Assembly (NCBI GenBank): GCA_001717545.1
Contig: CP017039.1
Coordinates: 62,001-126,000 of the forward strand
Origin: Anaerolineaceae bacterium oral taxon 439
GTDB lineage: Bacteria; Chloroflexota; Anaerolineae; Anaerolineales; Anaerolineaceae
Length of the DNA stretch: 64,000 nt
Direction: 5' to 3'
Below, one piece after another: positions 1-64,000 of the stretch. The notes under the pieces were generated by a model, which made no database searches, was not told the DNA's origin, and saw only the letters and a list, made by a program, of their open reading frames with translations. A program made the translations under genes and the position numbers. Position 1 is the stretch's first letter. The number at the start of each line of letters is the position of its first letter.

Positions 1-485
1 CCATTAATCAAATAAAGCAGCAAATAATGCGCAATGTAATTCAGCATTAACGTTGTAATAACTTCATTCGCGCTGAATTTCGTTTTCAGCCAGCCGGCAA
101 GCGCAGCCCACCCTGCCCCAGCTATAACCGCCGCAACAAACGACAGCGGCACGCGAAGCCATAGCGGGACAGGAAGATAAAGAGCAATAGCGACGGAAAC
201 AATCGACCCGATCAGAAACTGTCCTCCCGCGCCGATATTCCATAACTGCGCACGGAACGCAACGGACACGCCTGACGCCATAATCAGGATTGGAATCAGT
301 TTAACAACGACTTCGGTTATTTTCTGCTTAGACCCAAACGCCCCCAGGATCATCGCACGATAGGCCTCCGCCGGACTGTTTTCCGACATAACAACTAAAA
401 TCGCGCCAATTAACAAAGCTGCGATAACCATCAAGACAGTTCCACTGATTTCCAGAGCAATTTTGAACAACAGCCTACTTTTCAA
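1..485 (-). CDS. BMP-type nucleoside ABC transporter permease (N-terminal part)
   Basis: The minus-strand frame is open from a TTG at 483-485 to the left window edge. About 161 residues are visible, with hydrophobic helices near residues 10-35 and 50-70 and further helices beyond. The start is supported by a GGAGG ribosome-binding site 9 nt upstream and by an 8-11 nt overlap with the end of the ATPase gene, typical of translational coupling. The segment that follows the first helix, ending in an N-I-G-A-G-G-Q motif, is characteristic of the BPD_transp_2 permeases of the YufP/NupP class. It is probably the membrane channel of the transporter formed with the next two genes. The C-terminus and the usual second permease gene lie outside the window. 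Confidence 0.85.
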   Translation of the reverse strand, partial: MKSRLLFKIALEISGTVLMVIAALLIGAILVVMSENSPAEAYRAMILGAFGSKQKITEVVVKLIPILIMASGVSVAFRAQLWNIGAGGQFLIGSIVSVAIALYLPVPLWLRVPLSFVAAVIAGAGWAALAGWLKTKFSANEVITTLMLNYIAHYLLLYLIN

Positions 486-2007
486 CTTGAAGATCCTCCG
501 CCCTCTTCCCCATCATCAACGCGCCGATTTCCAGCAGGTCGCTTCCGCGCGGAAGAATCCCCATTAGCATCCCGCTGTAAATCACGGCGATACGATCCGA
601 AAGCTGTAAGATTTCTTCCAAATCCGCGGAGATAACCAGACAGGCAGTTCCGCTGTTCCTGGCTTCGATAATCCGGGTCCGGACGTATTCCGCCGCGCCG
701 ACGTCCAGTCCACGAGTCGGCTGATTCGCGATCAGGACGCGAGGGTCGCTGTTTAATTCTCTTGCCAAAATGACCTTTTGCTGATTGCCACCGGAAAGCG
801 ACCGCGCGCGTTCATCGCCATCGACAGCGAAAATCTTATATTCTTTTTCCGCGCGTTCCCAATTCTCTTCGACTTGCTTTGATTGAATTATTTTATGACT
901 GCAAATCGGAAATTTCCCGAAATTTTTTAAGACCAGGTTGTTTTTAAGACTCCAGTTTAACGCTAACCCGGTCGTATGCCGATCTTCAGGGATATGCGAA
1001 ACGCGCTTTTCAATATAAGACGCCGGATCACGGTTTGTAACGTCTTCCCCGTCAAGTTCCATTCGCCCCGAAATCGCAGAGCGTAAACCGGTCAGCACCT
1101 CACAAAGTTCTTTCTGACCATTTCCATCTACGCCCGCTAAACCAACGATTTCGCCTTCCTTCAACTCAAGCGAAAAATCATTCAACGCCGGAACACCCTT
1201 GTCGTTCATCGCACAGACGCCCTCTAAACGCAGCCTGACCTCGCCCGACTGACGCATAAGCGGGGGAAATTGAAACAGAACGTCGCGCCCAACCATCATT
1301 CGCGTCAACTCGTCTTTTGTAACCATCTCGTCGATACGCTTCGACGCGATCAAACGGCCGTTTCGCAACACGGTTACTTCGTCGACAATCGATAAAATTT
1401 CTTCGAGCTTATGCGTAATAAGAATGATCGACTTGCCATCGTCGCGCATTTCACGTAAAGTATCAAAGAAAATTTCCGTTTCCTGCGGTGTTAAAACGGC
1501 GGTCGGCTCATCCAGAATCAAAATTTCCGCGCCCAGATAGATTGCGGAGAGAATCTCAACCCGTTGCTGTTCTCCGACGGAAAGCTGCCAGATTTTTGAA
1601 TAAGGATCAATACCCATCCTGTATCGCGAGGATAACTCGCTTAGCTCGCGAGCCGTTTTATCCGTATCGAGCAAAAAACCCCGGCGAGACTTTTTTCCTA
1701 ACATGACGTTTTCAACAACGGATAACGGACGGGCCAGCATAAAGTGCTGATGAACCATGCCAATCCCCAACGCGATCGCTTTCGTCGGAGACGAAATATC
1801 AACAGGCTGTCCGTTAATTGCAATCGTCCCTTCTTCTTGCCGGTACAGCCCGTACAGGACGTTCATCAAAGTCGTTTTCCCAGCCCCATTTTCTCCGAGA
1901 AGTCCATGAATCGAACCTTTCCATACATCGAAATCAACATGGTCATTTGCGTTAACGCCATTGAAAGACTTCGTAATCCCTCTCATTTTGACAGCAAGGG
2001 TATCCAT
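475..2007 (-). CDS. Nucleoside/sugar-type ABC transporter ATPase with two nucleotide-binding domains
   Basis: This 510-residue protein has two tandem ABC domains. The first has a Walker A GENGAGKTT at residues 38-46, a signature LSVGEQQR near 142 and Walker B ILILDEPTA near 161. The second has a degenerate P-loop (GVDGNGQKE) and an intact LSGGNQQK signature near 408. That asymmetry is normal for the carbohydrate-uptake CUT2/BMP class. It would energise import through the permease encoded immediately downstream, with which it overlaps, using the BMP binding protein encoded upstream 79 bp away. The gene order BMP protein, double ATPase, permease matches the nucleoside-uptake loci (YufN-YufO-YufP type). 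The substrate is inferred from family and not seen directly. Confidence 0.93.
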   Translation of the reverse strand: MDTLAVKMRGITKSFNGVNANDHVDFDVWKGSIHGLLGENGAGKTTLMNVLYGLYRQEEGTIAINGQPVDISSPTKAIALGIGMVHQHFMLARPLSVVENVMLGKKSRRGFLLDTDKTARELSELSSRYRMGIDPYSKIWQLSVGEQQRVEILSAIYLGAEILILDEPTAVLTPQETEIFFDTLREMRDDGKSIILITHKLEEILSIVDEVTVLRNGRLIASKRIDEMVTKDELTRMMVGRDVLFQFPPLMRQSGEVRLRLEGVCAMNDKGVPALNDFSLELKEGEIVGLAGVDGNGQKELCEVLTGLRSAISGRMELDGEDVTNRDPASYIEKRVSHIPEDRHTTGLALNWSLKNNLVLKNFGKFPICSHKIIQSKQVEENWERAEKEYKIFAVDGDERARSLSGGNQQKVILARELNSDPRVLIANQPTRGLDVGAAEYVRTRIIEARNSGTACLVISADLEEILQLSDRIAVIYSGMLMGILPRGSDLLEIGALMMGKRAEDLQVEK

Positions 2008-2086
2008 ATTTTCTTCCTCTAAGAAAGCGATATGCTTATTTGAAAGAAGAGCACGGCAAAGCTGCGCTCTTCTTCAGAATATAGAA

Positions 2087-3085
2087 TCAGGGAACGACCG
2101 GAAGATCAATCGCGTTTTCGCCAAGCTTCGAATAAATATCCGCGATCTTTTCAACGTCCTCATCCGACAGCCAGCCCTTCACGTCATTCAATTCCGTCAT
2201 CGTCAAGCCTTTATTTTCGACGTTAATCATGATCGTTTCTTTCTTGCCTTCATGAATAAACGAGCCATTGTTAATGGAGGCAAAGATCCGTTCCAACGCG
2301 TTGCCCCATTCATACTGCAGCCCGGAAAGAACGTTCTTCGGGGCGAGCGTGTATTGATCCTCAACGTTACCAAGCACATATTGATCTTTTTCTTCCGCAG
2401 CCTGAACGACGCCCAGTCCAATCCCATCGCCAGAATGCCAGATTACGTCGACGCCGGAATCATACATTCCAATCGCCGCTTCATATGCCCCAGTTGTATC
2501 GTTCCAGTCTCCGGTATATACTTCTTGAATATCAATATCAGGATTGATAAACTTCGCGCCAGCCTTAAATCCCTCATGCCCACGGGTAATCTCCGAACCT
2601 TCGCCGCCGCCAATCACGCCAACCTTACCGGATTGGGTCGCTAACGCGGCGACAACGCCCATCAGATAACCGCCCGCCTCGAGCTGAACGTCATAAATTT
2701 GGGAATTCGCGCGATATTTTACCCCACAACCAAGCAAGAATACAACCTCAGGATATTGCTCCGCGACGGTATCAACTGGTTCCGTAAATTGATACCCATG
2801 CCCAATAATAACGTCATATCCCGCGTCGGCATAATCACGCAAGGTCGGATCTATATCCGCAACGTCATAAACGCCTTCGACGACCTTCAATTCAATAGCG
2901 TCTGGATGCAGCGCCGCAAACGCCATCGCACCGCGATACATCGCCTGATTAAACGAAACGTCGTCCGCTTTTCCGGGCAAAACGAGAGCGACTTTCAATT
3001 TATCAGCCGCCGATACAGCGCCTGAGCAGAAGAAAACCATAACCAATACAAACACCACTGAAAGAACAGTCAATACCTTCTTCAT
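2087..3085 (-). CDS. BMP-family ABC transporter substrate-binding protein
   Basis: This 332-residue secreted protein starts with a typical signal peptide, a hydrophobic stretch at residues 4-20 and a likely signal peptidase I site after AVSA at residue 26. The mature part begins KLKVALVLPGKADDVSFNQ and contains the BMP-family segments DYADAGYDVIIGHGYQF and GKVGVIGG. Known members bind purine nucleosides (BmpA/PnrA, YufN). A Cys at residue 20 is not in a convincing lipobox, so membrane anchoring through lipid is uncertain. The ribosome-binding site AAGGAG lies just upstream of the ATG, and a strong promoter is seen about 50-75 bp further up. First gene of the three-gene operon. Confidence 0.93.
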   Translation of the reverse strand: MKKVLTVLSVVFVLVMVFFCSGAVSAADKLKVALVLPGKADDVSFNQAMYRGAMAFAALHPDAIELKVVEGVYDVADIDPTLRDYADAGYDVIIGHGYQFTEPVDTVAEQYPEVVFLLGCGVKYRANSQIYDVQLEAGGYLMGVVAALATQSGKVGVIGGGEGSEITRGHEGFKAGAKFINPDIDIQEVYTGDWNDTTGAYEAAIGMYDSGVDVIWHSGDGIGLGVVQAAEEKDQYVLGNVEDQYTLAPKNVLSGLQYEWGNALERIFASINNGSFIHEGKKETIMINVENKGLTMTELNDVKGWLSDEDVEKIADIYSKLGENAIDLPVVP

Positions 3086-3131
3086 TACTTATCTCCTTTT
3101 ATTTTTACACAAAGCGCAAAATATGTAGAAT

Positions 3132-3160
3132 ATTCTAAGCTTTGAAAAAATGTCTGTCAA
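3132..3160 (-). promoter_or_regulatory. Sigma-70-type promoter of the BMP transporter operon
   Basis: On the minus strand a consensus -35 TTGACA (3155-3160) is followed after exactly 17 bp by TAGAAT (3132-3137). The TGTCAA half is duplicated directly beside it (3162-3167). It sits about 47 bp upstream of the BMP gene start. Confidence 0.75.
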
Positions 3161-3468
3161 CTGTCAAAAGGTACTAATTCAGCCGGATTTTTTCCCGTTC
3201 AAATTATGATATTGTTCACATAGTATAGACACATATTGTTTTTAACGACGCTATTCGTTGTTGTTAATTTTCTTATACTATCAATATTTTTAGAAATTAA
3301 TGCAAATTAAGACTGCGCGCAAATTTATAATGAATCCGGCGTATCAATTAAAAAATATTCATTCGTTGAATAGAAGCGGGATATCTACTCTATCTTTTTT
3401 CACTGAGCACAGCGAGATTAAACGATTTAACCTGACAAAAATATATCCGGGAATACAGGATCAGTTTA

Positions 3469-3524
3469 CCTTTTACAATCTTCGGCCCTTATCCTTTTAC
3501 AATCTTCGGCCCTTATCCTTTTCC
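3469..3524. repeat. Tandem 24-bp direct repeat, 2.3 copies
   Basis: Two perfect 24-bp copies lie at 3469-3492 and 3493-3516, each starting CCTTTTACAATC and ending CGGCCCTTAT. An 8-bp partial third copy follows at 3517-3524. It is in non-coding DNA between two transporter loci. No function can be read from it. Confidence 0.9.
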
Positions 3525-3819
3525 AATAAAGGTTGCATTTTCTTATTTCCCTTTCGATGCCCGGTGTTCTCTAAAAAATGTGCCTTACTCCACAATCTTA
3601 CAAGCCATAATTAGTTATCTTCTCGTCCTTTTTCCTCTTCAGATGACCCCGTTAGACGTAATCTGCGGCTTCCTTGTGTTTATTATTCAGGAACACATCA
3701 AATCTATCGCTTCATTTTTCAAAGATTATTCTGGACACGGACTTGTCAATTCAGTTAATCGAGAGGAAAAAGCGCTAAATTTACTTTTCACCTCAGGGCT
3801 TTTCTTTCCCTGCACCCCA

Positions 3820-5115
3820 CTAATAATAGATCGCATCATCCGAAAAAAAATGCTCTTTTAATTTATAAATTGCGCCCGACAGCTCTAACTCCTCCAACGG
3901 CGTTGCGTCAGATTCCAGTCGATAATACCGACTCGGAGGAATAATGATTGAATTGGATAATTGGTCTCTGACCGCGTCTTCAAACAAGCGGTTATAGCAA
4001 GCATAATATCCTTCGATAACGAAAATATCAGGGTCATAAACGACCGCGATATTGTAAAACACTCGGGCAAAATATGAAGCCAGCCTGGCCAACTCGTCGA
4101 TACAGCATACGAACCCACGATCTGACCCTGAGACAATATCGCAAAAAAGAATTTCATTCAGCGGTTTACCAACAAAGGTTAAAAATGATTCGAGGTCGGG
4201 CTCAGATTGAATTCTATTCCGGATTGAAACGGGCGAAACCAGCGCCTCAAAGCAGCCATAGCATCCGCAATTGCAAATAATCGACGAATCCGGATCTATT
4301 AACATATGCCCAAATTCCCCGATAATCGGGCTTGACAGACTGATTAACTCTCCCTGATGGAAGAGGCAGCCTGCGATCCCCTCAAAAGTATAAAGCGTTA
4401 CAACGCGCGAATATTGGAATCGATTCGCAGAATTTCGTATCGTCCCGATACCTGCGACGCGACTGATATTGTCAATGAAAATCACTTTCGCCTTTTCAAA
4501 GAGTTTATTCATTTTTTCGGCAATTGGAATGTCCTGTCCCCAATTCTTATTAAACGGATTAAATCGTAAAACCTGATTCCCTTCTACAACCCCTGGGACG
4601 ATCAGCGATATTCCATAGATAACTTCTTCCGCAATATTCTGATCCGACATAAAATCACTCGATTTTTGTCGGATCAAGCGCAAAAAATCGTCAAAGCTCC
4701 CTTGGATTGGAATTGGAATTCTTTCCGTCGCCGCGATTGCGGCTTCGGCGGCTAACGAATAAAGACTGATCGTGAAATACCGGACCCGCGTCAAAATAAC
4801 CATAAACTTTAATTCCGGCGTCAGGCTGAAAAGGACAGGTTTCTTCCCGCCGGAGTCTGTCGAATCGCCTTTCCCGATTGAAACGACGATTTTCGTTGCA
4901 ATAAAATGGTCTATTGCTTTGGTTACAGTCTGACGGCTGATTCCCGTTACTGAAGAAATATCCGCAATTGAAAAAGCGCCTCCTTTTTTCAGCACGTTCA
5001 TGATCAATTTGCGATTCGACACCTTTAATTGAAACGGTTTAGCTACAGTATTGTTTCCAACGAGCATTAGAGCTTTCTGATCCTTCTTTCTGGAAAATAT
5101 AGAAGAATTTTCCAA
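3820..5115 (-). CDS. ROK-family transcriptional regulator (NagC/XylR type)
   Basis: The protein has 431 residues. The N-terminal ~100 residues carry a winged-helix DNA-binding motif (around ADISSVTGISRQTVTKAI). They are followed by a ROK domain with the zinc-binding consensus near residues 268-290: GEFGHM, then CNCGCYGCFEAL. Such proteins repress or activate sugar-uptake genes and are released by a sugar ligand. The gene is divergent from the galactose/ribose-type ABC operon starting at 5258 and lies next to the BMP operon, so either could be its target. A palindrome in the shared promoter region is a plausible operator. The ROK ATP-binding loop near the N-terminus is poorly conserved, which favours a regulator over a kinase. 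Confidence 0.9.
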   Translation of the reverse strand: MENSSIFSRKKDQKALMLVGNNTVAKPFQLKVSNRKLIMNVLKKGGAFSIADISSVTGISRQTVTKAIDHFIATKIVVSIGKGDSTDSGGKKPVLFSLTPELKFMVILTRVRYFTISLYSLAAEAAIAATERIPIPIQGSFDDFLRLIRQKSSDFMSDQNIAEEVIYGISLIVPGVVEGNQVLRFNPFNKNWGQDIPIAEKMNKLFEKAKVIFIDNISRVAGIGTIRNSANRFQYSRVVTLYTFEGIAGCLFHQGELISLSSPIIGEFGHMLIDPDSSIICNCGCYGCFEALVSPVSIRNRIQSEPDLESFLTFVGKPLNEILFCDIVSGSDRGFVCCIDELARLASYFARVFYNIAVVYDPDIFVIEGYYACYNRLFEDAVRDQLSNSIIIPPSRYYRLESDATPLEELELSGAIYKLKEHFFSDDAIYY

Positions 5116-5257
5116 ATCACCAGAGCAATATGATTTTCATCCCTGATTTACGGCTTAATCTCACTTTCTTTTTACCGTCTTGGAAATTATAATACATCAC
5201 AAGCCAGTTAAGTAACTTTGTTACGAAACGCACCGACATTATAAAGGAGTAAAAAAG
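5116..5257 (+). promoter_or_regulatory. Divergent promoter region with GTAAC-TTT-GTTAC palindrome
   Basis: A perfect TATAAT lies at 5188-5193 on the plus strand, with only a weak -35 (TTTCTT at 5165-5170, 17-bp spacer). A perfect 5-bp inverted repeat, GTAAC (5212-5216) and GTTAC (5220-5224) around TTT, lies just downstream of the expected transcription start. That is a plausible roadblock operator for the divergent ROK regulator. The ribosome-binding site AAAGGAG precedes the ATG at 5258. Confidence 0.5.
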
Positions 5258-6307
5258 ATGAAAAAATTTTTTGGGTTTGTTCTTATTATCTGTGCTGTTT
5301 TTGGTTCTGTGCTATCCGCTTGCGCGAAGGATAAACCGCTGGTCGGCGTGATCTGGTATAACTTTGCCGATACTTTTATCCAGAATTCACGGCAATCGCT
5401 CCTGAACGTTACGAAAGCGGGAGACCTTTTCGATATCATTGACGCCGACTCGCAAGGAGACATCGGCACTCAGACAAACAATCTGAATAATATGTATTCG
5501 AATGGCGTCAATTATTTGGTTCTCAATAACATTAATACCGGCGCGATTTCTGAAATCAGTCAGCAAGCGAAAAACGAAGGTGTAACGCTGATTTTCGCAA
5601 ACACGGATTCGCCCTCTGACGAAGATTTCGAGCAAAACGAAAATCTCTATTTGGTTTCGTCACGCGCCCCCCAGTCCGGAACGATTATGGGTGAAGCGGC
5701 CGCTAAGTATTGGAAGGAAAATCCGGACGCGGATCGAAATGGCAACGGGAAGATGGATTACCTCATGCTTCTGGGTTTAACATGGCATTATGATACGCAG
5801 GTACGGGCGGAATACTCGATAAAAGCGGTCGAAGACGCAGGCATTACGACCAACCGCATTGGCGGAGAAATTATCGCCGAATATAATCGCGGATTGGCGC
5901 AGGAAAAAGTCGCCGCTTTGCTGGCGAATTTCCGAGATGATATCGACGTTATTTTTGCCTGCAACGACGACATGGCGCTGGGAGCAATTGAAGCCTTGAA
6001 AGCAAGCGGATTCTTTCAAGACGAAAAAAGCTATCTGCCAGTCTGCGGAGTCGACGCCACGGTTGTTGGCTGCGATTCTATTGAAGAGGGGACTTTACTG
6101 GTAACGTCCCTGAATAATCCGGTTAAGCTAGGGAAGGCGATTTACAAGATCATAACTTTGTTGGAAGAAGGCAAAGAAGTAACGACTGAAAATTTAGGGC
6201 TGGAAGGCGCGTCAGTCGAAGAGCACCGCGTCTGGTTAGATTACACGCCGATTACGAAAGAAAACCTCTCTGATGCAAAGTACGATATTACAGATACAAG
6301 TTTTTAA
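5258..6307 (+). CDS. Galactose/ribose-type ABC substrate-binding lipoprotein (MglB-like)
   Basis: This 349-residue protein begins with a lipoprotein signal: charged KK, a hydrophobic core, and lipobox L-S-A-C with Cys22 as the lipidation site. The mature protein starts KPLVGVIWYNFADTF and has the periplasmic-binding-protein type I fold. It keeps the hinge segments NNLNNMYSNGVNYLVL and IFACNDDMALGAIEAL. Around residue 157-168 an Asp/Asn-rich loop, DADRNGNGKMD, matches the EF-hand-like calcium loop of the galactose-binding protein MglB, which points to a hexose such as galactose or glucose. First gene of a four-gene operon. Confidence 0.9.
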   Translation: MKKFFGFVLIICAVFGSVLSACAKDKPLVGVIWYNFADTFIQNSRQSLLNVTKAGDLFDIIDADSQGDIGTQTNNLNNMYSNGVNYLVLNNINTGAISEISQQAKNEGVTLIFANTDSPSDEDFEQNENLYLVSSRAPQSGTIMGEAAAKYWKENPDADRNGNGKMDYLMLLGLTWHYDTQVRAEYSIKAVEDAGITTNRIGGEIIAEYNRGLAQEKVAALLANFRDDIDVIFACNDDMALGAIEALKASGFFQDEKSYLPVCGVDATVVGCDSIEEGTLLVTSLNNPVKLGKAIYKIITLLEEGKEVTTENLGLEGASVEEHRVWLDYTPITKENLSDAKYDITDTSF

Positions 6308-6325
6308 CTTATGACAGAAATTGAC

Positions 6326-6355
6326 GGGATCGTCGGACGATCGCCCGGCGATCCC
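6326..6355 (+). other. Intergenic mRNA stem-loop between binding-protein and ATPase genes
   Basis: An 11-bp stem (6326-6336 with 6345-6355, one G-U pair) encloses an 8-nt loop. No T-run follows, so it is not a Rho-independent terminator. Hairpins at this position commonly protect the binding-protein mRNA from 3' decay and let that protein be made in excess over the ATPase. Confidence 0.75.
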
Positions 6356-6374
6356 TGTTGGTATGGAGATCCTG

Positions 6375-7922
6375 ATGAACGATGATAGGAACTTGCTGGA
6401 ACTGAGAAATATCAGCAAAACCTTTCCGGGCGTAAAAGCTTTGGATCGCGTCTCATTTCAAATTAAGCCCGGAATAGTTCATGCGTTGATGGGAGAAAAT
6501 GGAGCCGGGAAATCAACGCTGATGAAATGCATTTTCGGAATATACCGTCAGGACGAAGGCGAAATTTTCCTGAATGGCAATCTATTAAAGATTGAAAGTC
6601 CGCGTCAGGCGCTGGATTCCGGAATCGCCATGATTCATCAGGAGCTCCAGCCACTCAGAACGCGATCCGCGATGGAAAATATTTGGGTCGGAAGAATTCC
6701 CTTCCATCGCTTTTTGGGTGTTCACTGGGTTGACGATCAAAAAATGTTAAAGGATACGAAATCCCTTTTTGAAGAGTTAGGGATTGATATCGACCCAGGA
6801 ACCATCGTCAGCAATCTCTCATCGTCGCATTGTCAGCTGCTCGAAATCGCGAGGGCGGTTTCGAGCGATGCGCGCGTCATTATCATGGATGAACCAACTT
6901 CCTCATTAACGGACGCCGAGGCGAAGCTGCTTTTCGGGATTATCCGGAAATTATCCAATAAAGGCGTTTCGATCGTCTTTATCTCACATAAAATTGACGA
7001 GGTCCTGGAGATATCGGAAGAAGTTACCATCATGCGCGACGGCCAGATCGTAGGAACCTGGCCAACCAATGAATTGAATAACGATTTAATCGTGAAACGG
7101 ATGGTCGGACGGGAAATAAATCATCGCTTTCCGCCCAAAACGCATACGCCTGGCGACGTTATTCTGGAAATACAGGGATTTACCAGCGCAAAGAATCACA
7201 GCTTCGCCAAGGTTAACCTCTCGTTACGGAAAGGGGAGATCTTAGGAATCGGCGGTCTGGTTGGGTCGCAGCGGACAGAGCTTGTCGAATCTATTTTCGG
7301 ATTACACCCTGTCCGCAGCGGGAAACTGTTTATCAACGGACAAGAGACAGTCATCGACTCCCCGAGAAAAGCGATTAAGGATAAAATGGCGCTGCTGACC
7401 GAAGATAGGCGGATATCCGGAATCTTCCCCAAACTCACAGTCATGGAAAATATAACGATCGCAAAGCAATCTTCCGATCCCGCGATTTATCGGAAAGGCC
7501 CGTTCCTATCCGATCCGCTGCGGATTCATGCCGCCAATCAATATATCGACGCTTTCGCTATTAAAACCGCGTCACTGAAGACGTTTATAAAATATCTTTC
7601 CGGAGGAAACCAGCAAAAAGTGCTGTTAGGAAGGTGGATGCTGACCGATCCGGAAATTTTAATCATGGACGAGCCAACGCGCGGAATCGACGCTGGCGCT
7701 AAATATGAAATTTATTCGCTGATCGAGAAAATGGCGAAAAATGGGAAAGCGATTATCATGATCAGCTCTGAAATGCCGGAGCTTTTAGGAATGTCAGATC
7801 GAATTGCGGTCATGTGCGAAGGGAGGCTTTCCGGCATCCTCGACGGTAAAACGGCAACGGATGAACAGGTCATGCGGCTTGCAAGCTCATACAAATTATC
7901 AGACGAGGATAGGGTTTCATGA
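6375..7922 (+). CDS. Galactose/ribose-type ABC transporter ATPase (MglA-like)
   Basis: The double-ABC ATPase has 515 residues from the ATG at 6375, chosen because GGAG lies 6 nt upstream. The frame stays open to a TTG at 6321 and an ATG at 6363, but those would run the coding sequence into the intergenic hairpin. The first domain has GENGAGKST and LSSSHCQLLEIARA, a weak signature, with Walker B VIIMDEPTSSL. The second has the intact LSGGNQQKVLLGRW and ILIMDEPTRGID. It powers the transporter formed with the neighbouring MglB-like protein and permease. It overlaps the permease start by four bases (ATGA). Confidence 0.92.
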   Translation: MNDDRNLLELRNISKTFPGVKALDRVSFQIKPGIVHALMGENGAGKSTLMKCIFGIYRQDEGEIFLNGNLLKIESPRQALDSGIAMIHQELQPLRTRSAMENIWVGRIPFHRFLGVHWVDDQKMLKDTKSLFEELGIDIDPGTIVSNLSSSHCQLLEIARAVSSDARVIIMDEPTSSLTDAEAKLLFGIIRKLSNKGVSIVFISHKIDEVLEISEEVTIMRDGQIVGTWPTNELNNDLIVKRMVGREINHRFPPKTHTPGDVILEIQGFTSAKNHSFAKVNLSLRKGEILGIGGLVGSQRTELVESIFGLHPVRSGKLFINGQETVIDSPRKAIKDKMALLTEDRRISGIFPKLTVMENITIAKQSSDPAIYRKGPFLSDPLRIHAANQYIDAFAIKTASLKTFIKYLSGGNQQKVLLGRWMLTDPEILIMDEPTRGIDAGAKYEIYSLIEKMAKNGKAIIMISSEMPELLGMSDRIAVMCEGRLSGILDGKTATDEQVMRLASSYKLSDEDRVS

Positions 7923-8923
7923 AGAAAATACAATCGGTAAATATTCGCAGCTACTTTGAAAATTATGCGCTCTATATTATTATGTCGCTGATCATTGTCG
8001 TAATCGGTCTGATGTCGCCGAGATTTTTTTCCTTTCGAGTTCTACGCGATATTCTGATTCAGAGCTCAACACGGGTTATCGTTGCGATGGGTTGCATGTT
8101 TATTATCGTGTCGGGTTCAGCCGACCTGTCCGGCGGACGGACGGTTGGCTTAGCGGCCGTTGTTGCCGGGTCCTTAGCGCAAAAAGGCGATTATTATATT
8201 AAATTCTGGCCAAATCTGCCCGAGCTGCCATTGATCGTCCCAATTATTGCGGCCGTAGGAATCGGTTTAATGGTTGGCTTCTCCAACGGATTCGTAGTTG
8301 CGAAATTGCGCGTGCCGTCTTTCCTGGCGACATTAAGCCTGATGATGATTGCATATGGCGCGAACCTGCTTTACAGCAACAAACCGCCGAATAATTCCCA
8401 ACCGTTAGGCGGCTTTTTGAAATCGTTTTCAACGCTTGGGACAGGGGCATTCCTGAGTATTCCGTTTATCATCTATATTGCGTCAGGCGTCATTCTTGCA
8501 GTTCACTTATTACTGACACGAACCGTTCTTGGACGCGAAATTTTTGCAGTCGGAAGTAATCCTGACGCCGCTCGCGTATCGGGGATCAACGTCTTCAAAA
8601 TTCAGATGGTAACGTTCGGCTTGGCGGGAGCATGTTATGGTCTGGCCGGGTGTCTGGAAGCCGCGCGGACCGGTTCCGCGACAAGCCTGTACGGCAACGG
8701 CTATGAAATGGATGCGATCGCATCCTGTATCGTTGGCGGCTGCTCAATGACGGGCGGCGTCGGAAACGTTTTCGGCGTATTTATCGGCGTACTGATCTTT
8801 AACGTGATTAATTATGGTTTGACCTTTATCGGACTCAGCTCTTATTGGCAATGGATCGTAAAAGGAGTCATTATCATTGTTGCAGTCAGTATGGACATGA
8901 AGAAATTTTCAAAAGATCGTTAA
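7919..8923 (+). CDS. Galactose/ribose-type ABC transporter permease (MglC/RbsC-like)
   Basis: This 334-residue polytopic protein has about eight to ten hydrophobic segments. It carries the BPD_transp_2 hallmarks IIVSGSADLSGGRTVGLA and the loop AVGSNPDAARVSGINV, followed by DAIASCIVGGCSMTGGVGNV. It forms the membrane channel with the ATPase encoded upstream. Start and previous stop share ATGA, so the two are translationally coupled. Usually this loop reads GGIDLSVG; here it is GSADLSGG, a mild divergence. Confidence 0.92.
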   Translation: MKKIQSVNIRSYFENYALYIIMSLIIVVIGLMSPRFFSFRVLRDILIQSSTRVIVAMGCMFIIVSGSADLSGGRTVGLAAVVAGSLAQKGDYYIKFWPNLPELPLIVPIIAAVGIGLMVGFSNGFVVAKLRVPSFLATLSLMMIAYGANLLYSNKPPNNSQPLGGFLKSFSTLGTGAFLSIPFIIYIASGVILAVHLLLTRTVLGREIFAVGSNPDAARVSGINVFKIQMVTFGLAGACYGLAGCLEAARTGSATSLYGNGYEMDAIASCIVGGCSMTGGVGNVFGVFIGVLIFNVINYGLTFIGLSSYWQWIVKGVIIIVAVSMDMKKFSKDR

Positions 8924-8942
8924 AAAGAAAGAGCAGATAGAT

Positions 8943-10013
8943 ATGGATTATCAGGATTGTCTTAAGGTTCTTGCACATAAAATCAGAATTGAGCATCAGG
9001 ACGGATTAGAAATCAAAATTAAACCGGTCCCGGAATCTGACCGGCGCGGAATTCCTGACGAGCGCGAAGCTGCATGGATGCGCAAAACTCAGCATAGTCT
9101 CGGAAATCATTACCTGGTTCCGGATCCAACCCGGTTAACCCGCGAAGATATTCAAGGTTTACGCGATGCAATGGGCTGCAAAAATCAGGATCTAAGCAAA
9201 AATATAATTACCTCACATCGAGTTATATCGACCGAATACGGAAATATTCCGTTTTGGGTCTATACGCCTCTCGGCGCAAAGCAATCCCCGCTCGTCGTTT
9301 ATTTCCATGGAGGCGGTTTTTTTGGAGGAACGACACGCGTCGTTGAAAACGCATGTAAATTGCTTGCAGAACGATCTGAAGCTGTTGTTATTTCTGTGGA
9401 TTACGTCTTAGCGCCTGAATATCGATTTCCAAAAGGTTTGCTCCAGTGCTGGGAAACGGTCCAATGGGCGTATGCCAACGCTGTGGCGTTAAATATCGAC
9501 CCGACGAAAATCGCGGTATCCGGGGACTCCGCCGGGGGAAATCTTGCGGCGGCCTGCTGCCTTTTAGACAGAAAGAGAATGATAAAGCTGCAACTGCTGC
9601 TTTATCCCGCTGTAATTGCCGAATCCTTTACCGAATATGGATGGACGGAAGATGCGTATGAGATGAACGAAGACATTGAGATTCTCAAGTTCATGGTAGA
9701 TGATATAAAGAAATCTGCCGGCCTCCTTGAAAAGATTTATCCGAAGTATCCGACTGATTGCTATAATCAGCTTTATTCGCCATATCTGGCTTCGAACTAT
9801 GCGGATTTCCCTGAAACGTTTATCGCCGTTCCAGAGTACGATTTTCTTCGCCAACAAGCCGAAAAATTTTCGGTCCGCTTAGTCCAATCCGGCGTCCCGG
9901 TTCATTTTTACCGCTACAGCGGGATGGCGCATGCCTTTTTCGAGCATACAGGCGAATTTCCGCAGGCGGAGGACTGCACGAATGAAATGGCGAAGCTGAT
10001 TAAGGCAATGTGA
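8943..10013 (+). CDS. HSL-family alpha/beta hydrolase (esterase)
   Basis: The protein has 356 residues. The oxyanion-hole motif HGGGFFGG begins at His122 and the nucleophile elbow GDSAGGN places the catalytic Ser at 196. A later Asp (in PEYDFLRQ) and His (in GMAHAFFEH) complete the triad. These are the marks of the hormone-sensitive-lipase family (Abhydrolase_3). No signal peptide is seen, so it should act in the cytoplasm. It lies 19 bp after the sugar permease gene on the same strand. A role in removing acetyl or other ester groups from imported sugars is a reasonable guess. Confidence 0.88.
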   Translation: MDYQDCLKVLAHKIRIEHQDGLEIKIKPVPESDRRGIPDEREAAWMRKTQHSLGNHYLVPDPTRLTREDIQGLRDAMGCKNQDLSKNIITSHRVISTEYGNIPFWVYTPLGAKQSPLVVYFHGGGFFGGTTRVVENACKLLAERSEAVVISVDYVLAPEYRFPKGLLQCWETVQWAYANAVALNIDPTKIAVSGDSAGGNLAAACCLLDRKRMIKLQLLLYPAVIAESFTEYGWTEDAYEMNEDIEILKFMVDDIKKSAGLLEKIYPKYPTDCYNQLYSPYLASNYADFPETFIAVPEYDFLRQQAEKFSVRLVQSGVPVHFYRYSGMAHAFFEHTGEFPQAEDCTNEMAKLIKAM

Positions 10014-10018
10014 TCCAT

Positions 10019-10660
10019 TCATCCCCGCAGCCGGATCAACCCGCCGGACAGCCGCGTCGTCCGGTACCAGTTCATCAGGTCGAACCGCCGCGCAATCCCC
10101 TCGTCGCTCGCCGTCGCATACAACCCCTCGTCGCTGATTTCCGCGCTCACGATCGTAATCCAATGCCAGTTTTGCAGCGCGGTTTCTTTTCCCCGTGACA
10201 GCGCCAGGAAAGCGATCGGCTGATCCTCCGCGAGCGCGTCCCGAACAAACGCGCGCAGCTCCTCCGCCCGGTTCCGCTCGAAATAATCAATCCCATGAAC
10301 AGGGAACATCAGCGGCGTCATCAGGACTCCGATCGATTTCAGATACGCCTCCATCCCTTCGCGGTACAGCCCGAGACTATTCAGTCCCATCGGCCCCGGA
10401 AGCAGGTAGCGGAACAGGGTCTGCATATGACGGACGAAATCCGCTTTCCCAAACGTCGCCTCTCGATAGAGCGCGCCGTATTTCTCCGGCCGTGTCCGCG
10501 CCAGATACGCCGTAATCAGCGCACCGCTCGTCGGTCCGCAGCCTGATATCCGCGCGCGTTCCTCCGGATACCATTCCTGATCCGGGCCAAACGTCATTTT
10601 CCCATCTTCGGAAACAATATTGATCTTGTCAAGCTGTTGAAGGCTGTAAGTTTCCGTCAT
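10019..10660 (-). CDS. C39-like cysteine peptidase-fold protein
   Basis: The protein has 213 residues from the ATG at 10660, preceded by GAGGG at a good distance. The frame extends upstream to 10699 without a ribosome-binding site. The motif GCGPTSGALITAYL near residue 40 is the active-site Cys segment of papain-like C39/C39_2 proteins. HWITIV near residue 165 supplies the His, and an Asp follows in ATASDEG. There is no signal peptide, unlike most secreted members. Its substrate is unknown. It converges on the esterase gene with a five-base gap and seems to stand alone. Confidence 0.65.
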   Translation of the reverse strand: MTETYSLQQLDKINIVSEDGKMTFGPDQEWYPEERARISGCGPTSGALITAYLARTRPEKYGALYREATFGKADFVRHMQTLFRYLLPGPMGLNSLGLYREGMEAYLKSIGVLMTPLMFPVHGIDYFERNRAEELRAFVRDALAEDQPIAFLALSRGKETALQNWHWITIVSAEISDEGLYATASDEGIARRFDLMNWYRTTRLSGGLIRLRG

Positions 10661-10860
10661 CAATTCCCTCTGCTCAGGACAGCGAAAACCTGTCGTCATG
10701 CGTTAAACCAATCCGTCCGAATTTCGCGTTTTCTTTCAGATCGCCGAGCGCATATTCTACCTTACTTTTCGCCGAAACGAGGCAGATCCGATTAAAGCGT
10801 GCGCCAGAATCAAACGCCGGCTCACGACGAAAGCCGCGGATCGGCCCGGGCCGACGCTTC

Positions 10861-11835
10861 CTATTTGCACTTGACCTGATAAACGAGAATCTCCTCCGCG
10901 TAACGAATCGCGAGATACTTCGCGTCGTACGACCAAGCGCTTTGAAGAATACCGTCCCCTTCAATACCGAGCTGATATTGCTGCTTCGTTCGATCGTCGA
11001 GAATCCAGACCGCGTCGCGCTCGTCAATATAGAAAACCAGATTCTCCGACCTGGACCAGTTGCTGTAACTCATCTCTGGATAATAACGGACGTCAAGCGT
11101 TCGAACCAGCGGTTCAAAAACCCGCCCGGAATGCCCATGCTTCCGCGTCTCTTCCTCAAATACCAGCGCGCCGGTATCGCTATTAATCCGGTACACCTTT
11201 TCGCAATCGATTCCGCAGCTGGTCGATACGCGGACCTGATTTTCCGACGTCCAGCCGATAACCGATTTCTGACTGCTGTAATCGTCGGTCGACGCCGAAT
11301 TTCCCGGGAAAAGATCGCTCGTCAGCTGCAGCCCCGAGCCGACGCTCGCGACGTAAACCGTGTACAGCTTATCCGACGGACGGAAAACGACGAACGCAAC
11401 CCTCGAACCGTTCGGCGAAAAAGCGAAATCGCCGAAAACCTTGAGCCCGTTCGTAAATACCACGCTCAGGTCGTCGGGGTCCTCCGCAATCGTCAGCACC
11501 GCCGCATCGCCCGAGAACCATGCCCAATAGCGGTTTTCCGGCGTAACGTACGCGAGACGGTGCTGGCCCTCGGCCCATTGAAAAATTCCGCCGTCATCCG
11601 CGTCGTCGAACGTCGTTATCGACGGCGCGGCGTAAATAACGCAGCCCTGCTCCCCAACAACATCGTTCCCCTTGAGATCCAGCGTCGGCTGAACCGAGGT
11701 CGGCGTCACCAGCGCGGTCAGCGTTGCCGATTGCGGATCGACCGGCATCATTTCCGTCACCACGCTGCACCCAGACAAAGCAAGCAGCGCCAGCCCAACT
11801 CCAAAAACCCGAACAGCGAAGACCTTCCCGCTCAT
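10861..11835 (-). CDS. Lipoprotein with beta-propeller-like repeats
   Basis: The protein has 324 residues. The lipobox L-S-G-C puts the lipid-bearing Cys at 23, followed by a Thr/Ser/Pro-rich linker to about residue 55. The remainder contains repeated segments of the type FAFSPNGSRVAFVVF, SQKSVIGWTSENQVRV and SAWSYDAKYLAIRYAEE, resembling TolB/WD40-like blades. It should be anchored outside the membrane and bind protein or polymer, but I cannot name a function. It overlaps nothing and ends 4 bp from the metallophosphoesterase, so it may be the last gene of the run from 15557 downward. Confidence 0.75.
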   Translation of the reverse strand: MSGKVFAVRVFGVGLALLALSGCSVVTEMMPVDPQSATLTALVTPTSVQPTLDLKGNDVVGEQGCVIYAAPSITTFDDADDGGIFQWAEGQHRLAYVTPENRYWAWFSGDAAVLTIAEDPDDLSVVFTNGLKVFGDFAFSPNGSRVAFVVFRPSDKLYTVYVASVGSGLQLTSDLFPGNSASTDDYSSQKSVIGWTSENQVRVSTSCGIDCEKVYRINSDTGALVFEEETRKHGHSGRVFEPLVRTLDVRYYPEMSYSNWSRSENLVFYIDERDAVWILDDRTKQQYQLGIEGDGILQSAWSYDAKYLAIRYAEEILVYQVKCK

Positions 11836-11838
11836 TTT

Positions 11839-12501
11839 TCAACGCCTTTCGTTTCGCTTCGGCTCGAAAGCTTCAATAATCTGGTACCCGTAGCAGTTGA
11901 TAATCCGCGTCCGATAGTAAACCGTCTCGCGGACCGCGTCCTGCCGATACAGGTGGATATGCCCATGCAGGTGAAACTGCGGACGGAACGTTTTCAGGAA
12001 CCAACGGAACGCCTTAAAGCCGATATGCGGCGGATCGTCCGCGTCATGAATCTGGTATGGCGGCGAATGCGTCGCGAAGATATCTAAAAAACGACCGTAC
12101 AGCGCATAGTTCAGCATCAGCCGCGGAACGCAACGTAAGCACATCGACCACATCATTTCCTGCGTATACTGCGCCGGGCCGTAATTATAGCGGATACTGC
12201 CTTCCATTCCCAAAAACAGCAGGCTGTCTTCAAAACGCCTGAAACGCTGATGTAAATTATTTCCGCAGTCCCAATCCGCCGGTCCCCTCCCGTAACTCGC
12301 TTCCTGCCGTTTCGAATCGGCGTGATGGTTCCCCAGGACGTAATACAGCGGGACGTTCAGCGCGCTGGAAATATAATCCAGATAATACATCGGCAGATCG
12401 CCCAAGCTGAGAACCAGATCGATTCCCTGATGCCGATCCCGGATGGACGCGTTATACAGCTGCCCAAGCTCTACGTCTGAAATCGCCAGGATCCGCGCCA
12501 T
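11839..12501 (-). CDS. Metallophosphoesterase (calcineurin-like)
   Basis: The protein has 220 residues from the ATG at 12501, which begins MARILAISD, the usual first beta-strand. The longer frame to 12540 would overlap acpS. Metal-site motifs are ISDVELG, SLGDLP, LGNHHAD, THSPPY and GHIHLY. The first motif has Glu where most relatives have the His of D-x-H, so metal binding at site 1 may differ. The family hydrolyses phosphodiesters or phosphomonoesters; the substrate is unknown. It follows acpS by 7 bp. Confidence 0.85.
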   Translation of the reverse strand: MARILAISDVELGQLYNASIRDRHQGIDLVLSLGDLPMYYLDYISSALNVPLYYVLGNHHADSKRQEASYGRGPADWDCGNNLHQRFRRFEDSLLFLGMEGSIRYNYGPAQYTQEMMWSMCLRCVPRLMLNYALYGRFLDIFATHSPPYQIHDADDPPHIGFKAFRWFLKTFRPQFHLHGHIHLYRQDAVRETVYYRTRIINCYGYQIIEAFEPKRNERR

Positions 12502-12508
12502 TTCCGGT

Positions 12509-12886
12509 TTATCCCTTTTCCACGCCGGCCGCCGCGACAACCGCAGCCGCGTACAGCTTCGTATGCGTCAGGCTGACCGACCAGTCGCTCAGGCCCAGCG
12601 CCGCCGCCTTCGCCGCCGCTTCTCCGGAGAGGATCAGGACCGGCGCCCCATTCTCCGCGGCATCGATTTCAATCTCCTTCCAGCCAATCTCGCCGATTCC
12701 CGTCCCCAGCGCTTTCGAAACCGCTTCCTTCGCGGCGAAACGCGCCGCGTACCGTTCCATTCGCCCGGCGCAGATTTCCCGCTCCCGTTCGGTATAAACC
12801 CGCGCGAAAAAGCGCTCGCGAATCGACGGGTTCAGCGTTTCCAGCCGCCGAATTTCGATCAGGTCGATACCGGTCCGAATGGCCAT
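12509..12886 (-). CDS. acpS: Holo-[acyl-carrier-protein] synthase
   Basis: The protein has 125 residues, the usual length. It transfers the 4'-phosphopantetheine arm from CoA to a Ser of acyl carrier protein, essential for fatty-acid synthesis. It shows the family motifs GIDLIEI at residues 6-12, the Mg-binding RFAAKEAVSKALGTG near 49-63, and WSVSLTHTKLYAAA near 102. It lies 5 bp after the inactive M16 peptidase gene and just before the metallophosphoesterase, in a tight minus-strand run. Confidence 0.95.
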   Translation of the reverse strand: MAIRTGIDLIEIRRLETLNPSIRERFFARVYTEREREICAGRMERYAARFAAKEAVSKALGTGIGEIGWKEIEIDAAENGAPVLILSGEAAAKAAALGLSDWSVSLTHTKLYAAAVVAAAGVEKG

Positions 12887-12891
12887 GCGGA

Positions 12892-14172
12892 TCAGGCTCC
12901 CCGTTCCAGCGTTCCAGCGCTCGCGATCACCGCCCGGTCCAGCTCCATGTACCGGCGCGACGCATCGAGGATTTCCTCCGCGCCGATCCCCGCAAGCTTG
13001 CTGCCGATTTCGCGATAATAATCGAGCCCCAGCCCGCAGCGTTCTATCCTGAGCAAAGCGCTGCTGATCCCGCGGTTTGATTCGAGAACCAACGGTAAAA
13101 CGCCGTTCTGAAACGACTTGACATCGGCGAGCTCTTCCGCGCTGACCGGCTCGGCCAGGTAACGGCGCGCTTCCGAAAGCGTCAGCGCCAACGCCTTCTC
13201 AAAGTTATCCGGATTCACGCCCGCCTGAATAAGCCATGTCCCGCCCAACGGGAGCGGATTCAGCGCGGAAGAAATCGAATAAGCGAGCCCGTTCTGATCG
13301 CGAACGACGTTCCCGATCCTGCCCATCATACCGAACTGCCCCAGGACGCAGTTCCCTAGGAGCAAAGCGTTATAGTCCGGATCGAGAATCGCCGGCGCGG
13401 CGAATCCGACCACGTAATTCAGCTGGCTCATGCCCGGAATTTCATAATGCTCCCTTGCGGCGGACGGCGCGCCCGCGACCGGGTCGGTCCGTTCCGAAAG
13501 CGTCGGCGCCGCGTTCCACGAACCAAACGCCGCCGCGACCGACTCCAGGACGCGCTCGGTTGGGATCCCGCCGCTGAACGCCAGGATCGTTCCGGCGGTT
13601 CGAAGGGCCGAACGGAACTGCGTTTCGACGTCGCCGCGCGTCAGCCCCGCCAGCGTCCGGACCGTCCCCATCCCATCGACGGCGTACGGATGATCTCCGT
13701 AATAGAGCTTCCGGAAAAGCAGCGAAGCCATTTCCCCGGTATCATGCGCGCGGTACCGGAGCGCCGCGGTCATCTGGTCGCGGTTCTGCTGGAATTTCGC
13801 CTCCGGGAAGGTTGGGTCCTGAACGATTTCCGCCGCAAGGCTCAGGACCGGATCAAAATCCTCCGCGATGCAGCTGATCCGCATCGATAACCCGTGCATC
13901 CCGCTCGAAAAAGTTATCGACGCGCCGATCGTCTCGAGAAACGAGCTGATCGCCTGGTCATCCCGCGTACCGGTTCCGGAGGTCAGCAGCGACGCCATCA
14001 GGCCGCTGAGCCCTTCCTTTCCCTGCGGGTTCGTCATATCCCCGCCAGGAATAAACGCGCTGATCGCCGCCGTCCGGCTCGATTCGTTTTCCCGAGCCAG
14101 GAGAATCATGCCGTTCGCGAGTTCCTTCCGAAGAATATCGTCCGCTCCCGGCGTTCCGGTTCGCTTCGTCAT
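12892..14172 (-). CDS. M16-family peptidase homologue lacking the zinc motif (beta subunit)
   Basis: This 426-residue protein has the two-lobed M16 fold: an N-terminal domain with NGMILLARENESSRTAAIS and a C-terminal domain with IPGMSQLNYVVGFAAP. The inverted zinc motif HxxEH is absent; the region reads GLSGLMASLL. It should pair with the catalytic subunit encoded immediately upstream, with which it overlaps by four bases (ATGA). Such pairs act like the mitochondrial processing peptidase or bacterial two-subunit M16B enzymes on unfolded peptides. No signal peptide is visible. Confidence 0.9.
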   Translation of the reverse strand: MTKRTGTPGADDILRKELANGMILLARENESSRTAAISAFIPGGDMTNPQGKEGLSGLMASLLTSGTGTRDDQAISSFLETIGASITFSSGMHGLSMRISCIAEDFDPVLSLAAEIVQDPTFPEAKFQQNRDQMTAALRYRAHDTGEMASLLFRKLYYGDHPYAVDGMGTVRTLAGLTRGDVETQFRSALRTAGTILAFSGGIPTERVLESVAAAFGSWNAAPTLSERTDPVAGAPSAAREHYEIPGMSQLNYVVGFAAPAILDPDYNALLLGNCVLGQFGMMGRIGNVVRDQNGLAYSISSALNPLPLGGTWLIQAGVNPDNFEKALALTLSEARRYLAEPVSAEELADVKSFQNGVLPLVLESNRGISSALLRIERCGLGLDYYREIGSKLAGIGAEEILDASRRYMELDRAVIASAGTLERGA

Positions 14173-15557
14173 TGCGCGCCTCCAATTTTCGTATTTTTTT
14201 CCTCTCCGCCGCCGTCCTGATCCGGCTCTGCCTCTTCAGCGCCGGGCTCACCGCTGAACTCCGGGCCGGGAAAACCGGCGTCCTCCGGATCGTATAATCC
14301 GACGACACGGTTATCCGTCCGAAGACGGCGCTTCGCGTAATCGATAACGTCGGACGCGGTCACCGCTGCGACGCGGTCAACATAGGAATCAAACCAGGAA
14401 CCGTCCGCGAACATCTCCGAATACCCCAGCCAGAACGCAATATTTGTAATATCCTCGCTGCCAAAAATAAACATCGCGCGCGCCTGCCTCGCGGCCTTCG
14501 CGACTTCTTCCGCGCTGATTTCGCCGCGGTGGATCCGTTCAATTTCGCGGTCGACGGCCGCGACCGCTTCTTCGGGGGCCACGCCGCTGTTCAGGACCAG
14601 CGTAATCGAATACAGGCCGGGATCGATCGAAGCCGAAAAATCGCCCGCGATTCCGACCGCGAGCCCTGTTTCGACCAGCGCGCGGTAAAGCCGGCTCATG
14701 CGGTTGCCGGTCCCGCCCCCGCCGAACTGATTCAGGCTCGCCGGGCCGGCGAGAATCGACGTCAGGACCGCCAGGACGAAAAACGCGTCGTCCCGCGCCG
14801 ACGGCGCCCGCCAGGACAGCTGAACGTACGCCAGCTGGCCCGGACCGCTGACCTCGACCGACCGCGCCTCAGGGATTTCTCCTTCCCCGATCACGGCGCA
14901 GGGATCCGTTTCCACGCGCGGAATCGGTCCGAATCGCGCCCGGATCTTTTCGAGCGTTTCGTCCGCGTCAAAATTCCCAGCCATCGTCAGAACCGCGTTG
15001 TTCGGCGCGTAATGATTCCGGTAATACCGGTAAAGATCGTCGCGCCCCATCACGTTCAGGTCCGCCGTCTCGCCGATGATCTCGTTTCGGTACGGATGAA
15101 CGTCGAACGCAGCCCGCTTGACCGCGTCGTCCAGCTTAAACATCGGATCGTTTTCAAGCCCTTCCCGCTCCGATAAAATAACCGTGCGTTCCGAATCGAC
15201 TTCCTCAGGCAGGAATAAACTCCCGACCATCCGGTCCGCTTCCAGGTCCAGGACCAGATCGATTTCACCGTCTGGAACCGTTTCATAATACGTCGTCCAA
15301 TCCTCCGCCGTCATCGCGTTCCAAACCCCGCCGACGCGGCTGACCGCGCGGTCAGCCTCTCCCGGACCGTATTTCGCGGTACCTTTAAATTGCATGTGTT
15401 CAACCCAATGCGAAACGCCGGTAGCCCCTGCCGTTTCGTTTCGGGACCCGACACGGTACCAGACCCAGAGACTGACGATCGGGGCAGAATGAACCTCGCG
15501 TAAAACGACGGTTAACCCATTCTCTAACGTCGTGCGAATCGTTTTATTTTTTCGCAT
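14169..15557 (-). CDS. M16-family zinc peptidase (catalytic subunit)
   Basis: The protein has 462 residues from the ATG at 15557, chosen for the GAGG eight bases upstream. An ATG at 15590 is in frame but has no ribosome-binding site. The zinc site is intact: HWVEH near residue 52 (HxxEH) and the distal Glu in SEREGLENDP about 75 residues later. N-terminal motif NGLTVVLREVHSAPIVS is typical. It degrades or processes peptides together with the zinc-less homologue downstream. The C-terminal ~25 residues are acidic and Gly-rich. Confidence 0.92.
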   Translation of the reverse strand: MRKNKTIRTTLENGLTVVLREVHSAPIVSLWVWYRVGSRNETAGATGVSHWVEHMQFKGTAKYGPGEADRAVSRVGGVWNAMTAEDWTTYYETVPDGEIDLVLDLEADRMVGSLFLPEEVDSERTVILSEREGLENDPMFKLDDAVKRAAFDVHPYRNEIIGETADLNVMGRDDLYRYYRNHYAPNNAVLTMAGNFDADETLEKIRARFGPIPRVETDPCAVIGEGEIPEARSVEVSGPGQLAYVQLSWRAPSARDDAFFVLAVLTSILAGPASLNQFGGGGTGNRMSRLYRALVETGLAVGIAGDFSASIDPGLYSITLVLNSGVAPEEAVAAVDREIERIHRGEISAEEVAKAARQARAMFIFGSEDITNIAFWLGYSEMFADGSWFDSYVDRVAAVTASDVIDYAKRRLRTDNRVVGLYDPEDAGFPGPEFSGEPGAEEAEPDQDGGGEEKNTKIGGAQ

Positions 15558-15717
15558 GCGCGTGACCTCGCTTCTGAAAAATTGACCCATACTTTAACTT
15601 GTCTAATTATAAGCAGGAATTCCCTTCGCGCAGCCCCATTCCGGAACTTTTTCGCCTTTTCAAGCGTATAATGAATAAATCAAATTCAGTACAAACCGTT
15701 GACAGGAGTCTGATCTC

Positions 15718-16752
15718 ATGAAACTTAAATACGCGCTTCTCCTTTTCCTCAGCGTCCTCCTTTTGACCGCCTGCGGCGGAAAAAGCGCTCCGGAACCGAC
15801 AATTTCGGCGGAGCAGATTCAAAAATGGGCGGCCGAAACCGTCGACGCAATCGTCGCGCAAGACAAGCCGGCAACAACCCAGATCGCCGTCCTCCCACAG
15901 GCGACCCCGACCAGCCAGATCATCGCAGTCCCGCCGACGATCCCCGCGCTTCCAACCGCGATCCCGACCCTCCCCGTCGCGGCCCAGCCCAGCGGCGGTT
16001 CCTACGCCCCCCCAGCGCAGACCGCCTGCGACCGGTTCGCGTTCGTATCCGACGTTTCGATTCCCGATAAGACCGCGATGCAGCCGAACCAGACTTTCCA
16101 GAAAATCTGGCGGATCCAGAACAGCGGCAGCTGCACCTGGACAACCGCGTACCAGTTCGTATTCTACAGCGGTGAGCAGATGGGCGCGCCGGCCGCAGTG
16201 CAAATTCCGTCGACGGTCGGCCCGGGTCAGACCGTCGACGTCGCCGTCGACATGCGCGCGCCCAACGCCAACGGCGAATTCCAGGGGAACTGGCTGATGC
16301 GCAACGCGTCGGGGGCCCTCTTCGGAACCAGCGCGCAGACGACCCCGATCTGGGTCAAAATCGTCGTCAGCGGCGCGACTGGAAACGCCGTACCGGCCGG
16401 CTCCGTTTCCTCCGGCGGCGGTACCTGCACGGTGCAGAGTATTTCGCCGAACGGTTCGGAAGTCTTCGGACCGAACGCCCCGATGACGTTTTCCGTAACT
16501 GTCCGGAACGACAGCGCCGTAGCCTGGGACACGGCGAATTATGACCTTGCGCTGATCGAAGGCAACAACATGCTCCGGAACCCGGCGCTCACGGCGCAGG
16601 ACATCCCGACAACGATCGCCCCGGGGCAGACGCTCACCATCTCGTTCGAAGGGATCACGCCGAATACCGGCGGACTTTTCACGATGACCTGGGGAATCGT
16701 CCAGAATAACGTGATCAACTGCCAATTCACTTTCCGCGTCAACGTTCGTTAA
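15718..16752 (+). CDS. Lipoprotein with NBR1-type Ig-like domain
   Basis: The protein has 344 residues. The lipobox L-T-A-C gives Cys19. A Pro/Thr/Ala-rich linker runs to about residue 105. Residues ~110-217 match the NBR1-like Ig domain often repeated in Anaerolineae surface proteins: FQKIWRIQNSGSCTWTT, GPGQTVDVAVDMRAP and GNWLMRNASG. A second Ig-like domain spans ~235-344. It is expected to be anchored on the outer face of the membrane and to mediate binding. The ribosome-binding site AGGAG precedes the ATG, and a strong terminator follows. The gene is monocistronic. Confidence 0.88.
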   Translation: MKLKYALLLFLSVLLLTACGGKSAPEPTISAEQIQKWAAETVDAIVAQDKPATTQIAVLPQATPTSQIIAVPPTIPALPTAIPTLPVAAQPSGGSYAPPAQTACDRFAFVSDVSIPDKTAMQPNQTFQKIWRIQNSGSCTWTTAYQFVFYSGEQMGAPAAVQIPSTVGPGQTVDVAVDMRAPNANGEFQGNWLMRNASGALFGTSAQTTPIWVKIVVSGATGNAVPAGSVSSGGGTCTVQSISPNGSEVFGPNAPMTFSVTVRNDSAVAWDTANYDLALIEGNNMLRNPALTAQDIPTTIAPGQTLTISFEGITPNTGGLFTMTWGIVQNNVINCQFTFRVNVR

Positions 16753-16769
16753 AACGCGGGGTTTATATA

Positions 16770-16804
16770 GGGGAAGGACGGCCTGGCAAGCTCCGTCCTT
16801 CCCC
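16770..16804 (+). terminator. Terminator-like hairpin after the NBR1-type lipoprotein
   Basis: A perfect 12-bp stem, GGGGAAGGACGG (16770-16781) with CCGTCCTTCCCC (16793-16804), encloses an 11-nt loop. It starts 18 bp after the stop codon. No long T-run follows. Its right arm lies inside the left copy of the 83-bp direct repeat. Confidence 0.7.
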
Positions 16805-16873
16805 GCACATCCGCTACAGCAGGACCTCAGCCCAATCCGTCCCTGTAATCAGGTTCGGGAAAATTTTCCGGGC
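16791..16873. repeat. 83-bp direct repeat, left copy (fragment of the MBL-fold gene 3' end)
   Basis: This segment equals 17981-18063 at 82 of 83 positions; the only difference is 16795 (G) versus 17985 (A). The right copy contains the last 60 bp and the stop codon of the MBL-fold gene. The left copy is an orphan fragment of that gene and is continuous with the terminator arm of the lipoprotein gene. This suggests it marks the original junction. Confidence 0.95.
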
Positions 16874-16953
16874 GTTGCCCCTTTTTCATTTATGCCTTTA
16901 AGAGACGGCAACAGTCGATAAAGCGGCGTTGCCCTTTACCGGTGACGCGCACG

Positions 16954-17005
16954 GTTTGGGTCAGGTAAGACGCCTATTGATTTTTCAGCACCCAAACGAT
17001 AAAAT
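16954..17005 (+). promoter_or_regulatory. Promoter of the cassette with overlapping inverted repeat
   Basis: The -35 TTGATT (16977-16982) and -10 TAAAAT (17000-17005) are separated by 17 bp. A perfect 8-bp inverted repeat, GTTTGGGT (16954-16961) and ACCCAAAC (16990-16997), places one arm upstream of the -35 and the other inside the spacer, as expected of a repressor operator. The ATG follows at 17034 after AAGGTGA. Confidence 0.5.
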
Positions 17006-17033
17006 AAAGGCAGCTGGAAATAAAAGGTGAGCT

Positions 17034-17258
17034 ATGAATATTAAAATCAGTCGTGAAAATTATTTACTTGAAGGATTCGACAGAATACTCTCGCCGACAG
17101 GTAAACTTTACAGGAGATATCAGGGGAGATTTACCCGGAAACCTGAGATTCGGCTCAAAACGTTCGCAGACGACGCGGCGAAATTAAGAAATGACTGGGG
17201 AAACGTGGGATTCGATTTAATCAGGGCCGCAGAAAAATCCAAGGCTGGAGTTAAATAA
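17034..17258 (+). CDS. Small basic protein of unknown function (cassette gene 1)
   Basis: This 74-residue, Lys/Arg-rich protein has no signal peptide or membrane segment. A central stretch (SPTGKLYRRYQGRFTRKPEI) and a C-terminal helix-like part (AAKLRNDWGNVGFDLIRAAE) are visible. I do not recognise the family. A ribosome-binding site (AAGGTGA) lies 5 nt upstream. One base separates its stop from the next gene, so the two are probably made together. Possibilities include a small antitoxin or regulator paired with the membrane protein, but the sequence does not prove this. Confidence 0.65.
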   Translation: MNIKISRENYLLEGFDRILSPTGKLYRRYQGRFTRKPEIRLKTFADDAAKLRNDWGNVGFDLIRAAEKSKAGVK

Positions 17259-17259
17259 A

Positions 17260-17847
17260 ATGAGCAATCCCGACGATACCAGCTTAGAGAATAAAGAAAT
17301 TGATAGCCAAAACAGGATCTTCGATTCGGATACAGAGCTAAGTCAACTCGCAGAAGCAATTGTTGATGATCTGGATATTCCGACCGAAAGCAAAAACCAG
17401 AAGATTGAACAGGTTATCAGGACCTTATCAGTATCCAGACAGCTAATTAAAAGCCCGGTTCCGCCGCCTGACTGGCTGGCAGGCTATAAAGAGGTAGAAC
17501 CTACCGCCCCGGAACGGATTCTTCGCCTAGCTGAGAACGAACAACAACATCGTCACGCAATGGAGAAGCTGCTGGTAGAATCCCAGATAGAAAGTCAACG
17601 AACGGAATCTAAATTAGGCGAGAAAGAACAAGAGACCGATCGTTGGTTAGCGAATCGGGGTCTTATATTCGCTTTCATCATTGTTTTGGCATTTCTCAGT
17701 TTTATCGCTTTTTTAATCTGGAAGGATAAAACTGTCGAGGCATTTTATTCCGCGATGATCGGATTAGCGGTTTTAATCGCGAATTTTATTTTTCGATCGC
17801 GAATTTTTTCTTCCGATAGAAACGGGAAAAATCGGGATAAGACCTGA
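17260..17847 (+). CDS. Predicted membrane protein, DUF2335-like (cassette gene 2)
   Basis: The protein has 195 residues. Residues 1-90 are acidic and polar. Residues ~80-130 contain the segment PERILRLAENEQQHRHAMEK and a likely coiled coil. Two membrane helices close the protein (about 135-154 and 159-178), followed by a short basic tail. The pattern of an AENEQ-HR motif before two C-terminal helices resembles the DUF2335 family, whose function is unknown. Start ATG at 17260 with GGAG nine bases upstream, inside the end of gene 1. Confidence 0.75.
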   Translation: MSNPDDTSLENKEIDSQNRIFDSDTELSQLAEAIVDDLDIPTESKNQKIEQVIRTLSVSRQLIKSPVPPPDWLAGYKEVEPTAPERILRLAENEQQHRHAMEKLLVESQIESQRTESKLGEKEQETDRWLANRGLIFAFIIVLAFLSFIAFLIWKDKTVEAFYSAMIGLAVLIANFIFRSRIFSSDRNGKNRDKT

Positions 17848-17927
17848 TTTCGAAACGTATATTATGGATGAGCCTGATAAAACCCTTTGCGGTCTGAATC
17901 GACTGAACAAATTCGGCCCGGGAAAAA

Positions 17928-17980
17928 GGCGATCGGAACCATACCGAGGCAGCTTGTATTTCCCCCGATCGTCTTTTTTT
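17928..17980 (+). terminator. Rho-independent terminator of the cassette
   Basis: A 9-bp stem (17928-17936 with 17965-17973, one G-U pair) is followed by seven Ts (17974-17980). It ends exactly at the edge of the right direct-repeat copy. Confidence 0.75.
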
Positions 17981-18063
17981 CTCCATCCTTCCCCGCACAT
18001 CCGCTACAGCAGGACCTCAGCCCAATCCGTCCCTGTAATCAGGTTCGGGAAAATTTTCCGGGC
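17981..18063. repeat. 83-bp direct repeat, right copy (3' end of the MBL-fold gene)
   Basis: It is identical to 16791-16873 except at 17985. It covers the last 20 codons of the MBL-fold gene, including its stop at 18004, and 23 bp beyond the stop. Confidence 0.95.
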
Positions 18064-18750
18064 ATCCTGAACCGCGCGCGACCGCGACCCCATGTCCATA
18101 TACGCCGCCGCGCCGAAATGAATCAGGAGCGTCCGTTCAGCGTTCGCCGCCAGCGACAGCCGCGCCGCGCCCTCCGGATCGAGATGCCCTGCCGGTCCCG
18201 TTTCTCCCGGAAGGAACCCCGCCTCCGTGATCAGCAGGTCGGCGTTCTTCGCCAGCCGCTCCGCGTTTTCACAGCGCGCCGTATCTAAAACGAAGGCGAC
18301 AATCCGTCCCTCGACTTCCAGTCGGTATCCTGTCGCCGGGACCGCGTGCACCAGCGGCAGCGCCTCCGCCCGAAACGGGAGCGGCCCGCCCGGAAGCGTC
18401 TCGGCTTCCACGATCCGGCTCGCAAAAGGGGCCTTCTCCAACGGCGACATGAACGGGGGACGCAGGATCGCCTCCAGCTCCGCCTTTCCGCCGAGCGGCG
18501 TAACGATCGTCAATCCCGCCTCAAACGGGAACAGGCCGATCGTATGCAGCCCGCTGATATGATCCAGATGCAAATGCGTCAGGAAAAGAAACGCCGGCTT
18601 CTGGAAATCGACGAGCGAACGCGCCCGCGTCAGCCCTGATCCGGCGTCCAAAAGAATCGTCTCGTTCTCCGTCTCCACGAGAACGCAGGTTGTCATCCCG
18701 TTCGCGTCGTCGTACCAGCCGTTCGCTCCCAAAACCGTAACCTTAACCAT
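18004..18750 (-). CDS. Metallo-beta-lactamase-fold hydrolase
   Basis: The protein has 248 residues from the ATG at 18750, which has a near-perfect ribosome-binding site (AAAGGAGGTG). The open frame to 18828 is not needed. It has the dinuclear-zinc motif THLHLDH (HxHxDH) near residue 55, an upstream DAGSGL, a distal Asp in LDTARCE, a His in GHLDPEGAA and LLIHFGAA near the end. It belongs to the Lactamase_B_2 / RNase Z-like group; the substrate is unknown. The last 20 codons are duplicated 1.19 kb away at the left edge of the inserted cassette. Confidence 0.87.
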   Translation of the reverse strand: MVKVTVLGANGWYDDANGMTTCVLVETENETILLDAGSGLTRARSLVDFQKPAFLFLTHLHLDHISGLHTIGLFPFEAGLTIVTPLGGKAELEAILRPPFMSPLEKAPFASRIVEAETLPGGPLPFRAEALPLVHAVPATGYRLEVEGRIVAFVLDTARCENAERLAKNADLLITEAGFLPGETGPAGHLDPEGAARLSLAANAERTLLIHFGAAAYMDMGSRSRAVQDARKIFPNLITGTDWAEVLL

Positions 18751-18775
18751 GCACACCTCCTTTACGCCTGGTTCG

Positions 18776-18810
18776 AAAAAAGCGGGCGTCAGCTGCCCGA
18801 CCCGCTTTTT
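18776..18810 (-). terminator. Rho-independent terminator downstream of gpmI
   Basis: AAAAAGCGGG-type arms (18776-18786) pair with CCCGCTTTTT (18801-18810). Read on the minus strand, a GC-rich stem ends in a T-run, 33 bp after the gpmI stop. Confidence 0.8.
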
Positions 18811-18843
18811 CCGTTTTAAACTTCCCAATTCATAGCCGAACGA

Positions 18844-20418
18844 TTACTTGAGCATCGACTTTTCCCAAATCTTCATTGGCTCGAACCCCAGAAGCTCGAC
18901 AACCGTCGCAGCGATATTCGCCAGACCGTACTGCCCGTCGGCGAATTCAACCTTCCGTGTCCGGTCATAAATAATAAACGGAACCGGGTTGAGCGAATGC
19001 GACGTTTTCGGCTCGTACCCGCCGTCTTTTTTCTTCTTCAACATGTCGTCGGCGTTGCCGTGATCGGCGGTCACGACCAGCGTGAAATCAACCGAATCCA
19101 TCAGCTCCATCAGCCGTTTCAGTCCCAGATCGACCGACTCGACGCCAATCATCGTCGATTCCATAACGCCGGTATGCCCAACCATGTCGCCGTTCGGATA
19201 ATTCAACCGCAAGAAGCCGTACTTCCCGGACCTGATCGCCTCAATCATTCGATCGGTAATCTCCGCCGATTTCATCCAGGGCCGTTGGTCGAACGGAACG
19301 TTATCCGACGGAATTTCGACGTACGTCTCGAGTTCTTCCGAGACCTTCCCGCTCCGATTCCCATTCCAGAAATACGTCACGTGTCCGTATTTCTGCGTTT
19401 CGGAAATCGCGAATTCGTTGACGCCCTTTCCGACGAGGAACTCGGTCAGCGTATTCGAGATCGACGGGGGATTAACGAGATATCGGTCCGGAAGCTTCAG
19501 GTCGCCGTCATACTGGAGCATTCCGGCGTACAGAACCTTCGGACGCCGGCCGCGATCGAATTTATCGAACGCGTCATAGTCGAACGCCATGCTCAGTTCG
19601 ATCGCGCGGTCCCCGCGGAAATTGAAGAAAATGACGCTGTCGTTATCCTCGATCGTCCCGACCGGCTTCCCGTTTTCGACGATAACGAACTCGTGCATGT
19701 CCTGATCGATCAACGGATCGATTTCGGAGCGGTACGTCTGAATCGCTTCGGTCGCCGAAGCGAATTTCCGTCCCTCCCCGTGAACATGCGTATCCCAGCC
19801 GCGCTTGACCATCGGCCAGTCCGCCTGATACCGGTCCATCGTAATATACATCCGCCCGCCGCCGGAAGCGATCCGCGCGTCAAACGAAGCGTCGTTCAGC
19901 CCGGCGAAGAAGCGCTCGATATCCTCAACGTAGGTCAGCGCCGACGTCGGCGGAACGTCGCGTCCGTCGAGAAGAATATGCAGCCGGACTTTCGCGACCC
20001 CGTCCTTTTTCGCGTGCTCGATCATCGCTTTGACATGGTTGATATGCGAATGTACGTTGCCGTCCGAAAACAGCCCGATCAGATGCAGCGTCGTACCGTG
20101 CTTCCTGACGTTGTCAACGAGTTCGCGCCAGACTTCTGACTCAAACATCTTCCCGCTGGCAATACTTTCATTAACGAGCTTCGCCCCCTGCGAATATATC
20201 TGGCCGCAGCCGATCGCGTTATGCCCGACTTCGCTGTTGCCCATATCGTCGTCCGACGGCAGCCCTACCGCCGTTCCATGCGCCTTCAGGCGTACGTTCG
20301 GACAGTTTTGCAGCAGCCAATCCAGATACGGCGTATGCGCCTTACGAACGCAGTCGCCAGCTTCGTCTTTTCCGAAACCGACGCCGTCCATAACGACTAA
20401 AACCAAAGGTTTTTCCAT
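18844..20418 (-). CDS. gpmI: 2,3-bisphosphoglycerate-independent phosphoglycerate mutase
   Basis: This 524-residue enzyme interconverts 3- and 2-phosphoglycerate in glycolysis with two Mn ions and a phosphoserine. It has the first metal motif LVVMDGVGFGK at the N-terminus, the active-site Ser in GNSEVGHNAIG near residue 62, the DGRDVPPTS phosphotransferase-domain motif, and TADHGNADDM near the C-terminus. Length agrees with the family. Ribosome-binding site GAGGG precedes the ATG. It is monocistronic, with a terminator at 18776-18810. Confidence 0.96.
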   Translation of the reverse strand: MEKPLVLVVMDGVGFGKDEAGDCVRKAHTPYLDWLLQNCPNVRLKAHGTAVGLPSDDDMGNSEVGHNAIGCGQIYSQGAKLVNESIASGKMFESEVWRELVDNVRKHGTTLHLIGLFSDGNVHSHINHVKAMIEHAKKDGVAKVRLHILLDGRDVPPTSALTYVEDIERFFAGLNDASFDARIASGGGRMYITMDRYQADWPMVKRGWDTHVHGEGRKFASATEAIQTYRSEIDPLIDQDMHEFVIVENGKPVGTIEDNDSVIFFNFRGDRAIELSMAFDYDAFDKFDRGRRPKVLYAGMLQYDGDLKLPDRYLVNPPSISNTLTEFLVGKGVNEFAISETQKYGHVTYFWNGNRSGKVSEELETYVEIPSDNVPFDQRPWMKSAEITDRMIEAIRSGKYGFLRLNYPNGDMVGHTGVMESTMIGVESVDLGLKRLMELMDSVDFTLVVTADHGNADDMLKKKKDGGYEPKTSHSLNPVPFIIYDRTRKVEFADGQYGLANIAATVVELLGFEPMKIWEKSMLK

Positions 20419-20518
20419 ATAACCCTCACTTATAGATGAATCATTTTTCGGGAAAATCCCGAGCTGTCAGATAAGTTTCCGTCCGCCCCGCGGCTTTTTT
20501 CCCGCGCCGCGAACGCTC

Positions 20519-20553
20519 AAAAGCAAAACGGGAAGAAGAGATCCTCCTTCCCG
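20519..20553 (-). terminator. Rho-independent terminator after the LCP gene
   Basis: On the minus strand a 10-bp stem with one mismatch (20544-20553 with 20529-20538) is followed by TTTTGCTTTT. It lies 15 bp after the LCP stop codon. The rest of the gap to gpmI shows no gene. Confidence 0.75.
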
Positions 20554-20567
20554 CTCGCCTCCCAGGA

Positions 20568-22160
20568 TTAAGGCATTGGGTTATTATTCGCCCATGCGTC
20601 CGTAATCGTCACGACAAAGTCGATCGAACTGTTCGGGTCGTAACTCATCCGTACGAACTCGATCGGAACGTTCAGGACCGAACGCAGGAATTTTCCGGTA
20701 AACGGCTTCCCGGTAATGATCTCCAGCCCGTTCGCGTAAGAGTTCTGAGCCGGCCCCTGATTCGCGATTTCGATCCCGTATGTCTGGAAGTACGCGACCG
20801 TCCGATCGAAAATTGCCGGATCGCTCGCCCCGTTCAGGAGCGTTATCCGCGCTTTTTCACCCGCGACCAGGACCGATTCGTCCTGACCCTCCCCGAGCAT
20901 CGTCGCCGGAGAAGCCGCGACCGACGCGCCGAAAATCGCGTCGCGCGATTCGCGGATCTTATCCGGGATCGGAACCAGAATATCCTCGCCGTTCGGGCTC
21001 TTTTCGAGCTCGACCTGATACGGCGGCGCGATCACAGCGCGGGAAATCTCCCAAGGCTCGAGATCGGTTACCGTCCAGGCTAATTTGACCATGTCGCTGA
21101 TCGATAAGTTCGTCTTGACCGCTTTCGTCACGGCGTCGTAAAGCTGCTGCGGATTGGCGAGCAGCTTCGGCAGCTGCCAGATCAGCTGTTCATAGATCGC
21201 GTATAAAACGTCCTGCTGCCGCTGCGCCCGTTCAAAGTCGCCGCCAAGGGTATACCGGTGACGCGCGTAAGCGAGCGCCGTCGCGCCGTCGAGGTCCTGA
21301 ACGCCGGCATGGAGCGTAACCGTATTCGCCGGACCGATCGGGTCAACCGTAATATCCTCCTTAACGTTGATCGCCAGCTTGTCGATCGCGTCGATAAAGT
21401 CGGCGAATCCTTCAAAATTAATCACCGCGTAATATTGAATATCGACGCCGAGGAAAAGCTCGACCGTTTCGATCGCCAGCTGCGGACCGCCGCCGGGGAG
21501 ATTTTCCGCCTCGGCAAGGTAATACGCCGTGTTGATCCGCTGATAGCCATGTCCGGGGATCGAGACCCATAAATCGCGCGGAATCGAAAGCATCCCCGCG
21601 CGGCCTGTCACCGGATCGTACGTCACCAGCATCATCGAGTCGGTACGCGAGGCGCGCTCGTTCGCTTCCCAATCGCGGTAATCGAGCCCCATCGCCAGAC
21701 AAGTGATCCGCGATTTCCCGTCCCAGGACTCATGTTCCACCTCGGCTAAATCCGCGACTGAAATCTCGGACTCTTTTCCGGCCTCATCTTCGTCGTTCCG
21801 CAGCGTTACTTCGCCCGACTCGTTGACAAGCGGAAGGCCGGGAAGCTTGACGATCGAGAACGTCCGCGCGTAATGATTGACCGTTCGAAACGCGAAGATC
21901 CCGAGAATAATCCCCAATACGGTCAGCACGCCGAAAACAATGAACTTCGTCCGCGGATTTCGCGGCTTCTTCGCCTTCGGAGGCTTCTGGCGCCTGGGGT
22001 CGTTCCCGCCAAACGCGGACGAAGCCGGAGGAGCCCCGTTGGGACGGTATCCTTGCGCGCCCGCCGGGTTCGGGACCGGCCCCGGCTGCTGCTGCCGCGG
22101 CGGACAGGGCTGCCCCTGCGCCGACGGATTAACGTTTCGATACGGTTGATTTTTTTCCAT
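20568..22160 (-). CDS. LytR-CpsA-Psr (LCP) family cell-wall glycopolymer ligase
   Basis: The protein has 530 residues from the ATG at 22160; AAGGAG lies 10 nt upstream, whereas the TTG at 22169 is too close to it. A Pro/Gln-rich cytoplasmic tail (to ~70) precedes one membrane helix (~72-95). The LCP domain shows SRTDSMMLVTYDP, the Arg-rich MLSIPRDLWVSIPGHGYQRINTAY, and ALAYARHRY. A C-terminal LytR_C domain follows (about 430-530). LCP enzymes attach polyprenyl-linked glycopolymers to peptidoglycan or proteins outside the membrane. The Trm112-like gene ends 14 bp upstream of its start. Confidence 0.93.
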   Translation of the reverse strand: MEKNQPYRNVNPSAQGQPCPPRQQQPGPVPNPAGAQGYRPNGAPPASSAFGGNDPRRQKPPKAKKPRNPRTKFIVFGVLTVLGIILGIFAFRTVNHYARTFSIVKLPGLPLVNESGEVTLRNDEDEAGKESEISVADLAEVEHESWDGKSRITCLAMGLDYRDWEANERASRTDSMMLVTYDPVTGRAGMLSIPRDLWVSIPGHGYQRINTAYYLAEAENLPGGGPQLAIETVELFLGVDIQYYAVINFEGFADFIDAIDKLAINVKEDITVDPIGPANTVTLHAGVQDLDGATALAYARHRYTLGGDFERAQRQQDVLYAIYEQLIWQLPKLLANPQQLYDAVTKAVKTNLSISDMVKLAWTVTDLEPWEISRAVIAPPYQVELEKSPNGEDILVPIPDKIRESRDAIFGASVAASPATMLGEGQDESVLVAGEKARITLLNGASDPAIFDRTVAYFQTYGIEIANQGPAQNSYANGLEIITGKPFTGKFLRSVLNVPIEFVRMSYDPNSSIDFVVTITDAWANNNPMP

Positions 22161-22174
22161 CCGTCGCAAACTCC

Positions 22175-22405
22175 TTATGACACTTCCTCAGATAAAACCG
22201 GCGGGATCGCCAACGATTCTTCGGGCGTTTCGATATACTTCGAACCTTCGTCGATCAGCATGACCGGAATATCCTCTACGATCGGGTATTTCCGTCCGCA
22301 ATCGCCGCAGATCAGATAACTTTCTTTATAATTTCTTAAAGATCCAGCGCCATTTTTTACGCAGACCGGACAGCGCAGAATTTCCAGCAGATCCTTTCGA
22401 ATCAT
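22175..22405 (-). CDS. Trm112-like zinc-binding protein
   Basis: This 76-residue protein starts MIRKDLLEILRCPVC, the Trm112p/UPF0434 pattern. A second Cys pair follows in ICGDCGRKYPIVEDIPVML, giving a likely four-Cys zinc site. Relatives act as small partner or activator of methyltransferases; the bacterial role is not settled. The ribosome-binding site GGAGGG is strong. It sits between the VanW and LCP genes on the same strand. Confidence 0.85.
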   Translation of the reverse strand: MIRKDLLEILRCPVCVKNGAGSLRNYKESYLICGDCGRKYPIVEDIPVMLIDEGSKYIETPEESLAIPPVLSEEVS

Positions 22406-22496
22406 GATCCCTCCGGTTTTTTCTCTCCATTTTTACTTATTCTACCATAGGGGGATTTTCCGAGACTCGAATTCCGCCCAGACTCCGACGCGTCGT

Positions 22497-24410
22497 CTAA
22501 TCCGGCGCAGCGGTCGGCGACGGGGTCGGAATATTTTCCGTCCCAGGCCCATACTCATAAATCGCCTGCCAAGGCTTATAGTTGGTAACGAAGCGGTCCT
22601 GAAGATGGACCAGTCCGTCTTCATACACCGTCCGGACGACGTCGACGTCCGCACCCTTAATTTCCCAGTCGACCTGCTCGATAACGCCCGTCGGGAGCTC
22701 AGGATTCTCCCGGTAAATCGGCTCGCCCGGCTCGGTCAGGTTCGTCGGCCCCGTCGTCTCCAGCTCCACGTAGCGGTTGACTTTGGTGCTGTAAAATTTC
22801 CATTGAATCGTATAAGCCCCCGGATTCACGTACACTTCCATCAAAATCCAACTCGGCGTATCGTTCGTGAATTTCAGGTCCAGAACCGGGAAGAAAACCG
22901 ATGCGTCGAGACCCGACAGCCCCGGATCGATATTTCCATTCGCCAGCCGTTCATAGTAAAAAACGCGGTAGGCATGCTGATGACGCTCTTTGATCGGAAG
23001 CCCATAGTTCAGCGCAGTCCGGAACAGCGTCGTGCTGACCTGACAAATTCCGCCGCCAACCCCCTGAACCGTTTCGTTCCCGACGATAACCGCCGCCTCA
23101 GCGAACCCGTTTTCAATATCGATATCGCCGATATTCTCCGCCATCGAAAACGTCTCCCCCGGCTTAATGAGCATGCCATGAAACGGAGCCGACCCGGCGA
23201 CGATATTCTGAATCCGTTCCGGCGACGAGCCGTAAAAGTAGGTATACTGCGAAAAAGCCAACTCGCGGATCCCCAGCGATTCCGCCGTTGCGTTCGAACG
23301 GACCTCGGGCTCCGAAATCTCTAAAACCAGCTCCGCTTCGCCGCGACCGCCCTGAATCGCGTCCTGAATATTTCGGAGAGAGGCCTCGATATCGAGCTCC
23401 TGCCCGACGACGGCCTCCGCGAACGGTTCTAACTGCCGCGTGTCGTCGTTAAAAATGAACTTCGCGTTCCGCGGCTTGCGGAATAAATCGACGCTGAGCG
23501 AGACGAGCCGGTTATAAAACGGGTCGCGCCTGATCGTCATCTCGATCGATACCTCGTCCCGGTAGATCGTCGGCGTAAAGTTGATCCATCCGGCGAGCAA
23601 ATCGCCCGCAATCTCGTCGATTACGCGGTACCCGTCGCCTTCGCGGACGAACAGCTTGAACGGAGCGCCTAAAACCTGTTCGAGCTGCGCTTTCTTTTCC
23701 GCGAGCTTATCCGCCGTCGTTTCGAGCGTCACGACCGGCAGCTCCAGCTCTGTCGTCCGCATCGTCTTCGCCAGCATCCCCAGCATCGCCAGCGTCACCG
23801 GCCGGTCCAGGAGCCGCCCCGCCTTTCCGGCTTCGATCCGAACCAACGAGCCCTGAAGCGTAAGCGACGGCTGTTCCATGGGGACGTCGATATATTTAGC
23901 GATATCTGAAATAAAATTGAACGCGACCCGCTGATCAAACAGCAGGACCGGCTCCAGATTCACTCCGATCGTCCGCGCCATGACCCGCTGGCGCAGGTTC
24001 TTCATCTCATCGCCGCCGCGCCCGAAACCGTACGCGTTCGCGACCGTCGCCGGAAACTGAATCTGCATCCCCAATTCTTCCGGGATCCCATGCCAGACGT
24101 TGTCTTCATACCGGAACGCGAACGCCGCCGCAAACGGAAACGTCAGCTTCTCGCGCAGCAGCGCCTCCGCCTCACCCGTCGTCAGCCCGCCGAGCGGGAC
24201 GCCGGAAACGTGGACCCCTGGGAAAATTTTCTCATGATACGCCTCGCGCGTATAAAGCGCGTATCCAACGAACGTCAGTCCCGCCGCCACGCAGCCGGCG
24301 ACCAGAATGAACGCCGCTCGCAGCAGCCCCATTTTTAAAGCTCCGGGAGCTCCCCCTCGCGGCGGCCTACTCGCCCCCGTTCGGGAGGCCTTTTTTTCTT
24401 CAGAATTCAT
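22497..24410 (-). CDS. VanW-family protein with YoaR-like peptidoglycan-binding domains
   Basis: The protein has 637 residues from the ATG at 24410. A membrane helix at about 30-52 puts the rest outside the cell. Two PG_binding_4-type domains follow: GVHVSGVPLGGLTTGEAEALL near 65, and a second around 275-380. The VanW domain (~395-540) shows the block PGETFSMAENIGD and GVGGGICQVSTTLFRTALN. These proteins are common envelope components of unknown reaction; the name derives from vancomycin clusters but gives no evidence of resistance here. Start overlaps the end of the upstream membrane-protein gene by 11 bp. Confidence 0.9.
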   Translation of the reverse strand: MNSEEKKASRTGASRPPRGGAPGALKMGLLRAAFILVAGCVAAGLTFVGYALYTREAYHEKIFPGVHVSGVPLGGLTTGEAEALLREKLTFPFAAAFAFRYEDNVWHGIPEELGMQIQFPATVANAYGFGRGGDEMKNLRQRVMARTIGVNLEPVLLFDQRVAFNFISDIAKYIDVPMEQPSLTLQGSLVRIEAGKAGRLLDRPVTLAMLGMLAKTMRTTELELPVVTLETTADKLAEKKAQLEQVLGAPFKLFVREGDGYRVIDEIAGDLLAGWINFTPTIYRDEVSIEMTIRRDPFYNRLVSLSVDLFRKPRNAKFIFNDDTRQLEPFAEAVVGQELDIEASLRNIQDAIQGGRGEAELVLEISEPEVRSNATAESLGIRELAFSQYTYFYGSSPERIQNIVAGSAPFHGMLIKPGETFSMAENIGDIDIENGFAEAAVIVGNETVQGVGGGICQVSTTLFRTALNYGLPIKERHQHAYRVFYYERLANGNIDPGLSGLDASVFFPVLDLKFTNDTPSWILMEVYVNPGAYTIQWKFYSTKVNRYVELETTGPTNLTEPGEPIYRENPELPTGVIEQVDWEIKGADVDVVRTVYEDGLVHLQDRFVTNYKPWQAIYEYGPGTENIPTPSPTAAPD

Positions 24411-25980
24411 CAATCCCGTTCCGCTCCATGATCTCGGAAAGATTCACGTCGTAACAGCGAATCTCCGCTTGATTATACAAAAGAAATTCGTCCGCCGGAC
24501 CGAAAAACGCTTCGATCCGTGCGTTGGTCAACCCGTCGCGCTGGGTTTCGTCAACGAGGAGGCAGCGCGCGTTAAATCCGGCGCGGTACCAGTCGGCCCG
24601 CGACGCGACCGCCGGACCGATCGTCCCATTCTCATAAACGATCGGCGCCGCCTGAATCCGGTTCCCCGAATAGTAATTTAACGCCGCGGATTCCCAATAA
24701 GTTCCGTATATCCGCGCCGCGCCCCGATCCTTCAGCGCGTCGGCGAGCTCAACCAGCCGGTTGTCGCTCGGCGGCGAAGCGCGAAATTCCGCCGACAGGT
24801 TCGACCATCCGATCAGGACCAGAGCCGTCAGCGCTGCGTTCCGCCGCCAGCCCGGAGAAAGGCGCGGGGTCGCCCGGACCGCAAGCTCCATCCAAAGAAA
24901 ATACGCCGGAGCAAGGTAACGGAACGCCGCTTCGCCTTGCGTAACGTCCGTCAGCGTAAAACTGGCGACGACCGCGCCGCCGCCGAAAAAGAGGAGCTTA
25001 TCCGCCATGGCCCCCCCGCGCCAATCGCGTATCAGCCGCACGCCGCAGCGCGCCGCCATCCCCGCCGTAAACAGCGCCATCGCGCCCGCCCCGATCCACT
25101 CCACCGGCGTCAGCTCCGGAACCGCCAGCCAGGGTCTTCGCGTAAACAACCGCAGCCAGGTATCCGCCCCATTCATCAGGTACCGCCCCAGATCCGCCAC
25201 GCCGATCACCCCGTTTTTCGTCGCCGTCAGCGTCAGCCCGCCGCTGCGTTCGAGCCAGATCAGGAACGCTTTCGAAAGAAAAACGCCCCCGAGCGCGGCC
25301 GCCCCAAGTTTCAGCGCGCGGCGCCGCCTCAGGGAAACGGCGTCAGCCGCCGCGACGACGAGACAGGGCGCGGCAAAGAAATACAGAACGAAGCCGTCGG
25401 CGACGCAGCCAAGCGCGACGCAGACGGCGAACCCGACCCAGCTCAGCGCGCTGGGTTCGGACGGACGGTCCGTCAGCCGTGAGGCCAGCCAAACCAACGC
25501 GAAAATCTGCGCAATCGCGACGGCATGCATCCCGACCGTCGCCATCGAATGCCACAGCGCGCGCGGGATCAGAGCCACCGGCAGCAGCGCTGCAAAACAG
25601 ACCCATCCCGGCTTGATTGCCGTCTGGCGCTCCGAACGGAGCGTCAGGAACGCGAACGCCGCGACCAGCCCGCAGCTGATCGGTCCGATCAGGTACAGCG
25701 CCGCCTTCCGGCCCAGAACCAGCCGCAGCGGCAGCGCCCACAGGATATCCCCGGTCAGCGCTGAAAAGAAACCGCCGCGCCAGCCAGCGAGCGTCCAGTT
25801 CCCGTCCAGCATGTCCTCGGCTGCGAGAATGAAGTACATATTGTCCGAATTAACCGTGAAGCGCGTCGCGATCATAAAAAAAACGTAAAGCGCCGTCAGC
25901 GAAAAAACCGCCGCCGCGCCGATCCGGAAAAACCGGTTGTCGGATGCCTCGCGCAAATCCTGACGTTTCGATAAATTCAT
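24400..25980 (-). CDS. Polytopic membrane protein, possible GT-C-type glycosyltransferase
   Basis: The protein has 526 residues from the ATG at 25980. An open frame to a TTG at 26049 lacks a ribosome-binding site. About nine to ten hydrophobic segments cover residues 20-400. A soluble C-terminal domain of ~110 residues ends the protein. The first outside loop contains NSDNMYFILAAEDMLDGNW, which resembles the acidic loop of ArnT/PMT-like GT-C enzymes, but the match is weak. It is coupled to the VanW gene, so a role in envelope glycan assembly is plausible. Confidence 0.7.
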   Translation of the reverse strand: MNLSKRQDLREASDNRFFRIGAAAVFSLTALYVFFMIATRFTVNSDNMYFILAAEDMLDGNWTLAGWRGGFFSALTGDILWALPLRLVLGRKAALYLIGPISCGLVAAFAFLTLRSERQTAIKPGWVCFAALLPVALIPRALWHSMATVGMHAVAIAQIFALVWLASRLTDRPSEPSALSWVGFAVCVALGCVADGFVLYFFAAPCLVVAAADAVSLRRRRALKLGAAALGGVFLSKAFLIWLERSGGLTLTATKNGVIGVADLGRYLMNGADTWLRLFTRRPWLAVPELTPVEWIGAGAMALFTAGMAARCGVRLIRDWRGGAMADKLLFFGGGAVVASFTLTDVTQGEAAFRYLAPAYFLWMELAVRATPRLSPGWRRNAALTALVLIGWSNLSAEFRASPPSDNRLVELADALKDRGAARIYGTYWESAALNYYSGNRIQAAPIVYENGTIGPAVASRADWYRAGFNARCLLVDETQRDGLTNARIEAFFGPADEFLLYNQAEIRCYDVNLSEIMERNGIDEF

Positions 25981-26157
25981 ATTTCCTGGCTCTCTTTCGC
26001 CGCCGTTCCCCGCGTTTGATTTTTTTCTTCGACCCGACCTTGTTTCCAACAGGGCGGGCCGTTCCCGTTGATTATATTCCGAAACAGGCTGGAAACCCGG
26101 CGCGGTTCCTCCGGACCATCCGCGAAAATCCTTTGATCGAATTGCGCGGGGACGGAT

Positions 26158-26163
26158 TATAAT
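26158..26163 (+). promoter_or_regulatory. Candidate -10 element of the phosphohexomutase gene
   Basis: A perfect TATAAT lies 76 bp before the ATG at 26239. The best -35 (TTGATC at 26133) is 19 bp away, longer than ideal. Confidence 0.35.
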
Positions 26164-26238
26164 TAACCCGAGTTAAAGTGACCCCGGTTCACACGTTCGT
26201 TGAACACACTGAAAAAAAAATCCACTGGAGGGAACAAT

Positions 26239-27660
26239 ATGAGCCTGAAAATCAAATTCGGCACCGACGGATGGCGAGCTCGAATCGCCGACGAATACAC
26301 GTTTGAGAACTGCCGCCGCTGCGCGCAGGGTTTCGCAAATTATCTATTGAATCGCGGTAAAAAAGGCGCGCGCGTTGTCGTCGGCTACGATAAACGGTTC
26401 CATTCCGAAAATTTCGCGGCGCTCTGCGCGGAGGTTCTCGCCGGGAACGGATTTAAAGTTTTCCTGACCGACGGGCCGACCCCAACCCCGGTCATTTCGT
26501 TCGCCGTCGGCGACAGCAAAGCCGCGGGCGCGATCAATATCACCGCCTCGCATAACCCGGCCGTCGACAACGGTTTCAAAGTCCGCGACGAAACCGGCGG
26601 CGCGATCGACCCCGCCGGATTGCTCGAAATCGAAGCTGCGATCCCTGACGACGTCGGCGACGTCGTTTCGATCCCGCTCGGCGAGGGACTGAAAAACGGC
26701 TCGATTGAATATTTCGACGCCTCGATCAACTACATCGAACACCTGAAAGACCTGATCGACCTGGAGCCGATCCGTAACGCCGGGCTGAAAATTGTAGTCG
26801 ACTCGATGTGGGGGAACGGCGGCGGATGGTTCACGCGTCTCCTCGGCGGCGGGAAGACTGAAATTATCGAAATTCATGATACGCGCAACCCGCTTTTTCC
26901 TGAAATGACCCGACCGGAGCCGATCCCGCCGAACGTGAACGTCGGGCTGAAACGCACGGTCAAGGAAGGGGCCGACGTCTGCCTGATCATGGACGGCGAC
27001 GCGGACCGCTGCGGAATGGGGACCGAAAAGGGCGAATTCCTGAACCAGCTTCAGGTCATGGCGCTCCTGACACTGTATCTTCTTGAAATCCGAAAAGAAA
27101 CCGGCGCGATCGTCAAGACGCTTTCGACAACGACAATGCTGAATAAGCTGGCTGAAAAATACGGCTGCCCGCTTTACGAAACCGGCGTCGGCTTTAAATA
27201 CGTCGCGCCGAAATTCACGGAAACCAACGCGATCATCGGCGGCGAGGAATCGGGCGGCTATGCCTTCCGCGGGAACGTCCCTGAACGCGACGGGATCCTG
27301 GCGAATCTGTACTTCCTTGACTTCATGGTCAAAACGGGAAAGAAACCGTCCGAGCTTCTCGCCTGGCTCTTCGAAACCGTCGGAGCGCATTATTACAAGC
27401 GAATCGATACCCAATTCAAGGGCAGCAACGCCGACAGGATCGCGGCGATCAAGGCCAATTATCCGAAGACCCTCGGCGGAATCGAGGTCGTCAACGTCAA
27501 TACCACCGACGGCTTCAAGTTCGAGATGAAAGACGGCGGCTGGATGCTGATCCGGTTCTCGGGAACGGAACCGATTATCCGCGTTTACACGGAAACAACC
27601 AAACCCAGCGCAGTGGACGCGATTCTCGCCGACGGGCTGAAAACCGCCGGAATCGAATAG
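26239..27660 (+). CDS. Phosphoglucomutase/phosphomannomutase family protein
   Basis: The protein has 473 residues from the ATG at 26239, with GGAGGG 6 nt upstream; an in-frame TTG at 26200 is not used. All four alpha-D-phosphohexomutase motifs are visible: the phosphoserine loop [14 protein letters not shown], metal loop [10 protein letters not shown], sugar loop [10 protein letters not shown], and phosphate loop [12 protein letters not shown]. It interconverts hexose 1- and 6-phosphates; whether glucose, mannose or glucosamine is preferred cannot be read. A TatD nuclease gene follows after 16 bp. Confidence 0.92.
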
Positions 27661-27676
27661 CCGCTTTAAACCTGCA

Positions 27677-28465
27677 TTGGAACCGAAACGCTTTTGGGTC
27701 GATACCCATTGTCACCTGAACCTCGATGCGTTCGAAGAGGACCTGGATCAGGTTCTCTTCAACGCGCGCCAGGCCGGCGTCGAACGCGTCCTGATTCCCG
27801 GGATCGACCTGGGAACCTCCGAACGGGCGAAAGCCTTAGCCGCGAAAGAAACGGGACTGACGTTCGCCTGCGGGGTGCATCCAAATACCGACGCCGTCGT
27901 CGACGACGAAACGCTGCGCGCGCTGGAAGGGCTGGCGCGGGATCCGCGCTGCGCCGCGGTCGGCGAAATCGGACTGGATAACTATTGGAACGACTGTCCG
28001 TCCGAACGGCAGCGCGAAAACCTCCTGCGCCAGCTCGATTTAGCCGAACGGCTCCAGCTCCCGATTATTCTGCACTGCCGCGATGCGTTCGCGGACCTCT
28101 TTCCGATCGTCCAACAATGGATCCGGCGCGCGCCGGGGAACCGCGGCGTGTTCCATGCGTTCGACGGCAGCGCGGAAGAGGCGCGCCGAATTACCGACGC
28201 CGGCTTTTTCGTCGGCTTAGGCGGCGCGATCACGTTTAAAAACAAGCCCCTCCGCCGTGAAATGGCGCGGACGGTCCCGCTTGAAAAAATCGTTCTTGAA
28301 ACTGACGCGCCCTACCTGACGCCCGCGCCCTATCGCGGGAAGCGCAACCAGCCCGCCTATGTCCCGCTCGTCGGCGCGTTCCTCGCCGAACTCCGCGGCC
28401 TTCCCGTCGAAGACGTCATGACGCGGACGAGCGCGAACGCGTTCGAGTTATTCCGCCTATCTTAG
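27677..28465 (+). CDS. TatD-family metal-dependent hydrolase
   Basis: This 262-residue TIM-barrel protein has VDTHCHLN at residues 8-15 (two metal His), GEIGLDNYW near 96, HCRDAF near 132 and ETDAPYLTP near 213. The family comprises metal-dependent 3'-5' DNases. The first possible start is a TTG at 27677 with no clear ribosome-binding site, so translation may be coupled to the mutase gene 16 bp upstream. Confidence 0.88.
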   Translation: MEPKRFWVDTHCHLNLDAFEEDLDQVLFNARQAGVERVLIPGIDLGTSERAKALAAKETGLTFACGVHPNTDAVVDDETLRALEGLARDPRCAAVGEIGLDNYWNDCPSERQRENLLRQLDLAERLQLPIILHCRDAFADLFPIVQQWIRRAPGNRGVFHAFDGSAEEARRITDAGFFVGLGGAITFKNKPLRREMARTVPLEKIVLETDAPYLTPAPYRGKRNQPAYVPLVGAFLAELRGLPVEDVMTRTSANAFELFRLS

Positions 28466-28589
28466 AGAATTATTAATTTTCTAAAACCGTGCAAATTGTC
28501 GGATAAAATAGAAATCTATCAAATTGCAGCGGTTCTTTACCGCTGAAGCTTGACAGAAGCAGTGGATTCAGAAAGGAAAAAAATAAACA

Positions 28590-28919
28590 ATGAACGAACC
28601 TATTCATGTTACGGATGCGAACTTTGAAAACGCCGTATTGAAATCCTCGCTCCCGGTCGTCGTCGACTTCTGGGCGCCGTGGTGCGGACCCTGCCGGATG
28701 GTTTTGCCGATGATGGAAGAGATCGCGAAAGAATACGCCGATAAAATTATTGTCGCGAAGGTCAATACCGACGAACAGACCGAACGCGCGATGGATTATC
28801 GCGTGACGACGATCCCGACGCTTTTATTCGTCAAAAACGGCGAAGTCAGGCAGCGCCATTCCGGTACGCTGAGCGGCGAAAAGTTGCGCGAGATGGTCGA
28901 CGCGCTGATCGCCGCGTAA
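28590..28919 (+). CDS. trxA: Thioredoxin
   Basis: This 109-residue protein has the redox site WCGPC at residues 31-35 and the cis-Pro loop TIPTLLFVKNGE near 73. It reduces protein disulfides in the cytoplasm. It has no signal peptide. The 124-bp upstream gap is AT-rich and probably contains its promoter. A bidirectional terminator lies downstream. Confidence 0.96.
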   Translation: MNEPIHVTDANFENAVLKSSLPVVVDFWAPWCGPCRMVLPMMEEIAKEYADKIIVAKVNTDEQTERAMDYRVTTIPTLLFVKNGEVRQRHSGTLSGEKLREMVDALIAA

Positions 28920-28977
28920 CGCTTTGGAGCAAAAAAAGCGCTGCTGAACAGGTCGGGGCGCCACCAGCTTCACTCTT

Positions 28978-29037
28978 AAAAAAAGAACCGGCGAGGAGAG
29001 CTTTTCCAGAATCGAGAAAACCGTCTCTTCGCCGGTT
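28978..29037. terminator. Bidirectional terminator between trxA and the FecE-like gene
   Basis: A 14-bp stem (28986-28999 with 29024-29037, one G-U pair) lies between convergent genes. Seven As precede it on the plus strand, giving a T-run for the minus-strand operon. Confidence 0.8.
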
Positions 29038-29047
29038 TCGTTTGTCC

Positions 29048-29875
29048 TCAGCCCCGCTCAGCTTTCAGCCCCGCCTCTTTTTCATCAGATAACGGAACCA
29101 CGACCGCGTACGTCCGCTCGTTCAGCGCGATCTCGCGGACCGCGATCGGGATCGAGAAGAGCCGCGATAAATTTTCGTCGTTCAGCAGCGCGTCGCTCCG
29201 CCCGACCGTCGTCTGGCCGCGATGAATCAGGAGCGTCTGATCCGCCAGACGCAACGCATGTTCCGGATAGTGCGTATTAAACAAAATACTGATCGAGGAT
29301 TCGGACGCCAGCCGTTTCAGGATCCGCAGGATATTCTGTTGATTCTTATAATCCAGGTTCGACTCCGGTTCGTCTAAAATCATGATCGACGGCTCGGCGC
29401 AGAGCGCCCGCGCGATCAGGACCATCTGCAGCTCGCCGCCGGAAATCCGCGTGCAGAGCCGATCGCGGAGATGACCGATTTCGAGCGTCTCCATCGTCTC
29501 CCGCGCCAGCCGAACGTCTCTTTCTCCCGGCTTCGCGAAAACGCCTAAACGCGGCGCGCGTCCCAGCAGGACCATCTGCTCGACGGTATACGCGACCTGC
29601 TGGCTCCGCGCCTGCGGAACGTAGGCCATCAGCCGCCAGATCTCGCGCTCGCCCTTTCGCCGCATCGGCTCGCCGAACAGCAGCGTTTCCCCCTCGCTCC
29701 AGGGGAGCAGGCCCATCAGACAGCGTAAAAACGTCGTCTTCCCGGCTCCGTTCGGGCCAAGCACCGCGCATACCTCACCGCGGCGCAGCGATAAGTTCAC
29801 GTGATGGAACTGGTCTTCCGATCGTTTCGCCCAGCGAAAACGGGCGTCCCGGACCTCCAAAGCAATCTCGCTCAC
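29048..29875 (-). CDS. FecE/BtuD-type ABC transporter ATPase
   Basis: The protein has 275 residues from a GTG at 29873-29875, which overlaps the permease stop (GTGA) and has AAAGGAG eight bases upstream. The frame is open for 850 bp further, but that part is an antiphase shadow of the permease gene. Motifs: Walker A GPNGAGKTT, Q-loop AYVPQAR, signature ISGGELQMVLIARAL, Walker B IMILDEPESNLD. This class energises import of iron chelates, haem, cobalamin or other metal complexes. It is the last gene of the nitrogenase-like operon. Confidence 0.93.
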   Translation of the reverse strand: MSEIALEVRDARFRWAKRSEDQFHHVNLSLRRGEVCAVLGPNGAGKTTFLRCLMGLLPWSEGETLLFGEPMRRKGEREIWRLMAYVPQARSQQVAYTVEQMVLLGRAPRLGVFAKPGERDVRLARETMETLEIGHLRDRLCTRISGGELQMVLIARALCAEPSIMILDEPESNLDYKNQQNILRILKRLASESSISILFNTHYPEHALRLADQTLLIHRGQTTVGRSDALLNDENLSRLFSIPIAVREIALNERTYAVVVPLSDEKEAGLKAERG

Positions 29876-30897
29876 AGCCCTTCTCCTTTCGACGAATGGA
29901 GCAGGAAGATAAACAGCGGAGCGCCCAACGCCGCCGTCAGGATCGACAGCGGAATTTCCGCCGCGTACGCGCTGCGGGCGAAGCTGTCGATCAGGAGAAG
30001 GAAACTCCCGCCGAAGCTGATACTCGCCGGAATAACGTCGCGATGATCGCTCCCGAAGCACATCCGGCAGATATGCGGAATGACCAGCCCTACCCAGCCG
30101 ATCTGCCCCGCCATCGAGACCGCCGCCGCGACCATCATCGTCGCCGCCAGCGAAAAAACCAGCCGCATGCGCTGGACGTTGACCCCCAGCGTCTGCGCCT
30201 CGTCGTCGCTCAGCGCCATAACGTTCAGCCGCCAGCGCAGCGCGAAAATAATCGCCATGCCGGCGACGATCAGCGGCAGGCCGTAAACGAGCGTCCCATA
30301 CCGCGCCGACGCCAGGCTCCCCATCAGCCAGAACGTAATCGCGGGAAGCATGGCCTCCGTCTCGGCGACCGTCATGATCAGCGAGATTCCCGCCTGAAAA
30401 AGCGCCGCAACGACCATTCCCGACAGGACGATCATGATCGTCGTCACCCGTCCGCGGATCCGGCTCACAAAGTACGTCAGGCTGACCGCGATAAACCCGA
30501 AAGCCATGGCCGACAGCTGCACGACGATCATATTCTGCCGCATGTACAGCGCCAACGCCGCGCCGAAACCCGCCCCCGCCGCCACCGCCAGCGTATCGGG
30601 CGAGGCGAGCGGATTCGAAAAAACGCTCTGGAAACAGGCGCCGGAGACCGACAGCGCCGCCCCGCAGGCCAGCGCCAGAATAATCCGCGGCAGCCGCAGG
30701 CTGATCAGAACGCTGAACATCCGCTGGTCCCATTGCCCATCCCGAATACCGGCAATAAAAAAGTTAAAAATAGCGGCTACGCTGATCTGTAGCCGCCCCA
30801 AACCCCAACAAAAGATTGCCAGAACCAACGGCAGGAAGATCAGGAACAAATTCCGCGCCCTGCGGCTCCTGCCCTGGATCGTCGTTCCCGCCGGCAT
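29872..30897 (-). CDS. FecCD/BtuC-type ABC transporter permease
   Basis: This 341-residue protein has about nine to ten membrane helices and typical FecCD segments: SLRLPRIILALACGAALSVSGACFQ near residue 66, SPDTLAVAAGAGFGAAL, and GWVGLVIPHICRM. It forms the channel for the metal-complex importer with the adjacent ATPase and binding lipoprotein. The start ATG at 30897 is 8 bp after the binding-protein stop. Confidence 0.94.
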   Translation of the reverse strand: MPAGTTIQGRSRRARNLFLIFLPLVLAIFCWGLGRLQISVAAIFNFFIAGIRDGQWDQRMFSVLISLRLPRIILALACGAALSVSGACFQSVFSNPLASPDTLAVAAGAGFGAALALYMRQNMIVVQLSAMAFGFIAVSLTYFVSRIRGRVTTIMIVLSGMVVAALFQAGISLIMTVAETEAMLPAITFWLMGSLASARYGTLVYGLPLIVAGMAIIFALRWRLNVMALSDDEAQTLGVNVQRMRLVFSLAATMMVAAAVSMAGQIGWVGLVIPHICRMCFGSDHRDVIPASISFGGSFLLLIDSFARSAYAAEIPLSILTAALGAPLFIFLLHSSKGEGL

Positions 30898-30905
30898 TAT
30901 TGACC

Positions 30906-32012
30906 TTACATGCCGGCAGTCGGATTCAGAATTTCATGAATATCCTCGTCCGTCAGCTCATAATGAAAGAGATTCTGATAGTAATTACGAATCTCCTCTT
31001 CCATGTCGATATCCTCGAACAGGTCCGGATGCATCGTCTTCGCCATGAACAGCAGGTTCAGCGGCGCGTCGCTCGACGGCGGGAACCACGTATACGTCCC
31101 GCGCGGAATCTTATAAACGCGCCCGTTCTGAACCGCGGTAATCCCGGACCAGTCGTCCCCTTCCTTCGCCTGACTGTTCAAAATCTGGTCGACCGTGTAA
31201 GCGCTGAAGTTGTTGAGGTATAAGACCTCCGGATTCCATTCGTAAACCTGCTCCATGTTAACCGGGCCGACAAACGCGCCGACCTCGTAACCGAGATTCT
31301 TCCCGCCTGCCGTCGTAATCCAGTAGTTCGCAAAGCTCGTCCCGCCAGCGACCAGGACGTTTTCGTTGTAATTCACGAGGATCAGCGCGTTCGGCTTCTC
31401 ATCGTCTTTCAAGTCGCCCACGCGGCTCCGAACCGTCTCCAACGCCTTTTCGCCGTATTCCTTAATTCCGGGAGCCTGATCCTCCTTATCGAGAACCTCG
31501 GCCAGGAGATCGACCCAGGCGTTGAACGTATCGATCGTGCTGTAATCCTCGAAAAGCGTCGTGCTGAACCCGACCGCCGGTATCCCCGCGTTCTTCAATA
31601 CTTCGTAATTTTCTTTAACGTCGGCGTTGTAAAAATAAACCTGCGGATCCAGCTTCAGCAGCTCTTCAACGTTGATATCGTCGGTCCCGGACGTTGAGAA
31701 CGACGACGAAATATCCGCCATGCCGGGGAAAATTTTGTTCATAATCGAACGCTCGATACTGTAACGCGAATCTTCGTGGATCCCGACTAGCCCGTCGATC
31801 GACCCGGTGAACATCGGGTAAACCGCCGCCAACGGCGTCAGGCTCCCGATCACGATTCGATCGAGCTTCGCCGGAAGAACGACCGTATTGCCCGCGTGAT
31901 CAACAATCGTCCGCGTTTCGCTTTCCTGCGCATCGGCGTTCCCGGCGGAACATCCGGCCGCTAAAACGGCGATCATCATCGCCACAACCATCCATGAGAA
32001 TAATCTCTTCAT
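30906..32012 (-). CDS. FecB/BtuF-type substrate-binding lipoprotein
   Basis: The protein has 368 residues. The lipobox ends at Cys21 (AAGC). The mature part shows the Peripl_BP_2 fold: TIVDHAGNTVVLPAKLDRIVIG, VEELLKLDPQVYFY, the mid-protein helix, and WNPEVLYLNNF. It captures a chelated metal, tetrapyrrole or similar ligand outside the membrane. It lies 51 bp downstream of a nitrogenase-like gene in one operon, which suggests its ligand is a substrate or cofactor source for that reductase. The ligand itself cannot be read from sequence. Confidence 0.92.
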   Translation of the reverse strand: MKRLFSWMVVAMMIAVLAAGCSAGNADAQESETRTIVDHAGNTVVLPAKLDRIVIGSLTPLAAVYPMFTGSIDGLVGIHEDSRYSIERSIMNKIFPGMADISSSFSTSGTDDINVEELLKLDPQVYFYNADVKENYEVLKNAGIPAVGFSTTLFEDYSTIDTFNAWVDLLAEVLDKEDQAPGIKEYGEKALETVRSRVGDLKDDEKPNALILVNYNENVLVAGGTSFANYWITTAGGKNLGYEVGAFVGPVNMEQVYEWNPEVLYLNNFSAYTVDQILNSQAKEGDDWSGITAVQNGRVYKIPRGTYTWFPPSSDAPLNLLFMAKTMHPDLFEDIDMEEEIRNYYQNLFHYELTDEDIHEILNPTAGM

Positions 32013-32063
32013 AGCTTAAAAACCTCTCTTTTTCTTCCGGAACGCAATTCCGATCCGGTAAGT

Positions 32064-33290
32064 TTAATCAGATAACCCGGGAATTCGACCGGACGAAAAC
32101 ATCCGCCGAAGTTCCTCGAGGAATTGCCCTGCCTGATCGCGGACCGACCGCTCGTCCGCGCCGTAGAGATGCGAGGATAATGAAAACTGCGGCCATGCGA
32201 TAAACTCCGCGTCCGGGCTGCTGAACCGTTTCAGCAGCGGGTCCGCGATAATGAACGCCGCGTCCGACGCCGCGAAACGCGCCCGGAGAGCCTCCTCCGA
32301 TTCGACATGATCCACGCGCCCGTGCGAACTGAAGCCCAGGTCTTCCTGAAGAACGACCGTGTCCACCGTCCATCCGTCCGCGGCTTCGTTCAAGAGATCG
32401 GCGATACTCGCGGCTAAATACGGTTCGGCGACAATCAGCGCCTTCCGTCCGGTTTCCGCCGCTCCCGTTTCGCGCGCCTTCTCCGGCGCCTGGCTCTCGT
32501 CAGCTCCGCCGTCCGCCAGCAATCGCCGGATCATCCGGTCCCGGCTCGCATCCGTCAGCGGCAATCCGCGCAGCACGCGCACAGACGGATCATATCGGCG
32601 GACCAGCTCCGCCGCCCCCTCGCCGGCTTCGGAGAAAACCCAGATCCAGTCCGTCCGCCGCAGCCGCTCCAGCTCCGACAGTCCGCACCCGATCGTCACG
32701 GAACAGATCGATTCAACGCCTGCCTGATTCAGCCCGCGCCGAATCCAATCCACATACGACCGGTCCATCCCATCGATCGCGGAAAGCCCGAACAGGCTGA
32801 CCGTCGCGCCACGGTTCCCGTCCGGCTCCGTTTTCGGTCCGGTCCGCAGGAAGCGCCTGACCAGCGCCTCAAGACAGCGCGCGTACCCCTGGTTATACAG
32901 GTGCGCACCGTTCGTCGCCAGCCCGATCGTCGGGATTTTCGTCAGCGATTCAACCTCCGTCGCGATCCCCTCAAAATCCGTACCGATCACCGCAGGAACC
33001 GGACTCCCGCAGATCAGGATGACTTTCGGACGGATCGCGTCCAGGCAGTCTTCAATTCCACGGATCAGCCGGTCGTCCCGCCCCAGAACGGCGTCCAGCT
33101 CACGCAAATTGGAGCAGAAGACCGGAGCGGGACGATCGTACCAGCGCGGCTCGTCATAGCCCGTGTAATTTCCGGTACAGCCCGCCGCGTCATGAATAAT
33201 AATCAACGGATCCAGCTCATATAAACAGGAGCACGCGCCCGAATAATCCGGCGAGATCGGCGGTAAAAACCGCGTCCAGGATTTTCTCAT
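32064..33290 (-). CDS. Nitrogenase component 1-like oxidoreductase subunit (A)
   Basis: This 408-residue protein is shorter than NifD/NifK (~480-520). Cys positions match the cluster ligands of the family: Cys20 or Cys22, Cys38 in IHDAAGCTG, and Cys94 in ILICGSPVPAVIGTD. The segment FCSNLRELDAVLGRDDRL corresponds to the NifK-type STDLxExdvVfG region. I see no equivalent of the FeMo-cofactor Cys275 context of NifD. It should form a reductase with the next protein and accept electrons from the NifH-like protein. Start overlaps the previous gene by four bases. Confidence 0.85.
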   Translation of the reverse strand: MRKSWTRFLPPISPDYSGACSCLYELDPLIIIHDAAGCTGNYTGYDEPRWYDRPAPVFCSNLRELDAVLGRDDRLIRGIEDCLDAIRPKVILICGSPVPAVIGTDFEGIATEVESLTKIPTIGLATNGAHLYNQGYARCLEALVRRFLRTGPKTEPDGNRGATVSLFGLSAIDGMDRSYVDWIRRGLNQAGVESICSVTIGCGLSELERLRRTDWIWVFSEAGEGAAELVRRYDPSVRVLRGLPLTDASRDRMIRRLLADGGADESQAPEKARETGAAETGRKALIVAEPYLAASIADLLNEAADGWTVDTVVLQEDLGFSSHGRVDHVESEEALRARFAASDAAFIIADPLLKRFSSPDAEFIAWPQFSLSSHLYGADERSVRDQAGQFLEELRRMFSSGRIPGLSD

Positions 33291-34576
33291 ACGGTATACC
33301 CGCTCTCCTTAACCGCGCGTTCCAGATCGATCGTTTCTTCCGCGGCATGACGCAAGTCGCGCAGCAGCTGCAGCATGGCGTCGTAGCCATAGCCGAACTC
33401 ATCGGCGCAGTATGGAACGACATGCGCCGCGCCGGTCAGATAAGCGGCCTCAAATCCGACCGCAACGGCGTTCAGAACCGTTTCCCGTTCCTTAACGCGG
33501 GCGGGAGCCGACGGGTCGAGAATTTCGATTCCGGGATTCGCCGAGATCAATCGTTCGCGGCTCTGATCCTCGGTTTTCAGCCATTCGGAAGCGTAAACCT
33601 GACGGACCGGGAGCCCGCGCCCCGTTAGAAACAGGGCCATCGAGAATGGCCGATACGTCGCGGCATAATCGATAACGATCGAATAACCGTCGAGCGCCTC
33701 CGCAGACCGCCGCGCCTCGGCTTCAACCTCGGCGCGAAGCGGGCGGAAATCCGGCGGATCGATTTTCAGCGCCGCCGCGATCGCCGAAAAATTCGCTTCG
33801 ATTTCCGAGTCAAGATACGAATAAGGGCAGTACACAAACGGAATCCCCAACCGCGAACGCATCTCCTCCGCAGCGCGGATACCCAACGGCTGGACGACGA
33901 CGTTCAACGCCGCGCGCGCCATCGACTGGAAGCCTTCAAACGTCTCGAAATCGCTGATATGCTGAACCGTGAAACCAGCCGCGGAAAGCCATCGGCAAAT
34001 CAGGTTCGCCCTCGGGATCGCGATATTATTCGCGATAAAGTTGACCCGCCCGCGAATCGTCCCCGAGTCATCCGGAAGCGGACGGGCCGCCGGAACGCGA
34101 AGCAGCGAAAACAGGTCGCTCAGAATCGCGACCGGCGGAGGAAGCGGCGAATCGGCTCGAATCGGGTTCATATGGCTGACCGCGAAAATCAGGTCCGGAA
34201 AACGAGCGGATAACGCATCGATCATCGCGGCATGATCCGTTCCCAGCAGGTCATCCATGCAGGTAAAGAACATGCGGATAACCTTCGCCTGAACCGGCAG
34301 CTGCGGAATTGCGGCCGAGATTTCTTCAATGACCGTGGACTCGTAGGCTCCCGTCGCCAGGTTCGCATCGTTCAACGCGATAAAGCTCAGCCGGTCCTCC
34401 ACGCCTAACTCGATCGACGACAGGATAATATGACGCATGCAGGCGGGCATCCCGATAAAAAACAGGTAAGACTCGGGCAGCAGCAACGCACGCCGGACAA
34501 CGCTCCATCCGCCGCGCGCCGGCGTCATGTACGTCAGGCAAGCCGGCATCGCCGTCACAGCCAGTTCATTCCGCAT
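33287..34576 (-). CDS. Nitrogenase component 1-like oxidoreductase subunit (B)
   Basis: This 429-residue protein keeps three candidate cluster ligands: Cys13 in [14 protein letters not shown], Cys46 in [12 protein letters not shown], and Cys106 in [12 protein letters not shown], which aligns with the TCxxxxIGDD motif. The C-terminal part ([17 protein letters not shown]) resembles the Gly-Tyr-rich end of NifK-like domains. The pair could hold a 4Fe-4S or P-like cluster at the interface, as in the dark-operative protochlorophyllide reductase family. The substrate is unknown. It overlaps the NifH-like gene by 11 bp and its partner gene by 4 bp. Confidence 0.82.
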
Positions 34577-35327
34577 CTGTTGCCTGTTTCACGATTCTTT
34601 CAGCCAACGTCAGATAGGCTCCCGCGATGGGCGACGACGGAAAAGCCTCGACGACGGTCATATTCATCGCCTCCGCCTCCTGGACGGTTCCGGAGCGCTC
34701 GATACTCGCGATCACGGAAACGCCGAATTCCTCAGCTAATTCCTGAACCCGCGCTTCTTCGCCGGCGACGTTTCGCCGGTTCAGGATTATTCCGCCCAAC
34801 CGGGCGTAGGAGCGGCGTTTGAACTGCTCAACCGCGGTTCCGATATTCGCCGCGGCGTACAGCGCCATCTTTTCACCCGAGGTTACGATATAGACGTCCC
34901 TGGCGTATCCGTTTCGAATCGGCATGGCGAACCCGCCGCAGACGACATCTCCCAAAACGTCATACAAAACGATATCCGGCTTCAGCTCGTCTTTATAGTT
35001 CAATTCTTCCAATTTCTCAAACGCGCTGATAATTCCGCGCCCGGCGCATCCGATCCCCGGCGTCGGACCGCCGGCTTCTACGCAGAAAACGCCGCTCGGG
35101 CTCTCGTGAACCAGGTCCGAAAGCTGAATCCGCCGATCGGACAGCTGCATCAGGTCCAGAACAGTATCGATTTTCACCCCGCGCATCAAGCCCGAACAGG
35201 AATCCGCCTTAGGGTCGCATCCAACCTGAAGCACGCGCAGCCCCATCCGCCGCCAGGAAACCGACAGGTTCGCGCTGCAGGTCGATTTCCCGATGCCGCC
35301 TTTACCATAAATTGCAATCGATCGCAT
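34566..35327 (-). CDS. NifH-like ATP-dependent Fe protein
   Basis: The protein has 253 residues. P-loop KGGIGKST at residues 9-16, switch I region GCDPKADSC at 36-44, and the two 4Fe-4S ligands Cys94 (GIGCAGRGI) and Cys130 ([15 protein letters not shown]) are all in place. It should form a homodimer bridged by a 4Fe-4S cluster and deliver electrons to the component-1-like pair with ATP hydrolysis. It is closest in kind to BchL/CfbC/MarH-type and NifH proteins; placing it needs a tree. First gene of the six-gene operon. Confidence 0.93.
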
Positions 35328-35351
35328 TCATCCGCCCTAAGCCTTATTTCG

Positions 35352-35419
35352 GTTAGCCAGCTTTAATTAGCTGTTTCTAACTCGGGGATGAGTTTATCAA
35401 CGAGAGATTTGTTTGTCAA
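35352..35419 (-). promoter_or_regulatory. Promoter and palindromic operator/leader of the nitrogenase-like operon
   Basis: On the minus strand TTGACA (35414-35419) and TAAACT (35391-35396) are spaced by 17 bp. Just downstream, near the expected start site, is a two-part inverted repeat: outer arms GTTAG/CTAAC (35352-35356 and 35377-35381) and inner arms CAGCT/AGCTG. It could be a repressor operator or a short 5'-UTR hairpin. The ATG follows at 35327. Confidence 0.65.
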
Positions 35420-35518
35420 GGCCAAATCTTAAAACAGATCAAAAGCCATATTCCGCTTTTTCAAGACATATACTAAAATAAAATTTGAACAAAGGTTTGG
35501 AACGGAACGATCCCCCTG

Positions 35519-35549
35519 AAAAAAATCCCCGACCGGTTTTCGATCGGGG
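35519..35549 (-). terminator. Rho-independent terminator of murA
   Basis: A 9-bp stem with one mismatch (35541-35549 with 35527-35535) and a 5-nt loop is followed on the minus strand by seven Ts. It lies 33 bp after the murA stop. Confidence 0.8.
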
Positions 35550-35581
35550 AGCTGCGCTTCGGAAGGCCTTCCCGGGCTGGA

Positions 35582-36877
35582 TTATTCGGATCGCCGCGTG
35601 ATTCTCGCGCCGAGCGCGCGCATCTTTTCTTCAACGCCTTCGTATCCGCGTTCGATCTGACGGATATTCCGGATCGTCGACTTCCCGGGCGCGGCCAACG
35701 TCGCCAGGAGGAGCGCCATCCCCGCCCGAATATCGGGCGATTCAAGCTTCTCCGGATAGAGCCGCGTCGGTCCCTGAACGATACAGCGATGCGGGTCGCA
35801 GAGGACGACCTGCGCGCCCATCGCGACCAGCTTATCGGTAAAATACATCCGGCTCGGGTACATCCAATCATGGAACAGGACCGTCCCATGGACCTGAGTA
35901 GCGATCACAATCGCAATACTCATCAGGTCGGACGGGAACGCGGGCCAGGGCATCACGCTGATCTCCGGAATCGCGCCGCCCAGATCCGGTTCGACGATCA
36001 GGCGCTGATTCTCCGAAACGAGAATATCGTTCCCGATCGTCTCCCAGCTTACGCCGAGACGTCCGTAAACCGACCGAACCATGTCCAGATACCGGTTCCC
36101 CGCGTTCCGGATCAGGATTTCGCCCCGGGTCACGACGGCGGCGCCGATATACGAACCGACCTCGAGATAATCCGGCCCGATCGTAAACTCCGCGCCATGC
36201 AGCTCGTCGACCCCCTCGATCGTCAGAACGTTAGAGCCGATATTGCTGATTTTTGCGCCCATCCGATTCAGCAGCTCGCAAAGCTCCTGAACATGCGGCT
36301 CGGAAGCAGCGTTACGCAAAACCGTCGTCCCCTGCGCCAGGACACAGGCCATGATCGCGTTTTCAGTTCCGGTAACGCTCGCTTCGTCGAGCAGGATATT
36401 CGCGCCAGTCAGCCGCTTTTGGACTTCGAAATGATAGCTGCCATCGTAGTAGGCGTTAACGCCGAGCCCGCGCATCGCTAACAGGTGCGTATCGACGCGG
36501 CGGCGGCCGATCACGTCCCCGCCGGGAGGCGGCAGGACGAGCGAGCCGAAACGACCGACCAGCGGCCCGGCTAAAAGGATCGAAGCCCGCCCCTGACGGC
36601 ATAAATCAGGATCCAACTCTTTGATATCGACGTTCCGCGCCTGAAATTTCCAGCAGCCCGGCGACACTTTTTCCATCTCCGCGCCCAGGCTGGCCAGCAG
36701 CTTGCGCATGGCGATGACGTCGTTAATTTCGGGAACGTTGCGTAAATAGACTGGCTCGGCCGTCAGCAGTGTCGCGCAAATCAGCGGAAGCGCTGCGTTT
36801 TTATTTCCGGAGGGCGTGACTTCGCCTCGGAGAGGAACGCCTCCTTCAACCAAAAAAGAATCCGTCATTCGATCCAC
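35582..36877 (-). CDS. murA: UDP-N-acetylglucosamine 1-carboxyvinyltransferase with Asp at the fosfomycin-target position
   Basis: This 431-residue enzyme transfers enolpyruvate to UDP-GlcNAc in the first committed step of peptidoglycan synthesis. It has the catalytic GNKNAALP near residue 24 and the substrate-binding RRVDTHLLAM. The active-site loop reads PPPGGDVIGRRRVD, so Asp121 replaces the usual Cys (Cys115 in E. coli). That substitution is known in naturally fosfomycin-insensitive MurA enzymes such as those of mycobacteria and Chlamydia. A TATAAT (36905-36910 on the minus strand) about 27 bp upstream is a candidate -10. Confidence 0.95.
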   Translation of the reverse strand: MDRMTDSFLVEGGVPLRGEVTPSGNKNAALPLICATLLTAEPVYLRNVPEINDVIAMRKLLASLGAEMEKVSPGCWKFQARNVDIKELDPDLCRQGRASILLAGPLVGRFGSLVLPPPGGDVIGRRRVDTHLLAMRGLGVNAYYDGSYHFEVQKRLTGANILLDEASVTGTENAIMACVLAQGTTVLRNAASEPHVQELCELLNRMGAKISNIGSNVLTIEGVDELHGAEFTIGPDYLEVGSYIGAAVVTRGEILIRNAGNRYLDMVRSVYGRLGVSWETIGNDILVSENQRLIVEPDLGGAIPEISVMPWPAFPSDLMSIAIVIATQVHGTVLFHDWMYPSRMYFTDKLVAMGAQVVLCDPHRCIVQGPTRLYPEKLESPDIRAGMALLLATLAAPGKSTIRNIRQIERGYEGVEEKMRALGARITRRSE

Positions 36878-36960
36878 TTCCTTCGTCAGTAGTCAACTAC
36901 GCCTATTATACCGTGAACGCAGGAACCGACGCCGGCTGTGAACCGTGAGGGAAGAATTAT

Positions 36961-37944
36961 CTACACCTCTTTCTGCGTCATCGCTAATTTCGCACGATAG
37001 GTATCGAGGACGACGGCAAAAACGATAATAAAACCGGTCACAATCTGCCGTGCGTTATCGTCCAGCCCCACAATCAGGAGCCCGTTATTCAGGACGCCGA
37101 TAATACACGCGCCGAGAAACGTCCCAATCATCGACCCTTTCCCACCGCTCATGCTCGTTCCCCCGATCACCGTCGCGGCGATCGCGTTCAATTCGAACCC
37201 AACCCCAAGAATCGGGCTGGCGATATTCAGCCGCAGCATATACATAATCGCGGCAACCCCGACCGTAAAACCGCAGAAGACAAAAGCCAGAATTTTATAG
37301 GCGCCCGTGTTGTGGCCTGAAAGACGGACCGCTTCTTCATTATTCCCGATCGCGTATATCATGCGGCCAAAAACGGTATACCGCAGGATAACATGACCCA
37401 CCAGCATCAGAACGAAAGCGATAATGAAAATCGACGGGATAACGTTAAAAAAAGTCATCGTCCCGAAGCGATTAAAGCAGGCGGGGAAGTCAAAAATCGT
37501 CCGGCTTCCGCTGATCTGAAGAGCGGCTCCGCGCGCAATATTCAGCATACCGAGCGTAACGATAAACGAATGAATTTTCCAGCGGACCGAAACGAATCCG
37601 TTAAACAATCCGCAGAGCATGCTGATACCGACGCCAGCCAGGCACGCAAGCCCGATCGCCGCCCATATCGGAAGCGCGCCATGGATCATCGCTTTCCCGG
37701 CCAGAATCGTCGCCAGCGCTAACGAAGAACCGACCGAAAGATCGATCCCGCCAAGAAGGATCACGTACGTCATCCCGACGGATATGGCGGTATTAATACT
37801 GATCTGCTGCATGATATTCGAGAAATTCGTGACCGTCGCGAAACGCGGCGCGACAAGACTGAAGACGGCAATCAGAATAACCAATACAAGTCCGATCCCG
37901 CCTTCCTGAAGGATGAAATTAATAAATTTTTTAGATTTAATCAT
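36961..37944 (-). CDS. Ribose-type ABC transporter permease (RbsC-like)
   Basis: The protein has 327 residues from the ATG at 37944. The frame stays open to 38019, but that would overlap the ATPase gene by 56 bp. It contains the BPD_transp_2 loop LLGGIDLSVGSSLALATI and AIGNNEEAVRLSGHNT, then AIAATVIGGTSMSGGKG. It is the membrane channel of the second ribose-type importer, last gene of the operon that begins at 42289. Confidence 0.93.
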   Translation of the reverse strand: MIKSKKFINFILQEGGIGLVLVILIAVFSLVAPRFATVTNFSNIMQQISINTAISVGMTYVILLGGIDLSVGSSLALATILAGKAMIHGALPIWAAIGLACLAGVGISMLCGLFNGFVSVRWKIHSFIVTLGMLNIARGAALQISGSRTIFDFPACFNRFGTMTFFNVIPSIFIIAFVLMLVGHVILRYTVFGRMIYAIGNNEEAVRLSGHNTGAYKILAFVFCGFTVGVAAIMYMLRLNIASPILGVGFELNAIAATVIGGTSMSGGKGSMIGTFLGACIIGVLNNGLLIVGLDDNARQIVTGFIIVFAVVLDTYRAKLAMTQKEV

Positions 37945-37963
37945 CGCTAAGCTCTTTCTACCG

Positions 37964-39463
37964 TCAGCGGATATATTCTTCGTATGCGTAGGACAATATT
38001 TTTTCCTGATCGAAGTCATCGCGAGTCAATTCGCCGGTAATTTTACCGTTCGAAAAAACGAGAATACGATGCGAAACGCCGATAAGCTCGTCAAGATCCG
38101 AAGAAACGACGATTATCGCTTTCCCCATTCGCGCCAATTTCCAAAGCAGCAGGTAGATCTCATATCTCGCGCCAACGTCGATTCCCCGCGTCGGCTCGTC
38201 AAAAATCAAAACCTCCGCATCGCGGAAAAGCCATTTTCCAAGAACGACTTTCTGCTGATTGCCGCCTGAAAGATTGCGGACAACCTGATCGATCGAGGGG
38301 GTTTTTGTCCCGGTTTCTTCGACCAGCCGAACCGCGGCGTCCCGCTCCTCCTGCTGAAGAAGAAAGCCTTTCTTCGATACCTTCGCCAGGTCCGCAAGCG
38401 TGATATTGACGGCAATATTCATGTTCAGAATCACGCCCTGACTTTTCCGATCCTCGGTCAACAGGCTCAGTCCATACCGAACCGCGTCTTTCGGCGACCC
38501 GATTTGAATCGGACGTCCATGGAGATAAAGCTGGCCCGAAGCGATTTTATCCGCGCCAAAAATCGCCCGAACCGTTTCGGTCCGCCCCGATCCGACCAGT
38601 CCGGAAATCCCCAATATTTCGCCCGCGCGGACCGAAAAAGAAACGGAGTGCTTCCCCCCCTGGATCATCAGGTTTTCAACGCGCAGGACCTCATCCTTCG
38701 GCGTCACGCTCGAATCGAACGGATACTCGACGCCGATATCGCGTCCAACCATCAGCTTTACCAGATCGTTGATAGTTAAAGAAGCCAAAGGCTGCGTCGT
38801 AACATATTCTCCGTTCCGAAGAACGGTCACGCTATCGCCGATCTCGTAAATCTCCTGGAGCCGATGCGATATGTAAATAACCGTGACGCCCTGCCTTTTC
38901 AGCGCCTTGATAATATCAAAAAGTGTCCGGATTTCCTTTGAAGTCAGCGTCGCGGTCGGTTCGTCCATAATCAAAACCTTACTCTTATGAAAAACCGCCT
39001 TCGCGATTTCGACTAATTGCATCTGCGCCACGCCGAGCATCTCCACTTTCGTCCTCGGGTCGATCTTAAAGCCAACCTGCGCAAGCGCCGCTTCAGCTTC
39101 CTTATATAATTTCCCGTAATCGACGAAACCATGGTTCGCGGGCAGCTTCTCAAGAAAAATATTTTCCGCGATCGACAGGTACGGCAGCAGGTTAAATTCC
39201 TGATGAACAACACGGATTCCTCTTTGGAACGCGTCAAAAGTCGATCGTGGCGCGTAGGGCGCTTCCTCGAAGAACATCTCTCCGCCATCCGGAAAGTAAA
39301 TCCCCGTCAGCAGCTTAACCAGACTGGATTTCCCCGCCCCATTCTGCCCGACAAGAATATGAACTTCGCCGCGCTGAATCGTCAGACTGACGTCGCGCAG
39401 CGCAACCACTCCCGGGAAGGCTTTTGTGACATGTTCCAACCTTAATATAGGATCAGCATTCAT
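37964..39463 (-). CDS. Ribose-type ABC transporter ATPase (RbsA-like)
   Basis: This 499-residue double-ABC ATPase has Walker A GQNGAGKSS at the N-terminus, Walker B LIMDEPTATL, the second-domain signature LSGGNQQKVVLGKW and LIFDEPTRGID. It energises sugar import with the adjacent permease and binding protein. GAGG six bases upstream supports the ATG at 39463. An intergenic hairpin separates it from the binding-protein gene. Confidence 0.94.
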   Translation of the reverse strand: MNADPILRLEHVTKAFPGVVALRDVSLTIQRGEVHILVGQNGAGKSSLVKLLTGIYFPDGGEMFFEEAPYAPRSTFDAFQRGIRVVHQEFNLLPYLSIAENIFLEKLPANHGFVDYGKLYKEAEAALAQVGFKIDPRTKVEMLGVAQMQLVEIAKAVFHKSKVLIMDEPTATLTSKEIRTLFDIIKALKRQGVTVIYISHRLQEIYEIGDSVTVLRNGEYVTTQPLASLTINDLVKLMVGRDIGVEYPFDSSVTPKDEVLRVENLMIQGGKHSVSFSVRAGEILGISGLVGSGRTETVRAIFGADKIASGQLYLHGRPIQIGSPKDAVRYGLSLLTEDRKSQGVILNMNIAVNITLADLAKVSKKGFLLQQEERDAAVRLVEETGTKTPSIDQVVRNLSGGNQQKVVLGKWLFRDAEVLIFDEPTRGIDVGARYEIYLLLWKLARMGKAIIVVSSDLDELIGVSHRILVFSNGKITGELTRDDFDQEKILSYAYEEYIR

Positions 39464-39483
39464 AAAAAGCCTCAGAAAAGGAA

Positions 39484-39511
39484 GGAGACCGAGCCAAACG
39501 GTTCGGTCTCC
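39484..39511 (-). terminator. Attenuating hairpin between RbsB-like and RbsA-like genes
   Basis: A 12-bp stem (39484-39495 with 39500-39511, one G-U pair) with a 4-nt loop is followed on the minus strand by TTCCTTTTC. It may end part of the transcripts or stabilise the binding-protein mRNA, raising its level over the ATPase. Confidence 0.7.
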
Positions 39512-39525
39512 CTGCCTGATTCGGA

Positions 39526-40470
39526 TTATTTCAAGTCGTCGATCGTAATTAATTTGACCGGCGTCTTTTCCCAGCCAACCGGTTCAAGCTCGCCGTCGAT
39601 CACGCGCTGACCAACTTCAATCGCCATCTGAACCATCTCGGCGCCGAACTGATCCACCGTCGCAAGGACCTTGCCTTCCTTAATCAAGTCCTGGACCGCG
39701 GCAATATTATCGAAGCCAACCAGCAGGATATCGTCGCGTCCGGCGGCTTCAACGGCTTTCTGCGCCCCGAGGACCATCGAGTCATTCGCGCACATGATAC
39801 CCTGGACTTCCGGATGCGCCGTAAGCAGATTAGCGACCAGCGTATTCGCTTCTTCGGTTTCCCAGTGAGCTGTATTCGAGACGAGAAGCTCAAGCTTCCC
39901 TTCCTCTACAGCTTTATCAAATCCGGCCTTCCGGGCAATCGCGTTATCGGCGCCGGGGTTGCCTTCGATAATAAAGACCTTCCCGCCTTCGCCCAGTTTT
40001 TCGGCCAGAGCCATCCCGGCAAGATAAGCGCCCTCTTCGTTATCCGGGCCAACAAACATGAAATCCTCCAGGCCCGCGGCCTTCAGCCGGTCCTGATCCA
40101 AACGAACGTCAAAATTGACGACAGGGATTCCGGCCTCCTGCGCTTTGACGACGGACGGAACTAAAGCGGAAGAATCCGCCGGGGCAAGAACGATCATATC
40201 AACGCCTAACGAAATAAAAGTATCCATAATCGTCAGCTGAGTATCGATATCCGTTTCGGAATTCATCCCCTTGATATTCAGCTCATAACGTCCGTCTTCC
40301 TCGGCCCACTTTTCAGCGCCTTCCTGAAGCGTCTTGAAAAACTCATTCGCGAGCGACTTCAAAACAACACCGACAACCGGCTTCTTGTCCTGAGCGGCGA
40401 CCGCGCCGACCGATCCAAGTAAAAGCGCGGCAACTAATACGATAGATAATATACGACGAAATTGCTTCAT
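39526..40470 (-). CDS. Ribose-type ABC substrate-binding protein (RbsB-like)
   Basis: This 314-residue secreted protein has a signal peptide ending near AVAAQ (residues 1-26). The mature protein begins KKPVVGVVLKSLANEFFKTL. It keeps ribose-binding hallmarks: VNFDVRLDQDRL, IEGNPGADNAIARKAGF, MCANDSMVLGAQKAVEAAG and GFDNIAAVQDLIKEG. It lies next to an exported nucleoside hydrolase, so ribose released from nucleosides is the likely ligand. Confidence 0.93.
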   Translation of the reverse strand: MKQFRRILSIVLVAALLLGSVGAVAAQDKKPVVGVVLKSLANEFFKTLQEGAEKWAEEDGRYELNIKGMNSETDIDTQLTIMDTFISLGVDMIVLAPADSSALVPSVVKAQEAGIPVVNFDVRLDQDRLKAAGLEDFMFVGPDNEEGAYLAGMALAEKLGEGGKVFIIEGNPGADNAIARKAGFDKAVEEGKLELLVSNTAHWETEEANTLVANLLTAHPEVQGIMCANDSMVLGAQKAVEAAGRDDILLVGFDNIAAVQDLIKEGKVLATVDQFGAEMVQMAIEVGQRVIDGELEPVGWEKTPVKLITIDDLK

Positions 40471-40559
40471 GTTTTTCTCCTTTGAGGCGATACGCCCTGA
40501 TATAAATTGAATACGTTTACTGAACAGCTCATACGCTTATTTAAGAGCTGCTTACACGC

Positions 40560-41684
40560 TTAAAAGTTTTCCCCGAAAAGATCCGACATGAATGTCCAGA
40601 AGCCGTCCCGATCCACATCCAGTACAATCGTCGCTTCGGAAGAATTGTAGGGGCCCTTCCCCAGATCCCACGTAACCGCCTTTCCATAAGTATAACCCGG
40701 CGATGTTTCTATGGCAATATCCCTGATTTCGCTGGTTTTAATCAAATCAGGGCATAAAAATACGCCTACCGTAATCGGGTCCCAGCAATAACTGGTACTC
40801 GTTGGGTTCTCTTCGTAGCGCGGACCATACTTCTCAACCAACAATTCCGTAACCGCGGAATGATTCTTTTCAGCGTACAGATCATACACATCCTTGGCCA
40901 TCAGCACCTTAGGCGCGACGTCATGCGGCACGACTAACTGATAATTCCAGTTCGCTCTCAACGCAACGGCGGCGGCGTCCGGATCATACCACCAGTTGAA
41001 TTCAGCGGTTGGCGTCGTATTTCCGGGAACGTCGATTGCGCCCCCCATGTAAACGATTCCGGCGGCGTTTTCCGCGAACGTCGGATCCTTCATGACCGCG
41101 ATCGCCACGTTCGTACAGGCCCCGACCGCGAAAATCGTAACCTGCCCCGGATACTTATGAACCTGCTCGATCATAAAATCAGCGGCGTGCATTTCTTCCG
41201 CCGACGTTTCCGGTAAGCCCCATTCCTCATTTTCAAGAGGTCCAAGGTTCTTATAATCCGTCGTGTAATGCTCCAGCTGCCTGTAACCGCCGGTCCATCC
41301 AAATTGCCCGTAAACCTGAGCGTCCGCCTCCAGATTCCGGAAACCTTTTAACGGAATATCCGTCCCCATATAAACGGGGATATCCGTCCGTCCCAGCCTT
41401 TCGAGCTGATTTAAAATTGCCGCGGTCCCAGGCGCAAGAAGCGAATTTCCACCGACCGCCGTAATCCCCAGCAATTCGATATACCCGGCCTTATCCGCTT
41501 GAAGCAAGGCGAACATTGCGATCGAATCATCGCCCATGTAGCCCATATCCGTGTCGAAAATGACTTTATTCTCTTCCGCTGTCGTCACAATATCAAAATT
41601 TTCCGATATTTTTCCGTCTGCGAAAACGTTACCACAAATTAATAAAAGTAAACCAATACAGACCAGCCAGAATTTCCTTTTCAT
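40560..41684 (-). CDS. Exported nucleoside hydrolase (IunH family)
   Basis: The protein has 374 residues. A signal peptide of about 22 residues (cleavage near VFA-D) sends it out of the cytoplasm, unlike most IunH enzymes. The calcium/catalytic motif reads FDTDMGYMGDDSIAM at 43-57. Further motifs are VYMGGAIDVPGNTT and EFNWWYDPDAAAVAL. It cleaves nucleosides to base and ribose; the RbsB-like binding protein encoded 89 bp downstream would take up the ribose. An inverted repeat CAGCTC/GAGCTG (40525-40550) lies in that gap. Confidence 0.92.
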   Translation of the reverse strand: MKRKFWLVCIGLLLLICGNVFADGKISENFDIVTTAEENKVIFDTDMGYMGDDSIAMFALLQADKAGYIELLGITAVGGNSLLAPGTAAILNQLERLGRTDIPVYMGTDIPLKGFRNLEADAQVYGQFGWTGGYRQLEHYTTDYKNLGPLENEEWGLPETSAEEMHAADFMIEQVHKYPGQVTIFAVGACTNVAIAVMKDPTFAENAAGIVYMGGAIDVPGNTTPTAEFNWWYDPDAAAVALRANWNYQLVVPHDVAPKVLMAKDVYDLYAEKNHSAVTELLVEKYGPRYEENPTSTSYCWDPITVGVFLCPDLIKTSEIRDIAIETSPGYTYGKAVTWDLGKGPYNSSEATIVLDVDRDGFWTFMSDLFGENF

Positions 41685-41773
41685 TCTTTTCTCCTTTTTA
41701 AATCAACTTGCATCTCCATGAAGCAGCCGGACGCCCGCCGCTTATTTATTTCATATGGATCCGGTTCGTTCCG

Positions 41774-42289
41774 TCACAGGGCAGGATAAAAACAGAATTC
41801 CCCATCTTCAAGCTCGATTGCGTCTAAAATCCCCGGTCTTAGATCGCCGACCCACCTGTCCCCTTTCGGGACAACAACGCTGAACGTTCCCTGAAGAATT
41901 TCAGGCTGAGCCGGATCCATTAAAAGAACTTCGCTTTCGACGTCCGTCCCGCGGGATTTCTTCGATGCATAATAACCGGCTGTCGAAGGTTCAGAGCTGA
42001 TGATTTCAATCAGGTTAATAGCGTTCAGCTTCATCGGTTCGCCGGCTTTTATTTTTTTATCCAACGAAAAGCTCAGGGTATATCGCTCAGATACAAAATG
42101 ATGCAAAACGCCTGTCATGCTTTTAACCGAATCCTTGTATTTGAATTCCTGCCGCTCATGATGAATCGTGCAAATCAGCCATCCTTCGCCCGCCTCCGGC
42201 ACATACTCCTTTTCAAAGCTTTCGGCTGAAGCGGCGACGCTGCTGACCAGGATCATCAGGACCGCCAGGGCAACCATGCATTTTCTCAC
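41774..42289 (-). CDS. Secreted protein of unknown function
   Basis: This 171-residue protein starts at a GTG with AAAGGAGG six bases upstream. A signal peptide ends near AASA (residue 22). The mature part is rich in beta-type residues and ends DGEFCFYPAL. I recognise no family. It is the first gene of the nucleoside hydrolase/ribose transporter operon, so it may help bind or process an extracellular substrate. Confidence 0.75.
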   Translation of the reverse strand: MRKCMVALAVLMILVSSVAASAESFEKEYVPEAGEGWLICTIHHERQEFKYKDSVKSMTGVLHHFVSERYTLSFSLDKKIKAGEPMKLNAINLIEIISSEPSTAGYYASKKSRGTDVESEVLLMDPAQPEILQGTFSVVVPKGDRWVGDLRPGILDAIELEDGEFCFYPAL

Positions 42290-42334
42290 TGAAAACCTCC
42301 TTTTAGAACATCAGCGGAATCTTCACCCCCCGAT

Positions 42335-42454
42335 AAAAAAGAGCCAGCGCTGTTACGCTAGCCCACGGGTAAAAATCTCTCGCTTTTTATATAAGAAGCT
42401 GCCTCCGGCTAGCAACTTACCTGCTATTCTAAATGAGTCAGAATGGGACACAAA
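42335..42454 (-). promoter_or_regulatory. Attenuator-like 5' leader of the nucleoside hydrolase operon
   Basis: On the minus strand a possible promoter (-35 TTGTGT 42448-42453, -10 TAGAAT 42426-42431) precedes a leader. The leader ends in a hairpin (42341-42349 with 42356-42364, two wobble pairs) and six Ts (42335-42340), 46 nt before the GTG start. The leader segment 42407-42413 is perfectly complementary to 42357-42363, one arm of that hairpin. Terminator and antiterminator forms could therefore exclude each other. The sensed signal is not recognisable. Alternatively the hairpin merely ends transcription of the tRNA upstream. Confidence 0.5.
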
Positions 42455-42546
42455 GTGATGAATGTCTTAAATACACCCTTACTTTAAGCACTCTTCCCGA
42501 AGCTTACGCCCCCCGTGGCGCGGAAATAAAAAAAGTGGGAAAACTG

Positions 42547-42621
42547 TGGGCGCAGAGGGACTCGAACCCCCGGACCTCTTGTGTGTGATACAAGCGCTCT
42601 AACCAACTGAGCTATGCGCCC
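42547..42621 (-). tRNA. tRNA-Val (anticodon CAC)
   Basis: The cloverleaf is complete: acceptor GGGCGCA/TGCGCCC, D-arm GCTC/GAGC, anticodon stem CTTGT/ACAAG with loop ATCACAC (U33 then CAC), T-arm GGGGG/CCCTC with loop TTCGAGT, discriminator A. CCA is not encoded. Confidence 0.95.
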
Positions 42622-42669
42622 AAACGTCTATGTATTATAGCAATCTTCCGCCGAATCGGCAAGCGTTCC

Positions 42670-43317
42670 TCACGAAAACCGCAGCCGGTTCCGGATATCC
42701 GCCGTGACCAGATCGAGCGCGACCATGTTCCGGCCGCCGCGCGGAATAATCAGGTCCGCGTACCGTTTCGACGGCTCCACGAACGCCTCGTGCATCGGGC
42801 GCACCCGATCCAGATACTGTTCGTACACCGATTCCATCGTCCGTCCGCGCTCGCGGATATCCCGTTTCAGCCGGCGCATGAAACGCAAATCAGCGTCCGT
42901 ATCGACAAACAGCTTAATATCAAACTGATCGCGGAGCTCCGGGATCGCGAAAATCAGGATCCCCTCGACGAGAACGACCGGCTGCGGCTCGAAACGCTCG
43001 ACCTCGCCGGTCCGGGTATAGGATTTAAAATCATACAGCGGAACGTCGATCGGCTTCAGCGCGCGGAGATCTTTAAGATGCTGAATAAGCAGGTCAGTTT
43101 CGAGCGAATCCGGATGATCAAAATTGATCCTGACCCGCTCCTCAAGCGGGATCGCGCTCAAATCGCGGTAATAGGAATCGTGCGACAGGTGCAAAATCCG
43201 CCCCGTCCCGATCCGGAGGATCAGCTCGCGCGAAAACGTCGACTTCCCCGACCCGGTTCCGCCCGCGATTCCGATAATCATCGGGATAGATTCCGACCGT
43301 TCGCTCAGCTCGCCCAT
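42670..43317 (-). CDS. udk: Uridine kinase
   Basis: The protein has 215 residues. P-loop GGTGSGKST at 19-27, HLSHDSYYRD near 43, NFDHPDS near 64 and the YDFKSYTR motif near 95 define uridine/cytidine kinase, which phosphorylates uridine to UMP in pyrimidine salvage. The start could also be Met13; neither has a clear ribosome-binding site. It lies 14 bp after the HAD gene. Salvage of nucleosides fits the neighbouring nucleoside hydrolase and importers. Confidence 0.92.
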   Translation of the reverse strand: MGELSERSESIPMIIGIAGGTGSGKSTFSRELILRIGTGRILHLSHDSYYRDLSAIPLEERVRINFDHPDSLETDLLIQHLKDLRALKPIDVPLYDFKSYTRTGEVERFEPQPVVLVEGILIFAIPELRDQFDIKLFVDTDADLRFMRRLKRDIRERGRTMESVYEQYLDRVRPMHEAFVEPSKRYADLIIPRGGRNMVALDLVTADIRNRLRFS

Positions 43318-43331
43318 CGCCGCCGCGGTTC

Positions 43332-43949
43332 TTATAAAACGAAGTACGGCGCGATCAGCTCGCCGGCCTTATGCCAGATACCGTTCATGCCGACCTCAAG
43401 AGCGCTCTGAATATTCGCTTCCAGGTCGTCAAGGAAAACCGACCGGGCGGGGTCCAACCCGAACCGATCGAGCAGCAGGCGGTAAATCGCATGATCCGGC
43501 TTGATCAGCTTTTCCCGATACGAGATGATCCGGCCGTCGAAATGCTGAAGGAAGGGATAAGCCGCCTCCACCTTTGCAAAAGTCCGCTCAGAGAAATTGG
43601 AAAGAACGTAAACCCCGGTCCCGGTTTCCTTAATCCGGTACATCGTATCAACGTTCTCGGGAATCAGGTAGAAATAATCCGCCCAATTGCGCACGTAATA
43701 ATGAATTTCATTGTCAATTTCGGGATCGAGCGCGGACGCGGCGTCGGCGAGCTCCTCGTCGGTCATCGTGCCCCGGTCGATTTCGTGCCAGATCGGGTTG
43801 CTGAAAAGCGCCGTCTCGATCCGATCGTGAAGCGCGGGATCGATCTTCAGCAGCTCCAAATAACGGCGCGGATCATACTTTAATAAGACATTCCCCAAAT
43901 CGAAAACAACGGTGTCCATTTCCATTAAATTCTGACGTAATCGAATCAT
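43332..43949 (-). CDS. HAD-superfamily hydrolase
   Basis: The protein has 205 residues from the ATG at 43949, which follows AGAGGAG at a good distance; the frame opens at 43979. Motif I is VVFDLGNVLLKYDP, motif II VLSNFS, motif III region KPDHAIYRLLLDRF, and motif IV FLDDLEANI. This is the HAD-IA group (epoxide hydrolase N-terminal/YihX-like phosphatases). The likely substrate is a small phosphate ester. Confidence 0.88.
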   Translation of the reverse strand: MIRLRQNLMEMDTVVFDLGNVLLKYDPRRYLELLKIDPALHDRIETALFSNPIWHEIDRGTMTDEELADAASALDPEIDNEIHYYVRNWADYFYLIPENVDTMYRIKETGTGVYVLSNFSERTFAKVEAAYPFLQHFDGRIISYREKLIKPDHAIYRLLLDRFGLDPARSVFLDDLEANIQSALEVGMNGIWHKAGELIAPYFVL

Positions 43950-44004
43950 TTTTCTCCTCTTCCTGAAAGAATTATCCAAGTCCCCGCGGATATCCGCGGC
44001 GCTT

Positions 44005-44265
44005 CTACTTTTCCCGCGGACGATTCCGCTTTAAAATTGCCGGAAGCCCCAGCAGGATTGCACCGGCAGTCAGCATTCCCGCCAGCACAGCCAGCATCAT
44101 CCAGTCCTCCCTGCCGCCCGGCGGGATCACGACGTTTTGTAAATTAAATAAAACGGCCGCGATCAGGACAATCCCGGCAAGCTGCGAACCGGTTAATCGG
44201 CGCGCGCTTCGCTCCTCCTCGCCGGAAGAACGGTCTGGAGCGTTCCGCCGCTCGCGCTGCGGCAT
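44005..44265 (-). CDS. Small membrane protein of unknown function
   Basis: This 86-residue protein has a charged N-terminus and two hydrophobic helices (about 28-46 and 55-76). One base separates it from the zinc-ribbon protein gene, so the two are probably co-expressed. No family recognised. Confidence 0.6.
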   Translation of the reverse strand: MPQRERRNAPDRSSGEEERSARRLTGSQLAGIVLIAAVLFNLQNVVIPPGGREDWMMLAVLAGMLTAGAILLGLPAILKRNRPREK

Positions 44266-44266
44266 G

Positions 44267-44875
44267 CTATTCCCCGTCCTTGCGTTCCCCGGAAGCCAGC
44301 TCCGCGGCCGCGGCTTCGCGGATTTCGTCTAAGCCCGCGTCCTCTTCTTCCAGGTCCGGCGCCCGAGACGGGACCGGATCGACGGTCCCCTCGATCGTCA
44401 GCGAACCAGGTCCCGATTCAGCCACGATCTCCTCGCCGGCGCGCTTCCGTTTCTCAATCCACTCCTTAATCCAGGGCCAGACCGCGAGCAGCCCTGCCGC
44501 CAGATAAATCACGTTCGAAACCAGCGACAGCCAGTATTCGCGCGTTCCCGGCGTCAGATCAAGCGCCTTCGGATTGGAAAGAACCTTATATCCATTCGTT
44601 ATCGCGAAATACAGTAAATACACACCTAACCCGCGCGTCAGGTTCTGCATCATGGTCGGCTTTTTCGCCTTCGCTCCGCCAGCCGCTTCTCCCGGATCCG
44701 CGCCGTTCTTCGACGGCGGTTCCCTCGCGGCCGCTGGCTTCACCTCGCTGAGAAGGTCCGCCGCCGGCGTATCGACGAATTCATTTATCTTCACGCCGCA
44801 GCTCGGACAGATCTCCGTGCCCGCGGGGACGGGTTCCATGCAATTCGGGCAAATTTCATCGTGCAGTTCACTCAT
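44267..44875 (-). CDS. Zinc-ribbon membrane protein of unknown function
   Basis: The protein has 202 residues from the ATG at 44875 (alternative ATG at 44929). A zinc-ribbon opens the protein: CPNC and CPSC about 15 residues apart. A polar linker, then two hydrophobic helices (about residues 88-105 and 125-145) and an acidic, Ala/Glu-rich C-terminus follow. Zinc ribbons at the start of small membrane proteins are common in Chloroflexota, but no function is known. Confidence 0.7.
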   Translation of the reverse strand: MSELHDEICPNCMEPVPAGTEICPSCGVKINEFVDTPAADLLSEVKPAAAREPPSKNGADPGEAAGGAKAKKPTMMQNLTRGLGVYLLYFAITNGYKVLSNPKALDLTPGTREYWLSLVSNVIYLAAGLLAVWPWIKEWIEKRKRAGEEIVAESGPGSLTIEGTVDPVPSRAPDLEEEDAGLDEIREAAAAELASGERKDGE

Positions 44876-44942
44876 CTTAAATCCATACCTCTGACTTCGC
44901 TTAATTGGCTGCTCTATGCCGCTTATCATTCTACCCGAAAAC

Positions 44943-47306
44943 TCAGCCGATGACTTCTTTCGCGATATCCATCGCCGCTTTCGCGTCTTTTCCGTAATAA
45001 TCCGCGCCGATCCGCTTCGCGTAATCCGCGGTCAGGACCGCCCCGCCGACCATAATTTTACAATCGGACTTCGCGCGGATCACGTCGATCGTCTCCGCCA
45101 TATTCTTCACGGTCGTCGTCATCAGCGCGCTCAGCCCGACTAACGAAACGCTTTCCCTCTGGATCATCTCGACGATCAGGTTCGGTTCAACATCCTTGCC
45201 CATATCCAGAACCTGATACCCGCTGTTTTCAAGCAGGACCTTTACAATATTCTTCCCGATATCATGAATATCGCCCTTAACCGTCGCCAGGATAATCTTC
45301 CCGCGGCTGATCGATTGCCCGTCGCTCTCCTTGACGATTTTCCGCTTCAGGACCTCGAACGCAACCTGCGCCGCGCCGGCGGACTGGATCAGCTGAGGCA
45401 AAAAGATTTCGTTCTTTTCATACCGGAGCCCAACCTTATCCAACGCGGGAATCAGGATCGACCCGATAATTTCGTCCGGCGTCTTTTCCGTCAGCGCTCT
45501 TTCCGTCGCCGCCTCCGCCGCTCCGCGCAGCCCTGATTCAATCGCCTCGCCCAGCGTCATCTCCATCCCGGCGGACGCCGGCGCCGCCTTCGGAGCCGGG
45601 GACCCGCTTTGATGAGCAATGTATTCCGCGGAATTCTCATCCGTATTATTCAAAACGTTAAACGCGCGGACCGCCCCGATCATCAACGCATTATTCGGAT
45701 TGATAATCGGAAGATCGAGCCCGGCGTACATCGCCATCGTCAGAAACGCGACGTTGATCTTCTCACGATCCGGAAGTCCGAACGAAATATTCGAAACGCC
45801 GAGAACGGTTTTAACGCCGAATTCGGCCTTGACCCGACGAACCGCTTCGAGCGTCTCCAGCGCCTGATCCTGCTGCGCTGAGACCGTCAGCGTCAGGCAG
45901 TCGATCACAATATCGCTCCTGCGAATCCCGACCGCTTCCGCGCGGCGGATAATCTTTTCAGCGACGGCGACGCGCTGGTCAGCGGTCGTCGGCAGCCCGG
46001 CTTCGTCGAGCGCCAGCCCGATCACGGCCGCTCCATATTTCTTAACGAGCGGTAAAACCGCCTGCAGGTTCGCTTCTTCGCCATTAACCGAGTTGACCAG
46101 CGGCTTCCCGTTATACGCGCGGAGCGCCGCCTCCAGCGCTTTCGGATCGCTCGAATCGAGCTGCAGCGGCGCATCGGAAACGCTTTGAATCTCGCGGACA
46201 ACGTCGACGAGGACACGCGGTTCGTCGATCCCGGGAACGCCGACGTTGACGTCAAGAATATCCGCGCCTGCCTTCGTTTGTTCTAACGCCTGCGACAGGA
46301 TGTAGCTCATATCATGATTAAACAGCGCTTCCTTGAAGCGCTTCTTCCCGGTCGGATTAACCCGCTCGCCCACAACGCGAACGCGGTCGATCGGAACGAC
46401 GCGTTCCCCGGAACAGATCGCCGCCGGAACCGCGGCTCGACGCGGAACGAGCGGATGCCCCTGAAGCGCGGCGACGAGCGCGCGAATATAATCCGGCGTC
46501 GTTCCACAGCAGCCCCCGATATATTGCACGCCGATTTCGGCGAACCTTGCCGACGAACGGGCGAACTCGTCCGCGCCCAGATCATACTCATTGGTAACCA
46601 GGTTCGGCAGCCCGGCGTTTGACTTAACGATCAGCGGCTTCTCCGTCCATTTCGCCATCTCTTCCATCAGCGGGAAAATCTGGTCCGGCCCCAGAGAGCA
46701 GTTAATCCCCAGCGCATCGACCCCGAGCGCGTCGAGCGTCAGCGCAGCGGCGCTGACGGGAACGCCGGCGAACGTCCGTCCGTTCGCCTCAAAGGACATC
46801 GTCGCGAAAATCGGAAGCCGCGTGTTCTCCTTCGCAGCAAGAATCGCGGTCTTCAACTCAAGCAAGTCGGTCATCGTCTCGAAAATCACGAAATCGACCC
46901 CAGCCCGCTCCCCGGCAATCAGGACTTCTTTGAAATACGCATATGCGTCTTCGATCTTCAAGTCGCCGTTCGGCTCCAGCATCTTTCCAATCGGTCCGCA
47001 GTCCAGACCGATCTTCGTTCCCATTCCCTCCGCGTCCCGGGCCGCCTTCGCGTTAGCGACGGCGGCGTCGACCAACTGATCGACGGTATAGCCGCTGTCG
47101 CCCAGCTTATATCGATTCACCGAAAACGTCATCGCGTAAATCATGTCCGATCCGGCGCGGATATACGCCCGATGAATCTCCTGAACGGCTTCAGGATGAG
47201 ATAAATTAACACTTTCCGGAACCTTCGCGCCTAAAAGCCCGCGCCGCTGGAGCATCGTCCCAGCGGCCCCATCCAGAAAACAGATTCGATTTACGCTTTC
47301 CAACAT
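44943..47306 (-). CDS. metH: Cobalamin-dependent methionine synthase lacking the reactivation domain
   Basis: The protein has 787 residues from the ATG at 47306; the frame runs to a TTG at 47333. Three modules are visible: homocysteine methyltransferase (FLDGAAGTMLQRRG; zinc Cys in GINCSLGP and GGCCGTTPDYI), pterin-binding (VVGERVNPTGKKRF, INSVNGEE-like), and B12-binding (GDIHDIGKNIVKVLL with the cobalt-ligand His). The AdoMet-dependent activation domain found at the end of E. coli MetH is missing. The next gene upstream encodes a domain of that type. It transfers a methyl group from methyl-tetrahydrofolate to homocysteine. Confidence 0.94.
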   Translation of the reverse strand: MLESVNRICFLDGAAGTMLQRRGLLGAKVPESVNLSHPEAVQEIHRAYIRAGSDMIYAMTFSVNRYKLGDSGYTVDQLVDAAVANAKAARDAEGMGTKIGLDCGPIGKMLEPNGDLKIEDAYAYFKEVLIAGERAGVDFVIFETMTDLLELKTAILAAKENTRLPIFATMSFEANGRTFAGVPVSAAALTLDALGVDALGINCSLGPDQIFPLMEEMAKWTEKPLIVKSNAGLPNLVTNEYDLGADEFARSSARFAEIGVQYIGGCCGTTPDYIRALVAALQGHPLVPRRAAVPAAICSGERVVPIDRVRVVGERVNPTGKKRFKEALFNHDMSYILSQALEQTKAGADILDVNVGVPGIDEPRVLVDVVREIQSVSDAPLQLDSSDPKALEAALRAYNGKPLVNSVNGEEANLQAVLPLVKKYGAAVIGLALDEAGLPTTADQRVAVAEKIIRRAEAVGIRRSDIVIDCLTLTVSAQQDQALETLEAVRRVKAEFGVKTVLGVSNISFGLPDREKINVAFLTMAMYAGLDLPIINPNNALMIGAVRAFNVLNNTDENSAEYIAHQSGSPAPKAAPASAGMEMTLGEAIESGLRGAAEAATERALTEKTPDEIIGSILIPALDKVGLRYEKNEIFLPQLIQSAGAAQVAFEVLKRKIVKESDGQSISRGKIILATVKGDIHDIGKNIVKVLLENSGYQVLDMGKDVEPNLIVEMIQRESVSLVGLSALMTTTVKNMAETIDVIRAKSDCKIMVGGAVLTADYAKRIGADYYGKDAKAAMDIAKEVIG

Positions 47307-47992
47307 GTTCGTCCCGCCTTTCGCAGTTCGCAATTAAAGCGCAGCCTGCAATCATCGCACCGGTTATACTCCGTTTCGGGCGGCCGGTCGGTAACGCCCA
47401 GAATCGCGGTTACCGATTTCGACGGCGTCATCAGGACGCTCCCGGTGATCATCAGGCCAATCCGCCGCGAAGTATCCAGAAGATTCAGGATTTCCGGCTG
47501 AAGCTCGAGCGGAAGATCGCCGTATCCCGGACTGTACCGTCCGGTCAGGTACTTCCCCTGCGCCTCGACCGCCGCGCGGATCTCGGCTTCGAGCGCGTCC
47601 GCCGCAGCCTCGGCCGCCGCCGCGCCGCAATAATCCAGTATCACACCCTCCTCCGGCGCGGAAATCATCTTCGTCCGGATCGCGCGGTCCATTCCCGCCC
47701 CGACCGTAACCGCCATCATACAGACCGTATCCGCCGCCTCAAAAAGGAAACGCTGGATCGATCCGCCGCCGAGCGTCAGTCCTCCGTCAACCAGCCTCAG
47801 CCCCGCTTCCGTCCGCTCGAACCGGTAGGGATGAAAAATTCCGACCGGACGGATAATCCGAAGCGTCTCCGCTAAACAGCGGTCAATTAAGGCGTCCATA
47901 TCGGAAGAAATAACCGTCCCGGGCCGGACGTTCAGGAATCGCAGGACCTCATTTTTGGAAACGGACTCGACGGTCAGCTGCATCGCCGCCAC
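47291..47992 (-). CDS. Stand-alone methionine synthase activation-domain protein
   Basis: This 233-residue protein starts at a GTG (or the ATG at 47983). The motif GRYSPGYGDLPLELQPEIL and LMTPSKSVTAILGV match the AdoMet-binding region of the MetH reactivation domain (RxSPGY). A Cys-rich tail, CDDCRLRFNCELR, is extra. It likely reductively remethylates oxidised cobalamin on the truncated MetH encoded next, with which it overlaps by 16 bp. The Cys motif could hold a metal or iron-sulfur cluster, as in some corrinoid activators. Confidence 0.85.
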   Translation of the reverse strand: MAAMQLTVESVSKNEVLRFLNVRPGTVISSDMDALIDRCLAETLRIIRPVGIFHPYRFERTEAGLRLVDGGLTLGGGSIQRFLFEAADTVCMMAVTVGAGMDRAIRTKMISAPEEGVILDYCGAAAAEAAADALEAEIRAAVEAQGKYLTGRYSPGYGDLPLELQPEILNLLDTSRRIGLMITGSVLMTPSKSVTAILGVTDRPPETEYNRCDDCRLRFNCELRKAGRTCWKA

Positions 47993-47994
47993 CG

Positions 47995-48875
47995 TTATTT
48001 ATTCTCAGCGGAGAGAAGACTCCCGATATTCCGGTAAATCCGCCTCGCCGTTTCGACGCTGTTCATCGTGTATAAATGAATCCCGCGGACGTCGCGCGAA
48101 ATCAGGTCGATCATCTGCTCGGTTGCGAACGCGATCCCTGCGTCGAAAAGCGCTTCCGGATCGTCCCGGTACCGGTCGTGAATCCGGCGCATGCGTTCAG
48201 GGACCGCCGCCGAGCTTAATTTTACGACCCTTTCGAGCTGCGTCTTCGTCGTAATCGGCATGATCCCGGCTTCGATCGGCACGTCAATCCCTGCGGCGCG
48301 ACCTTGTCCTGAAAATAATAAAACTTATCGTTATCAAAGAATAGCTGCGTAATCAGATGCGTCATGCCGCTGTCGATCTTGATTTTCAGATTCTCGATAT
48401 CGGCTTCGAGCGACGGCGCTTCCGGATGCTTCTCGGGGTAGCAGGCGCCGCCGATATGGATCTCGCTGTCATGCCGGCGAATAAAGCGGACCAGATCGCT
48501 GGCGTGAGCGAAGGCGTACTTCCGACTTCCGTCAGCGGGAATATCGCCGCGCAGCGCGAACACGTTCTGGATTCCCTTCGCGCGCGCGCTTTCGAGAACG
48601 GCTAAAACGTCCGCCTCGTCGGAATTGACACAGGTCAGATGCGCAACCGATTCGATCCGGTACGTTTCGATAATCAGAGAAGCGATTTCGATCGTCTTTT
48701 CTCGCTGCGCCGCGCTCCCGCCCGCGCCATAGGTGACGCTGATAAAATCGGCCGGGACCTCGCGCATCCGCAGCAGCGTGTTATAGACCGTAGTGTAGGA
48801 AGTGTCCTTTTTCGGGGGAAAGACCTCCAGTGAAAAAACCGTCTTCTTGTGGTCAAAAATCTTCGAAATCTTCAT
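47995..48875 (-). pseudogene. metF: Methylenetetrahydrofolate reductase, interrupted by one frameshift
   Basis: Residues 1-~195 are read from 48875 (FSLEVFPPKKDTSYTT, SVTYGAGGSA, THLITQLFFDNDKFYYF). The remaining ~95 lie in another frame ending at 47995 (PIEAGIMPITTKTQLERV, GIHLYTMNS). The break is at 48286-48290. One missing base there would restore a G-I-D-V-P-I-E-A-G-I-M-P reading, as expected of the family. The full span of 881 bp is one base short of 294 codons. It reduces methylene-THF to methyl-THF, the MetH substrate. Either a sequencing error or a real mutation. Confidence 0.9.
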
Positions 48876-49205
48876 GAGCCAATTTTAACTTATATTCCAT
48901 GACTGCCTGATTCGCAATTGGGCAAACATGCTGAATTGTGCAATCAGGAAAATGGGCAAGCATGGAAAAACACACATACCATTTGCTACCACCCTACGAA
49001 TTAAACCAAATTTTATCATTCCACAATGTCACAAGCTTTGGACTTTGCTTCCATGTCCAATCTATTTCTTCCAAATTATTTCACATAAAAACGCATTTAA
49101 GCCATGATTAATGACTCAAAATGAAATTACTTAAATCATCTTGGGTTTATTTGCAACAGGCGATATCATATAAGGGACGATTAAAACACAACGGAGGAAC
49201 ACACG
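48876..49205. other. AT-rich 330-bp divergent intergenic region with repeats
   Basis: The region separates metF (minus) from the sugar isomerase operon (plus). It contains two direct copies of GGGCAAACATG (48920-48930) and GGGCAAGCATG (48954-48964). Overlapping these is an imperfect inverted repeat (48906-48919 with 48934-48948). A weak promoter for the plus operon may be TTGGGT and TATCAT with a 17-bp spacer near 49141-49169. GGAGGAA precedes the ATG at 49206. No gene seen. Confidence 0.5.
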
Positions 49206-50132
49206 ATGAACTTCGCAGGGCGAATGAATTCAGTTCTTTTCCAAAATAGAGAAAAGGATATATTTTACGCGATTGATTCCTTAAAAAAAATCGAAGGGAT
49301 TACACACCTGGAGTTTAATTTCCCGGAGCATATCGCTCCTTATTCGATACTTAAAGTCAAAGAAGCTGTTGCACCGTTGAAAGTCAACGGCGTCGCAACC
49401 CGCTTCAGAGATGATTTCATCCATGGCGAGTTTACCAATCCAAATCCAAAGCTCAACGAAAAAGCTATGGATTTATGCAAACGTGCAATCGACGCCTGCC
49501 GTGAGTTAAACGGAGAAGTCGTGACAATCTGGTTAGGATTCGACGGGTTCGATTATCCGTTCCAAGTCAATTATGAAAAAAAATGGAACGACATCGTCCG
49601 ACATTTTCAAGATATCGCAGATTATGCCAACGATCTTAAGATCAGTATCGAATATAAACCGTTTGAACCAAGAAGTTACTCGATGATCGATGGAATCGGC
49701 TTGACGCTTCTGGCAATCGAAGAAATTAACCGTCCAAACCTTGGCGTCACACTCGATTTCTGTCACCTACTGATGAAGAAAGAATCGCCAGGATACGCGC
49801 TGACGCTCGCCGCGAGAAAGAACAAACTATTCGGACTGCATTTGAATGACGGTTACCGGGACATGGACAGCGGAATGATATTCGGATCCGTAAATATTCC
49901 GCAATCTATCGAGTTTATTTATTATCTCAAGAAATACGCTTATGACGGCGTCGTTTTTTTTGATACCTTTCCGATTCGTGAAAACGCGCTGTCGGAAATT
50001 GCGCTGAATATTGAATCATTCAGGTTTTTCGAGGAAAGAATCAAGAAAGTCGGATTAGAGGAAATAGAAAACGTCATCAATAAGCAGGATGGATTATCCG
50101 CGCAAAAATTAATGCTGAGCCTGATTAAATAG
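49206..50132 (+). CDS. Sugar isomerase/epimerase, AP endonuclease 2-like TIM barrel
   Basis: This 308-residue protein has the xylose isomerase-like barrel motifs: a Glu in SIEYKPFEPRS (near 156), Asp/His in LDFCHLLMKKE (near 188) and His/Asp in LFGLHLNDGYRD (near 222). These give a likely divalent-metal site. It probably interconverts an imported sugar or sugar alcohol. It leads an operon with a ribose-type ABC importer and a PfkB kinase. A good ribosome-binding site (GGAGG, 8-nt spacing) supports the start. Confidence 0.85.
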   Translation: MNFAGRMNSVLFQNREKDIFYAIDSLKKIEGITHLEFNFPEHIAPYSILKVKEAVAPLKVNGVATRFRDDFIHGEFTNPNPKLNEKAMDLCKRAIDACRELNGEVVTIWLGFDGFDYPFQVNYEKKWNDIVRHFQDIADYANDLKISIEYKPFEPRSYSMIDGIGLTLLAIEEINRPNLGVTLDFCHLLMKKESPGYALTLAARKNKLFGLHLNDGYRDMDSGMIFGSVNIPQSIEFIYYLKKYAYDGVVFFDTFPIRENALSEIALNIESFRFFEERIKKVGLEEIENVINKQDGLSAQKLMLSLIK

Positions 50133-50146
50133 AAAAGGAGAAAAAA

Positions 50147-51202
50147 ATGAAAAGATTTATGTTTGTATGGTTTATCGTAGCGATTGCCTGCACAATCGGT
50201 ATCGGTGCCGTTTTCGGACAGGACGAAGGGTTCAACCCCGATAATGAAGCCGGAATCATGATCGAGGAAATCCGTGAAAGGTTCGGCGATACCCCGCGCC
50301 CGACCGAAGAAATTATTCTCGGCGCAGTCGCGAAAAATTTCCAGAACGAATATTGGCGAACGCTGAAGTCCGGTTATGAAGAAGCGCAGAAAAAAGCAGA
50401 CGCAGCCGGGATCACAATCAAGGTCGACGTTCAAGCTGCGTTAGACGAAAATGACGAACAGGGACAGCTCGCGGTCGTCAATAACATGATCAACAAGCGA
50501 TACGGGGCGTTATTGCTGTCGCCGCTCTCGGACGGGAACCTCGTTCCCGGCGTCGAAAGCGCGAACGAGAAAGGAATCCCGGTTATCAACGTTAACGACG
50601 GTCTCATCGCAAACGCGCCAAATTTCGTCGGGCCAAAGGCGATCCAAAACGGCGAATTAGCAGCGGAATGGATCGCCGGGAAGCTAGATGGAAAGGGTCA
50701 GGTTGCAATCGTCATCGGCATGCCGAAGGCATTTGCCGCTCGCCAACGTACACTGGGATTTAAAACCTGGATGGCTGAAAACGCGCCAGGAATTGAAATC
50801 GTCGGGGAACAGAACGCAGATTGGGACAGGAATAAGGCAAAGGAACTTGCTGAAACCTGGATCAAGAACTTCCCCGATCTGAAGGCAATATTCTGCAACA
50901 ACGATGGGATGGCTTTAGGCGTCGTCGAGGCGGTTGAAAATTCCGGGAAAGAGATCCTTGTGGTTGGCGTCGATGGGATCGGCGAAGCTTACGATTCGAT
51001 TCGCGCCGGAGAACTGGACGCAACGATCGATTCATTTCCATTCTACAAATCGCAAATCGCGGTTGAATGCGCGCTGCGGATTATCGGCGGGCAGGAGATT
51101 CCGCGCGTCGTTTGGACCCCGCAGGCATTGATCGACAGCACAAACGTCGACATGCCCGCCGCTGAAATTATAAAATGGGCGGATACAGCCTATACCGATT
51201 AA
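50147..51202 (+). CDS. Ribose/allose-type ABC substrate-binding protein
   Basis: This 351-residue secreted protein has a signal peptide ending near VFGQ (residue 24). An acidic spacer of ~35 residues precedes the binding fold, which starts EIILGAVAKNFQNEYWRTL. Ligand-site segments include VINVNDG, IFCNNDGMALGVVEAV and VVGVDGIGEAYDSI. It belongs to the RbsB-like Peripl_BP_4 group. AAAAGGAG precedes the ATG. Confidence 0.92.
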   Translation: MKRFMFVWFIVAIACTIGIGAVFGQDEGFNPDNEAGIMIEEIRERFGDTPRPTEEIILGAVAKNFQNEYWRTLKSGYEEAQKKADAAGITIKVDVQAALDENDEQGQLAVVNNMINKRYGALLLSPLSDGNLVPGVESANEKGIPVINVNDGLIANAPNFVGPKAIQNGELAAEWIAGKLDGKGQVAIVIGMPKAFAARQRTLGFKTWMAENAPGIEIVGEQNADWDRNKAKELAETWIKNFPDLKAIFCNNDGMALGVVEAVENSGKEILVVGVDGIGEAYDSIRAGELDATIDSFPFYKSQIAVECALRIIGGQEIPRVVWTPQALIDSTNVDMPAAEIIKWADTAYTD

Positions 51203-51224
51203 ACGAAATTAATTTTCAATATCA

Positions 51225-51255
51225 CCCGGCGGTCAATCATAATCTGACCGCCGGG
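51225..51255 (+). other. Intergenic mRNA stem-loop between binding-protein and ATPase genes
   Basis: A perfect 11-bp stem (51225-51235 with 51245-51255) with a 9-nt loop sits 22 bp after the binding-protein stop. No T-run follows. Same position and type as the hairpins at 6326-6355 and 39484-39511. Confidence 0.75.
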
Positions 51256-51275
51256 AAAATTCGGAGAGGAAGACA

Positions 51276-52775
51276 ATGAATGCCGCTGTACAGTTTAGCC
51301 ATATTTCAAAAGACTTTCCTGGCGTAAAAGTATTAAAGGATGTCAGTTTTTCAATTAATAAAGGGGAAATTCACGCCCTTTTAGGCGAAAATGGTGCCGG
51401 AAAAAGCACGCTGCTGAATATTCTGCATGGGGTCCACCCTGAATATGCCGGCGACGTCCTGATCGACGGACAGAAAATGAACTTCCGCAATCCGCATGAC
51501 GCAATCGTTCGCGGAAAAATATCAAAGGTTCATCAGGAATCCAATGCGGTCAGAGACCTGACCGTTGGACAAAACGTAACATTAGGCTATGAACCCGTTA
51601 AAAGAGGCTTTGTCGACTATAAAACGCTAAATTCGTCGGTCGATATGCTGCTCAAGCGGTTAAACTGCCACTTTAAATCGAGCGACATGGTTTCAAAGCT
51701 GAGCGCGGGTGAAATTCAGATGATCGGAATCGCGAAGGCGCTGTTTCATAATTCATCCATTATCTCGTTAGACGAACCAACAACATCTTTAACTACAAAT
51801 GAAACAGACGCGCTTTTCAATATTCTTCGTGAACTGAAGAAGCATGGAATTACAATCATCTACGTCAGTCATCGTTTGGAAGAGATATTCGAACTCTGCG
51901 ATCAAGCCTCAATTCTTCGAGACGGACAATATATTACGACGCTTAATGTTCAAAATACTGACCGGGAAACGATTATCCGAAACATGGTCGGATATAACGT
52001 CTCGACAATAACCGCACGCCGAAACGCAGACCTGGAGAATCGAGAAACGGTATTAAAAGTTTCCAACTTTACCCGGATTCCGGATTTCGAAAATGTCAGC
52101 TTTGAGTTGAAGCAAGGCGAAATTCTCGGTTTCAGCGGTTTAGTCGGCGCAGGGCGAACCGAAATCATGCGCTCGATTTTCGGCGCAGATAAAGCGGACA
52201 GTGGGAAACTCTTCCTTCACGGCGAAGAAGTCAGAATCCACAATACAACAGACGCGCTGAACCATGGATTCGGATTTCTTCCAGAAGACCGCAAGACGCA
52301 GGGATTTATCCAATATGCGACGAATGCCGAAAATATGTCCCTTTCAAGTTTAAAAAAATACATGGTCGGGATTTTCGTTGATCCCACAAAAAAACAAAAA
52401 AACTGCGTCCGGTACATTGAAAAATTAAACGTAACTCCCAGGCGCCCAGACTTCGAGACACAGAACATGTCCGGAGGAAACCAGCAAAAAATCATCTTGG
52501 GAAAATGGCTCTCGACAGAGGCCGATATTCTGATCTTCGACGAACCGACAAAAGGCGTCGATATCGCCGCAAAAGCGGAAATTTACAAAATTATGAAAGA
52601 GCTCGCCGCAAACGGAAAATCGATCATCGTCATTTCGTCTGAATTGCCTGAAATCATGGGGATCAGTGATCGAATTATTGTCATGTGCGAAGGGCGGATA
52701 ACCGCCGAGCTGAATCCAGAAGAATTTGACGAAGAAAGAATTCTGAATTACGCAATGGAGGAAAACCATGATTAA
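51276..52775 (+). CDS. Ribose/allose-type ABC transporter ATPase
   Basis: This 499-residue double ABC protein has GENGAGKST at the N-terminus, SAGEIQMIGIAKAL with IISLDEPTTSL in domain 1, and MSGGNQQKIILGKW with LIFDEPTKGVD in domain 2. It overlaps the permease gene by 8 bp. It drives uptake of the sugar handled by the flanking isomerase and kinase. Confidence 0.93.
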   Translation: MNAAVQFSHISKDFPGVKVLKDVSFSINKGEIHALLGENGAGKSTLLNILHGVHPEYAGDVLIDGQKMNFRNPHDAIVRGKISKVHQESNAVRDLTVGQNVTLGYEPVKRGFVDYKTLNSSVDMLLKRLNCHFKSSDMVSKLSAGEIQMIGIAKALFHNSSIISLDEPTTSLTTNETDALFNILRELKKHGITIIYVSHRLEEIFELCDQASILRDGQYITTLNVQNTDRETIIRNMVGYNVSTITARRNADLENRETVLKVSNFTRIPDFENVSFELKQGEILGFSGLVGAGRTEIMRSIFGADKADSGKLFLHGEEVRIHNTTDALNHGFGFLPEDRKTQGFIQYATNAENMSLSSLKKYMVGIFVDPTKKQKNCVRYIEKLNVTPRRPDFETQNMSGGNQQKIILGKWLSTEADILIFDEPTKGVDIAAKAEIYKIMKELAANGKSIIVISSELPEIMGISDRIIVMCEGRITAELNPEEFDEERILNYAMEENHD

Positions 52776-53733
52776 AAGCAGTCTCAAACAATACTCGCGC
52801 GAAGCTGCGGTCCTTGCCGCCCTGTTTTTACTGATTATCATTTTCTCGATGATCGAACCGGTTTACCTGACGCCAAGCAATATGATCGATATTATTAAGC
52901 AGGGAACGATTAACGGCATCCTCGCAATCGGCATCACATTCGCGATCATATCCGGAGGAATCGACCTTTCAATCGGCTGTACCTTCGCGATCGTTATTGT
53001 CACCGTCGGACAGCTGACCGTCGAAAAAGTTCCAACGTTGATCGCGCTTTCAGCGGGCGCGATTTTAGGCGGCATCATGGGTTCGCTGAACGGTTTACTG
53101 ATCACAAAACTGAAGCTTCAGCCCTTTATCGCAACATTGGGAACGATGAGCGTGTATCGTGGACTTGCGTACGTTTTTACCGGCGGATGGCCTGTCCTTG
53201 GAATTCCCGATACATATCGAAAAACATTCACAACAAAATTGTTTTGGGATATCCCCGTTTCAATCTTAGTCCTGTTCGCTATCGCGATTCTGACGCATAT
53301 TGTCCTGAGCAAAACGAGATTCGGAAATTACCTCTACGCCGTCGGCGGAAACGAGGAAGCGTCAAAACTTTCGGGCGTTGACGTCGATAAAACAAAGATC
53401 ATTTCATACGCGATTTGCGGCGCATGCGCGGCGTTTGCAGGAATGATCATGTTAGCGAATCTGGGGACCGGCGAACCGGCTTCCGGGCAAGGATACGAAC
53501 TGGACGCAATAGCGGCCGCTGCAGTCGGCGGCACAAGGATGACCGGCGGTAAAGGTTCAATTCTGGGAACCGTTCTTGGCGCGCTCCTGCTTGCCGCGCT
53601 GAAAATCGGAATGATCGTTATCGGAGTCCAAACGTTTTACCAATTCATTGTAACCGGAATCATTATCATCATCGCCGCATATTTTGAATTCATTCAGGAT
53701 TCAATCGTCGCGAAATTATCGAAAAAGTCATAA
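52768..53733 (+). CDS. Ribose/allose-type ABC transporter permease
   Basis: This 321-residue membrane protein carries IISGGIDLSIGCTFAIVIV and AVGGNEEASKLSGVDV, then AIAAAAVGGTRMTGGKGSI, the usual BPD_transp_2 signature. About eight helices. GGAGG six bases upstream of the ATG lies within the ATPase coding end. Confidence 0.93.
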   Translation: MIKSSLKQYSREAAVLAALFLLIIIFSMIEPVYLTPSNMIDIIKQGTINGILAIGITFAIISGGIDLSIGCTFAIVIVTVGQLTVEKVPTLIALSAGAILGGIMGSLNGLLITKLKLQPFIATLGTMSVYRGLAYVFTGGWPVLGIPDTYRKTFTTKLFWDIPVSILVLFAIAILTHIVLSKTRFGNYLYAVGGNEEASKLSGVDVDKTKIISYAICGACAAFAGMIMLANLGTGEPASGQGYELDAIAAAAVGGTRMTGGKGSILGTVLGALLLAALKIGMIVIGVQTFYQFIVTGIIIIIAAYFEFIQDSIVAKLSKKS

Positions 53734-53773
53734 TTTCCGATCAGGTGATCCGTCAGAAAAAGGGGAATCCACT

Positions 53774-54715
53774 ATGAAAGAAGAGCATGGTGTCTTAGTC
53801 GTCGGCAGTCTCAACCTGGATATCATTCAAAAGGTTCCCGCGTTTCCAAAAGTCGGAGAATCTCTTCCCGCGGAAGAAACGACGTTATGCGCCGGTGGAA
53901 AAGGCGCGAATCAGGCCGCGCAATGCGCCCGGCTGGGAATTCCGACTCGCCTGATGGGCTGGATTGGGAACGATCTTTTTGGAGATTTTCTCCTGAAAAG
54001 CCTGTCAATCCCGAACTTAGATCTGAGCCGCGTTAAACGTGTCGAAACGCTGACCGGACTCGGCGTCGTAAATACGCTGCCGGACAGACGATTGTTTGCG
54101 ATTGTATCGAAGGGGGCGAATTACGCCGGTCAGAAAGAGGATTTATCTGATCTCGACCAGCTGTTGAACGTTTCGAGTATCCTGGCGCTGCAACTTGAAA
54201 TTCCCGCAGATATCGTGACCCACTGTATTGGAAAAGCGAAAGAACAAAACGTGCGTGTATGCTTAAACGCAGCGCCAAATGTTCCGCTTCGTTCTTCAAC
54301 AATTTCCGACTGCGATTTTTTTATCGTAAACGAAGTTGAAGCGTCCTTTTATACTGGGGAACCCATCGAAACGCTGAATGACGCTATTCGATCGATCCTG
54401 CCTTTTGCGAAAACTCACCGGAACGTTTGTATTTTTACGCTTGGCGAAAAAGGCAGCGTTATCAGTGATGGGAACAGCGCGATTCATATCCCAGCTCATC
54501 CGACAAAGGTTATAGAAACAACGGGTGCTGGAGATTCTTTCATCGGTGGATTCATCAGAGGCCTTATCGACGGGTTCAGTATCTGGGACAGCGCAAAATT
54601 CGCTTCCCGCTGCAGCGCGGTTACGATCGGGCATATTGGCGGTATTGAATCTATGCCAACGTTTGAAGCAATGCGAACCGCGTATGAAGAAATCCGTGAA
54701 AAGAAAGGAGAATAA
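53774..54715 (+). CDS. rbsK: PfkB-family carbohydrate kinase (ribokinase-like)
   Basis: The protein has 313 residues from the ATG at 53774 (AAGGGGA eight bases upstream); the open frame to 53684 overlaps the permease. Ribokinase motifs are GSLNLDIIQKVP, CAGGKGANQAAQCARLG, the NEVEA region and the catalytic TTGAGDSFIGGFI near residue 255. It phosphorylates the imported sugar, probably ribose or a relative. It follows the permease by 40 bp. Confidence 0.88.
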   Translation: MKEEHGVLVVGSLNLDIIQKVPAFPKVGESLPAEETTLCAGGKGANQAAQCARLGIPTRLMGWIGNDLFGDFLLKSLSIPNLDLSRVKRVETLTGLGVVNTLPDRRLFAIVSKGANYAGQKEDLSDLDQLLNVSSILALQLEIPADIVTHCIGKAKEQNVRVCLNAAPNVPLRSSTISDCDFFIVNEVEASFYTGEPIETLNDAIRSILPFAKTHRNVCIFTLGEKGSVISDGNSAIHIPAHPTKVIETTGAGDSFIGGFIRGLIDGFSIWDSAKFASRCSAVTIGHIGGIESMPTFEAMRTAYEEIREKKGE

Positions 54716-54733
54716 TAAATCTTTAATCCCGCG

Positions 54734-54764
54734 ACATCGTTATAGCATATAATATTTACGATGT
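54734..54764 (+). promoter_or_regulatory. Inverted repeat around a TATAAT before the DeoR gene
   Basis: ACATCGT (54734-54740) and ACGATGT (54758-54764) form a perfect 7-bp inverted repeat around a TATAAT (54748-54753). This could be an operator for autoregulation by the DeoR protein encoded 18 bp downstream. Confidence 0.5.
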
Positions 54765-54782
54765 TAACTTTCGGAGGAAGAT

Positions 54783-55523
54783 ATGATCCCCTATGAACGG
54801 CGAATAAGAATTGTCCATGAACTAAAGAAACGAGAATTCTTAAGCCTGAATGAATTGATGGAAATCTTCCAGGACGTATCCGCGTCTACCCTTCGACGCG
54901 ATTTAAAAAGCCTGAGCGAAGACGGTCAAATCGATCTCATTCAGGGCGGCGCGGCAATTCGGATTTTTTCAACGTTCGATTCTCCGATCAGTTCAAGAAG
55001 CATCGTAAATATTGAGGCTAAGGATAAAATCGCGAAGTATGCGGCCAGCCTGGTTAAAGAAAACGACGTCGTTTATATTGATACGGGAACAACAGCGCTG
55101 AGTCTGATGAAATATCTTGCAAGTAAAAAAATAATCATTGTAACAACAAATGTATGGCTGCTGAATCATCTGCAGGGAGCAGTTGCCTCTTGCATCGTAG
55201 CGGGAGGAGAAGTCAATAAGGAAACCGCAAGCATTACCGGGCCTCAAGCGGAAGAGGCGCTCCGACAGATGTTTTTCGATATCGCCTTCTTGGGGACCTC
55301 CGGCGTCGACGCAATCGCCGGAATCAACACTGGCGATATTCGGGAGGCAAGTATCAAAAGAATAGTTAAAGGCAACGCCGCAAAGACCTACGTTCTCGCC
55401 GATAGTTCGAAAATCGGCGTTGCCTCCATGTATAAAGCCTTTGAAATCGGGGACTGCGTCATTATCACAGAAAAACGTCATGACCTGCTCCAAAAAGCTG
55501 GGAACTATCTTATAGCGGAGTAA
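54783..55523 (+). CDS. DeoR-family transcriptional regulator
   Basis: The protein has 246 residues. N-terminal DeoR helix-turn-helix (YERRIRIVHELKKREFLSLNELMEIF, ASTLRRDLKSL) and a C-terminal sugar-phosphate sensor domain (YIDTGTTALSLMKYL, FLGTSGVDAIAGINT, LADSSKIG). It likely represses the sugar operon until a phosphorylated intermediate is present. Two bases separate it from the ROK kinase start. Confidence 0.92.
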   Translation: MIPYERRIRIVHELKKREFLSLNELMEIFQDVSASTLRRDLKSLSEDGQIDLIQGGAAIRIFSTFDSPISSRSIVNIEAKDKIAKYAASLVKENDVVYIDTGTTALSLMKYLASKKIIIVTTNVWLLNHLQGAVASCIVAGGEVNKETASITGPQAEEALRQMFFDIAFLGTSGVDAIAGINTGDIREASIKRIVKGNAAKTYVLADSSKIGVASMYKAFEIGDCVIITEKRHDLLQKAGNYLIAE

Positions 55524-55525
55524 AG

Positions 55526-56585
55526 ATGAAACGGAACTTCGACGCGATCGGATTAGATATTGGAGGAACAAATCTCCGGATAGGCCGCGTCGACAGGGAT
55601 TATTCAGCGCGCGATATTGAAATCAGCTCCAGCCGCGAGATTTTTTCCAATGAGGACAGCGTCAGCAGAATATCAGCCATCATATCTGACTATATTTCAA
55701 CTTATCTCGGCAATAGGCAGCCGGCGTTCGTCTCAATCGGATTGCCGGCAGTCCTTAATAAAGATCGCAGCATCATCTTTTCAGCGACGAACTTTCCCGG
55801 ACTGAAAGGAAACTTTCTCGAAAAAATTCGCAAATCGTTAGCTATTCCTGTCATTTTAGAACATGACGCTTATTTTCTTCTGGCGTACGATATGCTTGAG
55901 CATGGCGTCCAGCAGACCTCAACTTGTGTCGGAATCTACTTCGGAACCGGATTAGGAACCGCTATTTTTCTAAACGGGATTCCGTATACAGGGAAAAACG
56001 GAACAAGCCGCCGAACTGGGACATGTATCCATTCCTTTCGATACGCGCCTTTGCAGCTGCGGAAATCAAGGCTGTATTGAAATGTACTGCTGCGGGAAAG
56101 CCCTGGAACAAATCCAAAAGAGTTTTTACAAAGAAACTGTTATCGCCGACATGTTCAATGCGCATCATAGCTCAAAAATATTGAGAAATTTCATTGGATA
56201 CATGTCGATGCCCGCCGCCGCGATCGCGAATATTCTCGATCCGGATCATATTTTTATTGGCGGAGGCATACCCAACATGATCGGTTTCCCTAAAACAGAA
56301 CTGGAAGCAGCGATTCGGAAGATTACCCGAAAGCCTTTCCCTGAATCAAATCTGTCAATTATCTTTTCAGATAACCGCGCTGAAAAAGGAATTATCGGTG
56401 CAGTTATAGAGGGTAACAGAAAGTTACACCTTCAAGCTGACAATGAAAAAAAAGTAAGCCCCCCACCCCCATTTCAAGCCTCCGTTTCCGGAAAGAAAAT
56501 CGCAGGCGCTTCCTCAAACGAACGCATGAAAACGTCGGATACGCGCCGGATCGCGTTCAGGTCGCCGACCGCCTCCGACTCATAA
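55526..56585 (+). pseudogene. ROK-family sugar kinase interrupted by a frameshift
   Basis: The first 162 codons read GLDIGGTNLRIGRV and IYFGTGLGTAIF, then break. After one extra C near 56008-56009 the frame resumes with AELGHVSIPFD, then CSCGNQGCIEMYCCGKALE (ROK zinc site) and IFIGGGIPNM. The downstream frame runs on to 56585, into the convergent HAD gene, because an 8-A run (56444-56451... region ending AAAAAGTAAG) stays in the wrong phase; with one A fewer a TAA would end it there. It should phosphorylate a hexose. Two homopolymer-linked breaks suggest sequencing error or recent decay. Confidence 0.85.
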
Positions 56586-57142
56586 ATCGCCGCGACAGGG
56601 AACCCGGCGCGCTTCGCCGTCGTCATCGCGTACAGCGAATCCTCAAAGACGACGCAAGCCTTCGCCGGGACGCCGAGCCGTTCAGCGGAAGTCAGAAAAA
56701 TATCCGGGAACATCTTGCTCTTCCCGACCTCGTCCGTCGTCAGCAGGAAATCAAACGCATCGATCAGATCCAGCCGCGTCAGCGCCTTCTCCGTATGCGT
56801 CCGCTCCGCCGCCGTCGCAACGCAGCAGGGGATCCCGCGTTCCCGCAGGGCGCGAACAAACGCGCGCACGCCCGGTTTCAACTCAAAAACGTTATCGAAA
56901 AAATAACCGACGCGGTCCAGGAATATATCGACGATCTCGTCAACGCTCTCGCTCAGGCCATACCGATCGATCATCATCTCCGCCGCCTGACGCAGCGCAA
57001 CCGGGCGCAGCGCCTCCAGGAACTCCGGATCGGGCTCGTAGCCATGCTCCCGCGCGTATTCGGCGCTGAGCCTGGCCCAGGTCCCCATCGAATCCAACAG
57101 CGTACCGTCCAAATCAAAAATTGCTCCGCGAATTTTGATCAC
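56474..57142 (-). CDS. HAD-superfamily hydrolase (phosphoglycolate phosphatase/beta-PGM type)
   Basis: The protein has 222 residues. Motif I GAIFDLGD-like (FDLDGTLLDSMGTW), a four-helix cap, motif II CVATAAERTHTEK, Lys in GKSKMFPDIFL and motif IV VFEDSLYAM. The cap and VFEDS pattern fit sugar-phosphate phosphatases or beta-phosphoglucomutase. Its end converges on the ROK kinase frame. Confidence 0.9.
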   Translation of the reverse strand: MIKIRGAIFDLDGTLLDSMGTWARLSAEYAREHGYEPDPEFLEALRPVALRQAAEMMIDRYGLSESVDEIVDIFLDRVGYFFDNVFELKPGVRAFVRALRERGIPCCVATAAERTHTEKALTRLDLIDAFDFLLTTDEVGKSKMFPDIFLTSAERLGVPAKACVVFEDSLYAMTTAKRAGFPVAAIYESEAVGDLNAIRRVSDVFMRSFEEAPAIFFPETEA

Positions 57143-57151
57143 AATCCTTCC

Positions 57152-57793
57152 TCACTCCACCCAATCCGCATGTTTCACCACCAGCAGCGTCCCGTCGCGC
57201 ACGGAGATCGACGCCGCCACGCCGGTAAATTCATTACTCAGTCCCAGCCACTCGCGCGCCGTCAGCGTTCGATCCGCCAGCGGATATTTCAGCCCGCTCA
57301 GCGTCACGCCCAGACTGCGCTCGCTCAGGCTGAAAATCGACAGCTTCCCGCGTTCCTCCGCCGGAAAATCGACGCGCTCGCTGATCATGACGAACAGCTC
57401 GGCGTCCGGTGTCACGATCCGCCCCAACGCGCCCTGCTCCCGAAGATAACGAAGCGCCAGGACGTTCGCGTATGAGTGATCAAAGCGGGTTCCCGTCGCC
57501 CCATACAGCGCGAATTCCCGGCAGCCCGCCTCCAATCCGCAGCGGATCGCAAGAATCAGGTCCGGATCGTCCTTCTCGCGCGGAACGACCCGGACGTTTT
57601 TTCCCTTCGGGACGAATCCGAGCGAATCGAAATCGCCGATTACCCAATCCGGCCGTAGCTTCCGCCGCCGCAGCGCGTTATATCCGCCGTCGGCGGCAAT
57701 CAAAATATCACCGATCCGGGGAGAATACGCCGCGCCGCGGCTTTCCCCTGATCCGAAAATCACGCAGCGCCGCGGCTCAGAACGCAGATTCAT
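57152..57793 (-). CDS. thiN: Thiamine pyrophosphokinase
   Basis: This 213-residue enzyme converts thiamine to thiamine diphosphate with ATP. It shows AADGGYNAL near 33, VIGDFDSLGFV near 51, REKDDPDLILAI near 72, and GATGTRFDHSYANVL near 97. Its start overlaps csoR by four bases. Confidence 0.92.
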   Translation of the reverse strand: MNLRSEPRRCVIFGSGESRGAAYSPRIGDILIAADGGYNALRRRKLRPDWVIGDFDSLGFVPKGKNVRVVPREKDDPDLILAIRCGLEAGCREFALYGATGTRFDHSYANVLALRYLREQGALGRIVTPDAELFVMISERVDFPAEERGKLSIFSLSERSLGVTLSGLKYPLADRTLTAREWLGLSNEFTGVAASISVRDGTLLVVKHADWVE

Positions 57794-58062
57794 TTTTCAA
57801 GCCGGTTGATCAGCGAGACGACTTCGTTTATCTTTTCGTCCTGCGCCGCCTCGTCCTCATGAAGAAAAGCGTCGCGAACGCAGCCGCGCAGATGCGCTTC
57901 CAGAATTTCCCGATTCGCCCGCTTTAAAATCGCCGTCGTCGCCGATAACTGCGTCGCGATATCCATGCAGTAGCGATCCTCATCAACCATCTTCAGAATC
58001 CCGTCCAGCTGGCCGCGCGCGGTTCGAATCAGGCTGGTAATCTTACCCCGATCCGCCTGCAT
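57790..58062 (-). CDS. csoR: CsoR-family copper-sensing repressor
   Basis: This 90-residue all-helical protein has the Cu(I) ligand set Cys32, His57 and Cys61 in the positions of CsoR (C-H-C). One base separates it from copA. It should bind the palindrome at 60701-60717 and release it on Cu(I) binding, so it regulates its own operon. Confidence 0.93.
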   Translation of the reverse strand: MQADRGKITSLIRTARGQLDGILKMVDEDRYCMDIATQLSATTAILKRANREILEAHLRGCVRDAFLHEDEAAQDEKINEVVSLINRLEK

Positions 58063-58063
58063 C

Positions 58064-60655
58064 TCACTTAAGGTCCCGGACCGAGACGACCTCGTACCCC
58101 GCGCCGGTTACCGCTCCGCTGAGGACCTCGTCCGCGACCGCCGCGCTCAACTCGACCGTAGCCGTTTTCGCTTCCAGATCGACCGCCGCCGACTTTACCC
58201 CGGCGAGCGCGCCTAAAACCGATTCGACCCGGGCTTTGCAGTGCCCGCACATCATCCCTTCAACAACCAATTCTTTTTTCATTCCTGACTCGCTTTCTTC
58301 CTTCGCTGATTTTACCGTTTCTCCCAAAGCTTCGTTAACGACCGCCGGAGCTTCGGAAGCCTCGATCCATTTCGGACGGAACCCGCGCAGCCGCAGCGCA
58401 TTCGTCACCACCGTCACGGAGCTCAGGCTCATCGCCGCAGCGGCAAAATCCGGGCTCAGCTTCCAGCCGAACAGCGTATAGAATACGCCGGCGGCCAACG
58501 GGATCCCGATCACGTTATAAAAGAACGCCCAGAATAAATTCTGACGAATCGTGCGCATCATCGCCCTGGACAGCTGCGTCGCGGTTACAACGTCGCGCAG
58601 ATCGTTTTTCATCAGCACAATATCCGCCGATTCGATCGCGATATCCGTTCCCGCGCCGATCGCGATCCCGACGTCCGCCCGCGCCAGCGCCGGCGCGTCG
58701 TTGATCCCGTCTCCAACCATCGCAACCTTCTTCGCCCGGCCCTTCGCGTCCGTTTCCGCCTGATACCGGCGGATAATTCCTTCCTTATCGCTCGGAAGCA
58801 CCTCGGCGATGACCTCATCGACGCCAACGACCCGACGGACCGCCTCCGCCGTCAGCCGGTTATCCCCGGTCAGCATCACCGTTTTCATCCCCATCGCGCG
58901 GAGATTCGCGACCGCCTGAGCGCTGGTCTCCTTAACCGCGTCGGCGCAGGCGATCATTCCCAGATAACGCCCGTTCGCCGCGAAATACAGCGGTGTCTCG
59001 CCCTCAGCCGCATACAGCGCCGCGTCGGAGATCGATTCCGGAAGCGCGATTTTTTCAGACGCCATCAGCCGTGCGTTCCCGCCGAGAAGCGTTCGTCCGT
59101 CCCGAACCGCGCGGACGCCGAAGCCGGAAAGCGCCTCAAACTCGCCGGACCTGTCCGAATCGAACGCAGCGCCCCGTTCAGCCGCCGCGTTCAGGATCGC
59201 TTTCGCGAATGGATGCTCTGAGAAGTTTTCCAAATATACCGCCGCCTGCCAGAGCTCGTCCTCGCTGACGCCGTCGGCGGCGATCGCGCGCGTTACCTTC
59301 GGACGCCCTTCGGTAATCGTTCCCGTTTTATCCAGAACGACCGTATCGACCTCATGCGCGATTTCGGCGGCATCCGCCGATTTAATCAGGATCCCGTTCA
59401 ACGCGCCCTGCCCGGTCCCGACCATGATCGCGACCGGCGTCGCCAGTCCCAGCGCGCAGGGACAGGAGATCACCAGAACTGAGATCGCGATCGACAGCGC
59501 GAATTCAAACGAATGCCCCAGAAGGAGCCAAACGATCATCGCGGCAACCGCAATCGAAATCACCGTGGGAACAAAAATTCCCGCAATCTGATCCGCCAAT
59601 TTCTGGATCGGCGCTTTCGAGCTGTTAGCGTCGCTGACGAGCTGAACGATCTGCGCCAGCGTCGTATCTTCGCCGACCTTATCGGCGCGGAATTTAAACG
59701 ATCCCGTCCGGTTCAGCGTCGCGATATACACCGTGTCGCCAACCGTCTTCTCGACCGGAACGCTCTCGCCGGTCAGGACCGCCTGATCGACCGCGCTCCC
59801 GCCTTCGAGAATCGTCCCGTCGACCGGGATCGCCTCGCCCGGCCGGACGACGATGACGTCGCCGACGACGATTTCTTCAATCGGAAGAACCGTCTCTTCC
59901 CCGTCCCGGATCACGGCGGCGGTTTTCGGAGCCAGGTTCAGGAGCTTCCCCAGCGCGTCGGTCGTCTTTCCTTTCGAAATCGCTTCGAGATACTTCCCGA
60001 CCGTAATCAGCGTGAAAATCGTCCCGGCGGATTCAAAATACACGTCCATGACAAACCGGTTCGCCTCCGCCGTTTCCCCCGCGCCAACCGCCCAGGCGAT
60101 TTTATACAGCGCGTAAATTCCGTAAATCGTCGCCGCCGCCGCGCCGATCGCGATCAGCGAATCCATGTTCGGCGATCCGTGCGCCAGCGTCCGGAAGCCG
60201 ACGATAAAAAACTTGCGATTGATATACAGGATGGGCAGCAGGAACAGGAACTGCGTCAGGACGAAAACGACCTGGTTCCCGTTTCCATGCAGCGCGGCAG
60301 GCAGCGGCAGGCCTATCATATGCCCCATCGACAGGTACATCAGCGGCAGCAGGAAACATATCGAAACGATCAGGCGCGTCCGCAGCGCATTGATCTCCGA
60401 GCGGACGATCGCCCCCGGATCGGCCTTTTCCAAGGCGGCCGTTTTCGCGTTTCGCGGCTTCGCGCCGTATCCCGCTTTTTCAACCGCCTGAACGACGACG
60501 GAATCGTCGACGGCGCGCTCGGAAACGATTGTCAGCTGGTTCGCGAGCAGGTTCACCGTCGCGCTCTCTACGCCGGGAAGCGACCGCGTCGCTTTTTCGA
60601 CAGCGGCTGAGCAGGCGGCGCATGTCATCCCGGTAACGGTATAAGTTTGTTTCAT
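58064..60655 (-). CDS. copA: Cu(I)-exporting P1B-type ATPase with N- and C-terminal metal-binding domains
   Basis: The protein has 863 residues. An N-terminal HMA domain ([14 protein letters not shown], Cys12/Cys15), eight membrane helices, the transport motif [11 protein letters not shown], phosphorylation site [10 protein letters not shown] and hinge [10 protein letters not shown] are all present. After the last helices comes a second HMA domain near the C-terminus ([15 protein letters not shown]). C-terminal HMA domains on CopA are unusual; this looks like a fused CopZ-type chaperone. It pumps Cu(I) out of the cytoplasm. Confidence 0.95.
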
Positions 60656-60700
60656 GAAAACCTCGTTTCAAAACCCGGCGGTCCCTGTCTTCCCAGGGCC

Positions 60701-60752
60701 CCACCCCCGCGGGGTGGTGTGATTAGTATACGCTAAATCACCCGCCTGTCAA
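60701..60752 (-). promoter_or_regulatory. copA-csoR promoter with CsoR-type operator
   Basis: Minus-strand TTGACA (60747-60752) and TATACT (60725-60730) are 16 bp apart. A C/G-rich palindrome, CCACCCC (60701-60707) and GGGGTGG (60711-60717) around CGC, covers the expected start site. GC-rich inverted repeats like this are typical CsoR operators. Confidence 0.75.
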
Positions 60753-60785
60753 ACCGCCAGATTCCCTTTATTAAAAATCAATAAG

Positions 60786-62180
60786 TTACTTTTCCAACTT
60801 CGAAACCGCGTCCAGCGCCGCGTCCATCAGGACCTCCGACAGCGTCGGATGCGCGTGAATCGTCATGGCGATATCCGCCGCCTTCAGCTTCAACCGCACC
60901 GCCAGCGCAATTTCCGGAAGCAGCTCGGACGCCTCCGACCCGATAACCGTCCCGCCAAGAACGACGCCCGTTCCGGCATGGCAGACGAGCTTCGCCCAGC
61001 CGGCGTAATCGTCCAGGCCGATCGCTTTTCCGTTGGCGATGAAATCGGCCTTGCCGACGATGACCGGGATCCCGCGTTTCTCCGCTTCCGGCTGCGTCAA
61101 TCCAACCGCCGCGACCTGCGGAATCGAGTAGGTCGCGTGCGGAACCTGGTCGGGATCATATCCCGCCGGGCTGCGTCCGGCGATTTTCTCCGCCGCGATC
61201 CGCCCCAGCGCCGACGCGACATGCGCCAGCTGAATTTTTCCGGAAACGTCGCCGATCGCGTAAATCGATTCCACGTTCGTCCGCCCAAATTCACCTGTCC
61301 TGATCCAACCGCGCGAATCCGTTTCAACTCCGGCGTTTTCCAACATCAACGCTTCCGTATTCGGCCGGAATCCGATCGCGATCAGGACATGATCGGCATT
61401 CAGCGTTACCTCGTCCGCGCCGTGCTCAAGCGTTACCGACGCACCGTTTTCTGACGACAGCGCCGATTTCAGCTTATGGCCCGTCAGGACTTTGATCCCG
61501 CCGCGTTTGAACTGCTTCGTGAGTTCGACCGCCGCATCGGGATCGTCGCCGGGAATCAGCGTGGACATCATCTCAACAACGGTCGCCTCAGCGCCATACG
61601 CCGCCCAGACCGAAGCGAATTCAACGCCGAGCGCCCCGCCGCCAATCACGATCACCGACCTCGGAAGCTCAGGGCGCAGAATTGCCTGCCGATAGTTCAG
61701 GATCCGTTCGCCATCGAAGCGGATCCCGCCGATCTCCGCCGGACGGGTCCCGGTCGCGACGATCACGTTTTTCGCCGAAATCGCTTCCACCGTTCCATCG
61801 TTCATACGAACCGCCAGCGTATCCGCCGTTTTAAAAGAGCCTTCGCCGGCGTAAACGTCGACCCCCTTTTTTTTCATCAGCAGCCCGACGCCCTTGCTCA
61901 GGCGTTCGGAAACCTTACGGCTCCGCGCGACCGCGGCGCCGTAATCGAGCGCGGCATTTTCGAACGTGACGCCGAACGTCTTCGCTTCCTTCCGGACCAG
62001 GCGCGCTACGTCCGCGTTTTTCAGGAGCGCTTTCGTCGGGATGCAGCCGACGTTCACGCAGACGCCGCCTAACGTATCCTTCTCGATCAGGGCCGTCTTC
62101 AGCCCCAATTCCGCCGCCCGTCCCGCCGCGACGTATCCCCCCGGACCGCCGCCGATTACCGCCACGTCATATTGCTTCAT
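60786..62180 (-). CDS. lpdA: Dihydrolipoamide dehydrogenase
   Basis: This 464-residue FAD flavoprotein has the GGGPGGYVAA Rossmann motif, the redox disulfide CVNVGC (Cys41/Cys46), an NAD motif VIGGGALGVEFASVWA and the C-terminal His-Pro pair HAHPTLSE. It reoxidises lipoyl groups of 2-oxoacid dehydrogenases or the glycine cleavage system. No E1, E2 or Gcv gene is in the window, so its partners are elsewhere. Confidence 0.94.
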   Translation of the reverse strand: MKQYDVAVIGGGPGGYVAAGRAAELGLKTALIEKDTLGGVCVNVGCIPTKALLKNADVARLVRKEAKTFGVTFENAALDYGAAVARSRKVSERLSKGVGLLMKKKGVDVYAGEGSFKTADTLAVRMNDGTVEAISAKNVIVATGTRPAEIGGIRFDGERILNYRQAILRPELPRSVIVIGGGALGVEFASVWAAYGAEATVVEMMSTLIPGDDPDAAVELTKQFKRGGIKVLTGHKLKSALSSENGASVTLEHGADEVTLNADHVLIAIGFRPNTEALMLENAGVETDSRGWIRTGEFGRTNVESIYAIGDVSGKIQLAHVASALGRIAAEKIAGRSPAGYDPDQVPHATYSIPQVAAVGLTQPEAEKRGIPVIVGKADFIANGKAIGLDDYAGWAKLVCHAGTGVVLGGTVIGSEASELLPEIALAVRLKLKAADIAMTIHAHPTLSEVLMDAALDAVSKLEK

Positions 62181-62235
62181 AGCAAGTCTCCTTTTCGGTT
62201 AGGTTATGAACCGTACCGTTGATCCATTCTAAATT

Positions 62236-63360
62236 TTAATACAGCCTGTCCGAGCCGGGAATCTCCCCCAGCGCGGCGCCGTTATGAAGTACCGGCAGCG
62301 TCACAGTCAGCGCGTCGTCTTCAATTTCCAACGCCGGCTGGACCGGGTAAGGCTGATACGCGGACCGGATTCGCGTCATGCCGGTTCCAAATTTTTCAAT
62401 AATCCGCAGCCGGTGCAAAACTTCGGCGACAATCACATTTCGCAAAACGGAGCGCTGACCATGCAGACAGGCGTTTTTACTCATCCCCTCCGGCAGCCCG
62501 CCGGGAGACGTGACTTCAATCCGATTGGCGTACATCGCGATCCGAACTGCGGACGAAAGGTCATAGCGACGATGCGTTAACGCGTTGGCAACCGTTTCCC
62601 GATACGCGTCAAAGGGGATCTGGACCTTTTCAATGCGCCTCCCATCTTCAACCTCCTCGTACGGCGCGTACCATTTCCGGAACATATCTATCGCAGCAGC
62701 ATATTGCGTCAGGATCGACCGCGCGGATACGTCCCGCCGCTCCAGGAAAATCGAAATCGACGCGCCGAACCGAACGATATTCGTCGCAGGTTTCAGGTTA
62801 TGATTTTCGTCGGCAAAAAGTTCCCCGGCGATAGTGTAGTCGTTTTCATGGAGGAGGCCGAGGGATCGTAAAGAGTCCCTGGTTAATTTCGTCAAGCCGA
62901 TTTCGCGCTGCAGTTCGACTTCCAAAACGCGGAAGGATAATTTTTTCTCCGATGAAAGCTGCTGATCATATTCAATCGGAGTCGCGGAAAGAGATAAAGA
63001 CCGTAAACCAGCCGAATCCAAAGGAATCGAGGCCGTATGCCTCCGCTGATACGCTACCCCTTTATATAAATATGGCGCGTCGGAACCTTTTCGTACTTTT
63101 ACGCAAACGATCACCCTGCCGTCTGTTTTCTTCTGCTCAATTGAAAACTGAGGCCATGGAGCGATCGAATCGTTAATTTTCGTTTCTATTTGGAGCGAAA
63201 ACACGTCCGGATTTTCAATCCCGATAAGATCACCGTTATCCCGCACGCCGAACACAATTTCTCCGTCATGAAAATTTGCAAAAGCGCTGACAGATTTCAG
63301 AAAGGTATCCGAGTATTTTTCTTTGAACTCAACGGTCTGGCTTTCCCGATATTCCGGCAC
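62236..63360 (-). CDS. AlbA_2/Schlafen-type predicted transcriptional regulator with ATPase-like domain
   Basis: The protein has 374 residues from the GTG at 63360, with GGAGG seven bases upstream; the TTG at 63390 has no site. The N-terminal AlbA_2 domain has ESQTVEFKEKYSDTFLKSVSAFANFHDGEIVFGVRDNG. The C-terminal HATPase_c_4-like part has ALTHRRYDL, VTSPGGLPEG and EKFGTGMTRI. Such proteins are thought to regulate transcription or act in stress responses; the target is unknown. Confidence 0.85.
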   Translation of the reverse strand: MPEYRESQTVEFKEKYSDTFLKSVSAFANFHDGEIVFGVRDNGDLIGIENPDVFSLQIETKINDSIAPWPQFSIEQKKTDGRVIVCVKVRKGSDAPYLYKGVAYQRRHTASIPLDSAGLRSLSLSATPIEYDQQLSSEKKLSFRVLEVELQREIGLTKLTRDSLRSLGLLHENDYTIAGELFADENHNLKPATNIVRFGASISIFLERRDVSARSILTQYAAAIDMFRKWYAPYEEVEDGRRIEKVQIPFDAYRETVANALTHRRYDLSSAVRIAMYANRIEVTSPGGLPEGMSKNACLHGQRSVLRNVIVAEVLHRLRIIEKFGTGMTRIRSAYQPYPVQPALEIEDDALTVTLPVLHNGAALGEIPGSDRLY

Positions 63361-63403
63361 GGTTATTCCTCCGCTCTCCTTATTTACCAAAGGAGTAACA
63401 GGA

Positions 63404-64000
63404 TTATACCTTGCCGAAAGAACCGACCCCGCCCCATGGATCAGCGGAGAAAAAATCGATCAGCCGCTGCACGCCCGCCCCGGAAAGCGCATAGTTCTCT
63501 ACGATCTCGCCATGCTCGATCCGAATCGCATGCGTACAGCAGCTCAGGATAAATTCAGGATCATGCGTCACCACGAACGACGTCACGCCCTTCCGGCGAA
63601 GGGCCGCGATATTTCCCGCCGTTTCGCGCATGTGGATCAGATCCAATCCGCTCGTCGGTTCGTCGAAGACCAGGATATCACGACCGGAAACGAGCGCCGA
63701 CGCGATCGCGACGCGCTGCTTCTGCCCGCCGGAGAGCGACATTGGATGATCCTCACGGAAGGCGGAAAGGTCGAGCGACGCCAACGCCGCGCCCGCCAGT
63801 CCCTCGTCCTCGGGGTTCATCGACAACAGCGCCTCGTCAAGCACGCTTTCAGTAAAGAGCTGATGGTTCACGTCCTGCATCACCAGATAGCAGGATGACA
63901 GCCGCTTTTTCGCCGTCAGCGTCTTTCCACGGTACGTCAGCAGGCCGCGATCCTGCGAAATCAGGCCGCAGAGACTCCGCGCAAACGTCGTCTTCCCAGC
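63404..64000 (-). CDS. ECF-type ABC transporter ATPase (C-terminal part, cut by window end)
   Basis: About 198 residues are visible. The frame begins at the right edge within Walker A (AGKTTFARSL) and continues with YLVMQDVNHQLFTESVLDE (Q-loop of ECF type), MSLSGGQKQRVAIASAL and ILVFDEPTSGLD. It is probably the second domain of a duplicated energy-coupling-factor ATPase that supports a vitamin or metal transporter. The partner genes lie outside the window. Confidence 0.85.
   Translation of the reverse strand, partial: AGKTTFARSLCGLISQDRGLLTYRGKTLTAKKRLSSCYLVMQDVNHQLFTESVLDEALLSMNPEDEGLAGAALASLDLSAFREDHPMSLSGGQKQRVAIASALVSGRDILVFDEPTSGLDLIHMRETAGNIAALRRKGVTSFVVTHDPEFILSCCTHAIRIEHGEIVENYALSGAGVQRLIDFFSADPWGGVGSFGKV

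Follow-up and report, generated by a model that had tools for sequence, protein, structure and literature searches.

A FecBCD-class importer joined to a nitrogenase-like reductase, with a possible link to [FeFe]-hydrogenase H-cluster metabolism

The window, a stretch of 64,000 nucleotides from Anaerolineaceae bacterium oral taxon 439, contains six minus-strand genes (35327-29048) that form one operon. This operon may encode a so far undescribed reductase of the nitrogenase superfamily, in a form paired with an importer, that serves [FeFe]-hydrogenase H-cluster metabolism, a reading put forward tentatively here, at somewhat short of an even chance. It draws on relatives of the three reductase proteins (H, D and K) in other anaerobes, whose gene neighbors appear to tie H-D-K to hydrogenase cofactor assembly (HydE, HydF, HypF-C-D-E and HydA), hinting at an unrecognized route by which the Fe-cyanide/carbonyl cofactor may be made or scavenged.

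Operon Structure

The coordinates (Table 1) agree with the original prediction of one operon with overlaps of 11 and 4 bp and short gaps. The D gene overlaps the H gene by 11 bp and the K gene overlaps the D gene by 4 bp, followed by gaps of 51 bp (K-SBP) and 8 bp (SBP-PERM), and the end of the PERM gene is overlapped by 4 bp by the ATP gene. An ATG ORF (30733-29048) was rejected as the ATP gene, the true start being the GTG at 29875. The Pfam domains likewise bear out a NifH-like protein followed by two component-1-like proteins and a full importer, with Peripla_BP_2, FecCD, and ABC_tran all above their cut-offs within one operon, which places the importer in the FecBCD class.

Table 1. Genes of the operon, with positions in the window and Pfam matches.
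Gene	Product	Position	Strand	Pfam match
H	NifH-like Fe protein, 253 aa (P0001)	35327-34566	minus	Fer4_NifH, 292 bits
D	Component-1-like protein, 429 aa (P0002)	34576-33287	minus	Oxidored_nitro, 51 bits
K	Component-1-like protein, 408 aa (P0003)	33290-32064	minus	Oxidored_nitro, 76 bits (cut-off 28.6)
SBP	FecB-type substrate-binding protein, 368 aa (P0004)	32012-30906	minus	Peripla_BP_2, 70.5 bits
PERM	FecCD permease, 341 aa (P0005)	30897-29872	minus	FecCD, 270.4 bits
ATP	ABC ATPase, 275 aa (P0006), GTG start	29875-29048	minus	ABC_tran, 103 bits

The GC content of the operon is 0.595 and the 1-kb mean of the window is 0.542 (sd 0.062), which gives evidence neither for nor against a foreign origin. 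Rfam searches beside the operon in 12 sources, at gathering scores, returned no cobalamin riboswitch or other cis-element, only tRNAs and one TPP element; this element lies at 18240-18345 of locus L007, far downstream of H-D-K. A PADLOC search for anti-phage defense with H, D, and K gave no match.

Reductase Subunits

The nearest solved sequence to H is a nitrogenase iron protein (1cp2_A, 1.7e-67), and C94 and C130, which we take to be the 4Fe-4S cluster ligands, are both present, as predicted, and are Cys in 50/50 aligned H rows. The expectation of three N-terminal Cys kept in each component-1-like protein did not hold, as relatives conserve two in D, and in K one together with an invariant Asp. 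In alignments of 62 D rows and 64 K rows, from which rows <200 or >620 aa were excluded, D C46 and C106 are Cys in 61/62 (a gap in one) and D C13 in only 2/62, while K C38 is Cys in 57/64 (Tyr in 7), C20 in 33/64 and C59 in 17/64, and K Asp15 is Asp in 62/64 with a gap in 2. Among candidate ligands for a cluster, only D Cys46 and Cys106 and K Cys38 and Asp15 are strongly conserved. A DEPRW motif in K (46-50) is also conserved among relatives.

D and K were modeled singly. The D model (pLDDT 82.1) has a component-1 fold, with NifEN, DPOR, and nitrogenase chains tied as nearest. The K model is weak (pLDDT 66.6), and its nearest fold is that of the BchB chains of DPOR (Z 21.7, rmsd 6.6, 343 residues), with the next family at Z 18.1. 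CfbD rows were not among the VIA-align matches listed, which is not evidence against kinship. K forms a long branch in the K tree, from which rows <280 or >470 aa were dropped (loci L004, L139, and L150 among them), and H of the window is on a long branch as well. Twelve relatives of the window's genus yielded no K orthologue, only two weak matches of 23-26% identity. On plasmids, D of the window (P0002) and D of L126 match only Treponema saccharophilum, and D of L133 also matches a Pseudanabaena NifEN gene (5e-8).

Comparison With Known Families

As predicted, no characterized family was clearly matched, with H, D, and K below the curated NCBIfam cut-offs of NifHDK, BchLNB, BchX, and CfbCD, and D without any NCBIfam match at E 0.001. 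NifHDK was rejected with H at 297.4 of 394.35 bits (nifH) and K at 20.1 of 427.3 (nifK), and the nifE model gave 37 of 505 bits. The predicted lack of nifE and nifN nearby fits the PF00148 search of the organism's own genome, which returned D, K, and one sub-cut-off match, and no NifEN pair. H-D-K shares its superfamily and fold with NifHDK and NifEN, but differs in the low H and K scores and the unmatched D.

The scores for DPOR (BchLNB/ChlLNB) also led to its rejection (BchL 174.8 of 345.15, BchB 30.6 of 490.35, and BchN 23.7 of 419.95 bits). This enzyme resembles H-D-K in pairing an Fe protein with two short component-1-like proteins, and in BchB being nearest to the K fold. In DPOR, the cluster ligands are three Cys and one Asp, and D C46 and C106 together with K C38 and D15 might form such a set here, with C38 being Tyr in 7/64 rows; the candidate ligands would, however, split two and two between D and K, unlike in DPOR, and H-D-K has importer and Hyp/Hyd partners. 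COR (BchXYZ) was rejected at 188.1 of 331.2 bits for BchX, and CfbCD at 307.3 of 402 bits for H (CfbC) and 21.1 of 268.4 for K (CfbD-type TIGR03282), with D unmatched. H does score best with CfbC, of F430 biosynthesis, but two different component-1 proteins are present here, in a comparison that was made by models, the trees being without a true Cfb sequence.

The MarBHDK, IsrBHDK, and NfaBHDK systems are similar in being H-D-K sets of an uncharacterized type outside nitrogenase. Genes for substrate import may adjoin Isr, and all three systems carry a radical SAM B gene, in which they differ from the H-D-K set described here (PMC11423573). In the trees, where the Mar comparison consists of one Chlorohelix reference named by its gene neighbors and includes no certified Mar or Isr sequences, this Mar-like reference falls outside the H-D-K group for both H (98/91) and K.

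The Importer and Its Possible Cargo

The SBP begins with a lipoprotein-like signal, as judged by eye, and its nearest solved structure is 4ovk_A (1.2e-49). It matches an IsdE-type heme SBP model at 51 bits, and PERM and ATP resemble BtuC and heme or corrinoid ATPases, all below cut-off. Together with the nearness of the K model to BchB and of H to CfbC, this would suit an enzyme that reduces a tetrapyrrole or corrinoid (heme, B12-type) taken up by the importer, but such a function seems very improbable, given that no tetrapyrrole gene occurs among the neighbors scanned, that the 12 sources have no Rfam cis-element such as a cobalamin riboswitch beside the operon, and that the Hyp and Hyd neighbors would go unexplained.

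Distant relatives retain the importer genes alongside H-D-K, so that the original proposal withstands the refutation by lost synteny that it named for itself. The order H-D-K-SBP-PERM-ATP is found again in several phyla, and an arrangement that recurs in this way did not arise by chance. An SBP orthologue was found in 12/16 other H-D-K genomes, and in 0/12 HypF-type genomes and 0/52 without H-D-K. The SBP tree splits along the same two clades as H-D-K (in 60% of bootstrap trees), and the HypF-linked copies fall inside clade 1 (98/93), which makes the importer pairing look old and shared. The earlier suggestion of an enzyme reducing an imported cofactor or chelate is still viable.

The cargo of FecBCD-class importers is mostly iron chelates or B12, and the importer could take up a ferric siderophore-like chelate that H-D-K, as an ATP-driven reductase of very low potential, then reduces in the cytoplasm, thereby releasing Fe(II). 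The plasmid pSPTER of Sporomusa termitida lends weight to this idea, as it carries a TonB-dependent siderophore receptor, an AraC regulator, an SBP, two permeases, an ATPase, H, a gene of the alpha/beta hydrolase fold, and two genes for 'nitrogenase component 1', and this H is 60% identical to that of the window and 68% to that of L119. By joining a related H-D-K to siderophore-type uptake, the plasmid also counts against the H-cluster role. The likeness consists in a FecBCD-class importer and H-D-K in one gene run, but identity falls to 22-30% for D and K, the SBP is remote, and the two permeases, TonB receptors, and hydrolase-fold gene set the plasmid system apart. One genome (G113) has a nickel/peptide-type ABC system in place of the FecBCD importer, which also fits iron-chelate reduction. 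That function is nevertheless rather doubtful, since neither a TonB receptor gene nor genes for siderophore synthesis or an esterase were seen among the neighbors scanned in a sample of six-gene loci, and since it leaves unexplained both HypF-C-D-E in the importer's place and the joints with HydE and HydF.

Hydrogenase-Maturation Genes in Relatives

Neighbors of H-D-K in relatives reach the curated cut-offs for HypF, HypD, HypE, HydF, and HydE. A HypC-like ORF, recognized from its position and MCVG start, lies between HypF and HypD in 10/10 loci checked. According to gene maps from a simple ORF caller, in which longer ORFs overlay K, ATP, or H in several loci, L126 has the run HydE-H-D-K-SBP-PERM-ATP-HydF, with overlaps at six joints and 7 bp at the remaining one, and L138 has HydA followed after 322 bp by H-D-K-HypF-HypC-HypD-HypE-D2-K2-HydF-HydE. 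Within the stretches fetched around the loci, HypF-C-D-E stands beside H-D-K in 12 genomes, none with such an SBP, and these 12 have HydA and HydE and HydF in every case and HydG in none; HydG above cut-off was also not found in the L126 genome. The CxH...HCxxC pattern of HydF is present in 11/13 and absent in L161 and L162.

Of the genomes that have both HydE and HydF, 28/47 with H-D-K lack HydG vs. 0/7 without H-D-K, a comparison based on few, related controls and on tests that take no account of kinship, and in which many genomes are drafts, with G976, G943, G922, G952, and others being contig fragments. HydA is present in 55/56 H-D-K genomes, or 54/55 without G699, whose H groups with NifH and whose removal leaves the HydG counts unaffected. 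The HydA match of G562 is weak, at 205.7 bits and with no third motif found, as are those of L178, L182, L183, and L184, in which a search for the TSCC motif gave nothing. HydG itself is a radical SAM enzyme with no homology to H-D-K, and the likeness to the HydG/HydE/HydF and HypCDEF systems lies in the shared gene runs.

HydE or HydF occurs in 16/29 loci with a clade 2 copy and in 0/25 loci with clade 1 copies only, the window's clade, three of which have HypF; these counts exclude L140, L157, and L169, and assign L004, L139, and L150 to clade 1 by best BLAST matches. Clade-1-only loci thus never have HydE or HydF, which counts against the H-cluster role and is consistent with a division in which clade 2 and HypF-linked copies serve the H-cluster and the importer form of clade 1 has another function, for instance hydrogenase-unrelated reduction of a metal chelate or cofactor. 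Several clade 1 importer genomes keep HydG (G022, G493, G569, G835, G923, and others), and the long branches of the window's H and K point the same way. This division is unlikely, however, given the position of the HypF-linked group within clade 1 and the matching two-clade split of the SBP tree; in L142 and L210, moreover, HydA shares a stretch or contig with H-D-K.

A Possible Role in H-Cluster Assembly

Were the reductase to serve the H-cluster, H would hydrolyze ATP and pass electrons to a single [4Fe-4S] cluster for which D and K supply the ligands, three Cys and one Asp as in DPOR, and this cluster would reduce a small iron complex situated between the two proteins. The complex could be an Fe-cyanide/carbonyl building block or its precursor, supplied by HypCDEF in some lineages and by import through SBP-PERM-ATP in others, including the window's, and the product would feed the H-cluster and could replace HydG.

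The window genome has a HydA with intact motifs (TIGR02512, 503.7 of 405.95 bits; group A6, 858.7 of 765), and the search of this genome for HydE, HydF, and HydG returned none, which leaves no known acceptor there for a HydG-type product; the operon itself is without adjoining HydE, HydF, or HypCDEF. That HydA occurs without these three genes both here and in eight genomes lacking H-D-K, three of them of the same genus, speaks against the H-cluster role, as does the retention of HydG in 20/56 H-D-K genomes. The long branch and weak model of K may also be counted against it.

A literature search, chiefly of the main text of open-access articles, gave no link of nitrogenase-like H-D-K with HydE, HydF, HypCDEF, or a FecBCD importer among the matches listed, which does not prove its absence. 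HydG was recorded in three of eight Clostridium acetogens in one survey, which offers only hypotheses for acetogens without it, the foremost being atypical HydG motifs (PMC9431212). The lack of a recognized HydG in genomes that have HydE and HydF is a noted puzzle, for which H-D-K with HypCDEF or an importer is a concrete and testable candidate. If the H-cluster role is true, it would be a new reaction for the nitrogenase superfamily, two hydrogenase-cofactor chemistries would meet in one operon, and microbes might exchange organometallic cofactors with one another; were the cargo a siderophore instead, a nitrogenase-like enzyme would still have been put to a new use.

Organization and Distribution of the Module

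As the original prediction had it, the NifH-like protein (H), the two component-1-like proteins (D and K) and the importer are encoded in that order in one operon. Its six genes are on the minus strand, with overlaps of 11, 4, and 4 bp and gaps of 51 and 8 bp. D and K are both Oxidored_nitro proteins, and the importer comprises a binding protein with the Peripla_BP_2 domain (SBP), a permease of the FecCD type (PERM) and an ABC ATPase (ATP). The host genome (G000) is a single 2.95 Mb contig with a completeness of 99.9%, and no orthologue of K was found in the 12 same-genus genomes searched, which suggests that the module was likely gained horizontally. In the same phylum, K was matched in 32 of 400 genomes at 1e-10, with orthologue-level scores in two, the window's and G113, all other matches being 2.7e-23 or weaker. 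Profile searches at 1e-35 found K in 21/391 genomes of the class of Petroclostridium, 27/185 Synergistota and 5/201 Lactobacillaceae. The sole Rfam match in the window at gathering scores was a tRNA gene, and no informative Rfam element turned up in the 12 sources searched.

Starting from four loci found by contig scanning of genomes and one record from a plasmid search, the six-gene order was seen to be retained in Petroclostridium, a Syntrophomonadaceae MAG and Treponema saccharophilum, and also in Pyramidobacter with two SBPs, while the layout in Loigolactobacillus is H-D-K-SBPx4-D-K-SBPx2. Two Lactobacillaceae loci carry six or seven same-family SBP genes in a row beside H-D-K, a pattern one might expect if a number of related ligands mattered, or if a single ligand were strongly contested. 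An SBP orthologue (at least 390 bits, the next best match in any genome being 231 bits) was present in 12/16 H-D-K genomes outside the HypF type, compared with 0/12 of the HypF type, in which HypF-C-D-E adjoins H-D-K, and 0/52 without H-D-K. The four that lack it are G113, the doubtful G699, and G943 and G976, both of which are fragmentary. In G113 the nickel/peptide-type ABC system that replaces the importer scores below cut-offs; this genome has a second match to the K C-terminus (∼110 residues, 4e-25) at a distance of ∼19 kb from the full-length gene, which may be a truncated or decayed copy. PDB 4ovk chain A, a solved SBP, scored 277 bits with the SBP profile, between orthologues and paralogues, and has the conserved YRW stretch.

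Coordinates of the features discussed
Feature	Location	Description
Six-gene operon	window 35327-29048, minus strand	H, D, K, SBP, PERM, ATP
tRNA gene	window 42547-42621, minus strand	Rfam match
G000 HydA	C1:570590-571444; L172 8919-10649	[FeFe]-hydrogenase
G113 H-D-K locus	L158 4521-15070	nickel/peptide-type ABC replaces FecBCD importer; CbiQ-type ECF module adjoining, upstream
G113 second K match	C7:156647-156985 (in L157)	K C-terminus
Lactobacillaceae locus	L007 3999-13333	SBP run
Lactobacillaceae locus	L160 7187-15230	SBP run
Sporomusa termitida pSPTER	L223 5631-18080	siderophore-type uptake operon with related H-D-K

Sequence and Fold of the Enzyme

Among solved sequences, the closest to H, a complete Fe protein, is 1cp2_A (1.7e-67). 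C94 and C130 of H are Cys in 50/50 aligned rows, and H falls below the NCBIfam cut-offs for both CfbC (307 bits, cut-off 402) and NifH (297, cut-off 394). D and K are remote from all solved sequences, with best single-sequence E-values of 0.018 (D, NifE) and 4.8e-8 (K, 9fmg_A); profile searches extend to NifE, NifD and BchB. In NCBIfam, K reached 37 bits for NifE against a cut-off of 505 and D had no match. AlphaFold models (pLDDT 82.1 for D, 66.6 for K) have the component-1 fold in both, with K closest to BchB (2ynm_D, Z 21.7, rmsd 6.6, 343 residues; next family Z 18.1) and D tied between NifEN and DPOR (9onj_B, Z 24.7, rmsd 4.5, 354 residues; 9buo_B, Z 24.6). Tetrapyrrole reduction, an unlikely alternative, draws on weak similarities such as those of H to CfbC and of the K model to BchB. 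C46 and C106 of D are Cys in 61/62 rows, and K retains Asp15 in 62/64 rows, C38 in 57/64 and a DEPRW motif nearly everywhere; no further widely conserved Cys was found in the window's D or K across these 62 and 64 rows. We read this as a single candidate [4Fe-4S] cluster between D and K, ligated by three Cys and one Asp, in a protein pair that would have no nitrogenase-type cofactor.

Hydrogenase Maturation Genes in Relatives

Recurrent neighbors of H-D-K in relatives are HypF (749 bits), HypD (358), HypE (414), HydF (547–566) and HydE (515–558), exceeding NCBIfam cut-offs in all examples scanned. All 10 loci checked have a HypC-like ORF between HypF and HypD, and the HypE C-terminus PRIC and HypD GFETT, which we take to mark working HypE and HypD, were found in 11/11. 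Locus L126 reads HydE-H-D-K-SBP-PERM-ATP-HydF, with six overlapping joints and one of 7 bp, and its genome has no HydG over cut-off. L133 and L138 read H-D-K-HypF-HypC-HypD-HypE-D2-K2-HydF (D2 and K2 being a second D-K copy); in L138, HydE follows HydF, and H is preceded by HydA at a distance of 322 bp. At the family level these relatives give a good link to the organometallic chemistry of hydrogenases.

A census of 80 genomes (HydE and HydF at 1e-60, HydA at 1e-30, HydG at its curated cut-off) found HydA in 55 of the 56 with H-D-K vs. 13 of the 24 without; within Synergistota it was 26/27 vs. 0/8, where the eight may represent a single lineage with small genomes. HydE and HydF co-occurred in 47/56 vs. 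7/24, and among these HydG was absent from 28/47 vs. 0/7 (Fisher p 0.004, kinship ignored); altogether, 20/56 H-D-K genomes have HydG. All 12 HypF-type genomes (11 from the main locus survey plus G947) possess HydA, HydE and HydF and none HydG (p 2e-5 against the seven controls; p 6e-4 when compared with the remaining 35 H-D-K genomes that have both HydE and HydF, 16 of them HydG-less). In one of them, G542, every hit is on a single 2.82-Mb contig. G816, of the Synergistota group, has two HydE, HydF and HydG and no HydA match at 1e-30.

Eight Clostridium acetogens are reported with HydE and HydF in 8/8 and HydG recognized in 3/8, for which atypical HydG motifs are the authors' first suggestion; they then point to in vitro work in which HydE and HydF lacking HydG achieved ∼1% activation, an amount that free CO or cyanide increased (PMC9431212). 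Fe(CO)2(CN)Cys is given as the product of HydG (PMC6212873), Isr, Mar and Nfa are described as carrying a radical SAM B gene (PMC11423573), and other group IV clusters are the subject of PMC10418091 and PMC13067680.

Two Clades and the Alternative of Iron-Chelate Reduction

In the K tree, HypF-adjacent copies form one group (98/93) nested in clade 1, to which the window and other importer loci also belong. The members of clade 2 (100/98) are importer loci adjacent to HydE/HydF, Lactobacillaceae and, from HypF-type loci, the second D-K copy; where a locus has a second H, as two do, the H tree is in agreement. The SBP tree gave the same split as K in 60% of bootstrap replicates, with a support of 62/9 and one very long outlier, clade 2 minus that outlier being supported at 94/91. 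HydE or HydF occurs in the fetched stretch of 16/29 loci with a clade 2 copy (10/21 with clade 2 only, 6/8 with both) and 0/25 with clade 1 only (22 placed by tree; L004, L139 and L150 by BLAST). The eight loci with both clades have HypF-C-D-E and no SBP. The simplest interpretation would be that H-D-K receives the same thing, an Fe-CN/CO unit or its precursor, from either the importer or HypCDEF. L006, a clade 1 importer locus, and G113 both branch beside the HypF group, so the exchange is not clean by clade.

The main rival is an imported-iron-chelate reductase, owing to a Sporomusa termitida plasmid on which genes for a TonB-dependent siderophore receptor and an AraC regulator accompany those for SBP, two permeases, ATPase, H, D and K and one for a hydrolase-fold protein, with an H close to those of the window (60%) and L119 (68%). 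Its D and K, however, are distant (22–30%). This plasmid H-D-K is possibly a nitrogenase-like siderophore reductase, and iron-chelate reduction is perhaps the ancestral role.

Implications for the Window's Organism

The [FeFe]-hydrogenase of G000 belongs to group A6 (858.7 bits against a cut-off of 765), has intact motifs and is preceded by 181-aa and 529-aa ORFs, and searches at the census thresholds found no HydE, HydF or HydG, which invites the idea that this organism imports a nearly finished [2Fe] unit. Eight H-D-K-less genomes, however, five of the Clostridia set and three same-genus, also have HydA and none of the three, and G000 alone proves nothing. The same-genus three are G005, G009 and G010 (L174–L178), out of four searched. 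H-D-K with its importer is a real, conserved and uncharacterised nitrogenase-like module. Our best reading, that it serves the [FeFe]-hydrogenase H-cluster by processing a putative substrate, an Fe-CN/CO block made or imported, is tentative. We set it at somewhat below an even chance in view of the clade split, which counts against the copy in the window, for which the H-cluster link is indirect and reaches across clades.
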